A stretch of DNA of 40,403 nt from Planctomycetota bacterium. GTDB lineage: Bacteria; Planctomycetota; Phycisphaerae; Phycisphaerales; SM1A02. Below are positions 1 through 40,403 of this stretch, piece by piece (position 1 is the stretch's first letter; every line of letters starts with the position of its first letter). Made by a program: the position numbers and the translations under genes. The notes below the pieces were generated by a model that was not told where the DNA came from, searched no databases, and saw only the letters and a program-made list of their open reading frames with translations. Location: NCBI GenBank assembly GCA_009926625.1, contig RFON01000025.1, forward strand, positions 1 to 40,403. The letters run 5' to 3'.

Positions 1-2018
1 CCATCCGCCGCATCGCTGCTCTCGACGCCCACGCCCGCGATCTCGCGCAGGAAACCGCTCTCGATTGCCCGCTCTTGAAACCCGCGCACCGTTCGCGAAG
101 CGCATGTGGTCAGCAGCAGGTGGCGACGAGCGCGCGTGATGCCCACATAGAGGAGGCGGCGTTCCTCCTCCACTGCATCTGGACTGCCGAGTGAGCGCGC
201 ATGAGGCAGGAGTCCCTCCACAAGGCCGATGATGCAGATGCTGTCGAACTCGAGCCCCTTCGATGCGTGCAGCGTCATCAATGTGACCGCACCCTTCTCG
301 GGATCGACTGCGTCCGCATCCGCCACGAGCGCCACGGACTGCAGGAACGACCGCAGCGCATCGCCGAGCGTCGGCGGCGCCGCGGCGGGATCCTCATCGG
401 GAAGTTCGTGCATCGCCGCCGCATTGGCGACTTCCGTCACATTCGCTTCGCGCTCGGCACCTTCCTCTTCGGTTTCGGCACTCGCCGCAGCCGCGCGCCC
501 AAGACCCGTTTCGAGCAGCACGCGCGACACGAATCCGCCGAGATTTGCTGCGGGCTTTACATCGAGTTCTGAACGCGCGCGCGCGATGAGCGCCACGAAC
601 CCGTCGATGGACTTCGCGGTGCGCTCGGCGATGCCGAGGCTGCGCGCCTGCTGCATGGCGTCGATCAGCGCGACTCGCCGAAGCGCTGCAGCATTGCCGA
701 TCCGCTGCATGGTTGTTCCGCCGATGCCGCGCGCGGGCACATTCACGATGCGCTGCAGCGAGACTTCGTCGAGTGGGTTCGCGATGAGGCGCAGATAGGC
801 CAGCGCATCGCGCACCTCGCGGCGTTCGAAGAATGCCGTCCCCCGCGCAATGATGCAGGGAATGTTGCGGCGGCGCAGCGCATCCTCCACTACGCGGGTG
901 AGGGCGTTCATCCGCATGAGCACCGCCATCTCGCGCAGCGGCGTGCCCTGCGCCTGCAGGTGCTCGATGGAATCCGCCACGCGCTCGGCCTCAGCCACTT
1001 CGCTGTCGAGGCGCACCACTTCGACCGCAGCGCCGTCGCCGAGCGCCGTGTGCAGCTCCTTGTGCCGCCGCTTGCCGTTGTGCACGATCAGCCGCGCCGC
1101 GGCCGCCACGATGTGCCCTGTGGAACGGAAGTTCTCGCCGAGCGGCACGATGACCGCTCGCGGGAAATGCTCCTCGAACTCGAGAATGTTGCTGAGATCG
1201 GCGCCGCGCCACCCGTAAATGGATTGGTCTGGATCGCCCACGACGCAGATGTTGCGGTGCTGCTGCGCGAGCAGGCTGGCGATGACGAACTGCGAGTGAT
1301 TCGTGTCCTGATACTCATCGACGAGAATGTCCGAGTAACGCTGCTGCAACTCCGTGCGCAGTGCTGCGTCGTCGCGCAGCATGCGTGCGCATCGCGTGAG
1401 CAGGTCGTCGAAATCCAGCGCGTTCTGCCGCGCCACTTCGCGCTCGTATGCGGCATGCACCTTGGCCACCGTGCGCTCGAGGAAATCATGGGCATTCGCA
1501 GCGTGTTCCGCTGCATTCCACAGCTGATTCTTCGCCTTGGAGATGTGCGCGGCAACCGTCGAGGCATGCCACTGCTTTGGATCGAGACCCGAATCGGAGA
1601 TCGCTTGACGCAGCGCCGTCGCCGCATCGTCCGCATCGAGGATCGAGAAGTCCTCGCGCAGCGGCGCAGTGCCGAGTCCCGCGGCGAGCGATGATGCGCC
1701 GTAGCGGCGCAGCAACTGCGCGGAAAACGCGTGAAATGTGCTGATGGTTGGTCCACCGCGCCCCATCGCGCGGCTGCCGCACAGCGATTCGACGCGGGTG
1801 CGCATTTCGCGTGCGGCCTTGTTCGAGAAGGTCAACGCGAGAACCGACCATGCTGGCATTCCCTGCGCAATGCGCGCTGCAATTCGCCGCGAGATCACGC
1901 GTGTCTTGCCCGACCCAGGGCCAGCGAGCACGAGCAGCGGACCGTTCCCGTGCTCCACTGCCGCTCGCTGCTGCGGCGTCAATCCGTCGAGGCACGCGGA
2001 GAGCGAATCGAGTTCCAC
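1..2018 (-). CDS. UvrD/PcrA-type superfamily 1A DNA helicase, C-terminus cut by window edge
   Basis: ATP-dependent 3'-5' DNA helicase of the UvrD/Rep/PcrA family, acting in DNA repair and replication-fork maintenance. About 672 residues are visible and no stop is reached. From a GTG start the N-terminus carries a Q-motif (LTPQQ, about residue 13), Walker A GPGSGKT (33-39), motif Ia (TFSNKAA), the Walker B DEYQD (234-238), and GDPDQSIYGWRG (261-272). Further on are the motif V-like TLHASKGLEF and motif VI YVGITRAR near the left edge. All helicase motifs are intact and in order. The missing part would be the last ~50-100 residues. The GTG at 2018 was chosen because the Q-motif follows it at the usual distance; a TTG lies further upstream. 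It is divergent from dcd. UvrD and PcrA cannot be separated from this sequence. Confidence 0.93.
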   Translation of the reverse strand, partial: MELDSLSACLDGLTPQQRAAVEHGNGPLLVLAGPGSGKTRVISRRIAARIAQGMPAWSVLALTFSNKAAREMRTRVESLCGSRAMGRGGPTISTFHAFSAQLLRRYGASSLAAGLGTAPLREDFSILDADDAATALRQAISDSGLDPKQWHASTVAAHISKAKNQLWNAAEHAANAHDFLERTVAKVHAAYEREVARQNALDFDDLLTRCARMLRDDAALRTELQQRYSDILVDEYQDTNHSQFVIASLLAQQHRNICVVGDPDQSIYGWRGADLSNILEFEEHFPRAVIVPLGENFRSTGHIVAAAARLIVHNGKRRHKELHTALGDGAAVEVVRLDSEVAEAERVADSIEHLQAQGTPLREMAVLMRMNALTRVVEDALRRRNIPCIIARGTAFFERREVRDALAYLRLIANPLDEVSLQRIVNVPARGIGGTTMQRIGNAAALRRVALIDAMQQARSLGIAERTAKSIDGFVALIARARSELDVKPAANLGGFVSRVLLETGLGRAAAASAETEEEGAEREANVTEVANAAAMHELPDEDPAAAPPTLGDALRSFLQSVALVADADAVDPEKGAVTLMTLHASKGLEFDSICIIGLVEGLLPHARSLGSPDAVEEERRLLYVGITRARRHLLLTTCASRTVRGFQERAIESGFLREIAGVGVESSDAAD

Positions 2019-2284
2019 GATCGCGAGTCTAGGGATGTGCCCCGCAAGGTCCGACAACCTCTCCACAGCGCGCGCAAACGGCGAGAACCCGCCATCGATT
2101 TCCCAAGTTGCCGTCCCTTCAAGGGGTTATGGGCAGTGTGCCGATATCTCCACAGACCTACCACTGATTGTGGTGGCTCGCCCCTTGTCACCCCAAGATG
2201 TTGGGGTATCGTTTGAGCGGCATCCCGTCGTGTGGGTGTTGCAGCAGTCAGATGAAGTGCCTTCGGGCAGCGGGAGATTTCCAG

Positions 2285-2881
2285 ATGGGCATTCTGTGCG
2301 ACACACAAATCCGCGAACTCGTGGGCATCGAACCGTTCGAAGAGAGCCGCAAGCGAAGCGGCGTCATTTCATACGGCGTTTCCAGCTACGGCTATGACGT
2401 TCGTGTTGGAACGCAGTTCAAGATCTTCACCAACGCCACCAGCGGCGGCGTGGCGGTCGTCGATCCGAAGAACTTCTCGAACGACCTCTTCATCTCAATC
2501 GACACGGAGCAGACGGGGCGTGACCATGTCATCATCCCGCCGAACTCATTTGCGCTCGCGGAGACCGTCGAGGTCTTCTCGGTGCCGCGTGATGTGCTCG
2601 CAGTGTGCGTGGGAAAGAGCACCTACGCACGCTGCGGCATCATCGTCAATGTCACACCCCTCGAGCCCGAGTGGCGCGGAAAGGTGACCATCGAAATCTC
2701 CAACACCACCCCGCTCCCAGCGCGGATCTACGCCAATGAAGGCATCGCCCAGATGCTCTTCCTCAAGGCGGATCGCATCTGCGCCGTCAGCTACGCCGAC
2801 AAGGGCGGCAAGTATCAGGACCAGCGGGGACTGACCCTGCCCCGCGTCGACGGCAACTCCAACCTTCCACATTCACCCTGA
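2285..2881 (+). CDS. dcd: dCTP deaminase
   Basis: Deaminates dCTP to dUTP, feeding dTMP synthesis. The 198-residue length is normal for the family (~190). Family features seen are [10 protein letters not shown] near residue 28, GKSTYARCG (the Ser/Arg phosphate-binding segment), and the active-site stretch [12 protein letters not shown], whose Glu is the expected catalytic base, followed by a C-terminal [11 protein letters not shown]. The ATG at 2285 is preceded by GGGAGA at good distance; the reading frame stays open upstream but that part lacks family similarity. The ribonucleotide reductase starts ~100 bp downstream on the same strand, so the two deoxynucleotide-supply genes are probably co-expressed. 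Confidence 0.93.
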
Positions 2882-2982
2882 GCGCATCGTCCCCGTCGGT
2901 GCCGTCCGTGCAGGGCGGTTCCGTCACCACGTCATCCAATTCCATTCATTCAATTCAAACCCCGTTCAAGCAGGACGCACAC

Positions 2983-5900
2983 ATGAAGATCGAACGCCGC
3001 TTCACCACCGCAGACAAGGATGTCTACAGCACCACCGAGTGGACAACCCGCACGAGCAAGATCAAGAACCCGGACGGTTCGACGGTCTTTGCGATGGACG
3101 ATGCGCAGATCCCCAAGGAGTGGAGCCAACTCGCGACGGACATCGTCGTCAGCAAGTACTTCCGCAAGGCGGGCGTTCCCACGCTGCAGGATGACGGCAG
3201 CATCACCCACGGGCCCGAGCGATCGGTGAAGCAGGTCGTCCACCGACTCGCGGGCTGCTGGAGGCACTGGGGCGAGACGCACGGCTACTTCGACTCGCCC
3301 GCAGACGCACAGGCGTTCTACGACGAACTGGCATTCATGCTCGTGCACCAGATGGCCGCGCCCAACAGTCCGCAGTGGTTCAACACGGGACTCGCCTGGG
3401 CGTACGGGATCAACGGTCCAGCGCAGGGGCACTGGATCGCCGATCATCGCACGGGTGCCGTGTCTCGTGCGCCCGATGCGTACACGCATCCGCAGCCACA
3501 CGCATGCTTCATCCAGTCCGTGAATGATGACCTCGTCAACGAAGGTGGCATCATGGACCTCTGGGTGCGTGAAGCGCGCCTGTTCAAGTACGGCTCGGGC
3601 ACCGGTACGAACTTCTCGAGCCTCCGCGGGGAGAACGAGTCCCTGTCGGGCGGCGGCAAGAGTTCCGGCCTGATGAGCTTCCTGCGCATCGGCGACCGCG
3701 CCGCGGGTGCGATCAAGTCGGGTGGCACGACACGCCGCGCCGCGAAGATGTGCTGCCTCGATGTGGATCACCCTGACATCGAGGCATTCGTCAACTGGAA
3801 GGTGCGCGAAGAGATCAAGGTTGCCGCGCTCGTCGAAGGAATGAAGCACCTGCAGGAGAAGCAGCGTGCCGTCGCGGAGCGGCTCGGGCTCACGCTCGAC
3901 TACGACTTCAACGGCGAGTCGTACTACTCCGTCAGCGGGCAGAACTCCAACAACTCCGTCCGCCTGAGCGATGCATTCATGGATGCGGTGCAAGGCGATA
4001 CGAGTTGGACGCTTCGCCGCCGCACCGATGGGAATGTGGCGAAGGAGATCAACGCACGCGACCTCTGGGCACAGATCAATGAAGCGGCATGGCACTGCGC
4101 CGACCCCGGGGTGCAGTACGACTCGACGATCAATGCCTGGCACACCTGCCCCGCAGGCGGCCGCATCAACGCCTCGAATCCATGCAGCGAGTACATGTTC
4201 CTCGACAACACCGCGTGCAACCTTGCGTCGATCAATCTGCTGAAGTTCTACGACTCGCGCACGCGAACCTTCGACATCGTTGGCTATGAGCACGCGATCA
4301 ACCTGTGGACCGTCGTGCTCGAAATCTCCGTCCTCATGGCGAGCTTCCCATCGCGCGAGATCGCGGAACTCTCCTGGCGCTACCGCACCCTCGGTCTCGG
4401 CTACGCCAATCTCGGCGCCATGCTGATGCAGGCGGGCATTCCGTACGACAGCGCCGAGGGGCGCGCGATCTGCGGCGCACTGTCGAGCATCCTGACGGGG
4501 CGCTCGTACGCAGCGAGCGCGCGACTTGCCGAGGAGCATGGTGCGTTTGCCGGCTTCGACGACAACCGTGAGCACATGCTGCGCGTCATTCGCAACCACC
4601 GCCGAGCGGCGCATGGCGTGGCGCGCGAGAGCGATGCCTACGAGGGACTGCGCGCTCGTCCGGTCCCGATCGACCACGCGCTGTTCGCATCGAATCGCAT
4701 CAACATGGTGAACGCCGACGACCTGATCCGCTCGGCGACCCAGTCCTGGGACGAGGCGCTCGCGCTCGGGGAGCGCTTCGGCTATCGCAACGCGCAGGTG
4801 ACCGTCATTGCGCCGACAGGCACGATCGGACTCCTGATGGACTGCGACACGACCGGCGTCGAACCGGACTTTGCACTGACCAAGTTCAAGAAGCTCGCGG
4901 GCGGCGGTTACTTCAAGATCGCCAACCAGTCGCTTCGTCCCGCGCTTGCCGCCCTCGGCTACGAAGCCAACGAGATCGACGACATCCTGCAGTATGTGAT
5001 GGGTTCGCTGACGCTTGACGAGCCAATCCCTGCTGCATCGGGAGCGTCCTCCGCTTTCGCTTCCTCCGTCACACTGCGCGAACTGTTGGTGCAGCGCGGG
5101 TTCGCCAGCGACGAGCTCGTCAAGATCGAGAACAGCCTCCCGACCGTGTTCGAACTCAGCTTCGCATTCAGCGCATGGTCCATGCCGGACCGCGTTCTCA
5201 CGGGGCTCGGTCTGGATCCCGCAGCAGCACGCGCGAACGAGCGGTTCAACGGACTTCGCGCGCTTGGGCTCACCAGCGCGCAGATCGAAGCGCTCAACCG
5301 CACGATCTGCGGGACGCAAACCGTCGAAGGTGCACCACACTTGCGCAGCGAGCACCTGCCGGTGTTCGACTGCGCCAACCGCTGCGGATCGATCGGCACT
5401 CGCTTCATCCATCCGCATGGCCACATCCTCATGATGGCGGCGGCGCAACCATTCATCTCAGGCGCGATCTCCAAGACGATCAACCTCCCACACGAGGCGA
5501 ATGTCAGTGAGATCGGCGACTGCTACAAGCTGTCGTGGGAACTGGGGCTGAAGGCCAACGCGCTCTACCGAGACGGATCGAAGCTCAGCCAGCCGCTCTC
5601 CACCAAGTCCGACGCGTCGGACCACGCGGAGGAGGCGGACATTGAAGGACTCGAGCAGTCCAACGACGCTCCAGCGGTCGTGGCCGCCGCACCGCAGATC
5701 GTCGAGCGCGTTGTCGAGCGTGTGGTCGTACGCGAAGTCGAGCGCGTGGTGGAGAAGGTGATCGAGCGGCCGCTGCGCCGTCGACTGCAGGACACCCGCA
5801 ATTCCCGAACCCACAAGTTCAATGTGGCTGGACACGAGGGCTACCTCATCGTCGGTTTGTACGAGGACGGTCGACCTGGCGAACTGTTCATCACGATGGC

Positions 5901-6588
5901 GAAGGAGGGTTCCACCATCGGTGGGCTCATGGACTCGCTCGGCACCGCCATCAGCGTGGCGCTGCAGTACGGCGTTCCCGTCGAGAGCCTCGTCACCAAG
6001 TTTGCCCACCAACGCTTCGAGCCCATGGGAATGACCAGCAACAAGGACATCCCGATCGCCAAGAGCCTCGTGGACTACATCTTCCGCTGGCTCGGCATGG
6101 AGTTCATCGCTGGCTACCGCGACGCGAACGCACCGAAGCCCTATCCGCAATCCGTGCCGGCGAGCCTCGAGCCCGCGCGCGAGTCAATCATCGAAACCCG
6201 CATCACGGAGGAAAGCACTGCATGCACCAGCACACGCTTCACATCCGGCGGCGATGGCACCACCTCGGTGTCCAACCCGCTTATGCCAACAACCGCCGCC
6301 GAGGAGAAGACCGTCGCGAACCATTCGCGCAGCGGACCCGAGGCGACATCACTGAATCCTTCGCTCTTTGGCGAGACGCCAGAGGATCATTCGTCACTCC
6401 GTGTGACGACGATCATCGTCGAAGGAGGCGAGATGCGAGCCGTCGCCCCGTCGTTGTCGGCACTTGACGAGGCGAACGCGCAACTCATGGGCGACGCACC
6501 AGCGTGTGATGTCTGCGGAACGATCACCGTCCGCAACGGCACCTGCTATCGGTGCATGAATTGTGGGCACAGCATGGGATGCAGCTGA
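2983..6588 (+). CDS. nrdJ: Adenosylcobalamin-dependent (class II) ribonucleotide reductase
   Basis: Reduces ribonucleotides to deoxyribonucleotides using a B12-generated thiyl radical. It has 1201 residues, matching the long NrdJ form. The predicted cysteines are C175 (HACFIQSV), C401 within NPCSE, where E403 is the catalytic Glu, and C412 (NTACNLAS). The 11-residue C401-C412 spacing equals that of C408/C419 in the Lactobacillus enzyme. PTGTIGLLMDCDTTGVEPD follows. Around residues 905-936 is a Val/Glu/Arg-rich linker of repeated VERVV units, then a TSCPD-type domain (GRPGELFI, GLMDSLG) and a C-terminal Cys-rich tail (CDVCG, CYRCMNCG) like a zinc ribbon or redox tail. The ATG at 2983 has AGGA upstream; an ATG 84 bp earlier is in frame but its extension looks non-homologous. 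No intein was seen. Confidence 0.95.
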   Translation: MKIERRFTTADKDVYSTTEWTTRTSKIKNPDGSTVFAMDDAQIPKEWSQLATDIVVSKYFRKAGVPTLQDDGSITHGPERSVKQVVHRLAGCWRHWGETHGYFDSPADAQAFYDELAFMLVHQMAAPNSPQWFNTGLAWAYGINGPAQGHWIADHRTGAVSRAPDAYTHPQPHACFIQSVNDDLVNEGGIMDLWVREARLFKYGSGTGTNFSSLRGENESLSGGGKSSGLMSFLRIGDRAAGAIKSGGTTRRAAKMCCLDVDHPDIEAFVNWKVREEIKVAALVEGMKHLQEKQRAVAERLGLTLDYDFNGESYYSVSGQNSNNSVRLSDAFMDAVQGDTSWTLRRRTDGNVAKEINARDLWAQINEAAWHCADPGVQYDSTINAWHTCPAGGRINASNPCSEYMFLDNTACNLASINLLKFYDSRTRTFDIVGYEHAINLWTVVLEISVLMASFPSREIAELSWRYRTLGLGYANLGAMLMQAGIPYDSAEGRAICGALSSILTGRSYAASARLAEEHGAFAGFDDNREHMLRVIRNHRRAAHGVARESDAYEGLRARPVPIDHALFASNRINMVNADDLIRSATQSWDEALALGERFGYRNAQVTVIAPTGTIGLLMDCDTTGVEPDFALTKFKKLAGGGYFKIANQSLRPALAALGYEANEIDDILQYVMGSLTLDEPIPAASGASSAFASSVTLRELLVQRGFASDELVKIENSLPTVFELSFAFSAWSMPDRVLTGLGLDPAAARANERFNGLRALGLTSAQIEALNRTICGTQTVEGAPHLRSEHLPVFDCANRCGSIGTRFIHPHGHILMMAAAQPFISGAISKTINLPHEANVSEIGDCYKLSWELGLKANALYRDGSKLSQPLSTKSDASDHAEEADIEGLEQSNDAPAVVAAAPQIVERVVERVVVREVERVVEKVIERPLRRRLQDTRNSRTHKFNVAGHEGYLIVGLYEDGRPGELFITMAKEGSTIGGLMDSLGTAISVALQYGVPVESLVTKFAHQRFEPMGMTSNKDIPIAKSLVDYIFRWLGMEFIAGYRDANAPKPYPQSVPASLEPARESIIETRITEESTACTSTRFTSGGDGTTSVSNPLMPTTAAEEKTVANHSRSGPEATSLNPSLFGETPEDHSSLRVTTIIVEGGEMRAVAPSLSALDEANAQLMGDAPACDVCGTITVRNGTCYRCMNCGHSMGCS

Positions 6589-6863
6589 TGCCCTTCACCG
6601 ACCACTGGGTCATGCGCCCGCCGTCTCCGACGACGCATGACCCGTGCACCATCGCAGCGAATCTCGCCGAGGTCCACCGTGACCAGCTGGCAAGAGAAAG
6701 GAACGTCCGTGCCCAGGCCGAATCCGCATGGAAAAGGCGGATCCTGGTCCCCTCGTCGTAGGCGGGGAGAAACCTGCAGACACAGGGAGCCCGGCCACGA
6801 GTGGGCCAGGCAAGATCGCTGCGAATGCCATACGGAGGCCAGGACGGTCCCCGTCGGAAGTAC

Positions 6864-6898
6864 CCCGCCGCGGTGCATGTGCGCCGCGGCGGGTTTTT
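6864..6898 (+). terminator. Rho-independent terminator after nrdJ
   Basis: Perfect 10-bp stem CCCGCCGCGG / CCGCGGCGGG with a 10-nt loop, followed by TTTTT. It lies 275 bp after the nrdJ stop, so either nrdJ has a long 3' UTR or a small RNA ends here. It also separates nrdJ from the DUF3754 gene. Confidence 0.88.
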
Positions 6899-6934
6899 CA
6901 TTTCCATCATCGGCCGAGCCGTACATTGCGCCGC

Positions 6935-8185
6935 ATGGTTGCATCGACGGCTGCCGATCAGCGCCCGACCGTTCCATCGGCCTCCGCGCCGTCCTCGCGA
7001 AATCGTCGCATCCCGATCTCGCTTGAACGCATCCGCGATCGACTCGGCCCACCCGAAAACGAACACTCCGCGAAGATCGAGCGGCTGCTGCATGTGATGC
7101 TGCGCGCCGAAGTCGACCAGCAGGCGGGGGCGATGCGCCGGGAACTGGATCGGCTCCTTCATCCGCAGGAGCACGCGATGACGGCGCACGACTGCGATGT
7201 TGCGAGCGCGCGACTCCTCGCGCAGATTCGTCACGCGCTCAGCCGAGCCAACTTCAACGAGGAGGACGAAGGCGTGATGCACGGCGCACTTGCTGCGCAG
7301 TCGCTCGTCGACCTCAAGACGCACCTCGACCGGTCAACCTGGCGGCGCGCGCTGATCTGCACCCGCGGGCGAACGGAGACGACCATCGAAGTTCGCCGCT
7401 GGTTCGGCCTCCGCCGCATCCAACTCCAGTGCACCCTCGTTCGCACACTCTTCGTCTACATCGAACATGTTCCGCGTCAACGGGGCAACGCACAAAGCGG
7501 TCTGAATCCTCCCCGCTTCTATGTGCGACTCTTCGAGAACATCCCCGTGGCGGACATCGACATGGTGATGCCCGATTGCCGTGTCCGCATGTCCTGGTTC
7601 GATCGAGCCATGATGTTCGGCCCAGCGATCTTCGCGGTGATCGGCATCAGCACGGTCATCAAGGGCAGTTGGGACGCGCTGGTCCTCCATACGCGGCATC
7701 TCGCTGGCCTCGATCCCGTGGCGCCGGCCATTCCAGGCGGCGCGCTCGCGGCCATCGGCGGCGGATTCCTGGCACTCGCACTCTGGGGTTGGACGCAGTT
7801 CGGGCGTTGGCAGCGCATGCACCTTCGATACCTGAAGATCCTCTCGGACATCGTGATGTACCGCCTGTGCGACCGCGACATGGGTGCCGTCAACCAAGTT
7901 CTCGACGAGGCCGGCGAAGAAGAGACGAAGGAGGCGCTGCTTGCGCTGCGCTCGCTCCGAGTCGAAGGTCCCTGCACCGAATCGGAACTCGATGAACGCA
8001 TTGAACGCTGGCTCCGCAACACCTTCGCAGTCGACATCGACTTCGAAGTGGACGATGCACTGGCCAAACTCATTCGGCTCGGGCTCGTCGAACGCACGGG
8101 CAGAACCTACGCCGCAAATCCCCCTGAGCAATCGCTCGCGCAGATGCAACAGCATTGGAACGCCCTCGGAGGTCTCACCACATGA
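6935..8185 (+). CDS. DUF3754-like membrane protein
   Basis: 416 residues, no known biochemical function. Similarity to the DUF3754 (TMEM143-like) family is judged from the middle segment NIPVADIDMVMPDCRVRM, two hydrophobic helices (about residues 227-247 and 267-285), and a later conserved segment, VLDEAGEEETKEALLALRSL. The N-terminal half is soluble and arginine-rich. The frame is open further upstream, but the terminator at 6864-6898 lies inside that extension, so the ATG at 6935 is preferred. Its stop overlaps the next gene's start (ATGA), so the two are translationally coupled. Confidence 0.7.
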   Translation: MVASTAADQRPTVPSASAPSSRNRRIPISLERIRDRLGPPENEHSAKIERLLHVMLRAEVDQQAGAMRRELDRLLHPQEHAMTAHDCDVASARLLAQIRHALSRANFNEEDEGVMHGALAAQSLVDLKTHLDRSTWRRALICTRGRTETTIEVRRWFGLRRIQLQCTLVRTLFVYIEHVPRQRGNAQSGLNPPRFYVRLFENIPVADIDMVMPDCRVRMSWFDRAMMFGPAIFAVIGISTVIKGSWDALVLHTRHLAGLDPVAPAIPGGALAAIGGGFLALALWGWTQFGRWQRMHLRYLKILSDIVMYRLCDRDMGAVNQVLDEAGEEETKEALLALRSLRVEGPCTESELDERIERWLRNTFAVDIDFEVDDALAKLIRLGLVERTGRTYAANPPEQSLAQMQQHWNALGGLTT

Positions 8186-8697
8186 CGCTCATCCCACGGA
8201 CCGCACACCCCAACATGCTGCTCCACCCCCGTCGAATTCACACCTGTGGTCGCCTCGCCACCCCGAAGCAGTGCATGGCAGCGGCGCTCGCGGCATCCTG
8301 CCTGATGCTCTCGGCATCGCTCATCGGCTGCGACGGTCGGCCGTGGGCTCATTCGACCTCGCCGAGCGGCCCGCAGTCCACGGCCATTCCACCGATCAGG
8401 CATGTCGTCCTCATCAAACTGAATGACCCCGCAGATCGCGCTGCGTGCGAAGCCGACGCGCGGCAGCGGATCGCGGCCACCAAGCTCGCGCGGTCACTCT
8501 TCATTGGAACGCCCGTCGACATCGGACGCACGACCGTGGACGGCAGCTACGACCTCGCGCTGGATATGTCCTTCGACTCCGTCGCGGACTACCGCAGTTA
8601 CCTGGAGCACCCAGAGCATCAGGCACTCGTCAACGACTGGAAACCGAAGTTCCGCGAGATGCGCGTCTACGACTTCGGCACCGCCGCGACCAAGTAA
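8182..8697 (+). CDS. Dabb (stress-responsive A/B barrel) lipoprotein
   Basis: 171 residues. A signal peptide with a lipobox (SLIGC) is followed by a Ser/Pro linker and a Dabb domain: IRHVVLIKL, a central GRTTVDGSYDLALDMSF and the C-terminal YLEHPEHQALVNDWKP. Dabb proteins are small dimeric alpha/beta barrels. Cytosolic members are stress-linked or cyclases; a lipidated one is expected to face the periplasm. The start overlaps the DUF3754 stop by 4 nt. Function is not inferable beyond the fold. Confidence 0.82.
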   Translation: MTLIPRTAHPNMLLHPRRIHTCGRLATPKQCMAAALAASCLMLSASLIGCDGRPWAHSTSPSGPQSTAIPPIRHVVLIKLNDPADRAACEADARQRIAATKLARSLFIGTPVDIGRTTVDGSYDLALDMSFDSVADYRSYLEHPEHQALVNDWKPKFREMRVYDFGTAATK

Positions 8698-8774
8698 AAA
8701 CCAAGGAAAGACCAAGGAAAGGCAACGAAGGAAACGCCTCCCCCCGTTGCCGCTCGCTGCACTTTCGAGGTTCG

Positions 8775-9773
8775 CTAGAGACGGCGCGATACTTCATCGA
8801 CTTCGTCGCGGCTGCCAAGCACGAGCGGCACGCGTTGGTGCAACTTCGTCGGCTGCACATCGAGCGTCGCCACCGCGCCGCTGATGCTCGCGCCGCCCGC
8901 CTGCTCAACGATCATCGCCATGGGGTTCGCCTCGTACAGCAGGCGCAACTTGCCGTCTGGATGCGTCAGGGTTGGTGGGTACAGGAAGACGCCGCCGCTG
9001 ATGAGGATGCGGTGCACATCCGCCACGAGACTGCCGATGTAACGCGAGGAATAGCCGCTGTGGTGCGCCCACTCGAGGTACTCGCGGTACCCCAGCGGAA
9101 ACGACGACGAATACGCCTCATTGACGGAGTAGACCTTCTTGCGCGGCGGGATCCGAAGCCCCTGCTTGACGCGGATGAACGAACCGACGAACGGATCAAG
9201 TTCAAAGAGATCCACGCCCGAACCCGTCGTGATCACGAAGGCGGTCGACGGTCCGTAGAGGATGTAACCAGCGGCAACCTGCTGCCGACCCGGCTGGCAC
9301 ACGGTGCGTTCGGCGGACTCGATCAGCGGATCATTGCGAAGGATCGTGAAGATGGTGCCGATGGCGCCATTCGTATCAAGCGTGCTGCTCCCGTCGAGCG
9401 GATCAAACAGCACGCAGTACTTGCCGCCGTCGTGCCCACGACGCAGGATCGTCGGCTCCTCATCCTCTTCGCTTGCAAGCACGGCGATCGATGCGCGCGA
9501 TCCGAGGCAGCGCATCAGGATCTCGTTGGCGATCACATCCATCCGCTGCTGGCTTTCCCCCTGCACATTCGAAGTGCCCTCTTCGCCGAGCGCACCCTCG
9601 AGGCGCGCGCGCCGCACACGATGCGCGATCGCCTTGCCCGCGAGCGAAATCGCGCTGACGATCCAAGAGAAATCGCCGCTCGCACCTGGGTGCCTCGACT
9701 CCTCCGACAGGATGTGGCTCTGCAGCGAGAAGAGGTTGCTTGTGCTCGATGACTGATCTGCCACCATCGGCAT
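8775..9773 (-). CDS. fbp: Class I fructose-1,6-bisphosphatase
   Basis: Hydrolyses fructose-1,6-bisphosphate to fructose-6-phosphate in gluconeogenesis. 332 residues, the usual length. Diagnostic motifs are the metal-binding ASEEDEEP and DPLDGSS (about residues 124-130), the substrate-binding NEAYSSSF, the YIGSLVADVHR stretch and the C-terminal KLRLLYEANPMA with EQAGG. It is divergent from the thiolase gene with ~90 bp between the starts, and convergent with the Dabb gene. An alternative Met lies two codons into the protein. Confidence 0.96.
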   Translation of the reverse strand: MPMVADQSSSTSNLFSLQSHILSEESRHPGASGDFSWIVSAISLAGKAIAHRVRRARLEGALGEEGTSNVQGESQQRMDVIANEILMRCLGSRASIAVLASEEDEEPTILRRGHDGGKYCVLFDPLDGSSTLDTNGAIGTIFTILRNDPLIESAERTVCQPGRQQVAAGYILYGPSTAFVITTGSGVDLFELDPFVGSFIRVKQGLRIPPRKKVYSVNEAYSSSFPLGYREYLEWAHHSGYSSRYIGSLVADVHRILISGGVFLYPPTLTHPDGKLRLLYEANPMAMIVEQAGGASISGAVATLDVQPTKLHQRVPLVLGSRDEVDEVSRRL

Positions 9774-9865
9774 TGAACCACAAAACCCGCCGCTCCGCCG
9801 CTATCCTCCGTCCCCCTGTCCGCGCCGAACTGCGGCGCGGCACGCATCCATCTTGGAGTCCAACC

Positions 9866-11038
9866 ATGCCACATCCCGTCATCCTCTCGGCACGCCGCAC
9901 ACCCATCGGGAAGTTCCAGGGAACGCTTGCGCGCGTGCCAGCGACGCAACTCGGGTCGATTGCCATCGGGGCAGCGCTCAACGATGCGCCCGGCGCCGCC
10001 GCGAAGGTCGATGAGTGCATCATGGGTTGCGTGCTGCAGGCGGGGCTCGGGCAGAACCCCGCTCGCCAGGCTGGGCTGCGCGCAGGGCTTCCCAACTCCC
10101 TGAGTGCGGTCACCGTCAACAAGGTGTGCGGTTCGGGGCTGCAGGCGGTCATGCAGGCCGCGCAGTCGATCCGTGCGGGCGACAATCATGTTGTCGTCGC
10201 AGGCGGCATGGAGAACATGGACTTGGCGCCGCACATGAGCCACCTGCGCGCAGGCGTGCGCTTCGGCAAGACCGATCTGCTCGATCACATGGAGTACGAC
10301 GGGCTGCGGTGCGCGTTCGAGAACTGGGGCATGGGGATGGCCGCTGAACACATCGCGACAGCGCATGGCATCACGCGCGCGGAGCAGGATCGTTTCAGCG
10401 TCCAAAGCCATGCACGCGCTGCCAAGGCAACGAGCGAGGGATGGTTCCGCGCGGAAATCGTGCCCATCTCGGCGGAACAGGCGCGCGCAAAGGTCGGACT
10501 CGAAAGCGACGAGGGATTCCGAGCGGACAGTTCCGCCGAAGGCCTCGCCAAGCTCAAGCCTGCGTTCAAGGCAGATGGGTCGGTGACTGCAGCGAATGCC
10601 AGCCAGATCTCCAGCGGTGCAGCGGCGGTGGTCGTCGCATCGGAGTCTGCTGCGTCGTCACTCGGGTTGACACCGCTCGCACGGATCGTCTCGAGCAACA
10701 CCGTCGGCGTCGAGCCGAAGGAACTCTTCTTCGCGCCTGGACTCGGCATCGAGCGCATGCTGAAGGAGCATTCGCTGAGCGCCGCCGACATCGATCTGTA
10801 CGAGATCAACGAGGCATTCGCGGCGCAGGTGCTCTGCAACCTGAAGCACCTGAAGTTGCCCGAAGACCGCGTCAACATCGGCGGTGGCGGCATCGCGCTT
10901 GGTCATCCAATCGGCGCGAGCGGCGCGCGAGCCCTCGTCACACTCGTCCACCACATGAAGCGCATGAATGCCAAGCGCGGCATCGTCAGCCTCTGCCTCG
11001 GCGGAGGCAATGCAGTCACCATGCTCGTGGAACGCTGA
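9866..11038 (+). CDS. Acetyl-CoA acetyltransferase (thiolase)
   Basis: Thiolase of 390 residues, condensing two acetyl-CoA or cleaving 3-ketoacyl-CoA. The nucleophile is C88 in NKVCGSG, the catalytic His is H347 in [10 protein letters not shown], and the second Cys is C377 in SLCLGGG. The N-terminal [14 protein letters not shown] is typical of biosynthetic thiolases. The ATG at 9866 follows TTGGAG; the upstream in-frame extension overlaps the promoter region shared with fbp and is not expected to be translated. No PHB or mevalonate partner genes lie nearby, so the pathway is open. Confidence 0.95.
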
Positions 11039-11077
11039 TTCGGCGCAGCCGATCGGCAGTCAGCGCACAGGCAGCGC

Positions 11078-11455
11078 TCACTCGCCAGAGTCAGAGTCGA
11101 TCCCGGCGGCTTCGCCTGCGAGCTTCTGCTGCGCATAGCGGCGCACCCAGTTCTCCCAGGTCTTCCCCGCTGCCGTGTCACGCCCCGTGAACGCCAGCGA
11201 CGCGACCTCCGAATATCCAACGCGAACGCGCGAACCATCGGCAAGCAGGAATCGCATCGATCCCTCCTGTCCATCAACTGGGGCGCGCCGATCAAACAGA
11301 TACCCCTCCACGGTCCGACCGTCGGTCGTCGTGACCGTCACATCGCCGCGGTAGCCAAAAGCCTCCTCCACCGCGGCAGCAAGCACGATTGGGTCAGCCC
11401 CTGAAATCGACGCCCCCTGCACTGCGGTCAATGGTCCGACGGCATCCCCGCTCAA
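11078..11455 (-). CDS. Hypothetical protein (125 aa)
   Basis: I do not recognise the family. The middle has a beta-rich pattern ([19 protein letters not shown], then [17 protein letters not shown]) like a small sheet or OB/SH3-type fold. The C-terminal helix contains [15 protein letters not shown]. No signal peptide or membrane segment. Its start overlaps the stop of the upstream 106-aa gene by 4 nt, so the two form an operon. Codon usage is like the flanking core genes. Confidence 0.65.
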
Positions 11456-11772
11456 GATCCCCGCCCCTCGGTTCGCCCTTCCAACTCGGCAATCAGATCG
11501 GCCAGTTCCGCCGCGCCGCGCTCGAGGCTGGTCAGTCCAGTCACGCTGGCGAACGCATCCGCCCGACCCTGCAAGGACGCCTGCTCCACGATCCGCGCGT
11601 TCTCCGCGAGGATTTCGACCCTTGCACGGCGCGCAGCAAGCAGCAGTCGATCGAGTTCCAGAAGAGGGTCGGAGGGCGAACCCGCACGAGTCGTGTTCGA
11701 TGCCAACTCGGCAGTCTCAGCCATCGGGGGAGTGTCCCATGCCACCGCCCATGTTTCAACCTTGTTGCTCAT
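11452..11772 (-). CDS. Hypothetical protein (106 aa)
   Basis: Unrecognised small soluble protein, mostly predicted helix and rich in Ala/Glu/Leu (LLELDRLLLAARRARVEI, ERGAAELADLIAELEG), compatible with a short coiled-coil partner. The ATG at 11772 has AGGCGG upstream; a second Met at residue 17 lacks a ribosome site. It overlaps the following 125-aa gene by 4 nt, so the two products probably act together. Confidence 0.6.
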   Translation of the reverse strand: MSNKVETWAVAWDTPPMAETAELASNTTRAGSPSDPLLELDRLLLAARRARVEILAENARIVEQASLQGRADAFASVTGLTSLERGAAELADLIAELEGRTEGRGS

Positions 11773-11844
11773 GTTTTCCGCCTACGCAACATGCCACGAG
11801 ACACGGCGAGCGATGTGGATTCGATTCGCTAAAGTACCTCGCCC

Positions 11845-12486
11845 ATGAATCCTCCAACCACCTTTCGAGTCATCGTGATCGCCTCTTGTGTGCTCGCCAG
11901 CGCGTGCGACAGCCCCGGTCCGAAGCGCATCGACGACACAACATCGAGCATGCGTGAAACCAAGACAACGGTTGACCGAGGGAACGAGCAGGTCTCGACG
12001 GTCATGACAGCGGCCACCGCAGTGGAAACCGCTCAGGATCGCAAGCGAGCATTCGAACAGTTCTCGAAGGCATGCGATCGACTCGAAGGGGACGCGAAGG
12101 ATGTCCAGTCATCGTGGGACAAGTTGAAGACTCGCACGGCTGACTATGTGAAAGCATGGGAGGCGGATGCCGCCAAACTGTCCAGCGTCGACTCGAAGCA
12201 AGTGGCTTCTGCGCGGCGCGAGGCATTCACTGCGCGTGTGGCAACGATCCAAGCGGATCTCGACGCAGCGAAGGCGTCGTACACAGATCTGAAGGCGAAA
12301 CTCTCCGACATTCGGATCATGCTTGCCAACGATCTCACCGCCGAGGGCGTGGCTTCGGTGAAGCCAGCCATCGAAGCGGCCCAGAAGGTCGCCGTGCAAC
12401 TGAAGGAGAATGTCGCGAAGTTGTCGCAGGCCCTCGATGCGGAGATCACTCGCTCATCGACCGCTGCGCCGCCCGCGGCAAAGTGA
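11845..12486 (+). CDS. DUF2959-like lipoprotein
   Basis: 213 residues: signal peptide with lipobox ASAC (Cys ~21), then an almost wholly helical, Lys/Ala/Glu-rich body, and an Ala/Pro C-terminus. The pattern of a repeated 'KRAFEQF..' helix, long charged helices and VAVQLKENVAKLSQALDAEI resembles DUF2959 lipoproteins, whose function is unknown. It is predicted to be anchored in a membrane facing the periplasm. It is divergent from the two hypotheticals, ~70 bp apart. Family assignment is from pattern only. Confidence 0.65.
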   Translation: MNPPTTFRVIVIASCVLASACDSPGPKRIDDTTSSMRETKTTVDRGNEQVSTVMTAATAVETAQDRKRAFEQFSKACDRLEGDAKDVQSSWDKLKTRTADYVKAWEADAAKLSSVDSKQVASARREAFTARVATIQADLDAAKASYTDLKAKLSDIRIMLANDLTAEGVASVKPAIEAAQKVAVQLKENVAKLSQALDAEITRSSTAAPPAAK

Positions 12487-12601
12487 TTTCGGGAAAGCGC
12501 CCTCGGCTGCGCGAGGGAAGTCCATTCAAAGAAATCGGCGGCGATCTCCAACGCGATACGGTGGTACGAAGGGGGACAACACCCTGACCAAGGACGAGAT
12601 A

Positions 12602-12784
12602 GTGACGGCAGTCCGGCGGATCTTGGAGTCACCCGACTTCGAAGGTGCGCTCTACGGCACGGGCAGGCAGCAGGCGCGCAGTGCACGGGGTGATGCCGCA
12701 TTCGACGAGTTGCTCGAATGCGCGGAAGCGGACATCAAGGCAGCGGGTGAACAGCTGGGGCAACACGATGGCGCTGCGGGTTGA
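12602..12784 (+). CDS. Small first component of ATPase/nuclease cassette
   Basis: A ~60-residue acidic, helical protein (RRILESPDFEGALYG; FDELLECAEADIKAAGEQ), not recognised. The GTG at 12602 follows AAGGACGAG. Alternatively a CTG at 12584, 8 nt after GGGGG, would start a product beginning MTKDEI, which also looks natural. Its last 17 nt overlap the ATPase start, so translation is coupled. In ABC-three-component and Lamassu-type systems a small extra subunit accompanies the ATPase and effector; this is the inferred role. Confidence 0.6.
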   Translation: MTAVRRILESPDFEGALYGTGRQQARSARGDAAFDELLECAEADIKAAGEQLGQHDGAAG

Positions 12785-14816
12785 CGAAATCAGCCTCCCT
12801 CAGGAAGGACCAATCGGTGGGGTTCGCCTGACTGATCTGTCGAAGTGGGACCTCGTGATCATCAAGGGACCAAACGGCGCGGGAAAGTCGACGCTGCTCC
12901 GTGCGCTCGAAAGTCCAAGTGACGCGAATGGCCGAGTGGGCTGCATCGATGCAGACGGCACCCGCGTTCCCCACGCCGTCCGAGGCAAGGGTGTTGAACA
13001 GTCCATCACCTCCGTGAAGTCTGCGGATCTCATGCGCGAGTTCCGCAGCATGAAGGAACCGCTGGCGCTCGCGGCAAGCGTCACGCGCGATGCGCACAAG
13101 CAGCGGTTGCTCGATGACCTGTTCAAGTGGCTGACGAAGCAACAGCCGACAGCTGCCGAAGCGGAACCGCATGAAATCCAGATGCTTACTGCCACATTCA
13201 TCGAGTTGGATCGCAGGTGTGGCACGAGTCCACGGACCATCGATGAGTACGAGCGCCGCGGGCGGCAACTTGCCGAAGGTCTCGGCCGTCCATGGCAGCC
13301 CCCACCACTCTTGCCCGACGAAACGAGGCAGCAGTATGAGTTGACCCTGCGACCGACGAATCGGCATCTCGCGGGCTCTGGGGATGTGACGCGGGTGCTG
13401 AACAACTTGAAGAACGTGCTGCCAGCAGAGGGCAGTCAGGCATCGACGCTTACACGTCGCTCGAGCGCCGAAGCGGAGCTCCACACACTTTGTTCGGAAG
13501 CTCAGTTGGAACTGGCTTCAACGGTCAGCACTCCGAAGGATGAAACGCCTGCCGATCGTGTGCGTTCACTTCGGTCGGCGCTCGTGACTGCGCGCGAGGC
13601 GGCGCAGCAGACCATCGAAGCGATGGGGCGGCTCGACGAATGCCGACGGATTGCGCTCAAGTGGATGAGCGATCCAACGGTCGATGCGGGCGCTCAATCA
13701 AGTTGCCCTGTGTGCGAGCAGACAATCGATCCCGCCTCGGTTCAGGAGCGTCTGCGGCAGAAGTGTGGCGATGCCGGACCCGAGCAACAGCGCTGGAGTG
13801 CCAAGCGCGACCGACTTGCAAGGTTGGACCGCGACTTGGAGTCTGCGCTCAGTCGCTTCGATCAGGCTGCCGCCGCCGTGCGCCGTGAGCACGACGCGTA
13901 CACGACCGCGATCCGAAGCGCCAGCAGCGAGCTTCGCCCCGCAACGGGATGGGATGCGCCAGTCCTCGCTGCGGCTGCCCCGCTGCAGCGCGCATGCAAC
14001 GAGTGGTTGACCGCCCACGGTTCGCACGCGACCGATGCGTCGGTGGCTGCGCTCTCGGCCATCCGCGATCAAGCAGCCGTGCAAGCGAATCAACTCGCCG
14101 CGGACGATCGCGCGCTGAACGCGGGTCTCGAGCAGTCGCATGCGAACTTCAAGAGCCTTGAGGCGCTTGGCGCACTCCTCGCACTGCGCGAACGGCTCGA
14201 CGCGATTCCCTGGACAGTGAATGTTGCCGAGGTGGAAGCGCAGAAGCGGCGCGCGGCACAGACTGACCTATGGCTGAGCACGCTCGGCGAGATGTCGCTC
14301 GATCTCCGAGTCCATCAAGCAACTGCGGCGCAGCGGGTCGTCGATGATCCTGAGGTCCAAGAGCGGTTCCAACGCCTGCTCCAGCGCATCGCGCGCACGC
14401 AGCCGCAACTTGCGCAGGTGACCTTCCGCGGCGATCGACTCGAGGCGGGCGGCATCGACTGTTCGGACAAGTTGTCGGAGGGGCAACGCGTCCTTGTCAA
14501 CATCGCGGCGGTGATCGCGGTTGTCGGCAAGGTCGCCGGCATGCCCGCGCACCTGCCTGGCTGGATCGCATTCGACGAGCCGACCAATGGACTCGACAAC
14601 GAGAGTCGCGGCGCCGTGGCTGAGTACCTCGGTTCCATCACACTCAACGATCTTTCCAGTCAGATCTTCATTGCGTCGTTCGAAAACGAGTTTTCCAAGC
14701 ACCTGATCGATCACGCGAAGCGCAGCGGTCGGCGCATCCTCGAAGTGGAGTTGCCGCCGTTCGTCCCTGGACAACAAGTCCTTCCGAAGCGCCGAGAGAT
14801 CCAGGAGGTCGCATGA
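12768..14816 (+). CDS. Rad50/RecF-like ABC ATPase with a single CxxC
   Basis: 682 residues with SMC/Rad50-type layout. Walker A is GPNGAGKS (34-41). Long, mostly helical arms are interrupted by C313-P-V-C316, placed as a zinc-hook-like CxxC near mid-protein. The ABC signature is KLSEGQR (568-574) and Walker B IAFDEP (600-605) is followed by TNGLDNES. Such ATPases sense or tether DNA ends and drive a partner nuclease. The ATG at 12768 has GGGG 8 nt upstream. The stop overlaps the nuclease start (ATGA). It differs from housekeeping RecF/RecN/SbcC by its size and its partners. It may belong to the broad ABC-3C/Lamassu-like conflict ATPases; subclass not determined. Confidence 0.88.
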   Translation: MALRVDEISLPQEGPIGGVRLTDLSKWDLVIIKGPNGAGKSTLLRALESPSDANGRVGCIDADGTRVPHAVRGKGVEQSITSVKSADLMREFRSMKEPLALAASVTRDAHKQRLLDDLFKWLTKQQPTAAEAEPHEIQMLTATFIELDRRCGTSPRTIDEYERRGRQLAEGLGRPWQPPPLLPDETRQQYELTLRPTNRHLAGSGDVTRVLNNLKNVLPAEGSQASTLTRRSSAEAELHTLCSEAQLELASTVSTPKDETPADRVRSLRSALVTAREAAQQTIEAMGRLDECRRIALKWMSDPTVDAGAQSSCPVCEQTIDPASVQERLRQKCGDAGPEQQRWSAKRDRLARLDRDLESALSRFDQAAAAVRREHDAYTTAIRSASSELRPATGWDAPVLAAAAPLQRACNEWLTAHGSHATDASVAALSAIRDQAAVQANQLAADDRALNAGLEQSHANFKSLEALGALLALRERLDAIPWTVNVAEVEAQKRRAAQTDLWLSTLGEMSLDLRVHQATAAQRVVDDPEVQERFQRLLQRIARTQPQLAQVTFRGDRLEAGGIDCSDKLSEGQRVLVNIAAVIAVVGKVAGMPAHLPGWIAFDEPTNGLDNESRGAVAEYLGSITLNDLSSQIFIASFENEFSKHLIDHAKRSGRRILEVELPPFVPGQQVLPKRREIQEVA

Positions 14817-15364
14817 CAGCAACGGTTCCGCACAGGTTGAGCAACGCAGCGGTGCTGCTGCTTGATCGGCTGCTGAAGGATCGGACGCCGCAGGTTGCGG
14901 GCAGTTGGTTCCAGGATGCCGTTGCGGTCGCACTTGATGGCATGCCGCAGTACGCCGGCTGCTACGGTAATCGCGGCGCGGGGCAGCCCGACATCAAGGC
15001 TGGGGACACGGGCTTTGAGGTGAAGACAACGGCGGGAGCCAGCATCGAACTCGACGGCAACTACAAGGAAATCCGCAGGCAGTTCAAGCACTTTCGCCTC
15101 GTGGCAATGCGGACGGAAAAGGACATGCGCCCGTACCACCTGTGGGTCATCGATATGCCCGAAGATCCGCCGACGCGCGTGGTGCTCGAGACTCGGATGG
15201 ATGCTCGTACTCCACTCGATGGCGCGCTGACTACGAGCCTCGCGAAGCGCCTCTCCGAACTGATCGCAGCCGCCGGAGTTGCATGGACTGATGCAGCAAG
15301 CAGGGACGATGGCTGCCGAATACTGCTGAACGCGAAGCAACCGCGCCCGCCAGCGAGAGTGTGA
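14813..15364 (+). CDS. PD-(D/E)XK restriction-like nuclease, effector of the cassette
   Basis: 183 residues. The core is GQPD60-x8-E69-V-K71-TT, a PD-(D/E)XK metal-binding site arranged much like MutH/Sau3AI-type enzymes (a beta hairpin ending GFEVKTT). It is preceded by helix SWFQDAVAVAL and followed by the FRLVAMRTEK and HLWVIDMP strands. The product probably cuts DNA when licensed by the ATPase encoded immediately upstream, with which it shares 4 nt. No methyltransferase is present, so a classic restriction-modification system is unlikely. The catalytic assignment is by motif only. Confidence 0.8.
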   Translation: MTATVPHRLSNAAVLLLDRLLKDRTPQVAGSWFQDAVAVALDGMPQYAGCYGNRGAGQPDIKAGDTGFEVKTTAGASIELDGNYKEIRRQFKHFRLVAMRTEKDMRPYHLWVIDMPEDPPTRVVLETRMDARTPLDGALTTSLAKRLSELIAAAGVAWTDAASRDDGCRILLNAKQPRPPARV

Positions 15365-15382
15365 CTGCGCTGAGGCTCAGGC

Positions 15383-15700
15383 TCAAGCGACTCGCGCGAT
15401 GCGCGCGCGGCGCGCCAGTGCAGCCTTCCGTCGTTTGGTGAAGTGCCACCAAGGTCTTGGTTGACCACCGCGCGCTTGGTCGATCGCGGACATGAAGACA
15501 TCGATGCAACACGGGTCGTGACGCGCGTTGGTGCGTGAACAAAGGCGTTCGTAGAGTCGAAATGCGTCCTGCCGCGCCAACTGACCGACTGATCGGATTC
15601 CAAGGACCTGAAAATCGCCAAGCGTTGCGGGACCCACATTGGCAAGTTCCGCCAGCCGCTTCGGCTGCTGTTTGGCGCCTCGGTTGGACTTCGTGGGCAT
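15383..15700 (-). CDS. Helix-hairpin-helix protein, Cdd1/TfoX-C-like
   Basis: 105 residues: basic N-terminus, then a helix-hairpin-helix domain with LAELANVGPATLGDFQVLGI and the typical Cdd1 ('pathogenicity locus') pattern SVGQLARQDAFRLYERLC...DPCCIDVF...WWHFTKRRK. HhH units bind DNA without sequence specificity; the role of Cdd1 proteins is not established. It ends 18 bp from the end of the nuclease gene, convergent with it, and is divergent from the repeat lipoprotein. It could be an unrelated neighbour of the three-gene cassette. Confidence 0.8.
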   Translation of the reverse strand: MPTKSNRGAKQQPKRLAELANVGPATLGDFQVLGIRSVGQLARQDAFRLYERLCSRTNARHDPCCIDVFMSAIDQARGGQPRPWWHFTKRRKAALARRARIARVA

Positions 15701-15755
15701 GATTGATGTAGCGTATGAAAAGCTCGGGGACGATCCGCAACAGGAGGATTTGACA

Positions 15756-16166
15756 ATGCCAACGAATCAACGCTCGACAACCACCGCAGCTGTCGCGGCC
15801 GCCGCAGTCACCGCAGCATTGATCGCGCCGCTCCCCCTGCTGAGCGGGTGTGGCGACTGCTGCAACGAACCGCCGACTGACCCTCCCACCAAGGCCGTCA
15901 CACTGCAAGAACGCCAGATCGACCCGCGTTCCGTCTTTGGAAAGATCCGCGAAGTGTCGATCGGCGAGGACTTCAAGGTTCGTGTCGTGGGCATCGGCGA
16001 AGACCTGAAGGTTCGCAAGGTTTCCATCGCGGCTGACCGACCTGGGCTCTGGCAGATGGTTTCCATCGGCGAGGACTTCAAGGTCCGCTTCGTCAAAATC
16101 GGCGAAGACTTCACCATTCGGTACGTCAGCATCGGCGAGGGCGCAGCCGATAGTCCACTGAACTGA
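15756..16166 (+). CDS. Repeat lipoprotein, possible 7(1) septoil-knot domain
   Basis: 136 residues with a perfect AGGAGG site. Signal peptide with lipobox LLSGC, short linker, then ~70 residues built from near-identical units: VSIGEDFKVR, VGIGEDLKVR, a unit changed to ADRPGLWQM, then VSIGEDFKVR, VKIGEDFTIR and YVSIGEG. I recall the same plan (xxDxKVxxV repeats around a central GxW unit) for the domain named 7(1) septoil knot, which was predicted to form a deeply knotted chain. That match is from memory. The protein should be lipid-anchored. A GYF_2 membrane protein gene follows after 30 bp, likely in the same operon. Confidence 0.72.
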   Translation: MPTNQRSTTTAAVAAAAVTAALIAPLPLLSGCGDCCNEPPTDPPTKAVTLQERQIDPRSVFGKIREVSIGEDFKVRVVGIGEDLKVRKVSIAADRPGLWQMVSIGEDFKVRFVKIGEDFTIRYVSIGEGAADSPLN

Positions 16167-16196
16167 ACCACTACGGGCGTCCGGAGGAATGCGACG

Positions 16197-17222
16197 ATGG
16201 CCCGATTTCGAATCCGCGACAAACAGGGCCGCGAATACGGACCTGTTGATGCAAGTGAACTTCGGTATTGGATCATGGATGCTCGGCTGACCGCCGACAT
16301 GCTGATCCAGCAGGAAGGGTTGAAGGACTGGTACCGCGCGGGCGATGTGCCAGCGATTGCGAGGCTGTTGGCAGAACGCGCGGCGGCAACAGCGAGCGCA
16401 CGCGCGTCAAGTGCCCGCAGCGGCGGGAGCGGCACGCCGCCCGAGCCGCCGGTCAGTGCCGCGGCGTCGACTACCTCACCGGTCGGTGCCGCGGCGTCGA
16501 CTAACTCACCGGGGTATGAGATAGCGTCTGCGGCGACGAGTGGCGAAAAGCCACTCGGCCTTGTTGATCGCGTGCTGCGCATCGCGTTCCAGTTCGCGCG
16601 GTCGATCTCAGTTCTGGTCATCATCATGAGCCTCTTGGTGGTGCTGGCCGGATCAGCGGTGGCGTTTTATGCCCGAATGCCTCAGCCGCGGTTTACCGAC
16701 GGGGCAATCGATCAACCGACACTTCGCGAGTTCGTCGAGGATTGCAGTCAGGCAGTGCCCCAGCAAGAAGCGCCGTCTGGCAGACTGCGCCCGCGGGACA
16801 CTGAGCTTTTGAGCGTCGACGATTGCGGGCCCTTCCGACAAAGGTCAGAAGCGATCGTCGCTCGCCTGAGGATCGCGCCCGAGTCAGTCGAGGTGGTCTG
16901 CTCACGCATTGCCTCAGTGTCCACCAAGCACCGCATCGAGTTCATCGACGGTCTCGAACGCCTCGCAGAGGAGTTCCAGTCCAACCCCCCAAAGGAAAGA
17001 GATTGCTCAGGCGCCGACGCAGCCAACTGGTACATGCGCGAGTTTGACCGCCGCTTGTCAGTCGAACAAGCCGAGGAGGCGATCGCCCGCTCGGAGGCCA
17101 ACGAGCGCCGCGAGCTGCTGATACCGGCGCTGTCGGCGATTGGATTGGCAGTGGCAGCACTGCTGGTTTTCATGATTCTGCCGCTTCTCATTCAGATCGA
17201 GCGAAATACGCGGGTCGTTTGA
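16197..17222 (+). CDS. GYF_2-domain membrane protein
   Basis: 341 residues with GGAGG upstream. The N-terminus (FRIRDKQGREYGPVDASEL... DWYRAGDVP) is a GYF_2/DUF4339 domain, a small fold that binds proline-rich peptides. A low-complexity Ala/Ser/Pro linker contains a 10-residue duplication. Two membrane helices follow (about 140-160 and 305-325) enclosing an extracytoplasmic domain of ~140 residues with about six cysteines. The N-terminal GYF_2 domain is inferred to be cytoplasmic. It follows the repeat lipoprotein by 30 bp. Confidence 0.75.
   Translation: MARFRIRDKQGREYGPVDASELRYWIMDARLTADMLIQQEGLKDWYRAGDVPAIARLLAERAAATASARASSARSGGSGTPPEPPVSAAASTTSPVGAAASTNSPGYEIASAATSGEKPLGLVDRVLRIAFQFARSISVLVIIMSLLVVLAGSAVAFYARMPQPRFTDGAIDQPTLREFVEDCSQAVPQQEAPSGRLRPRDTELLSVDDCGPFRQRSEAIVARLRIAPESVEVVCSRIASVSTKHRIEFIDGLERLAEEFQSNPPKERDCSGADAANWYMREFDRRLSVEQAEEAIARSEANERRELLIPALSAIGLAVAALLVFMILPLLIQIERNTRVV
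16451..16510 (+). repeat. 30-bp tandem duplication in the GYF_2 gene linker
   Basis: Two direct copies (16451-16480 and 16481-16510) differ at only two positions and encode VSAAASTTSP / VGAAASTNSP. The reading frame is kept, so it is a recent in-frame linker expansion. Confidence 0.9.
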
Positions 17223-17580
17223 CTGCGGACGGATGCGTGCTGATGGATCCCGTCGTCACCCGCCCACCCACGCACGCTTCACGCACGCTCCGCGCGCCCT
17301 CAGTCTGCTTCCGTTGTGTGGCGCTTCAGTGAATCGTGTGAGTTGACATGGCCATGTGGGTGAGATGCTGGCCCCGCGAGGTCAAAGAGGATGGCGCTCC
17401 GGAAGCGCTCGAGGATGCGTTGCCCGCACGCCATCGCATTGATCCGCGAGATCCGTTTGTTCGTCGACTGCGCCGCGGCGCTCGTCGACAAACGCGACGA
17501 AGCTGCATCGATTCTGGACGGGCGATTCTGGAAAGGTTGAGCGCCTAGTCTTCTTTGGTCCTCTTGTCCTCAACATCGCC
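17223..17580. other. No convincing gene
   Basis: About 360 bp between the GYF_2 gene and the DUF2256 gene. Short open frames exist on both strands; the minus-strand one at 17300-17491 has some coding-like third-position bias but only a TTG start and no ribosome site. No clear terminator or promoter was identified. Confidence 0.5.
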
Positions 17581-17790
17581 GTGCCCGCCATTCGACGACG
17601 CCCCGTTCCGCCTCCGAAGCAGTGCGCCTGCTGCCAGCGGCCGTTCACCTGGCGCAAGAAGTGGGCACGCGACTGGGAAAATGTGCGCTACTGCTCCGAT
17701 GCGTGTCGTCGGCGCGGACCGATGGAACTTCACGCGGAACCGTGCACAAAGACTGCTGCAGTGGGTCCCCCGCGGCAACGAGATCGCTGA
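17581..17790 (+). CDS. DUF2256 zinc-finger protein
   Basis: 69 residues from a GTG start. The family core is [18 protein letters not shown] followed by [11 protein letters not shown], that is, two Cys pairs forming a small zinc-binding knuckle. DUF2256 proteins are tiny, widespread and of unknown function, often encoded near photolyase/cryptochrome genes; none is in this window. The tail after residue ~46 is less conserved and the family often ends there. Confidence 0.82.
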
Positions 17791-17909
17791 ACTCCACGCG
17801 ACGCGCGGAGTTCAACAGAGCAAGCGGAGGAATGAGATTCCTGCTGGTCTCCGAGTCAATCTGCTGATCGACTCCGCGGCAACAAGGCGTTCAAGAAGAT
17901 GCAGGCACT

Positions 17910-18347
17910 TCAGCTGAGCGAGAGCACGCAGATCGCGCCGCTCATCCCGAGCATGAGCGCTGCCGGCACATACTTCGACACCGCGTCGCCCACCTTCAGG
18001 TGCATGACAACCGCGCCGAGCATGAGGAACGCCACCACCGCCGCCGCGGGCAGCACCACTTGCGGAAACCACAGGCCCGCAATCAGCAGCGTGCCGCAGA
18101 TGATCTTCAGTCCGCCCACGATGTAGAACATCGGTGCGGGCAGTCCGTATGTGGCGAACTCCTCCTTCAGGTTCTTGGCGGCTCCCCCGCGATAGGCCGT
18201 GGCGCTGTCGCGGCGCAGCAGCCACACATTGAGAAGCCCAAGACCAACAATGACTTGCAGGACATGGCTCGTGGTCCTGGATGGAGAGTATCGGATGACC
18301 GATGCCCACGACAGACCTACCCTTTCGCTTCGGCTCCACCCATGCAA
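17910..18347 (-). CDS. DoxX-family membrane protein
   Basis: Four-helix DoxX-like integral membrane protein. Recognisable segments are [32 protein letters not shown] and hydrophobic helices ending [17 protein letters not shown]. Family members are linked to redox or thiosulfate oxidation but most are uncharacterised. The frame opens at a TTG at 18347, but family similarity begins only near residue 29, and the TTG start would overlap the divergent neighbour by 6 bp. The true start is therefore uncertain, possibly a non-standard codon near 18260. Confidence 0.78.
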
Positions 18348-18698
18348 ACAGCCTTCGAGATTTCTCGGGTGCTCTCGGCCCTGCTGTTCCTCTTCTTCGG
18401 AAGTTCCTGCCTCGTCTCACGCCATATGGTCGCGGAGTTCAAGCGCTACGGTTTGCAGCGCTTTCGAGTCATCATTGGCGCCCTCGAATGCCTCGGGGCA
18501 CTTGGGTTGCTCGTGGGCCATTTCAGTCCCCCGCTGCTCGTCGCGGCAGCTGCGGGATTGGCCCTGCTCATGCTGCTTGGCATCGCCACACGCATCCGCA
18601 TTGGCGACTCGATTGCGCAGATGCTTCCCGCGGCCGCGCTGTTGGTGTTGAACGCCTTCGTACTGTGGATGGCGATCACGCGCAGTGATGCAGCGTGA
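18342..18698 (+). CDS. DoxX-like small membrane protein
   Basis: 118 residues, four predicted membrane helices: [57 protein letters not shown] and [18 protein letters not shown]. The loop [14 protein letters not shown] matches the amphipathic stretch of DoxX-like proteins. It lies head-to-head with another DoxX-family gene at 17910-18347; the pair may be divergent paralogues sharing control. No cysteine pair for redox chemistry was seen. Confidence 0.75.
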
Positions 18699-18766
18699 AG
18701 AGTCATGCACCGCCTCGGTTTCCGTGGAAGTCATGCAGAGGTGTCCATGTGACGTATCATTCCCCT

Positions 18767-19357
18767 ATGTCGACCAACGTCAAACCGTTTCGCCGCGTCA
18801 CCTTCATCGCCATTCTGCCCTTGATGATGGGACTCATCATCTGGACCGCGATCGCGGCCACTCCTGCTCCCACCGCCGCCATCACTGAGCAGCAAGTGAA
18901 CGCCGCGCAGCAGGCTTGGTGCGATGGACTGGTGAATGTGGCGCAGACGCACGCAAAGGGCGGCGATGCCAAGGCAGTCGCGGCCAAGATGATCGACGAA
19001 CTCTACGACTACGCCGACGGCCAGGTGTTCTTCAAGCCCACGCTGGCGTTTGGCCCGCGCAGCTTCCGCCCTACCCGCGAAGGTGCACTGGCGTACTTCG
19101 TTGGTGGAAACCCGAACTTCCCAGAGGACACTGGCTTTGCGCTGAAGGGCTGGACGAAGGCGCGCTACGACAACAATGCCGCCGAGAACGGTATTCAGAT
19201 TCACGGCGATATCGCCATCACCATGGGCAATGTGTACGTCACGGCGCCGGATGGCAAGGAAGTGATGGTCGACAAGACCTTTGTGTTCCGTCGCTGCAAG
19301 GACGGCAGCCTCCGTCTGTGCGTGCACAAGTCGGCGCTGCCTTTCAGTCCGAACTGA
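18767..19357 (+). CDS. Secreted NTF2/SnoaL-like protein
   Basis: 196 residues: N-terminal membrane or signal segment (FIAILPLMMGLIIWTAIAA), then a ~150-residue domain with QQAWCDGLVNVAQ, YADGQVFFKPTLAFG, FVGGNPNFPEDTGFALKGW and GIQIHGDIAITMGNVY. This pattern occurs in proteins often labelled 'phosphoribosyl-AMP cyclohydrolase', a label the sequence does not justify. The fold is probably NTF2-like. The secreted location and lack of recognised catalytic residues leave the function open. ATG 18767 is preferred over an in-frame start 72 bp upstream because the hydrophobic segment follows it directly. Confidence 0.7.
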   Translation: MSTNVKPFRRVTFIAILPLMMGLIIWTAIAATPAPTAAITEQQVNAAQQAWCDGLVNVAQTHAKGGDAKAVAAKMIDELYDYADGQVFFKPTLAFGPRSFRPTREGALAYFVGGNPNFPEDTGFALKGWTKARYDNNAAENGIQIHGDIAITMGNVYVTAPDGKEVMVDKTFVFRRCKDGSLRLCVHKSALPFSPN

Positions 19358-19431
19358 CCGCCCACATCCTCCGCGCTGCATCCGCTGCGGCATCGGCAAC
19401 TCGGGCAGAGCAATCGGTACGCGTCGTGAAA

Positions 19432-20271
19432 TCAGCCCCAATCGCTCAGCAGAACAGCCAGGTCGCCACCATCGACCACACCGTTACCAGTCAAGTCGGC
19501 TGAACTCGACGCCCCTCCTCCCCACTGGCTCAGCAGAATGGCTAAGTCCAGGCCATCCACCACGCCATTGGAGTTGAAGTCGGCTGGTCGGTTCGGCGGG
19601 GGCACATAATCCACCTGGAGGAGCGGTTTGTTGGCGGCAGCCTCGCGAGATTCGAAACGCTTCACGGAGGTGGGAGTTGCCTCGTTGCCCTTGATGACCC
19701 ACCCGTGATTGGCTGAAGGGTTGTCGAGCCAGGCTTGCACATCTGCCACGAGTGAAGCGGTCGAACTCCATGTGTAGGACCCGATGCCCGACACGGACCG
19801 GGTTGCGCTCGCCGTCGCTGCGAACACACCGCCGAGTGTTGGCCATAAAACGGTTGGGTACGACTGATACTTCCAGGTGCTGTCGCCGATCCCGGCGGGG
19901 GTGCCTCCCCCGCCGAATGCGAAGGCCGTTCCTTCCGTCCATGCGAGGGAGCAGCGATGCAGCCCAACTGTCTGAGCACCCGATTGTGTCTGACTCATGT
20001 ACAGACGCAGCGTGACGCTCGTGATCGTGCTGCCCGCAGGGATCGCACCGAGGTTGAACCGCATCAGACCGCGCCGGATCGTTGCGCCACCATTTTCGCC
20101 AATGCGCCCTGCGTATACGTTGTACGCAGCACCGAGCGAGTACTCCGCAGTCGGTTCCTCGATCAGCGTCGCGTCGGCTGAAGGACCGATCGAGATGGAA
20201 TCGGCGTGCAGGGTTGCACATGGCAGCAGGAGCACCGACAGCGAGAGAAGAAGCCAAAGGCGAATCATTCG
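19432..20271 (-). CDS. Secreted DNRLRE-domain protein with dockerin-type tail
   Basis: 279 residues. Signal peptide (LWLLLSLSVLLLPCATLHA), a DNRLRE-type beta-sandwich (SADATLIEEPTAEYSLG, GLMRFNLGAIPAGSTI, VADVQAWLDNPSANHGWVIKG), and two C-terminal dockerin-like calcium loops, DFNSNGVVDGLDLAILLSQWG and DLTGNGVVDGGDLAVLLSDWG. In Phycisphaerales such tails are thought to serve surface anchoring or sorting rather than cellulosome assembly. The frame stays open leftwards into an integron-integrase remnant, but the signal peptide fixes the start at 20271. Its gene replaces the body of that integrase. Confidence 0.85.
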   Translation of the reverse strand, partial: RMIRLWLLLSLSVLLLPCATLHADSISIGPSADATLIEEPTAEYSLGAAYNVYAGRIGENGGATIRRGLMRFNLGAIPAGSTITSVTLRLYMSQTQSGAQTVGLHRCSLAWTEGTAFAFGGGGTPAGIGDSTWKYQSYPTVLWPTLGGVFAATASATRSVSGIGSYTWSSTASLVADVQAWLDNPSANHGWVIKGNEATPTSVKRFESREAAANKPLLQVDYVPPPNRPADFNSNGVVDGLDLAILLSQWGGGASSSADLTGNGVVDGGDLAVLLSDWG

Positions 20272-20391
20272 TGTCCTTCTGCTCGCGCGATCATGCAGCG
20301 CTGTTGATGAGAGATTGAGGCGAGAAGAACCATGGTGGGAGTATGCGCCATGGATCGAGGAGGCGCAACTCAAGCGCGCAATTGTCTGCGA

Positions 20392-20538
20392 CGGGTGCCG
20401 CCACGGCAAGCGTCCATCGGGGCCGCGCGAGCGGTGATGGCGCAGGAATACGGTGATCCACTGCCAGTAGGAGCGCTCCGTGCGAATCGAATAGTGCTCG
20501 CGCCGGATGACAGCGATGAAATCCTCCCGAAGGCCCAT
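20392..20538 (-). pseudogene. intI: N-terminal relic of an integron integrase (tyrosine recombinase)
   Basis: From an ATG at 20538 the minus strand reads MGLREDFIAVIRR followed by HYSIRTERSYWQWITVFLRHH and a WRHP at residue ~49. This matches the SAM-like N-terminal DNA-binding domain of integron integrases (pattern HxxxRTExxYxxWIxxFxxFH...RHP). After RHP similarity ends; the catalytic Arg/His/Arg/Tyr residues are absent and the DNRLRE gene follows. Its orientation, divergent from the cassettes on its right, is that of a true intI. No functional integrase is present in the window. Confidence 0.75.
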
Positions 20539-20702
20539 GTCGCGACCGTACCGCACGATGCGGCGGGGACCTGTGGGAGATACGCGGAACCAGTTAGCAT
20601 CCCCCCATCGGTCGTTGCGCGGAAATCCGCACAATCAACTGTTCGGCTGCAAACGACGTCCTTCTCCATGAACAACATCTCTTCAGAAGGAACACCGTAC
20701 TC

Positions 20703-20918
20703 ATGAATCCTATCGAGTTGATCTTCATCGCAGGCGGAGTCTTTTCGATCTACGGTGCGGTAACTGACTGGGACTGGTTTATCAACCACCACAAGGCTCG
20801 ATTTTATGTCTCCATCCTTGGTCGATCTGGCGCTCGTGTGTTCTATGGTGTTCTTGGGATTGTGCTCATCGTCTTGGGTGCTTTGATGGCATTAGGAATT
20901 CTGAAGGACGCCCAATAG
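20703..20918 (+). CDS. Imm17-like small membrane protein (cassette 1)
   Basis: 71 residues with two membrane helices (LIFIAGGVFSIYGAV; VFYGVLGIVLIVLGALMALG) and a central DWDWFINHHKARFYVSILG. This matches my recollection of the immunity 17 family, small membrane proteins associated with polymorphic toxins. No toxin is adjacent. AGAAGGA lies ~10 nt before the ATG. It is the first cassette after the integrase relic, and its DNA is clearly more AT-rich than the flanking chromosome. Confidence 0.72.
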   Translation: MNPIELIFIAGGVFSIYGAVTDWDWFINHHKARFYVSILGRSGARVFYGVLGIVLIVLGALMALGILKDAQ

Positions 20919-21232
20919 TGGTTTAGCCGAACATTTGTCACAGATGTATTCATCTATCGGTGGTGAAATCGAGACACTCCAAGGAGAAGTACGCACACTG
21001 CGAGAGTGTCTCGGATTTAAAAGGTGTGAAAGGTAATCGCATGCAACTCGGGTGCTGTGCCCATCGTCTGGCTCACGACATCACACTATTCAGGCTACTT
21101 CGACGCTGACTCGGTTCCCTAATGTGATCCGGAGATGTGAAGATCGACACACGATGCGCGGACGTCATACGTCACAGTAAAGACATGGGCTGTTTCACAA
21201 CAAATGAACAAAGGTTGTATGCGCGACTAGGG
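20919..21232. other. Long AT-richer cassette tail without a clear gene
   Basis: 314 bp between the Imm17-like gene and attC1. A GCCGAAC core-like heptamer lies at 20926-20932 without a matching partner. A perfect 8-bp inverted repeat GAGACACT/AGTGTCTC lies at 20971-20978 and 21005-21012. A 30-codon open frame (20944-21036, containing GGEIETLQGEVRTLRECLG) covers it; it could be a tiny protein or the remains of one. Nothing else recognised. Confidence 0.5.
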
Positions 21233-21325
21233 GCCGAACAAAGCGTTGCACCGGAGTTGCGGCCGGCGGGTTTTCTGTTTTTCGAGCATCCACCGGCCGC
21301 AACCCGGTGAACGCCGTCGTTAAGC
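21233..21325 (+). other. attC: attC recombination site 1
   Basis: 93 nt from GCCGAAC to GTTAAGC. The interior folds as CACCGG-A-GTTGCGGCCGG against CCGGCCGCAAC-CCGGTG: 17 pairs with one unpaired A (21255), the extrahelical base expected of attC sites. GTTAAGC fits the GTTRRRY core; the left core differs from consensus at one position. Confidence 0.85.
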
Positions 21326-21338
21326 CGCGCAAACGATC

Positions 21339-21818
21339 ATGCCCATCCTCCTCCGCCGAGACGATCTCACCTCTTCTGAGGTTCAGGCTCTCGTCGCTGA
21401 ACATCTAGCGGGTATGCGTGGCAACTCCCCCGTCGGCCATGTGCACGCACTCGCTATCGAGAGCCTGCAGGCTCCCGGTATCACGTTTTGGTCCGCATGG
21501 TCCGATGGTTTGCTTTGTGGCTGTGGAGCCCTCAAGTCACTGAGTGGATCCGCAGGTGAGGTGAAGTCAATGCGCACCCGCACGGCATTCCTCAGACGTG
21601 GTGTTGGCCAAGCAGTCTTGAACGAGATCACTCGCACCGCCCAAGAGCGTGGCTACAGCCATCTATACCTAGAGACCGGCACCGGCTCCGCCTTCGATGC
21701 GGCACATGCACTGTACCTACGCAATGGCTTCGAGTGGTGTGGCCCGTTCGGTGACTACATCGCCACGGACTTCAATGTCTTCATGGTCAAGGCGCTCCCC
21801 GCATCAAGCGCGGCCTAA
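21339..21818 (+). CDS. GNAT N-acetyltransferase (cassette 2)
   Basis: 159 residues. The GNAT fold is shown by the strand GLLCGCGALKSLSG, the EVKSMRTRTAFLRRGVGQAVLNEI segment with the RRGVG pyrophosphate loop for acetyl-CoA, and the C-terminal YLETGTGSAFDAAHALYLRNGFE. It transfers acetyl to an unknown amine substrate. GNATs are among the commonest integron cassette products and some give drug resistance; the substrate here cannot be read from sequence. The stop codon lies inside the left core of attC2. Confidence 0.88.
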   Translation: MPILLRRDDLTSSEVQALVAEHLAGMRGNSPVGHVHALAIESLQAPGITFWSAWSDGLLCGCGALKSLSGSAGEVKSMRTRTAFLRRGVGQAVLNEITRTAQERGYSHLYLETGTGSAFDAAHALYLRNGFEWCGPFGDYIATDFNVFMVKALPASSAA

Positions 21819-21938
21819 CATGTCGGTCAACCGGAGCCTCCACGGCATGCCGCCCTGGCCGCGACGCGCTCGTTGTCCATGCTGCGCCTCGCGGCCAGGG
21901 CGCCATGCCGTTCCGGCCCGGTTACCTCTACGTTAGGC
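21813..21938 (+). other. attC: attC recombination site 2
   Basis: 126 nt bounded by GCCTAAC and GTTAGGC, both perfect consensus cores and exact complements. The interior is a long imperfect palindrome (arms containing AACCGG, CACGGCATG and CCCTGGCCGCGA mirrored on the right). The GNAT stop TAA is within the left core. Confidence 0.92.
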
Positions 21939-21968
21939 AGGCCAAGTCCACCGGCTGGCGCCCAAGCC

Positions 21969-21997
21969 TTGACTTGTGCATACACCGTAGGTACACT
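21969..21997 (+). promoter_or_regulatory. Sigma70-like promoter of brnT
   Basis: TTGACT, 17-bp spacer, TACACT. The -10 box ends 6 nt before the GTG start of brnT, so the transcript start would fall on or next to the start codon, and no ribosome site precedes it: a leaderless mRNA is implied. Confidence 0.72.
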
Positions 21998-22003
21998 GTC
22001 GGT

Positions 22004-22300
22004 GTGTCAGAGCTCCGCTTCGAATGGGATCCACGCAAGGCCGCGGCCAACAAATCCAAACACGGCGTCACATTTGACGAGGCCGTTTCTGTCTTCGCCG
22101 ACGAGCTTGCACTCTTCATGGCCGACCCGGAGCACTCCGACAAGGAGGACAGGTTCGTCCTCCTGGGGCTGAGCTCGTCGGTCCGCCTCCTCGTCGTAGT
22201 GCACTCGCACCGCGAGGACGACGAGACTATTCGCATCATCTCGGCCCGCCGCGCCAACAACCGCGAGCGAGCGCACTACAAGGAAAGCAACTCACCATGA
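22004..22300 (+). CDS. brnT: BrnT-family toxin (cassette 3)
   Basis: 98 residues. BrnT is a RelE-fold ribonuclease that inhibits growth when free of BrnA. Seen: the family opening LRFEWDPRKAAANKSKHGVTFDEAV, a central FADPEHS-like segment, RFVLLGLS, and the C-terminal IRIISARRANNRERAHY with its Arg-rich active surface. The GTG start places LRFEWD at the N-terminus; the longer frame to 21905 would run into attC2. The stop overlaps the BrnA start by 4 nt (ATGA). Confidence 0.92.
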   Translation: MSELRFEWDPRKAAANKSKHGVTFDEAVSVFADELALFMADPEHSDKEDRFVLLGLSSSVRLLVVVHSHREDDETIRIISARRANNRERAHYKESNSP

Positions 22301-22527
22301 GAGCCAACTACGACTTCTCGAAGGCCAAGCGCAACCCCTATGCCAAGAAGCTCAAGCGCTCGATCACGATCAGGCTCGACAACGAGACCATCGAGTACTT
22401 CAAGAAGCTCGCGGCAAAGTCCGAGTTACCGTACCAGAGCCTCATCAACCTGTACCTGCGCGACTGTGCCGCGCACGGCCGCGAACTGGCAATGGAGTGG
22501 CGCAGCTCGCGCAAGGGCGCTGCCTAA
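22297..22527 (+). CDS. brnA: BrnA-family antitoxin (cassette 3)
   Basis: 76 residues: MRANYDFSKAKRNPY, then a ribbon-helix-helix domain (KRSITIRLDNETIEYFKKL). It ends with the BrnA signature PYQSLINLYLRDCA. BrnA neutralises BrnT and usually represses the operon through its RHH domain. It overlaps brnT by 4 nt and its stop lies in the left core of attC3, as expected for a compact cassette. Confidence 0.93.
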   Translation: MRANYDFSKAKRNPYAKKLKRSITIRLDNETIEYFKKLAAKSELPYQSLINLYLRDCAAHGRELAMEWRSSRKGAA

Positions 22528-22621
22528 CCGAAAGTTCGTGCCGACCGCCGTGCGGGTCAGCATTCGCGCGAGGGCTGGCGCCCTCAGCCGCACCGGCGTG
22601 CGGCACAACTTGACGTTCGGC
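22522..22621 (+). other. attC: attC recombination site 3
   Basis: 100 nt from GCCTAAC to GTTCGGC. Mirrored arms contain GTGCCG and CGCCG/TGCGG with single mismatches around the loop GCGCGAGGGCTGGCGCCCTC. The right core deviates at one base from GTTRRRY but complements the GCCGAAC left cores used elsewhere in this array. Confidence 0.82.
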
Positions 22622-22662
22622 ACACCGAGCCGAGTTTCCTCGATCTCCGCGTCACGACGCCT

Positions 22663-22691
22663 TTGGTCGATCGATTCCAATCGGCTAGGCT
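22663..22691 (+). promoter_or_regulatory. Sigma70-like promoter of the DUF433 antitoxin
   Basis: TTGGTC, 17-bp spacer, TAGGCT. The -10 box ends 6 nt before the ATG at 22698, the same spacing as at the brnT promoter, and no ribosome site is present, again implying a leaderless transcript. Confidence 0.6.
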
Positions 22692-22697
22692 TTCGTC

Positions 22698-22937
22698 ATG
22701 TCGGACTCCAGCGCACCCAATCTCAACAATCTCGTTCACTCCGATCCGGAGATCATGGGCGGAACACCGGTGTTCGTCGGAACTCGCGTCCCCGCCGCTA
22801 CCTTGATCGAGTATCTCGAGGCCGGAGAGTCACTCGATGAGTTCCTCGAAGACTTCCCGAGCGTGGGACGCGACCGCGCGATAGCCGCGCTTGAGGTCCT
22901 TCGATCCCTCTTCGAGCGCCGTGCGACTGCTGCTTGA
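22698..22937 (+). CDS. DUF433 antitoxin-like protein (cassette 4)
   Basis: 79 residues. DUF433 core: HSDPEIMGGTPVFVGTRVPAATLIEYLEAGESLDEFLEDFPSV, then a short helix. DUF433 proteins have a winged-helix-like fold and usually pair with PIN-like DUF5615 proteins as antitoxins. Its end overlaps the next gene by 17 nt. No ribosome site precedes the ATG, fitting a leaderless transcript. Confidence 0.88.
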   Translation: MSDSSAPNLNNLVHSDPEIMGGTPVFVGTRVPAATLIEYLEAGESLDEFLEDFPSVGRDRAIAALEVLRSLFERRATAA

Positions 22938-23244
22938 CGAGTGCACACCGCGCCGACTTGCGGCAGCACTCGACCCGCACGAGGTCGAGCATGTTTCTTC
23001 GCGCGGCTGGTCAGGCATCAAGAACGGACACCTGCTCTCTCGCATGCAGGAGGCGGGATTCGCTGGGCTCATCACGACGGACCGCAATCTGACACGGCAA
23101 CAGGCGGTGTCCAGTACGCCCCTCTTCGTCGTCGTGGTTCGGGCCAAGTCCAACCGTATCGCAGACCTTCGGCCCCTCGTGCCGGAGATTCTCCGTGCGG
23201 TGTCGTTCGCGCAGCCCGGGCAGGTCTACTCTGTGGGTGCCTAA
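22921..23244 (+). CDS. DUF5615 PIN-like toxin (cassette 4)
   Basis: 107 residues from a GTG. The PIN-like fold is shown by RLLLDECTPRRLAAAL (first acidic pair), VEHVSSRGWSGIKNGHLLSRM, and GLITTDRNLTRQQ (second acidic pair). This suggests metal-dependent ribonuclease activity, presumed toxic. It overlaps the DUF433 gene by 17 nt and its TAA stop lies inside the left core of attC4. Confidence 0.87.
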   Translation: MRLLLDECTPRRLAAALDPHEVEHVSSRGWSGIKNGHLLSRMQEAGFAGLITTDRNLTRQQAVSSTPLFVVVVRAKSNRIADLRPLVPEILRAVSFAQPGQVYSVGA

Positions 23245-23343
23245 CCCATCGCTCATGCCGACACGCACGCGCGGCGTTACGATTACCGCGAGGGCTGTCG
23301 CCCCCGGCCGCACGTGCATGCGGCATAGCTCAAGGCGTCAGAC
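23239..23343 (+). other. attC: attC recombination site 4, right core degraded
   Basis: 105 nt from GCCTAAC to GTCAGAC. The right core has one change from consensus (GTC for GTT). Mirrored arms GCTCATGCCG and CGGCATAGCTC, with a GCACG-rich interior, support the fold. Confidence 0.72.
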
Positions 23344-23358
23344 CGCAGGAGAACAACC

Positions 23359-23565
23359 ATGGCGAGTGGCGTGTCCAACGATCAGCAACGTGGCAAGCGA
23401 TCCGATCACCTGGCTCTGGGCGTCGCCATCGGAATGGCGGCCGGTGCCGCGGCTGGCACGGCGATCGGCATCGCCTTGCACAACCTGGCAGTGGGGTTGG
23501 CTATTGGCATCGGCGTGGGGCTCGCGATCGGTGCGGCAGTCGGCGTCTACCGCAGTCGCCGTTAG
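23359..23565 (+). CDS. Glycine-rich small membrane protein (cassette 5)
   Basis: 68 residues: charged N-terminus (SNDQQRGKRSDH), then two hydrophobic Gly/Ala segments with GxxxG-type spacing (LGVAIGMAAGAAAGTAIG; GLAIGIGVGLAIGAAVG) and a basic tail YRSRR. It resembles glycine-zipper membrane peptides; function unknown. AGGAG precedes the ATG. As the last intact cassette before a disrupted attC it has no partner gene. Confidence 0.62.
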   Translation: MASGVSNDQQRGKRSDHLALGVAIGMAAGAAAGTAIGIALHNLAVGLAIGIGVGLAIGAAVGVYRSRR

Positions 23566-23566
23566 G

Positions 23567-23597
23567 GCCGAACCAGGCGCTGCGGCAGACCGCGGGG
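23567..23597 (+). other. attC: attC site 5, left half only
   Basis: The core GCCGAAC follows the cassette-5 stop, and the arm CAGGCGCTGCGGCAGACCGC begins a stem like the other sites, but the right half is missing where the IS fragment begins. Probably inactive for recombination. Confidence 0.62.
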
Positions 23598-23763
23598 GTG
23601 ACTGGGTCGCTCTCATCGGTCCACCCCGTATGAGAGTTGGTGCATCGGAGCCGCCATCTCCATGCCTAATGGTGCCGCAGCGCAGGCGAGCGGAGCGAGC
23701 CGGAGCGGAGGCAGCGCCGGGCATGCCGCGGCGAAGGCCGCCGGGGTCAGCTTGCCCAGCGCA
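23598..23763 (-). mobile_element. Terminal fragment of an IS3-family element
   Basis: Starts with TGACTGGGTCGCTCTC and encodes on the minus strand only the last ~40 transposase codons (GKLTPAAFAAAC, LPPLRLAPL, MHQLS). This closely matches the element at the right edge of the window, whose end reads TGACGGGGTCGCTCTC. The body of the IS is lost; similarity fades around 23751-23763. Confidence 0.82.
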
Positions 23764-23894
23764 CCCCGGTCAAGCGGCACGATTTCGTTCGCCAACGGTC
23801 CGATCCCGAGAAGGATGTGTGGATCGTCGAGCTTCACAAGGGCAATCGCACGCTTGGCGCAGTGATCCGCCCCGACCGTCGCCTCGCGCGCTGA
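23764..23894 (+). pseudogene. 3' fragment of an unidentified gene
   Basis: After the IS breakpoint the plus strand reads VKRHDFVRQRSDPEKDVWIV, ELHKGNRTLGAVIRPDRRLAR and a stop. The composition is protein-like, but there is no start codon. It is probably a gene beheaded by the IS-linked rearrangement. Family unknown. Confidence 0.4.
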
Positions 23895-23993
23895 ACTTTG
23901 GATCGCGCACCACCCCCCGCTCCCCCTGCCGACACCCCCACCGTGTGAGGCGGCGGCACGATCTTGGCGTGGGTGAACGCACGGCACACGGCG

Positions 23994-24581
23994 TCAAGCG
24001 CCGCCCACGCGAGTCCGCTGCAGCACATGCAGCCTGCGCCGAACATGCAGCAGGATCACCACGTGAATGGCGACCGCGGCGATCAGGCTCAGCGTGTGAC
24101 TCGTGATGGACCCCGCGCCCGCTCGATCGATCTGCATGAGCGTGAACACTCCGAGCGGCAGGAAGACAACCAGCGCTGAAACGAGTCCAGGGTTGTAGCG
24201 CCTGAAGAGGATCGCGTGCACCACATGCACCAGCGTGTTGACCAGGACGAGATACACCGCGAGCAGTGCCCACCCAAGGCTGAACGACTCCGCACCGTAG
24301 AGGGAGAGAACAATGACTCCCCACACGCCAGGGACATTCGTGATGAAGACCGCCAAGGGAGAAAGAGCATCCATCCCCTTCCCGATCGTCTCGTTGAAGA
24401 AGAGTCGAAAGCGATCGCGATCGTGCTCCTCGAACTGATGGATCATGTATGCCGGCAGAAGCAGGAATGTGGATGCCTTGGGCGTCGACCAGCCAGCGAA
24501 CACGAGCGGCGACAGGATCAGCAGCAGCAAGCCTGCAAGCGCGCCACCGTAGACCCAGTACGAAATCAGCCTCTGCAGCAT
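23994..24581 (-). CDS. HXXEE-domain membrane protein
   Basis: 195 residues, about six hydrophobic helices. The signature is MIHQFEEHDRDRF (His-x-x-Glu-Glu, ~46-58) in the loop after helix 2, and a second conserved His pair occurs in NTLVHVVHAILFRRYNPG. HXXEE proteins are predicted membrane-bound metal enzymes of unknown reaction. Downstream of the FGE-like gene on the same strand, ~90 bp apart. Boundaries are clear. Confidence 0.82.
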   Translation of the reverse strand: MLQRLISYWVYGGALAGLLLLILSPLVFAGWSTPKASTFLLLPAYMIHQFEEHDRDRFRLFFNETIGKGMDALSPLAVFITNVPGVWGVIVLSLYGAESFSLGWALLAVYLVLVNTLVHVVHAILFRRYNPGLVSALVVFLPLGVFTLMQIDRAGAGSITSHTLSLIAAVAIHVVILLHVRRRLHVLQRTRVGGA

Positions 24582-24669
24582 GATGAGCCCTTCGCCGCCG
24601 AGGTCGCCGTTGGCGGCACCTCGATCTTACGAGCGGCGAAACGGACTCTGTGCTGCGTGCAGTGCACGC

Positions 24670-25758
24670 TCAGGGATTGCGCGCGACGCGGAATCCGAAG
24701 GTGTTGCTCGTGAAGCTCGGCGAGTTCTTGTTCCGCACGGATGTTCGTCCGCTGACATATCCGCCCAACCAACTCCCGCCGCGAAGCACTCGAGTCGACG
24801 AGGACGCTGGACCAGGCGGGTCCATCACTGGACTGACTTGGTAATAGGTCTCTGAATACCGATCGTTGACCCACTCCCACACATTGCCCGACATGTCAAA
24901 GAGCCCAAACCCGTTGGGTGCCTTGCCGCCAACTGGGCGGGTTTGGCCGTTCGCGTTGCCGTTGAACCAAGCGATGTCCCCCAGAAGCAAGTCGTTGTTC
25001 GTCCCGGCAGGATTTGCGGGAGTGCCATGGAACGCGGTGCGGTCAGCCGAGATGGGCCGCGCGCGACAGGCATACTCCCACTCCGCTTCGGTTGGCAAAC
25101 GCATTCCAGTACCCGCGAGAAACGACTGCACCGCGTTCCAAGTGACGCTTTCAACCGGGCGCTTCGAGACTTGCGACGATGGCACTTGCGCGCTCGGCAG
25201 CACGAATGCACTTGGATTCGTCCCCATTCGCGCTTGCCACTCCGCTTGGGTGACCTCGAATCGTCCCAGATAGAACGAACTCGTGAGGTTCACGAGGTGG
25301 ACGGGAACCTCGTCAGCCGCGCAGTTGAACTGCGACGACGCCGAACAGCCCATGTTGAACGAGCCGCCAAGCGCGCAGCCAGCTGGAACGAGAATGAGTT
25401 CGATTCCCGTCGCGGTGTCCCGCACTCTCCAAGGCAGTCCCGTCGATGAAATCGCCGCACGCAAATCTGGATCGGTGACGACGGATGGATTCGGCAGAGC
25501 CTCGATAAGCGTTGCCCAACCTGGCGTGGAAACTGCACACGGCCCCCAACTTGCAAGCATCGTGGTCAGATCACTGCTGCCGACCGTCCCGCTGTTGTCC
25601 ACATCAGCTGGCACTCCCGCTTGCCCCCAACTTGAGATGAGAATCGTGAGGTCATCCGCATCCACCACCCCGTCGCAGTTCAGATCGCAAGGACAGGCTG
25701 CGAGCAATGGGATCGGACTGAATACCGCGGCAAGAAGAATGGAGAGGGGGCGAAACAT
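24670..25758 (-). CDS. Secreted SUMF1/formylglycine-generating-enzyme-like protein with N-terminal dockerin pair
   Basis: 362 residues. Signal peptide, then two dockerin-like loops (CDLNCDGVVDADDLTILISS; DVDNSGTVGSSDLTTMLASW), a linker, and an FGE-sulfatase domain: FYLGRFEVTQAEWQARMG, RPVESVTWNAVQSF, RLPTEAEWEYACRA, GLFDMSGNVWEWVNDRY, RVLRGGSW and NTFGFRVAR. True FGE converts Cys to formylglycine in sulfatases, but many members, including this secreted form, may bind ligands or act otherwise; no sulfatase gene is nearby. The dockerin pair is N-terminal, unlike the C-terminal location in the other two dockerin proteins. Confidence 0.9.
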   Translation of the reverse strand: MFRPLSILLAAVFSPIPLLAACPCDLNCDGVVDADDLTILISSWGQAGVPADVDNSGTVGSSDLTTMLASWGPCAVSTPGWATLIEALPNPSVVTDPDLRAAISSTGLPWRVRDTATGIELILVPAGCALGGSFNMGCSASSQFNCAADEVPVHLVNLTSSFYLGRFEVTQAEWQARMGTNPSAFVLPSAQVPSSQVSKRPVESVTWNAVQSFLAGTGMRLPTEAEWEYACRARPISADRTAFHGTPANPAGTNNDLLLGDIAWFNGNANGQTRPVGGKAPNGFGLFDMSGNVWEWVNDRYSETYYQVSPVMDPPGPASSSTRVLRGGSWLGGYVSGRTSVRNKNSPSFTSNTFGFRVARNP

Positions 25759-25779
25759 GGCACAGTCCGTACTTGCTGA

Positions 25780-25792
25780 AAGGTAATACCTT
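25780..25792. promoter_or_regulatory. Palindrome AAGGTA-A-TACCTT in a divergent promoter region
   Basis: Perfect 6-bp arms around one base, ~22 bp upstream of the FGE-like gene's start, between it and the AhpD-like gene. Possible operator; the binding protein is unknown. Confidence 0.4.
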
Positions 25793-25825
25793 ACACGGCT
25801 CCGATCAATCGGCAGTCCGACGAAA

Positions 25826-25871
25826 GTTCAAAAAAATGTTCCTGTTCTGTTCATAATGTTCTGTGGTGTTC
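25826..25871. promoter_or_regulatory. Phased GTTC half-site array upstream of the AhpD-like gene
   Basis: GTTC occurs at 25826, 25838, 25844, 25849, 25858 and 25868. Ignoring 25844, spacing is 12, 11, 9 and 10 bp, about one helical turn. The 25838/25849 pair is GTTC-N7-GTTC, the form of the alphaproteobacterial LexA box. It lies 32-77 bp before the ATG of the next gene. Confidence 0.4.
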
Positions 25872-25902
25872 TACTGCTACCGCAAAGTCTATTCTCCCCA
25901 GC

Positions 25903-26442
25903 ATGGCGCACATTGCTCTGCCGATTGATGTATCAGGGATCAGAGGTCCGCTCGCGTATCGCCCCGATGCCGCGAAACACCTGCTCGGGCTGGCCGAGAC
26001 GATCCTCCGCCAGCCGGCAAGCCTCGAGCCTGGCGATCGCGAGACGATCGCCGCATGGACCTCGTACCTCAATGGCTGCGCGTTCTGTATGAAGTCGCAT
26101 GCGGCCGCGGCGCGCGCATGGCTCGGCGGTGAACGCAGCGCGGCACTCGACCGTTTGCTTGCGACCGAAGACGCCAGCAGCTTCACGCCGAAGATGCAGG
26201 CGCTGTTGGCGCTTTCGCGTGCGCTGCAGGGCTGCGTTCTTGGCGTGAAGCCAGAGCATGTCGAACGCGCACGCGCCGCCGGCGCAAGCGACCAGGACAT
26301 CCACGACACCGTCCTGATCACCGCGGCGTTCTGCATGTACAACCGATATGTCGAAGGACTCGGCACGCGCGAAGCCGCCGACCATGAGTACGAGCCGATG
26401 GGACAGCGGCTGCGCGATCAGGGCTATGCCGCGAACGACTGA
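25903..26442 (+). CDS. AhpD-like / carboxymuconolactone decarboxylase-family protein
   Basis: 179 residues. The redox motif C-A-F-C-M-K-S-H (about residues 61-68) is the CxxC-x3-H of AhpD-type peroxidase-related enzymes, preceded by ETIAAWTSYLNG and followed by a helical body (MQALLALSRALQG; DQDIHDTVLITAAFCMYNRY). Such proteins reduce peroxides or recycle peroxiredoxins as helical multimers. It is monocistronic, with a phased GTTC array upstream that may make it inducible. Confidence 0.88.
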   Translation: MAHIALPIDVSGIRGPLAYRPDAAKHLLGLAETILRQPASLEPGDRETIAAWTSYLNGCAFCMKSHAAAARAWLGGERSAALDRLLATEDASSFTPKMQALLALSRALQGCVLGVKPEHVERARAAGASDQDIHDTVLITAAFCMYNRYVEGLGTREAADHEYEPMGQRLRDQGYAAND

Positions 26443-26479
26443 CGGGTGATGCGGCCGACAAGCGATCCCCACCATGGCA

Positions 26480-26524
26480 GCACTCCGCCCGAAGCCGCAA
26501 AGTGCGGCGTCAGGGGCGGAGTGC
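26480..26524. terminator. Nested hairpin between convergent genes
   Basis: Outer perfect stem GCACTCCGCCC / GGGCGGAGTGC encloses an inner GCCGCA-AAG-TGCGGC hairpin. It lies between the convergent AhpD-like and PEP-CTERM genes and could stop transcription from both sides, though neither side has a long T run. Confidence 0.55.
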
Positions 26525-26559
26525 GACAACCAGGGTAAGGACCAAACCCAACGAAACCG

Positions 26560-27336
26560 TCAGACGCGGGACCGACGGCGACCCACGACGCCAACGACCG
26601 CTCCGAGCAGCGCGATCGTGCCCGGGGTCGGGGTGATGGCAACATTGTCAAGTCCGATGATCTGATCTGGGCTGGTCTCGGTGGCGTTGTCGTCGACCCA
26701 GCGCAGGTACATGGTCGCCCCGCTCTGCCAGTTCGCGCCGAGCGTCAGCGTGGTCACGGTGTTCGTGACCCCGACGGTGTTTGGAACCGTCGTGATGGTC
26801 GGATTCGGTCCCACATTCGTCCACGAGGAGCCCCCATCGACGCTGTAGAAGAACCAGTAACCAGGCAACTGGTTGGCGGAGGAAGCGGCGGTGTAGCGAA
26901 TCGTGTCAAAGGACACATTGAGCGCCGTTCCAGCGAGCAATGCGCTGCCGGTGCCGTTCGTCAGATCGAGTTGGATGATCGAGCCCGCAACGGTGGTCGG
27001 AGCCGTGGCGATGGCGCGGTTGGTGGTCGATCCACCAACGCCCGCGTTGAAGCCATTGTTCTGGTTGCCCGACGGCGTGGTTGCCGCAACAAGAGTTGAT
27101 CCCGCGGTCGTAACAGACATCGCTGCGATGCCGCTCGATCCGCTCGTCAGCACCGACGATGTCCATGTGTTGTTGCTTCCGAAGCTGGTTGCGAAGTGTC
27201 GCCAGCCGGCCGGCGCCGCAGAGCCGCTCCCCATCGAGTTGAAGTTCTCGGAGTAGGTGCCAGAAAAAACGACGGCACCAAAGGACGCGGACGAAGCCAT
27301 GAGAGAAATCGCAGTCGAGACGGCGAGCGAACGCAT
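26560..27336 (-). CDS. Secreted protein with PEP-CTERM-like sorting tail
   Basis: 258 residues. Signal peptide (AVSTAISLMASSASFG), a Ser/Thr/Gly/Asn-rich beta-type body (YSENFNSMGSGSAAPAGW... YLRWVDDNATETSPDQIIGLDNVAI), then a C-terminal sorting signal: TPTPGTIALLGAVVGV with an RRRSRV tail. In PEP-CTERM systems an exosortase (EpsH) recognises this tail for surface or EPS export; no exosortase gene is in this window. The ATG at 27336 follows TTGGAG. Confidence 0.87.
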   Translation of the reverse strand: MRSLAVSTAISLMASSASFGAVVFSGTYSENFNSMGSGSAAPAGWRHFATSFGSNNTWTSSVLTSGSSGIAAMSVTTAGSTLVAATTPSGNQNNGFNAGVGGSTTNRAIATAPTTVAGSIIQLDLTNGTGSALLAGTALNVSFDTIRYTAASSANQLPGYWFFYSVDGGSSWTNVGPNPTITTVPNTVGVTNTVTTLTLGANWQSGATMYLRWVDDNATETSPDQIIGLDNVAITPTPGTIALLGAVVGVVGRRRSRV

Positions 27337-27719
27337 GTTTGGAACTCCAAGGGGAAAGGGGAAAGGGGAGAGGGGAAGGGACTCCGACGGCGGGACGTCG
27401 GGGAAGGGACGGCGAAAGAATGCACCGGCTCTTTGCGCGTCTGATGGGGCTTTCGCGAAACCAAGGCACGAGTTTGGTTCGCATTCGATTCACTCGCCGT
27501 GCGCGTTCGGTGAACGGCGGGATCCGTCAGCAACCGCAATCGCCTGCATCCCCAAGCTGCGGCGCAGCTTGGATACCGCTTCACAGAAGCCAAGCAGAAC
27601 TGCAACGGGAGGCTCTCAAATCCATCACACGGTCATCACGGTCGTCCGTCATCTTGCCCCCCGGATCTCGGACGATCCGAGAACCACTCCTCTCCCCTCT
27701 TCACAGGCCGACAAAACCG
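27337..27719. other. Intergenic region between divergent surface-protein genes
   Basis: 383 bp without a convincing gene. It contains a purine-rich GGGGAAA tandem tract at ~27352-27378 and a perfect hairpin CCAAGCTGC-GGC-GCAGCTTGG at 27552-27572. It probably holds the promoters for both divergent genes. Confidence 0.5.
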
Positions 27720-29912
27720 ATGAAACATGTTTCCCTTTCAGTATTGCTTTCACTGATCCCCGTGTGTGCCGTCGAGGCGGAGACCATCCGCTTCGCCGTC
27801 ATTGGCGATTACGGCCAGAGTTCCAACACCGCGACGGTCGCGGCGCGCATGCTTGCAGCCGCGCCGAGTTTCATCTGCACGACGGGCGACAACACCTACA
27901 ACACATCGGTGTCCACCGCCAACTGGGATGGAGCGGTCGGCCAGTATTTCGCGCCGTTCATCCTTTTGCCTTCGAACTCGGCGTATGTGGCGCAGGGTGC
28001 GACGACGAACCAGTTCTTCCCGACGATGGGCAATCACGACTGGGATGTCGGTGGCGCGTCATCCAGTTTCACGACCTACTTCTCGCTGCCCGACAACGAG
28101 CGCTACTACACATTCGTCCGCGGCGATGTCGAGTTCTTCATGTTGTCAAGCGATCCGCGTGAGCCGTCCGGGGTCAATGTGGGCAGCACCCAGTACAACT
28201 GGTTCACCGCGCGGATCGCGCAGTCGACCGCCCGCTGGCAGGTCGTGATTTTCCACCATCCGTTCCAGACATCGAACTCCTCGCACGGCCCCGCAACATG
28301 GATGAACTGGGGCTTCGAGAACCTCGGCGTGGACCTTGTGATGTCAGGCCACAACCACTTCATGGAGCGCCTGTCGTACGGTGGGATCCCGTGGATCGTG
28401 CAAGGCGCGGGTGGGCGCAGCCATTACTCGATCTCGTCGCCCGCATCGAACAGCCAGTTCCGCAACACGACGGACTACGGATTCTCACTCGTGACGGCGA
28501 CCGAAACGACGCTGACCCACCAGTTCATCACGGCTGCCGGCACGGTGATCGATACGGTCTCGCTGCCTGGTGATCCACCGCCGCCACCGCCACCGCCGCC
28601 ACCGCCACCGCCGCCGTACGAGATCTATGAGGAGATCGTTTTCCAGCAGGGGCTCAACGGCTATGCGGGGACAGACGACAAGGAAGTCCGTTCCTCGGGT
28701 GGCGACACCGCGAATGGGAACAACACATCGATCAGCGTCGACGGTGACGACGGTTCGCCTGGGCTGCAGCCGAACCACGGTCTCATCCGCTTCGCCGACA
28801 TCGTGGGTGACGGCGCAGGGCAGATCGCGGCCGGCACCGAGATCGATCAGGCGTTCCTGCGCTTGAATGTGATCGATGCAGGCAGTGGGATGAGCGCATA
28901 CGCCATGACCACCGACTGGACCGAGTCGACCACTTGGGCGTCATTGGGTGGCAACGGAGTGACCCCAGGCGTTGAGTGCGAGTCAACCGCGTTCTACACG
29001 GTCGGAGCGAACAACGCATCGGCGAATGTGCCGACTGGCACGCTATCGATCGATGTCACTGCCCTTGTTCGCGCTTGGATCAACGGCACGAGCGTGAACC
29101 GCGGCATCGCCCTCCTCCCGTTCACGAACGGAACCAACGGCATCGATATCTCGACCAGTGAATCGACATCACCGCCACGGCTGGTGATTCGTTCGCTCAA
29201 GAAGGGCTTGGCGCAGTCGAACTTCCGCCAGGGAGACGCCAGCTATGCGGGCGCTCGGGACACGCAGCTCAATCAGGCGGCTCCGACGACCTCGCAGGCC
29301 ACCGTCACGAGTTTCAGCGTTGACTCCGACGACCCCAACGGAACTGGCAACGGCAAGCATGTGTTGCTTGGGTTCTCCGATCTGTCGGTCGCGTCGGGAA
29401 CGGTGGTGCGCGCGAGCCTGTTCCTCTACGGAATCGATCCTGGAGCTGGCGGTTCATTGCACCGCACGCTCGTCCCGTGGACCGATGCCGCGACTTGGGC
29501 CGATTCGTTCGGCGGCAACGGCGTTCAGGCTGACGGCACCGAAGCGTTGGCGGCGTCGGATGCAACTGTGGCGGGCTCGACCGGCGATGTCGAGATCGAT
29601 GTGACCGCCGCGGTCCTTGCGGAACTCGACGCGGGCAGCACCTCGATTGCCTGGGCGATCCTGCCGCTCGGTGGCGACGGCTGGGACATCGTGTCATGCG
29701 AGGGAACCGCCTCGCGACGCCCGCGCCTCAGCATCACCGTCGAAGTGCCAACGAAGGTCGAGGGTGACATCAATGGAGACGGCATTGTGGACGGCGCAGA
29801 CCTGACCGAAGTCCTCAGCAACTGGGGCGGGTCTGGTTCAGCCGATCTCAACGCCGATGGAATCATCGACGGGACTGATCTGTCGATCGTCATCGGCGGC
29901 TGGACGGTGTAA
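27720..29912 (+). CDS. Secreted calcineurin-like phosphatase with DNRLRE domains and dockerin tail
   Basis: 730 residues. Signal peptide, then a metallophosphatase domain with all metal motifs: VIGDYG, TTGDNTY, MGNHDWD, VIFHHPF and SGHNHFM. A run of ~14 prolines (about residues 284-299) links to two DNRLRE-type domains (FQQGLNGYAGTDDKEVRSS; FRQGDASYAGARDTQL) and a dockerin-like tail (DINGDGIVDGADLTEVLSNW; DLNADGIIDGTDLSIVIGGW). Likely an extracellular acid phosphatase or phosphodiesterase that scavenges phosphate. The frame is open far upstream, but the signal peptide sets the start at 27720. Confidence 0.9.
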   Translation: MKHVSLSVLLSLIPVCAVEAETIRFAVIGDYGQSSNTATVAARMLAAAPSFICTTGDNTYNTSVSTANWDGAVGQYFAPFILLPSNSAYVAQGATTNQFFPTMGNHDWDVGGASSSFTTYFSLPDNERYYTFVRGDVEFFMLSSDPREPSGVNVGSTQYNWFTARIAQSTARWQVVIFHHPFQTSNSSHGPATWMNWGFENLGVDLVMSGHNHFMERLSYGGIPWIVQGAGGRSHYSISSPASNSQFRNTTDYGFSLVTATETTLTHQFITAAGTVIDTVSLPGDPPPPPPPPPPPPPPYEIYEEIVFQQGLNGYAGTDDKEVRSSGGDTANGNNTSISVDGDDGSPGLQPNHGLIRFADIVGDGAGQIAAGTEIDQAFLRLNVIDAGSGMSAYAMTTDWTESTTWASLGGNGVTPGVECESTAFYTVGANNASANVPTGTLSIDVTALVRAWINGTSVNRGIALLPFTNGTNGIDISTSESTSPPRLVIRSLKKGLAQSNFRQGDASYAGARDTQLNQAAPTTSQATVTSFSVDSDDPNGTGNGKHVLLGFSDLSVASGTVVRASLFLYGIDPGAGGSLHRTLVPWTDAATWADSFGGNGVQADGTEALAASDATVAGSTGDVEIDVTAAVLAELDAGSTSIAWAILPLGGDGWDIVSCEGTASRRPRLSITVEVPTKVEGDINGDGIVDGADLTEVLSNWGGSGSADLNADGIIDGTDLSIVIGGWTV

Positions 29913-29981
29913 ACGCCGCCGCAGTTGCGGGAGTGCCCCTCGGCGTGCATGCCGAGCGCGACAGACAAGTGTGAAGGCTTG

Positions 29982-30019
29982 AGCGGCTCGGGACAAGCAG
30001 TGTGTCCCGAGCCGCTTTT
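29982..30019 (+). terminator. Rho-independent terminator after the phosphatase gene
   Basis: Perfect 14-bp stem AGCGGCTCGGGACA / TGTCCCGAGCCGCT with a 7-nt loop, followed by TTTC. It lies 70 bp after the stop. Confidence 0.88.
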
Positions 30020-30474
30020 CAATTGCGATTGATTGCGGCGGCGGCGGCGCTTGGTGGCGGCCCCGACCGGGCAGCGATCCGCCAATCTGTCCTTCCAAAA
30101 CGGCTGGATTTCATGTAATCCGTCCTTCTAGGACAGTCAGTATTGGACGATCCTGCCGCGTCGCCCCCCCCTGCTCGACGCGATCCAGGAGCAGCTCACC
30201 GAGGCACGGCTGCCTCTCCCTCCTCGGGACGGATGGCCCGCTCGAGGAGTACTTCCGCAGCCGCCCTGAAATCCGACACACGGTTTCGGCACGGTCTCTG
30301 AGTCACCCAAAGACCCGAGTAATGCCCGCGCATCAGTGGCTGCTGAATTCCGAGTGAAGCTCTCCGCCCAAAGCCGCTCTTTGGAATCACAGCATCTGTC
30401 CGCGTGGTTTCGAAGCGCTTCGTTGTGACGCCAGCCAGGCGCCGCGTCCCAACGCCGATACAACAACAAACACA
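30020..30474. other. Intergenic region, no gene recognised
   Basis: About 455 bp between two terminators. It contains a palindrome GTCCT-TCT-AGGAC (near 30122) and two nearby GTCCTTC repeats, plus a low-complexity GGC run near 30037. Open frames look like chance. Confidence 0.5.
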
Positions 30475-30503
30475 GCGGCCCCGCCGGAAACCGACGGGGC
30501 CGC
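30475..30503 (-). terminator. Rho-independent terminator of the fasciclin gene
   Basis: 13-bp stem GCGGCCCCGCCGG / CCGACGGGGCCGC (one mismatch) with a 3-nt loop. On the minus strand it is followed by a T-rich stretch (TGTGTTTGTTGTTG). It is just downstream of the fasciclin stop. Confidence 0.85.
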
Positions 30504-30535
30504 TCTTGCTTGAACTGCGATGACTAGGTCGTGCG

Positions 30536-31504
30536 TCAGTACGACGAGCTCTTGGTGCCACTGCTCGAAGAGGACCCTTCGGGCGGCATCAGCACCGTAT
30601 CAACGACATGGATCACGCCGTTGCTGGCCTGCACATCGGGGATAACAACGGTCGCGTTGTTGAGCATCACCTTGTCGCCCATCACCTTGACCATGACGGG
30701 ACGACCGAGCACGGTGGGCACCTCACGCATCTTGACGACTGCATCGCTGTACGCAGCCACGCCTGGCACCACGTGATAGGTCAGGATCTCCGTGAGCTTC
30801 TGCTTGTTCTCTGGCTTGAGCAGCATGTCGAGCGTGCCTGGTGGCAGCTTCGCGAACGCCGCGTCGGTCGGAGCGATGATGGTGAACGGTCCCTTCCCAG
30901 AGAGCGTCTCAACCAGCCCAGCCGCCTTCACTGCTGCAACGAGCGTGTTGAACGAACCGTTCTTGGCCGCAACATCGACCACGGTCCCATCGACTGGCAC
31001 GACGACCGTGTCGATGACATGGATCACGCCGTTCGAGCAGGCGATGTCCGTGGCGGTGACAGTCGCGCCATCAACCATCACCTTGCCGCCGTTGGTCTTG
31101 ATCGCCAGACGCTGACCGTTCACGGTGGTGGCGAACTTCATCTTCATCACATCGGCAGCCTTCACCGAACCAGGCACCACGTGGTAAGTCAGGATCGCCG
31201 CAAGCTTGCCCTTGTTCTCAGGCTTGAGGAGCATCTCGAGCGTGCCCGAGGGCAGCTTGGCGAATGCTTCGTCTGTCGGCGCAAAAACCGTGAACGGACC
31301 CGCTCCGTTCAGCGTGTCAGCCAAGCCTGCGGCCTGGACAGCAGCAACGAGCGTCTTGAACTTGCCGTTGGCGACTGCGGTATTGACGATGGTCGAACCG
31401 GTGGTCGTGGCAGGCATTGCCGGCATGCCCTGCGCAGGCGACGCGGGCGGAGCGGTCATCGTGGCGGACGAAAGCATGAGTGAAGTCATGAGAGCGATCA
31501 GCAT
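30536..31504 (-). CDS. Secreted protein with two fasciclin (FAS1) domains
   Basis: 322 residues with AAAGGA upstream. Signal peptide, a Pro/Ala linker, and two consecutive FAS1 domains (about 35-170 and 172-308), each with [16 protein letters not shown], the [13 protein letters not shown] / [14 protein letters not shown]1 box, a YHVVPG turn, and an SNGVIHV(I/V)DTV H2 box. The ends are Ser-rich. FAS1 domains mediate adhesion to polymers or cells. The two copies are very alike, suggesting internal duplication. It follows blh after ~200 bp with its own terminator. Confidence 0.95.
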
Positions 31505-31701
31505 GGGATCCTTTGAATAGTTGACGGCGAGATAAACCCGATCCTGTACGCACAGGAGTGGAAGACAATAGGCATCGCCCCACCTTCTGTGGTCCGCCGT
31601 GAACAGAATTCATCCACCCCAAACCGTTGCCTCCTGAACACAACGCAATCAATTGCCATGAACCACGCTTTCGTTCGCGGATTCGCCGTTGTCGCTGCCC
31701 T

Positions 31702-32754
31702 TCACTGCGCCGAGGACTCAGCCCGCGGCAGTCGTAGCCCGAGCAAGTGGTGCGGAAGCGTCGAAAGCATGTAGAAACAGATACTTGCAGTGACAATCTC
31801 GCTCACGCCGAAGCCGCCAAGCATGTTGGACAGCGGCCACAAGCAAAGCGCGGTCAGCCACATGAGCGGCAGGCTGAGCGCGTGGACGCGGACAAGGCGC
31901 AGCGCGAGCCCGCGTGGCGCAGTTGGTGGTTCAATCACCACGCGCGTGAACGCAAGCCTTCGCGAGTGACGGAAAGCGTGCACGCCAAGAAAGAAGAGTC
32001 CGACCGTGAAGAGCGGGTCGGCAACGAGCGCGAGCGCCGCGACGAGCGCATGCTCTATGAGGTCGAGCGCGGCTTCGATGGGTTTTCCCCCAATCGCACG
32101 CGACGCACAGCCTGTCACGGCGATCACCGCACCAGACGCTGCGCCGAAAACGGCGGCAGCGCGAAGGACATCGAGGTCGGGCACCCAAGCAGCGCCACCC
32201 CAGGGGACCGCACTCGCGATCGCCCCGAAAGGCGCCCACGCCGCCGACGCGTCGGAAGCGAATGCCAGCGCGAGCAGCAGCAGCCCGCGACCAACGACAA
32301 GGCTCCACCGCACGATGAGCCCGTCCCCGTCGGCATCCACCGCGGTCGCGTCAGCCATCCCGAAATGAAACACGGTCAGCAGCAGGAACAGGAGGGCGGC
32401 AACACTCGGCTGCCAAGCGATGAACGCCGTGCACGCCGCCATGGCGACGAGGTACCAGGTGAAGCCCCCGAGCCGCTGAAGAAAGCCACGGTGTCCGCCG
32501 ATGCGCGCGGCAACAGTCCAGTCCGCCGCACCGTGTGGCATGCCGAAGGCCACGAGCGCTAGCAGAAACGGCCACGGCGCTGCACTTGCAGTGGATCCTC
32601 GCAAGCAGAGCGCCAGCACGAGCCCCAAAGTGAGAACGAGCCACGGAACCGTTCGGGGTCCATCCAGAGAAAACAGCCCCCCCGCCCCCGCCCGATGCAG
32701 CCGAACACCCTCGAGAGGGGCGGCTGCATGGGCAGTGGTCGGGGGGGGATTCAA
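31702..32754 (-). CDS. blh: Brp/Blh-type beta-carotene 15,15'-dioxygenase
   Basis: Integral membrane enzyme cleaving beta-carotene to two retinals, the chromophore of the rhodopsin encoded 26 bp upstream. The conserved metal-ligand histidines are in FGMPHGAADW, VFHFGMADA, GVHAFRHSRRL and STLPHHLLGL. Multiple hydrophobic helices; ~350 residues, a normal size. The start is unclear: no in-frame ATG exists between the rhodopsin stop and the first conserved His motif. A TTG at 32754 is used here; an ATG at 32729 would fit if the C run at 32677-32683 were one base longer. Confidence 0.87.
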   Translation of the reverse strand: MNPPPTTAHAAAPLEGVRLHRAGAGGLFSLDGPRTVPWLVLTLGLVLALCLRGSTASAAPWPFLLALVAFGMPHGAADWTVAARIGGHRGFLQRLGGFTWYLVAMAACTAFIAWQPSVAALLFLLLTVFHFGMADATAVDADGDGLIVRWSLVVGRGLLLLALAFASDASAAWAPFGAIASAVPWGGAAWVPDLDVLRAAAVFGAASGAVIAVTGCASRAIGGKPIEAALDLIEHALVAALALVADPLFTVGLFFLGVHAFRHSRRLAFTRVVIEPPTAPRGLALRLVRVHALSLPLMWLTALCLWPLSNMLGGFGVSEIVTASICFYMLSTLPHHLLGLRLPRAESSAQ

Positions 32755-32780
32755 GCGATCGGCATCAATGTCAGGCGCGG

Positions 32781-33572
32781 TTAGGCGCGGTGACCATCGC
32801 CGAGGGCCTTCACGCCTTGGTAGCAGACCAGACCGAAGAACACCTTGTTGATCACGTCCGCAACGTTGTAGCACACTTCGCGCCAGCTCTCGCCAGCGCC
32901 ACCGTTGAGGGCCATCAGGAACCCGACAGGGTAGATCACCCAGCCGATGGTCACGAAGAGCCGCATGGTCTTCAGGCTTGACTGAATGCTTGTGGGCGCA
33001 TCGGCCATCGCCTCGGTCACCTTGGTGAAGAGCATGTACACGATGTAGAGCCACGCGCCGCAGCTGATCACATACCAAGTCCACCACTGCTGGCTGCCAG
33101 TGGGGCTTTCCTCGGCAACCCACGCCGTTACCAACATGACAAGCGACCAGAAAACGAGCCCTCGGAAGAGCTCTGAGCCGCGCTTGCCCAGGTTCAGAAG
33201 CAGCGGGAACTCCATCACAAGGAGCGGCACGGTGATCAGCCAGTCGATGTATCGGTACGCGGTTGGGAACTGCTTGATTGCCGCGCCCTCGATGCGAGTG
33301 CCATCGGCGGTGAACAGGCTGGCGACTCCCTCAAGGTAGATGCCGCTCATGCGCCAATAGTGGAAAGCCGCGACGGCACAGATGATGCCCGCAACGGTGA
33401 GGGCGGTCTGGTACTGCACTGGCACAGTCTTGCGCTGGAGCCAAAAGTAAAGGGCACCAGCGCCCATCGCCACGGTCGAGAGCCAGAAGAGGTACATCGT
33501 GACCCCTTCGATTGTGAGCCCCGCATTCAGGGCGCGCATGGTGGTCGACATATCTGCAAGCAAGATCGTCAC
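32781..33572 (-). CDS. Proton-pumping microbial rhodopsin (proteorhodopsin/xanthorhodopsin clade)
   Basis: 263 residues, seven helices. H71 (AFHYWRM), Schiff-base counterion D110 and T114 in RYIDWLITVPLLVME, and proton donor E121 give the D-T-E pattern of outward proton pumps. The retinal lysine is K243 (VINKVFFG). L118, equivalent to proteorhodopsin position 105, predicts green absorption. GTG start with AGGAG 8 nt upstream. It is co-directional with blh, 26 bp away, forming a retinal-making/light-pumping pair. No carotenoid biosynthesis genes lie in the window. Whether it binds a carotenoid antenna cannot be read safely. Confidence 0.95.
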   Translation of the reverse strand: MTILLADMSTTMRALNAGLTIEGVTMYLFWLSTVAMGAGALYFWLQRKTVPVQYQTALTVAGIICAVAAFHYWRMSGIYLEGVASLFTADGTRIEGAAIKQFPTAYRYIDWLITVPLLVMEFPLLLNLGKRGSELFRGLVFWSLVMLVTAWVAEESPTGSQQWWTWYVISCGAWLYIVYMLFTKVTEAMADAPTSIQSSLKTMRLFVTIGWVIYPVGFLMALNGGAGESWREVCYNVADVINKVFFGLVCYQGVKALGDGHRA

Positions 33573-33778
33573 GCTCGTGTCTCCTAAGCAGGCTTGTTGA
33601 GCGCCCTACATCGGGAGCCAACAATGCCCGTTGCGATAGAACAACTTCATTGGAAGCATAGGCTAATCACGGAATCCGAGTCCGTATATCTGCGAAACCG
33701 ATGACGCTCGACGGACCGGGACCCGCTGGTCCATCCCCGACGCCAAAGACTCGCAAACGATCGACCCCAGCCTCCCGT

Positions 33779-35125
33779 TCAGCGGCGGCTCGACATGACC
33801 TGCAGGTGATGCAGCGCGGCTGGGTCCTCTGGGCAAACAGCCAAATACTGTTGCATCAGTTCTTTCGACTTCGCAAGGTCGCCAGACTCCGCGGCGTCGA
33901 TCGCCGACTCGAACTTCCGGCGGTTCAGGATTCGCTTGGTGCGCTCCGCCAGTGGAAGGCTGTCGAGCACCTCGTGTGCGTCCACCCGACTCTCGCGCCC
34001 ACGCACCTCGAAGCTGCCGACTCGGCGAATGTGCACCTCTTCGGGATTGAGCATCGCATCGTTGACGCTCGAAGAGGTCAGGATCTGCGACCCTGTGAGC
34101 TTTGTGTGCTCCTCCAGACGCGCTGCGACATTGACCGAGTCGGAGATCACGGCGGGGTCCCATCGGCCGCTGTCACCGATGATCCCCATCTCAACATCGC
34201 CGTAGCTCAGACCAATTCCCATGCGGGCTTCCGACCCCGGCGGAATGATCGCATCGAGACCACCCACGACGACCGCATCGGTGAGTCCGCGCTGCATCTG
34301 GATCGCCGCGCGCACAGCGCCGTCGGACGGGCCGGGGAAGAGCGCGAGCAATCCGTCGCCCATGTAGTGCACGATGAACCCACCATTGCTCCGAATGGCG
34401 GGCGAGACGAACGCAAGGAACCGATTGAGGAACTGGAACACCTGCGCGGACTTCATCTGCTCGCTCATCCGCGTGAATCCACGCAGGTCAGCGAACATCG
34501 TCGTCACGCTGGCACTGACATGGGCACCTAACGCCGCTTCCGCGGCGCCGCCCATGCCGAGGGAGGACAGGAATCCGCTCGGCACGAAGCGCTCGAATGT
34601 CTGGTTCAGGCTGCCGAGCACCGCGTTGGCTGCCTCAAGGTCGGCAAGCGCCTGCTGCGCTTGACGGAGCGACACTTGCGCCGACTCGACGGCGATGATC
34701 GAATCGCCGAGACCCGAGGTCAACGGCAGGTCGCTCAGCGCAAGTCCCAGGCGCCCAAGATCATCGAAGCAGCTGATCGGCGGTAGACCGGCGAAGATCC
34801 AGCGGTCCCCATCGAGCGGCATGATTTCGCCGCGGAGTGTTCGCGCGGGGTCGTCCCCCGCATGGAGCGCAAGCACCATCCCAGTCAGGTTCTCAAACAC
34901 CTGAGGCTGCAGGTCGCCGCGGAAGGGACGCGCGAGTCGGATTGGGCCATGGAATGCCCCAGTCGGCACCTGCCAATACTTGCGCAACTTCACGGACAGC
35001 GACACCGTCCCTGCCGCACGATCCCAAAAGATGGAATAGGGGGCAAGGCGTTCGAGGACATCCGCGGATGTAAGGAGGTCGCCGTGCACACTCACTTCCG
35101 ATGCCGAACCATCAGCCGCGAACAT
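33779..35125 (-). CDS. HNOBA-domain class III nucleotidyl cyclase
   Basis: 448 residues. The N-terminal ~175 residues match the heme-NO-binding-associated (HNOBA) domain of soluble guanylate cyclase (MVLALHAGDDP... RWIFAGLPPISCFDDLGRLGLALSDLPL). A coiled coil follows (ESAQVSLRQAQQALADLEAA), then a class III cyclase domain with metal aspartates in MFADLRGFT and YMGDGLLALF and the transition-state SDSVNVAARLE. The usual substrate-selecting Lys/Glu is His (HYMGD), and the Asp/Thr/Cys position is Ala (PAVISD). cAMP or cGMP production is therefore not assignable. The C-terminus has a short TPR-like helix pair. It overlaps the H-NOX gene by 34 nt; a GTG at 35095 would give a 4-nt overlap. Confidence 0.9.
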   Translation of the reverse strand: MFAADGSASEVSVHGDLLTSADVLERLAPYSIFWDRAAGTVSLSVKLRKYWQVPTGAFHGPIRLARPFRGDLQPQVFENLTGMVLALHAGDDPARTLRGEIMPLDGDRWIFAGLPPISCFDDLGRLGLALSDLPLTSGLGDSIIAVESAQVSLRQAQQALADLEAANAVLGSLNQTFERFVPSGFLSSLGMGGAAEAALGAHVSASVTTMFADLRGFTRMSEQMKSAQVFQFLNRFLAFVSPAIRSNGGFIVHYMGDGLLALFPGPSDGAVRAAIQMQRGLTDAVVVGGLDAIIPPGSEARMGIGLSYGDVEMGIIGDSGRWDPAVISDSVNVAARLEEHTKLTGSQILTSSSVNDAMLNPEEVHIRRVGSFEVRGRESRVDAHEVLDSLPLAERTKRILNRRKFESAIDAAESGDLAKSKELMQQYLAVCPEDPAALHHLQVMSSRR

Positions 35126-35637
35126 GGCAGCCCTTGCGGCTGGCTCTCGATCGACTCCACCGTGACATCTTCGCCAAAGTGACGGCCGAGCGCAACCAGG
35201 ATGCCCTCGACCAAAGGAAGGAGCCCGACGCGCTCGGAGTAGTAGTCGATCTGCAGCAGGTCTGGTGCGACCTCGCACACCCGAAACGATGGTGGGGTGT
35301 AGTTCGGAAACGTGACGCGGATCCGCTGGTGCATGTGATCCAGGTTTCGAACGAAGTCCACGAAGTTCTGCCCGGAGCGCGACATGATCGTGCCGTAGTG
35401 GGCCACTGCGACATTGGTCACCCAGTACTCACCGAAGGCCTTGAGCACCTGCTCCATCGGCAGATGGAGTTCTTCGCTCGCTGCGCCGACGAGGTTGTAG
35501 GTGATCGCATCGTCGTAGGGACTCATGGCGGCGAAACTCTCAGGCGCACCCGCCTTCGTGTGGATCGTGGTCCACACCGCAGGTCCGTGATGGTGCAGCA
35601 CGAATCCCTTGACCGCTTCGTTGATGAGCCCGTACAT
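35092..35637 (-). CDS. H-NOX heme nitric-oxide sensor
   Basis: 181 residues, full H-NOX length. MYGLINEAVKGFV opens the domain, with ITYNLVGAASE and KAFGEYWV following. The heme-ligand His is H103 in NLDHMH, and the heme-propionate motif Y132-x-S-x-R136 lies in DYYSERVGL. The residue matching Ile145 of mammalian sGC beta1 is Leu142, with no distal Tyr, predicting NO rather than O2 binding. It overlaps the HNOBA-cyclase gene, so sensor and cyclase are separate chains of what animals make as one sGC subunit. Confidence 0.95.
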   Translation of the reverse strand: MYGLINEAVKGFVLHHHGPAVWTTIHTKAGAPESFAAMSPYDDAITYNLVGAASEELHLPMEQVLKAFGEYWVTNVAVAHYGTIMSRSGQNFVDFVRNLDHMHQRIRVTFPNYTPPSFRVCEVAPDLLQIDYYSERVGLLPLVEGILVALGRHFGEDVTVESIESQPQGLPCSRLMVRHRK

Positions 35638-35971
35638 GCAAGGAGACTAGCAGCCAGCGGATCGGGTACCAGCGGCGACCAGTTGCTGTGTCGGGGACGA
35701 GGTGGCGGCAGGCCTCGCGTGCGTGCGCGCGCGGCCGCCTCGCGCGCGCGCGCGCAGCGGTCAGCTGCCACAAGGGCTGATCAAAATTTTTTTGGCGACG
35801 CGAAACCACCGTAATAACAAGTGTTTTTTGCGGGGTCGGCTTCGGGGCGTGGAGGCAAAACTTTCGGGGGGTCTCAAAACCCGTGGCTATGTTGGAAAAA
35901 GGGGCAGCCGCCTTGTGGGGGCTGTTTCGCCAATCGCAACCACCGCCAAACACCATCGAAAGGACACTCTC
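35638..35971. other. Divergent regulatory region between H-NOX and topB
   Basis: 334 bp. It contains a GC-alternating tract (~35720-35760, CGCGCG repeats) capable of Z-DNA, followed by an AT-rich stretch (AAAATTTTTTTGGC, TAATAACAAGTGTTTTTT, ~35783-35831) that may hold the topB promoter. No gene was seen. Confidence 0.5.
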
Positions 35972-38533
35972 TTGGGGAAGAAACTGATCATCGCAGAAAA
36001 GCCAGCCGTCGCTGAGAACATCGCCAAAGCACTCGACTCAAAGGCGACCGCCGAGCAGCACTCGCCGCAGTACTTCGAGCTGCACGACTATGTGATCGCA
36101 TCCGCCGCGGGGCACTTGGTGAAGCTGGATTGCCCAGAGGAGTTCATGCCAGAAGCTTGGAGCATTGACACCCTCCCCATCATCCCGCCCCGATTCGACG
36201 TCTGTCCAATTGAGGAGAGCCGCCCCTTCCTCGACCTCATCACCAAGCTGCTGCAGCGCCCCGACATCACCGAGATCGTCAACGCCTGCGATGCTGGCCG
36301 TGAGGGCGAGCTGATCTTCCGCTTGATCATGCAGCACACCAATGCGCAGCAACCCACTGAGCGCCTCTGGCTTCAGTCCCTCACGCCCGAATCGATCCGC
36401 GAAAGCCTGAACAACCTGCGAAGCGATGAGCAGATGCGCCCACTCGCCGATGCCGCCTACTGCCGCAGCGAAGCCGACTGGACCGTTGGGATCAATGGCT
36501 CTCGCGCAGTGAGTGTGTACATGGCTGGTGGTGTCAATGCGGAGCGACGGCCGATGTCCGTGGGGCGGGTTCAAACGCCGACTCTGGCGATGCTGGTTGA
36601 GCGTGAAGCGATGATCGCGAGCCATCGGCCGCGCGCAGCGTGCGACATTCGCGGCGAGTTCGCAGTGTCGTCTGAAAGCGATTCCCGTTACACCGCGCAT
36701 TGGATCGACGAGCAGTTCAGCAAGGACGAAACCGAGGCCGAGCGAGCCCAGCGATTGTCAACGCGCTTGGGTGTCGCGCTGCCCGATGTCGCAGCGGACG
36801 ACGATTCGCTTTTCGGGACGCTCAGGGATGCCGACAGGCAAGCGAGGACACTTTGGCACCACGAGATTGCCCAGGCAATCGCCACAAAGTGCCAGCAAAA
36901 GCCCTGTGTTGTCGAGGAGCAGGTGCGCACGCAGCGAGAGAATCCTCCACAACTGTTCAACACCACGGCATTGGCGGTTGAGGCGAACAGTCGCTTCGGA
37001 TTCTCGGCGAAGCACACAGACAAGATCCTTCGATCTCTCTGGAACATGAAGGTCCTGACATACCCCAGTGTTTCCGAAAGGCACCTGCCCGAGAGCGATG
37101 TTGCGAAGACCCAGGACATGCTGAAGGCGCTTCCTCCCGCCTACGCCCCGCTTGCTGCAAAGATCCTCGAAAACGGGTGGTGCGATTCGCGCAAGGACAT
37201 TTTCGACGATGCAAAGCTCAAGGACCATTACGCCATCATCCCCACGGGCACGCAGCCAAGTGACCTCAGCGAACCGCAGCGCAAGATCTTCGACTTGGTG
37301 GCGCGTCGGACTCTTGCTGCATTCTTCCCAGCGAGCGAGTACCGAGTGACCACGCGGCTGACGCGCTGCGAGGGGGAGCTTTTCAAGTGCGAAAGCAGGG
37401 TGCTCGTTGCTGCCGGTTGGCGCGAGGTCTACGGCAAGGAGGGCGATGCTGCGGCGGGCGACGGGGCGCGATCGCTCTGCGCGATCGATCCGAGTCAGCC
37501 AGTTATGGCTACGAACATGTTGCTGGAAACTCGCAAGACCAAGCCGCCAGCGCGGTACACGGACGCGTCGCTACTGAAGAGCATGGAAAGCGCGGGAAAG
37601 ACACTCGAGGATGAGGACCTTCGCACTGCGCTGAAGGACGCGGGACTCGGAACGCCCGCGACTCGCGCAGAGATCATCGAAACCCTCATTGGGCAGGAGT
37701 ATGTCAGGCGTCAGCGGCGGGAATTGGCCGTGACAGGAAAGGGAATGCAGCTGATCCAACTCCTGAAGGATGTCGGCGTTTCGGAACTGATCCGACCCGA
37801 TCTGACGGGCGAGTGGGAGCACAAACTCCAGCAGATGCAAGACGGGGAGTTCGCCCGCGCCGGCTTCATGGCGCAGATCAATTCATTCACGCAGCGATTC
37901 GTGGACGCCTTCCGCGGCGAGCCGGAGCTGGACGAGGCTGCGACACTGCGTGCGCCCTGCCCTACATGCGGCGGCGTGCTACGGGTGCAACCGCGGCGGG
38001 CGCGCTGTGGTAAGTGCGGCTACGCATTTCCGCGGATCATCAAGCAGCGCCTTTTCACAGTCAGCGAGTTGGAGACACTCATGGCAACTCGATCGATCGG
38101 ACCGCTGCACAATTTCATCGGCAAGAACGGCCAACCTTTCTCGGCGAGCCTCGTGCTTGGCGAAGGCGAGAAGCTTGAGTTCAACTTTGACGGTCCCGCC
38201 GGAATCGATCTGAACGAACTCCCTCCGCTCGGCAAGTGCTGTTGCTGCGGTGGTGATGTCGTGGATGATGGGTTCAAGTTTGTTTGCCGCAACAGTTCCG
38301 GCACCAGCACTCAACCGTGCCCGTTCAGTATGAACAAGACGATGTGCAGCCGCGAGATCGACGAAACTGAACTGCAGCAGGTCCTGAGCGATGGCAAGAC
38401 CGATTACCTGAAGGGATTCGTCTCCCCGAGGACCGGCAGGGGCTTCTCTGCGTTCCTGGTGCTCAAGCCAGATCGAAGCGGCGTGCAGTTTGAGTTCAAG
38501 CAGAGGCAGAACGCGAAGGAGGACCAGAAGTGA
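35972..38533 (+). CDS. topB: DNA topoisomerase III (type IA) with atypical active-site motif
   Basis: 853 residues from a TTG preceded by AAAGGA. TOPRIM begins KKLIIAEKPAVAENIA and continues with NACDAGREGELIFRLI; the core has MSVGRVQTPTLAMLVERE and a DDAKLKDHYAIIPTG segment. The catalytic Tyr is Y364, but the usual Y-P-R-T-D-S reads Y-P-S-V-S-E, losing the conserved Arg. The C-terminus has zinc-ribbon elements (CPTCGG...CGKCGY; CCCCGG...CPF) and repeated GFxSxRTGRxFSAxLVL-type units. Topo III decatenates single-stranded DNA. Zinc-tailed TopB forms are common on mobile elements and plasmids. Confidence 0.9.
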   Translation: MGKKLIIAEKPAVAENIAKALDSKATAEQHSPQYFELHDYVIASAAGHLVKLDCPEEFMPEAWSIDTLPIIPPRFDVCPIEESRPFLDLITKLLQRPDITEIVNACDAGREGELIFRLIMQHTNAQQPTERLWLQSLTPESIRESLNNLRSDEQMRPLADAAYCRSEADWTVGINGSRAVSVYMAGGVNAERRPMSVGRVQTPTLAMLVEREAMIASHRPRAACDIRGEFAVSSESDSRYTAHWIDEQFSKDETEAERAQRLSTRLGVALPDVAADDDSLFGTLRDADRQARTLWHHEIAQAIATKCQQKPCVVEEQVRTQRENPPQLFNTTALAVEANSRFGFSAKHTDKILRSLWNMKVLTYPSVSERHLPESDVAKTQDMLKALPPAYAPLAAKILENGWCDSRKDIFDDAKLKDHYAIIPTGTQPSDLSEPQRKIFDLVARRTLAAFFPASEYRVTTRLTRCEGELFKCESRVLVAAGWREVYGKEGDAAAGDGARSLCAIDPSQPVMATNMLLETRKTKPPARYTDASLLKSMESAGKTLEDEDLRTALKDAGLGTPATRAEIIETLIGQEYVRRQRRELAVTGKGMQLIQLLKDVGVSELIRPDLTGEWEHKLQQMQDGEFARAGFMAQINSFTQRFVDAFRGEPELDEAATLRAPCPTCGGVLRVQPRRARCGKCGYAFPRIIKQRLFTVSELETLMATRSIGPLHNFIGKNGQPFSASLVLGEGEKLEFNFDGPAGIDLNELPPLGKCCCCGGDVVDDGFKFVCRNSSGTSTQPCPFSMNKTMCSREIDETELQQVLSDGKTDYLKGFVSPRTGRGFSAFLVLKPDRSGVQFEFKQRQNAKEDQK

Positions 38534-38597
38534 CCCAAGAGCGACTCACGAAACCTGCTCCGCCTGACTTGGGAGCGTTCACTCAGAGGAGGGCAAC

Positions 38598-38774
38598 ATG
38601 ATTGGTGCAATCACAGGCGACATCGTTGGATCGGTCTACGAGTGGGCGAGGGGCGCGGCCGAGCGGCACCGCCGTGCACTGGATGAGTTCCACGAGACCC
38701 ATCGCCATGCCGACGAAGCGGTGATCGTGACGCCCGAGTCATTCGAGCGCGACGTGCCGGACTTGGCGGAGTGA
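38598..38774 (+). CDS. Small protein with ADP-ribosylglycohydrolase-like N-terminus
   Basis: 58 residues with a strong GAGGAGG site. The first 15 residues (MIGAITGDIVGSVYE) are those that open ADP-ribosylglycohydrolases (GDxxGSxYE), but the rest (ARGAAERHRRALDEFHETHR, TPESFERDVPDLAE) does not continue the fold and the Asp-rich metal sites are absent. Either a deleted or recombined remnant, or a new small protein. It is co-directional with topB, ~65 bp downstream. Confidence 0.5.
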   Translation: MIGAITGDIVGSVYEWARGAAERHRRALDEFHETHRHADEAVIVTPESFERDVPDLAE

Positions 38775-38805
38775 AGCTGCTGGTGGGAGCTGCGAGCGGC
38801 GTCAC

Positions 38806-39204
38806 CTAGGGTGCCGGCGTAGCAGCTGCGGGGGGGGCGGCGGGCTGCGCCTTGGGCGGCGCGGGCGGCTGATCGCGCTCGTAGCGCGCGAGGGTCGCGC
38901 GGAGTTCGGTGATCGAGGTATCGAATCGTTTGCGGGCTGCGTCAGCGGTCGCTGCAGCGCGCTGAGCTTCCAGGGCTCGGATCGCTTCGGACTGCACGGC
39001 GAGCGCGCTGGGCTTGTCGCCCAGTTCCCAGTGCGCTCGGGCGAGCGTGTCGAGGATGTATCCATTCTTGCGCTGGCTCAGCTCGACGGCGCGCTGCGCG
39101 TAGCCGAGCAGCTGGCGAAGGTCCCGCGCGGGCGAGTCTGCGGGCAGTTCGGTGAGGCCGGACCACGCCATGGTGTTCCACAAGTCAGACCCAGCGCCCT
39201 CGAG
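38806..39204 (-). pseudogene. C-terminal TPR fragment of a truncated protein
   Basis: About 130 codons encode TPR-like helices (NTMAWSGLTELPADSPARDL, YAQRAVELSQRKNGYILDTL, ARAHWELGDKPSALAVQSEA) and a Pro/Ala-rich tail. The pattern fits the C-terminus of a larger TPR or thioredoxin-TPR protein. Upstream of ~39204 the frame loses protein character and no start with a ribosome site fits, so the 5' part was probably lost. Confidence 0.55.
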
Positions 39205-39370
39205 ATCCTCAGATGCCACTGTTGGATGCCGCGGAGAATGAGCGATAGTTTGCGAGATAAGCGTATGGAGAGAACGGGACGTTGAAAACGGGTGGGTTAT
39301 GTGCGTTGAGATGGCGACCACAGGTGGGCCGCGGGCGCGGTGAGCTGGTGCGGATAGTAACTTATCGAGC

Positions 39371-39760
39371 ATGCCAACGAACGACTGGGAGAAGGTGCGC
39401 AATCGTGATGTCGCGAAGCGGGAATCTGGAAAGCGAGCTCTTGATGGCCCTCTGTGGCGGATCGAGGACCACGAAGACGAGGGAGAAACGGAGAGACAGA
39501 AACAGCTGCGGGCGCGGCAACGGGCGGGGCGCGAAGCGCATGAGGCAACCAGGCGAAAGGAGGCCCGGCTTGCTGCCCAGCGTGCTGCCCAGAGGGAGCA
39601 CGAAAGGAAGTTGCAACGAAAGTGGGACTTGGAGCAGAGCCAAGTGCTGGCAGGCAAGCCTGCGGAGCAGAAGGCGCCGCAAAAGAATCGCCGTAATGCG
39701 CGGCGCAAGGGCGCGAAACAGGCGGGAGGAGTTACAAGGCTGCGCCGGAAGGCGAAGTAA
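39371..39760 (+). CDS. Highly basic coiled-coil hypothetical protein
   Basis: 129 residues, very rich in Arg/Lys/Glu/Gln with long helical stretches (ETERQKQLRARQRAGREAHE, RLAAQRAAQREHERKLQRKW) and a basic C-terminus. It could bind nucleic acid. The start MPTNDWEKVRNRDVAKRESG looks genuine, but no ribosome site is evident. An attC-like sequence follows ~45 bp after the stop, so it may be a displaced cassette gene. Confidence 0.5.
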   Translation: MPTNDWEKVRNRDVAKRESGKRALDGPLWRIEDHEDEGETERQKQLRARQRAGREAHEATRRKEARLAAQRAAQREHERKLQRKWDLEQSQVLAGKPAEQKAPQKNRRNARRKGAKQAGGVTRLRRKAK

Positions 39761-39806
39761 CGGCCGGCCTAGACATGGGCGGTCCTGAGGATGGGATGAT
39801 CGCGGC

Positions 39807-39875
39807 ACCTAACGCCCGACGCACCGGCCTAGACCCTCTAACCCGCCCGGCGTAGCCTGCAACCGGTTGTTGGGC
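39807..39875 (+). other. attC: attC-like sequence
   Basis: 69 nt from ACCTAAC to GTTGGGC, both fitting consensus cores. The flanks GCCCGACGCACCGG and CCGGTTGTTGGGC pair with a few mismatches. Length is typical of short attC sites, but the structure is less regular than in the 21-23 kb array. Confidence 0.42.
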
Positions 39876-39924
39876 TGCATGCCTACTCTGGCCAGCGAGA
39901 ATTACAAACATCGCCTTCTTCCGG

Positions 39925-40403
39925 TGACGGGGTCGCTCTCATCGGTCCACCCCTTATGAGAGTTGGTGCATGGTAGCCACCCCTTGCATGCGCGGCGGTG
40001 CCGCAGCGGAGGCGAGCGAAGCGAGCCGGAGCGGAGGCAGTGCCGCGCATGTCGTCGCGAAGGCTGCAGGCGTCGTCTTGCCGAGCACGCGCTGGATGCG
40101 CCGGTGGTTGTAGAAGAGCCGCCACCGGTCGACCAGATACCGCGCCTCCGCCAGCGTGTCGAAGATCTCGGACGACAGCAGCTCGTCACGCAGCCGGCCG
40201 TTGAAGCTCTCCACGATGCCGTTCTGACACGGTGACCCGGGGTCGATGTAGAGCGTGCCGGTGCCGCTCTCGGCGCACCACGCCTTCACCGCCTTCGAGA
40301 TCATCTCCGGCCCGTTGTCGGCCCGGAGGTGCACTGGAGCGCCCCGGATCGCCGTCAGCTCGTCCAGCACCGCGACGATGTCCTCGCCGCGGAAGTTCCT
40401 CGC
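39925..40403 (-). mobile_element. IS3-family insertion sequence, right part beyond window
   Basis: The left terminus begins TGACGGGGTCGCTCTC, the same end as in the fragment at 23598. The transposase gene runs into the window edge. A palindromic GC-rich stretch (AGCGAAGCGAGCCGGAGCGG) near 40015 is shared by both copies. The full extent cannot be seen. Confidence 0.82.
39954..40403 (-). CDS. IS3-family transposase, C-terminal part (rve/DDE domain)
   Basis: The visible 149 codons enter from the right edge. They include the DDE-core [10 protein letters not shown] (second Asp) and the Glu motif [15 protein letters not shown], separated by ~35 residues as in IS3/retroviral integrases, then [20 protein letters not shown]. 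The first Asp and the upstream orfA are outside the window. Intact so far as seen; the C-terminal extension is Ala/Pro-rich. Confidence 0.9.

Follow-up and report, generated by a model that had tools for sequence, protein, structure and literature searches.

Organization of the cassette and its gene products

In the window (the whole 40,403-nucleotide stretch of DNA analyzed here), three + strand genes lay head to tail within about 2.8 kb and encoded, in order, a small protein, a Rad50-like ABC ATPase, and a putative nuclease. The small helical protein gene occupied positions 12584–12784 (+, 66 aa, CTG start), the ATPase gene of the zinc-hook coiled-coil type 12768–14816 (+, 682 aa), and the putative PD-(D/E)XK nuclease gene, called on its motif, 14813–15364 (+, 183 aa). 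The overlap was 17 nt between the small gene and the ATPase gene and 4 nt between the ATPase gene and the nuclease gene. These coordinates and overlaps, given in a first-pass annotation made from the sequence alone, were confirmed. The 17-nt overlap recurred in genome G123 and in a cassette remnant in G104. Since homologues of all three proteins kept an identical gene order in genomes G010 and G123, the cassette was considered more than a chance arrangement. No promoter-like site was found in 12300–15800, and terminator-like sites there were at chance level. Among the papers listed by a literature search, none described this cassette, as judged on titles and abstract openings.

The CTG start codon at 12584 was preceded by AGGGGG and aligned with an in-frame ATG in the G123 and G104 homologues; CTG was absent from the start codons used by the ORF list of the window. 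The small protein matched no Pfam, PADLOC, or NCBIfam family at E ≤ 1, and its single match in PHROGs (E 0.26) was taken as chance. The predicted model of the small protein consisted of three helices with a pLDDT of 73.8. A structure search with this model gave two PDB matches with E values of 8 and 9, neither significant. The window and G123 small proteins shared 36–39% identity.

The ATPase carried Walker A GPNGAGKS (aa 34–41; 12867–12890, +), the zinc-hook motif CPVC (aa 313–316; 13704–13715, +), which was its sole CxxC, the ABC signature LSEGQR (aa 569–574; 14472–14489, +), and Walker B with the D-loop, FDEPTNGLD (aa 602–610; 14571–14597, +), in which the catalytic glutamate was retained. 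All the ATPase motifs named by the first-pass annotation were thus present. The three aligned ATPases and that of G010 had an identical CPVC; LSEG and the Walker B residue E604 were identical across the three aligned ATPases. The combination of zinc hook and ABC head makes a Rad50-type dimer likely. In the H-loop region FENEF (14679–14693, +), Phe638 stood at the place of the switch histidine, as positioned by one weak profile alignment with elongation factor 3, which has TH here, and this phenylalanine was common to the three aligned ATPases and G010. It suggests slow ATP turnover, by a route other than the Glu-to-Gln change described for LmuB (PMC10586767), and since turnover would be slow, activation may be switch-like.

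The best Pfam matches of the ATPase were AAA_21, ABC_tran, and SMC_N. In PADLOC, the ATPases of the window, G123, and G140 scored 56, 61, and 44 bits with the Mad3 profile and 48 (best), 27, and 44 bits with the LmuB profile; Mad3 exceeded LmuB in two of the three and equaled it in the third (G140). The window ATPase also had a weak PbeC match. A neighboring coiled-coil lipoprotein, which served as an unplanned control, gave a JetC score of up to 24 bits and an LmuB score of 16.5 bits, so a score of 27 bits is near coiled-coil noise and scores of 44–61 bits are not. Through these weak links of 27–61 bits, the ATPase can be regarded as distantly related to Mad3 and LmuB.

The nuclease motif PDIKAGDTGFEVK (14987–15025, +) was PD-x8-ExK with D60, E69, and K71, and was identical in the three nucleases found (window, G010, and G123), consistent with the PD-(D/E)XK superfamily. 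The E69 and K71 of the first-pass annotation were confirmed in this way, while its term MutH-like found no supporting match and the PD-(D/E)XK motif alone stands. The nuclease had no match in Pfam, PADLOC, NCBIfam, or PHROGs and no related sequence in the PDB. The single-sequence AlphaFold2 model was uninformative (pLDDT 37.5), and the nuclease fold is putative. The catalytic residues of both the ATPase and the nuclease were identical among the aligned rows.

Between the window and G010, which are two species, the dN/dS of the ATPase was 0.245 over 35 differences, and purifying selection was shown for the ATPase alone of the three genes. The dN/dS values of the nuclease (0.456) and the small gene (undefined) say little, because they are based on 12 differences and 1 difference, respectively. 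Between the window and G123, nuclease identity was 63–66%, compared with 41–42% for the ATPase. The presumed sensor parts (ATPase and small protein) diverge faster than the presumed effector (nuclease).

Distribution, exchange, and loss of the cassette

The family search covered 181 genomes, with the window's own included. The ATPase was found in four of them: the window, G010 (98% identity), G123 (42%), and G140 (29%). The nuclease was found in three: the window, G010 (97%), and G123 (66%). The small gene lay immediately upstream of the ATPase gene in all four ATPase genomes, and the nuclease gene lay directly behind it in three. In the fourth, G140, the contig stopped 37 nt past the ATPase stop codon, where AGGAGG and an ATG (after 26 nt) were already visible. 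The co-occurrence of nuclease and ATPase had a hypergeometric probability of 4e-6, or 2e-4 without the near-identical G010; beyond the near-identical pair of the window and G010, G123 was the one diverged genome known to have all three genes. The first-pass annotation had raised separate occurrence of the homologues in most genomes as a point against a common system. Across the 181 genomes, the nuclease was never found without the ATPase, nor the ATPase without the small gene.

The small protein had matches in 18 of the 181 genomes at E ≤ 0.05, with seven of these below 1e-4. The other 11 matches (E ≥ 9.9e-4) covered 22–47 of 68 model positions in frames of 133–1057 aa and were set aside as chance on their scores and match spans. 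In three of the seven genomes the small gene did occur apart from the other two intact genes. The 11 weak matches aside, these sites (G116, G118, and G104) were the only ones where the small gene was found alone. G116 and G118 kept the upstream region and approximately 22 codons from the start of the small gene, followed by unrelated DNA. G104, which belongs to another genus, kept an open small gene and about 34 ATPase codons, with the break at Walker A. All three are 5′ remnants and look like broken copies of the cassette.

The searches beyond the family gave few matches. In the class sample, the ATPase profile was found in 3 of 397 genomes and the nuclease profile in 3 of 394, in the same three genomes both times; in the phylum sample, the only match among 392 genomes was the window itself. 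These samples are thin, overlap the family, and had the best two (class ATPase), up to eight (class nuclease), or three (phylum) candidates per genome scored, so diverged copies could escape them and they are no proof of absence. Plasmids and phages gave no match to the window ATPase or nuclease, and plasmids gave none to the G140 ATPase. Viral contigs gave no nuclease relative; for the ATPase they gave two loci, where the match was limited to residues 29–85 around Walker A. A wide search of contigs with the ATPase alignment gave at least 595 stretches, with patterns drawn from generic ABC motifs, and the five loci obtained had ABC-transporter ATPases of 237–254 aa at the match; these were rejected as noise, and the search is no evidence of absence. 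Among the genomes searched, the cassette is rare, and all its observed occurrences were in a single family.

The sequences of the window and G010 were compared along the contig. In the left flank, identity was 67–90% in 400-base steps, mostly 82–90%. From about 12.1 to 23.4 kb, identity was 94–100% in 400-base steps with at least 60 aligned bases, patchy with gaps, and over the full length of the cassette it was 98.3%. The dS was 0.040 for the ATPase and 0.038 for the nuclease, 0.21 for a lipoprotein gene spanning the boundary, and 0.71 and 0.58 for two left flanking genes, which we take to be a fructose-bisphosphatase-like gene and a thiolase gene, respectively. Since block identity was 94–100% with a dS near 0.04, against 0.58 and 0.71 outside, the results indicated that the block with the cassette was recently exchanged between two species of the window's genus. 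The exchanged block holds further genes, so the exchange is no demonstration of independent movement of the cassette.

In the genus of G123, the cassette was flanked by what are presumably lepA and an OmpH-like gene. The matching flanks were separated by about 97 bp in G120 and by 9.4 kb in G123, which gave an empty site in G120. In the window's own genus, the neighboring Cdd1 gene was present in 12 of 19 genomes (window and G010 included); of the other ten, five loci were read, none was syntenic, and no empty site was found among them. The sporadic, gained-and-lost distribution is as expected of defense genes.

No methyltransferase was found among the 22 window proteins searched in Pfam, as the first-pass annotation had proposed. 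Its similar statement on helicases needs qualification for the left edge of the window, where a UvrD helicase lay about 10 kb from the cassette. The defense-island context that it had suggested surveying was not borne out: PADLOC gave no match for ten neighboring window proteins save the weak coiled-coil ones of the lipoprotein, and the window proteins scanned included no defense gene of an accepted type beside the cassette. At a distance of about 4–8 kb there were only integron debris and a homologue of the BrnT toxin.

A DUF2779 gene was tried as a fourth core gene. In G140 its end abutted the small gene, and in G123 it lay about 1.4 kb from the nuclease gene, on the opposite strand. It was present in eight of the 181 family genomes, including two of the four ATPase genomes (p about 0.01). 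It was rejected: the gene was not found in the window's genome or G010, with no signal in the 14 control genomes either, and it was present without the cassette in G118 and, as a tail where a contig ended, in G116.

Proposed function and alternative explanations

The cassette is probably, though well short of certainly, a mobile three-protein conflict (defense-type) cassette, in which the ATPase would sense unusual DNA and license the nuclease. The ATPase would dimerize through its zinc hook and heads. Because its relatives are Rad50 and LmuB, it is expected to detect unusual DNA, most likely from mobile DNA that is entering or replicating, in the form of ends, hairpins, or replication intermediates. 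Closure of the ATP-bound heads would recruit or release the small PD-(D/E)XK nuclease, which, judging from its motif, would cut DNA. The small helical protein, whose frame overlaps the start of the downstream ATPase gene, would probably serve in regulation or assembly as a subunit keeping the complex inactive. The very narrow distribution weighs against this defense-type reading. A more specific version can be put forward only tentatively, and we lean somewhat against it: the cassette would represent a separate, undescribed family of nuclease-armed DNA sensors, in which the zinc-hook ATPase with Phe in place of His acts as a nearly one-way, ATP-locked detector of foreign DNA that licenses the 183-aa nuclease under the control of the 66-aa regulator.

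A divergent Lamassu/ABC-3C system, with an LmuB-like ATPase, a reduced LmuC, a minimal nuclease effector, and a rearranged order, acting by abortive infection, is an unlikely alternative with some points in its favor. LmuB was among the top PADLOC matches of all three ATPases tested. In the available text of PMC10586767, LmuB is described as a relative of Rad50, often zinc-hooked and with nucleases among its partners, and Lamassu has a Rad50-like ATPase of about 650 aa with a CPxCG-like hook in many members, together with an effector, frequently a nuclease; the cassette ATPase, with 682 aa and CPVC, is similar in size and hook. However, the same text places the small protein of Lamassu in the middle, whereas the small gene leads the cassette in the window, G010, and G123 and immediately precedes the ATPase gene in G140 and the G104 remnant. 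According to the text available, the Walker B glutamate is generally, not universally, replaced by Gln in LmuB (PMC10586767), whereas E604 is kept in the cassette. In PADLOC, neither the 183-aa nuclease nor the 66-aa small protein matched LmuA or LmuC, respectively, and Mad3 scored at least as well as LmuB for each ATPase.

The Rad50-type architecture and the purifying selection on the ATPase would also fit a lineage-specific, SbcCD-like DNA-repair or processing unit, in which a PD-(D/E)XK protein replaces the Mre11-type nuclease. Occurrence in 4 of 181 family genomes, with empty and decayed sites, is unlike a housekeeping gene and makes this explanation quite improbable. Very improbable, in our view, is a selfish or addiction module that persists by killing after its loss, with the nuclease as toxin, the small protein as antidote, and the ATPase as regulator. 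The genes are closely linked, and the small gene survives at its 5′ end in the G116, G118, and G104 remnants, all of which have lost the nuclease. However, two of the three remnants have only about 22 codons left of the small gene and thus kept no working antidote, and an ATPase of 682 aa is unusual in addiction-type modules.

Comparison with known systems

Profile searches of the three proteins gave no match to a known restriction system or to an SbcCD/RecN variant. SbcCD and Rad50-Mre11 resemble the cassette in pairing a Rad50-type ATPase with a nuclease. SbcCD is a core system, whereas the cassette is sporadic and its nuclease, which bears a PD-(D/E)XK motif, matched no metallophosphatase.

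MADS systems are composed of a methyltransferase and other Mad genes alongside Mad3. The Mad3 profile gave the top or joint-top PADLOC score for the three ATPases. However, its best-matching stretch lay in the C-terminal region, the Mad3 profile spans 374 positions whereas the ATPase has 682 aa, and no methyltransferase or other Mad gene was found among the window proteins scanned. Among the papers listed by the literature search, none was on MADS.

In PbeABCD and related CxC systems, a small protein and a nuclease accompany a coiled-coil ABC ATPase with a zinc hook; the hook is of the CxC type and DndE is a partner, as described in the available part of the source (PMC10853773). The cassette is similar in its zinc-hook ATPase accompanied by a small protein and a nuclease, and in the weak PbeC match of its ATPase. 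It differs from the system as described there in its CxxC hook, and it had no DndE, SF2 helicase, or HKD nuclease match.

The nearest described layout is that of Lamassu. As far as the available description extends, Lamassu/ABC-3C/DdmABC (LmuA-LmuC-LmuB) also joins a small protein, a Rad50-like ATPase, and an effector, often a nuclease. The likeness drawn by the first-pass annotation holds as a resemblance, through the three-part layout and the weak LmuB matches, and does not extend to gene order, Walker B, or LmuA/LmuC; because of these misfits, the cassette was not filed under Lamassu. At about 2.8 kb, the cassette is compact enough to be well suited to studies of the control of a nuclease by a Rad50-like head. 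If the cassette defends cells, the design of a Rad50 sensor plus a nuclease arose or was rebuilt more than once. The cassette shares the Lamassu division of labor among a Rad50-like sensor, a small subunit, and a nuclease, with a different gene order, a retained glutamate, and apparently another change in the ATPase cycle.

The lepA/OmpH junction and genes near cassette homologues

The junction between the lepA and OmpH genes, located at about 4.7–14.1 kb of L005 and at 14762–14860 of L060 (both loci of relatives), was compared within the genus of G123. Different cargo was found in each of G123, which has a diverged cassette copy, and G116 and G118, which have 5′ remnants; the junction in G120 was without cargo. 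With cargo that varies among three genomes and is absent from the fourth, this site has the appearance of a hotspot for insertions in the genus. DUF2779 proteins were encoded near cassette homologues in L005 (5788–7656, + strand) and in the relative's locus L010 (2392–4311, − strand). In G140, the DUF2779 gene was immediately upstream of the small gene of the cassette.

Genes and repeats 3′ of the cassette

A Cdd1 "Pathogenicity locus" family protein (PF11731) was encoded at window 15386–15700 (− strand); its gene was present in 12 of the 19 genomes of the window's genus. The 33-nt repeats at 15954–16134 were within a small protein gene. A BrnT-family ribonuclease toxin homologue (21905–22297, + strand; PF04365, E 4e-27) was mostly inside the block common to the window and the same-genus relative G010.

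Mobile and integron-like elements in the window

A transposase fragment with an integrase core (rve_3, Pfam) occupied 39957–40403 (− strand) at the window edge. In the frame at 19435–20634 (− strand), Pfam matched the N-terminal part to a phage-integrase SAM-like domain (PF13495), joined to CBM96 and a dockerin-like part; the frame resembles a truncated integron integrase. Two related repeats starting with TGCCTAACC (22521–22610 and 23238–23330), spaced 717–720 nt apart, resemble integron attC sites.
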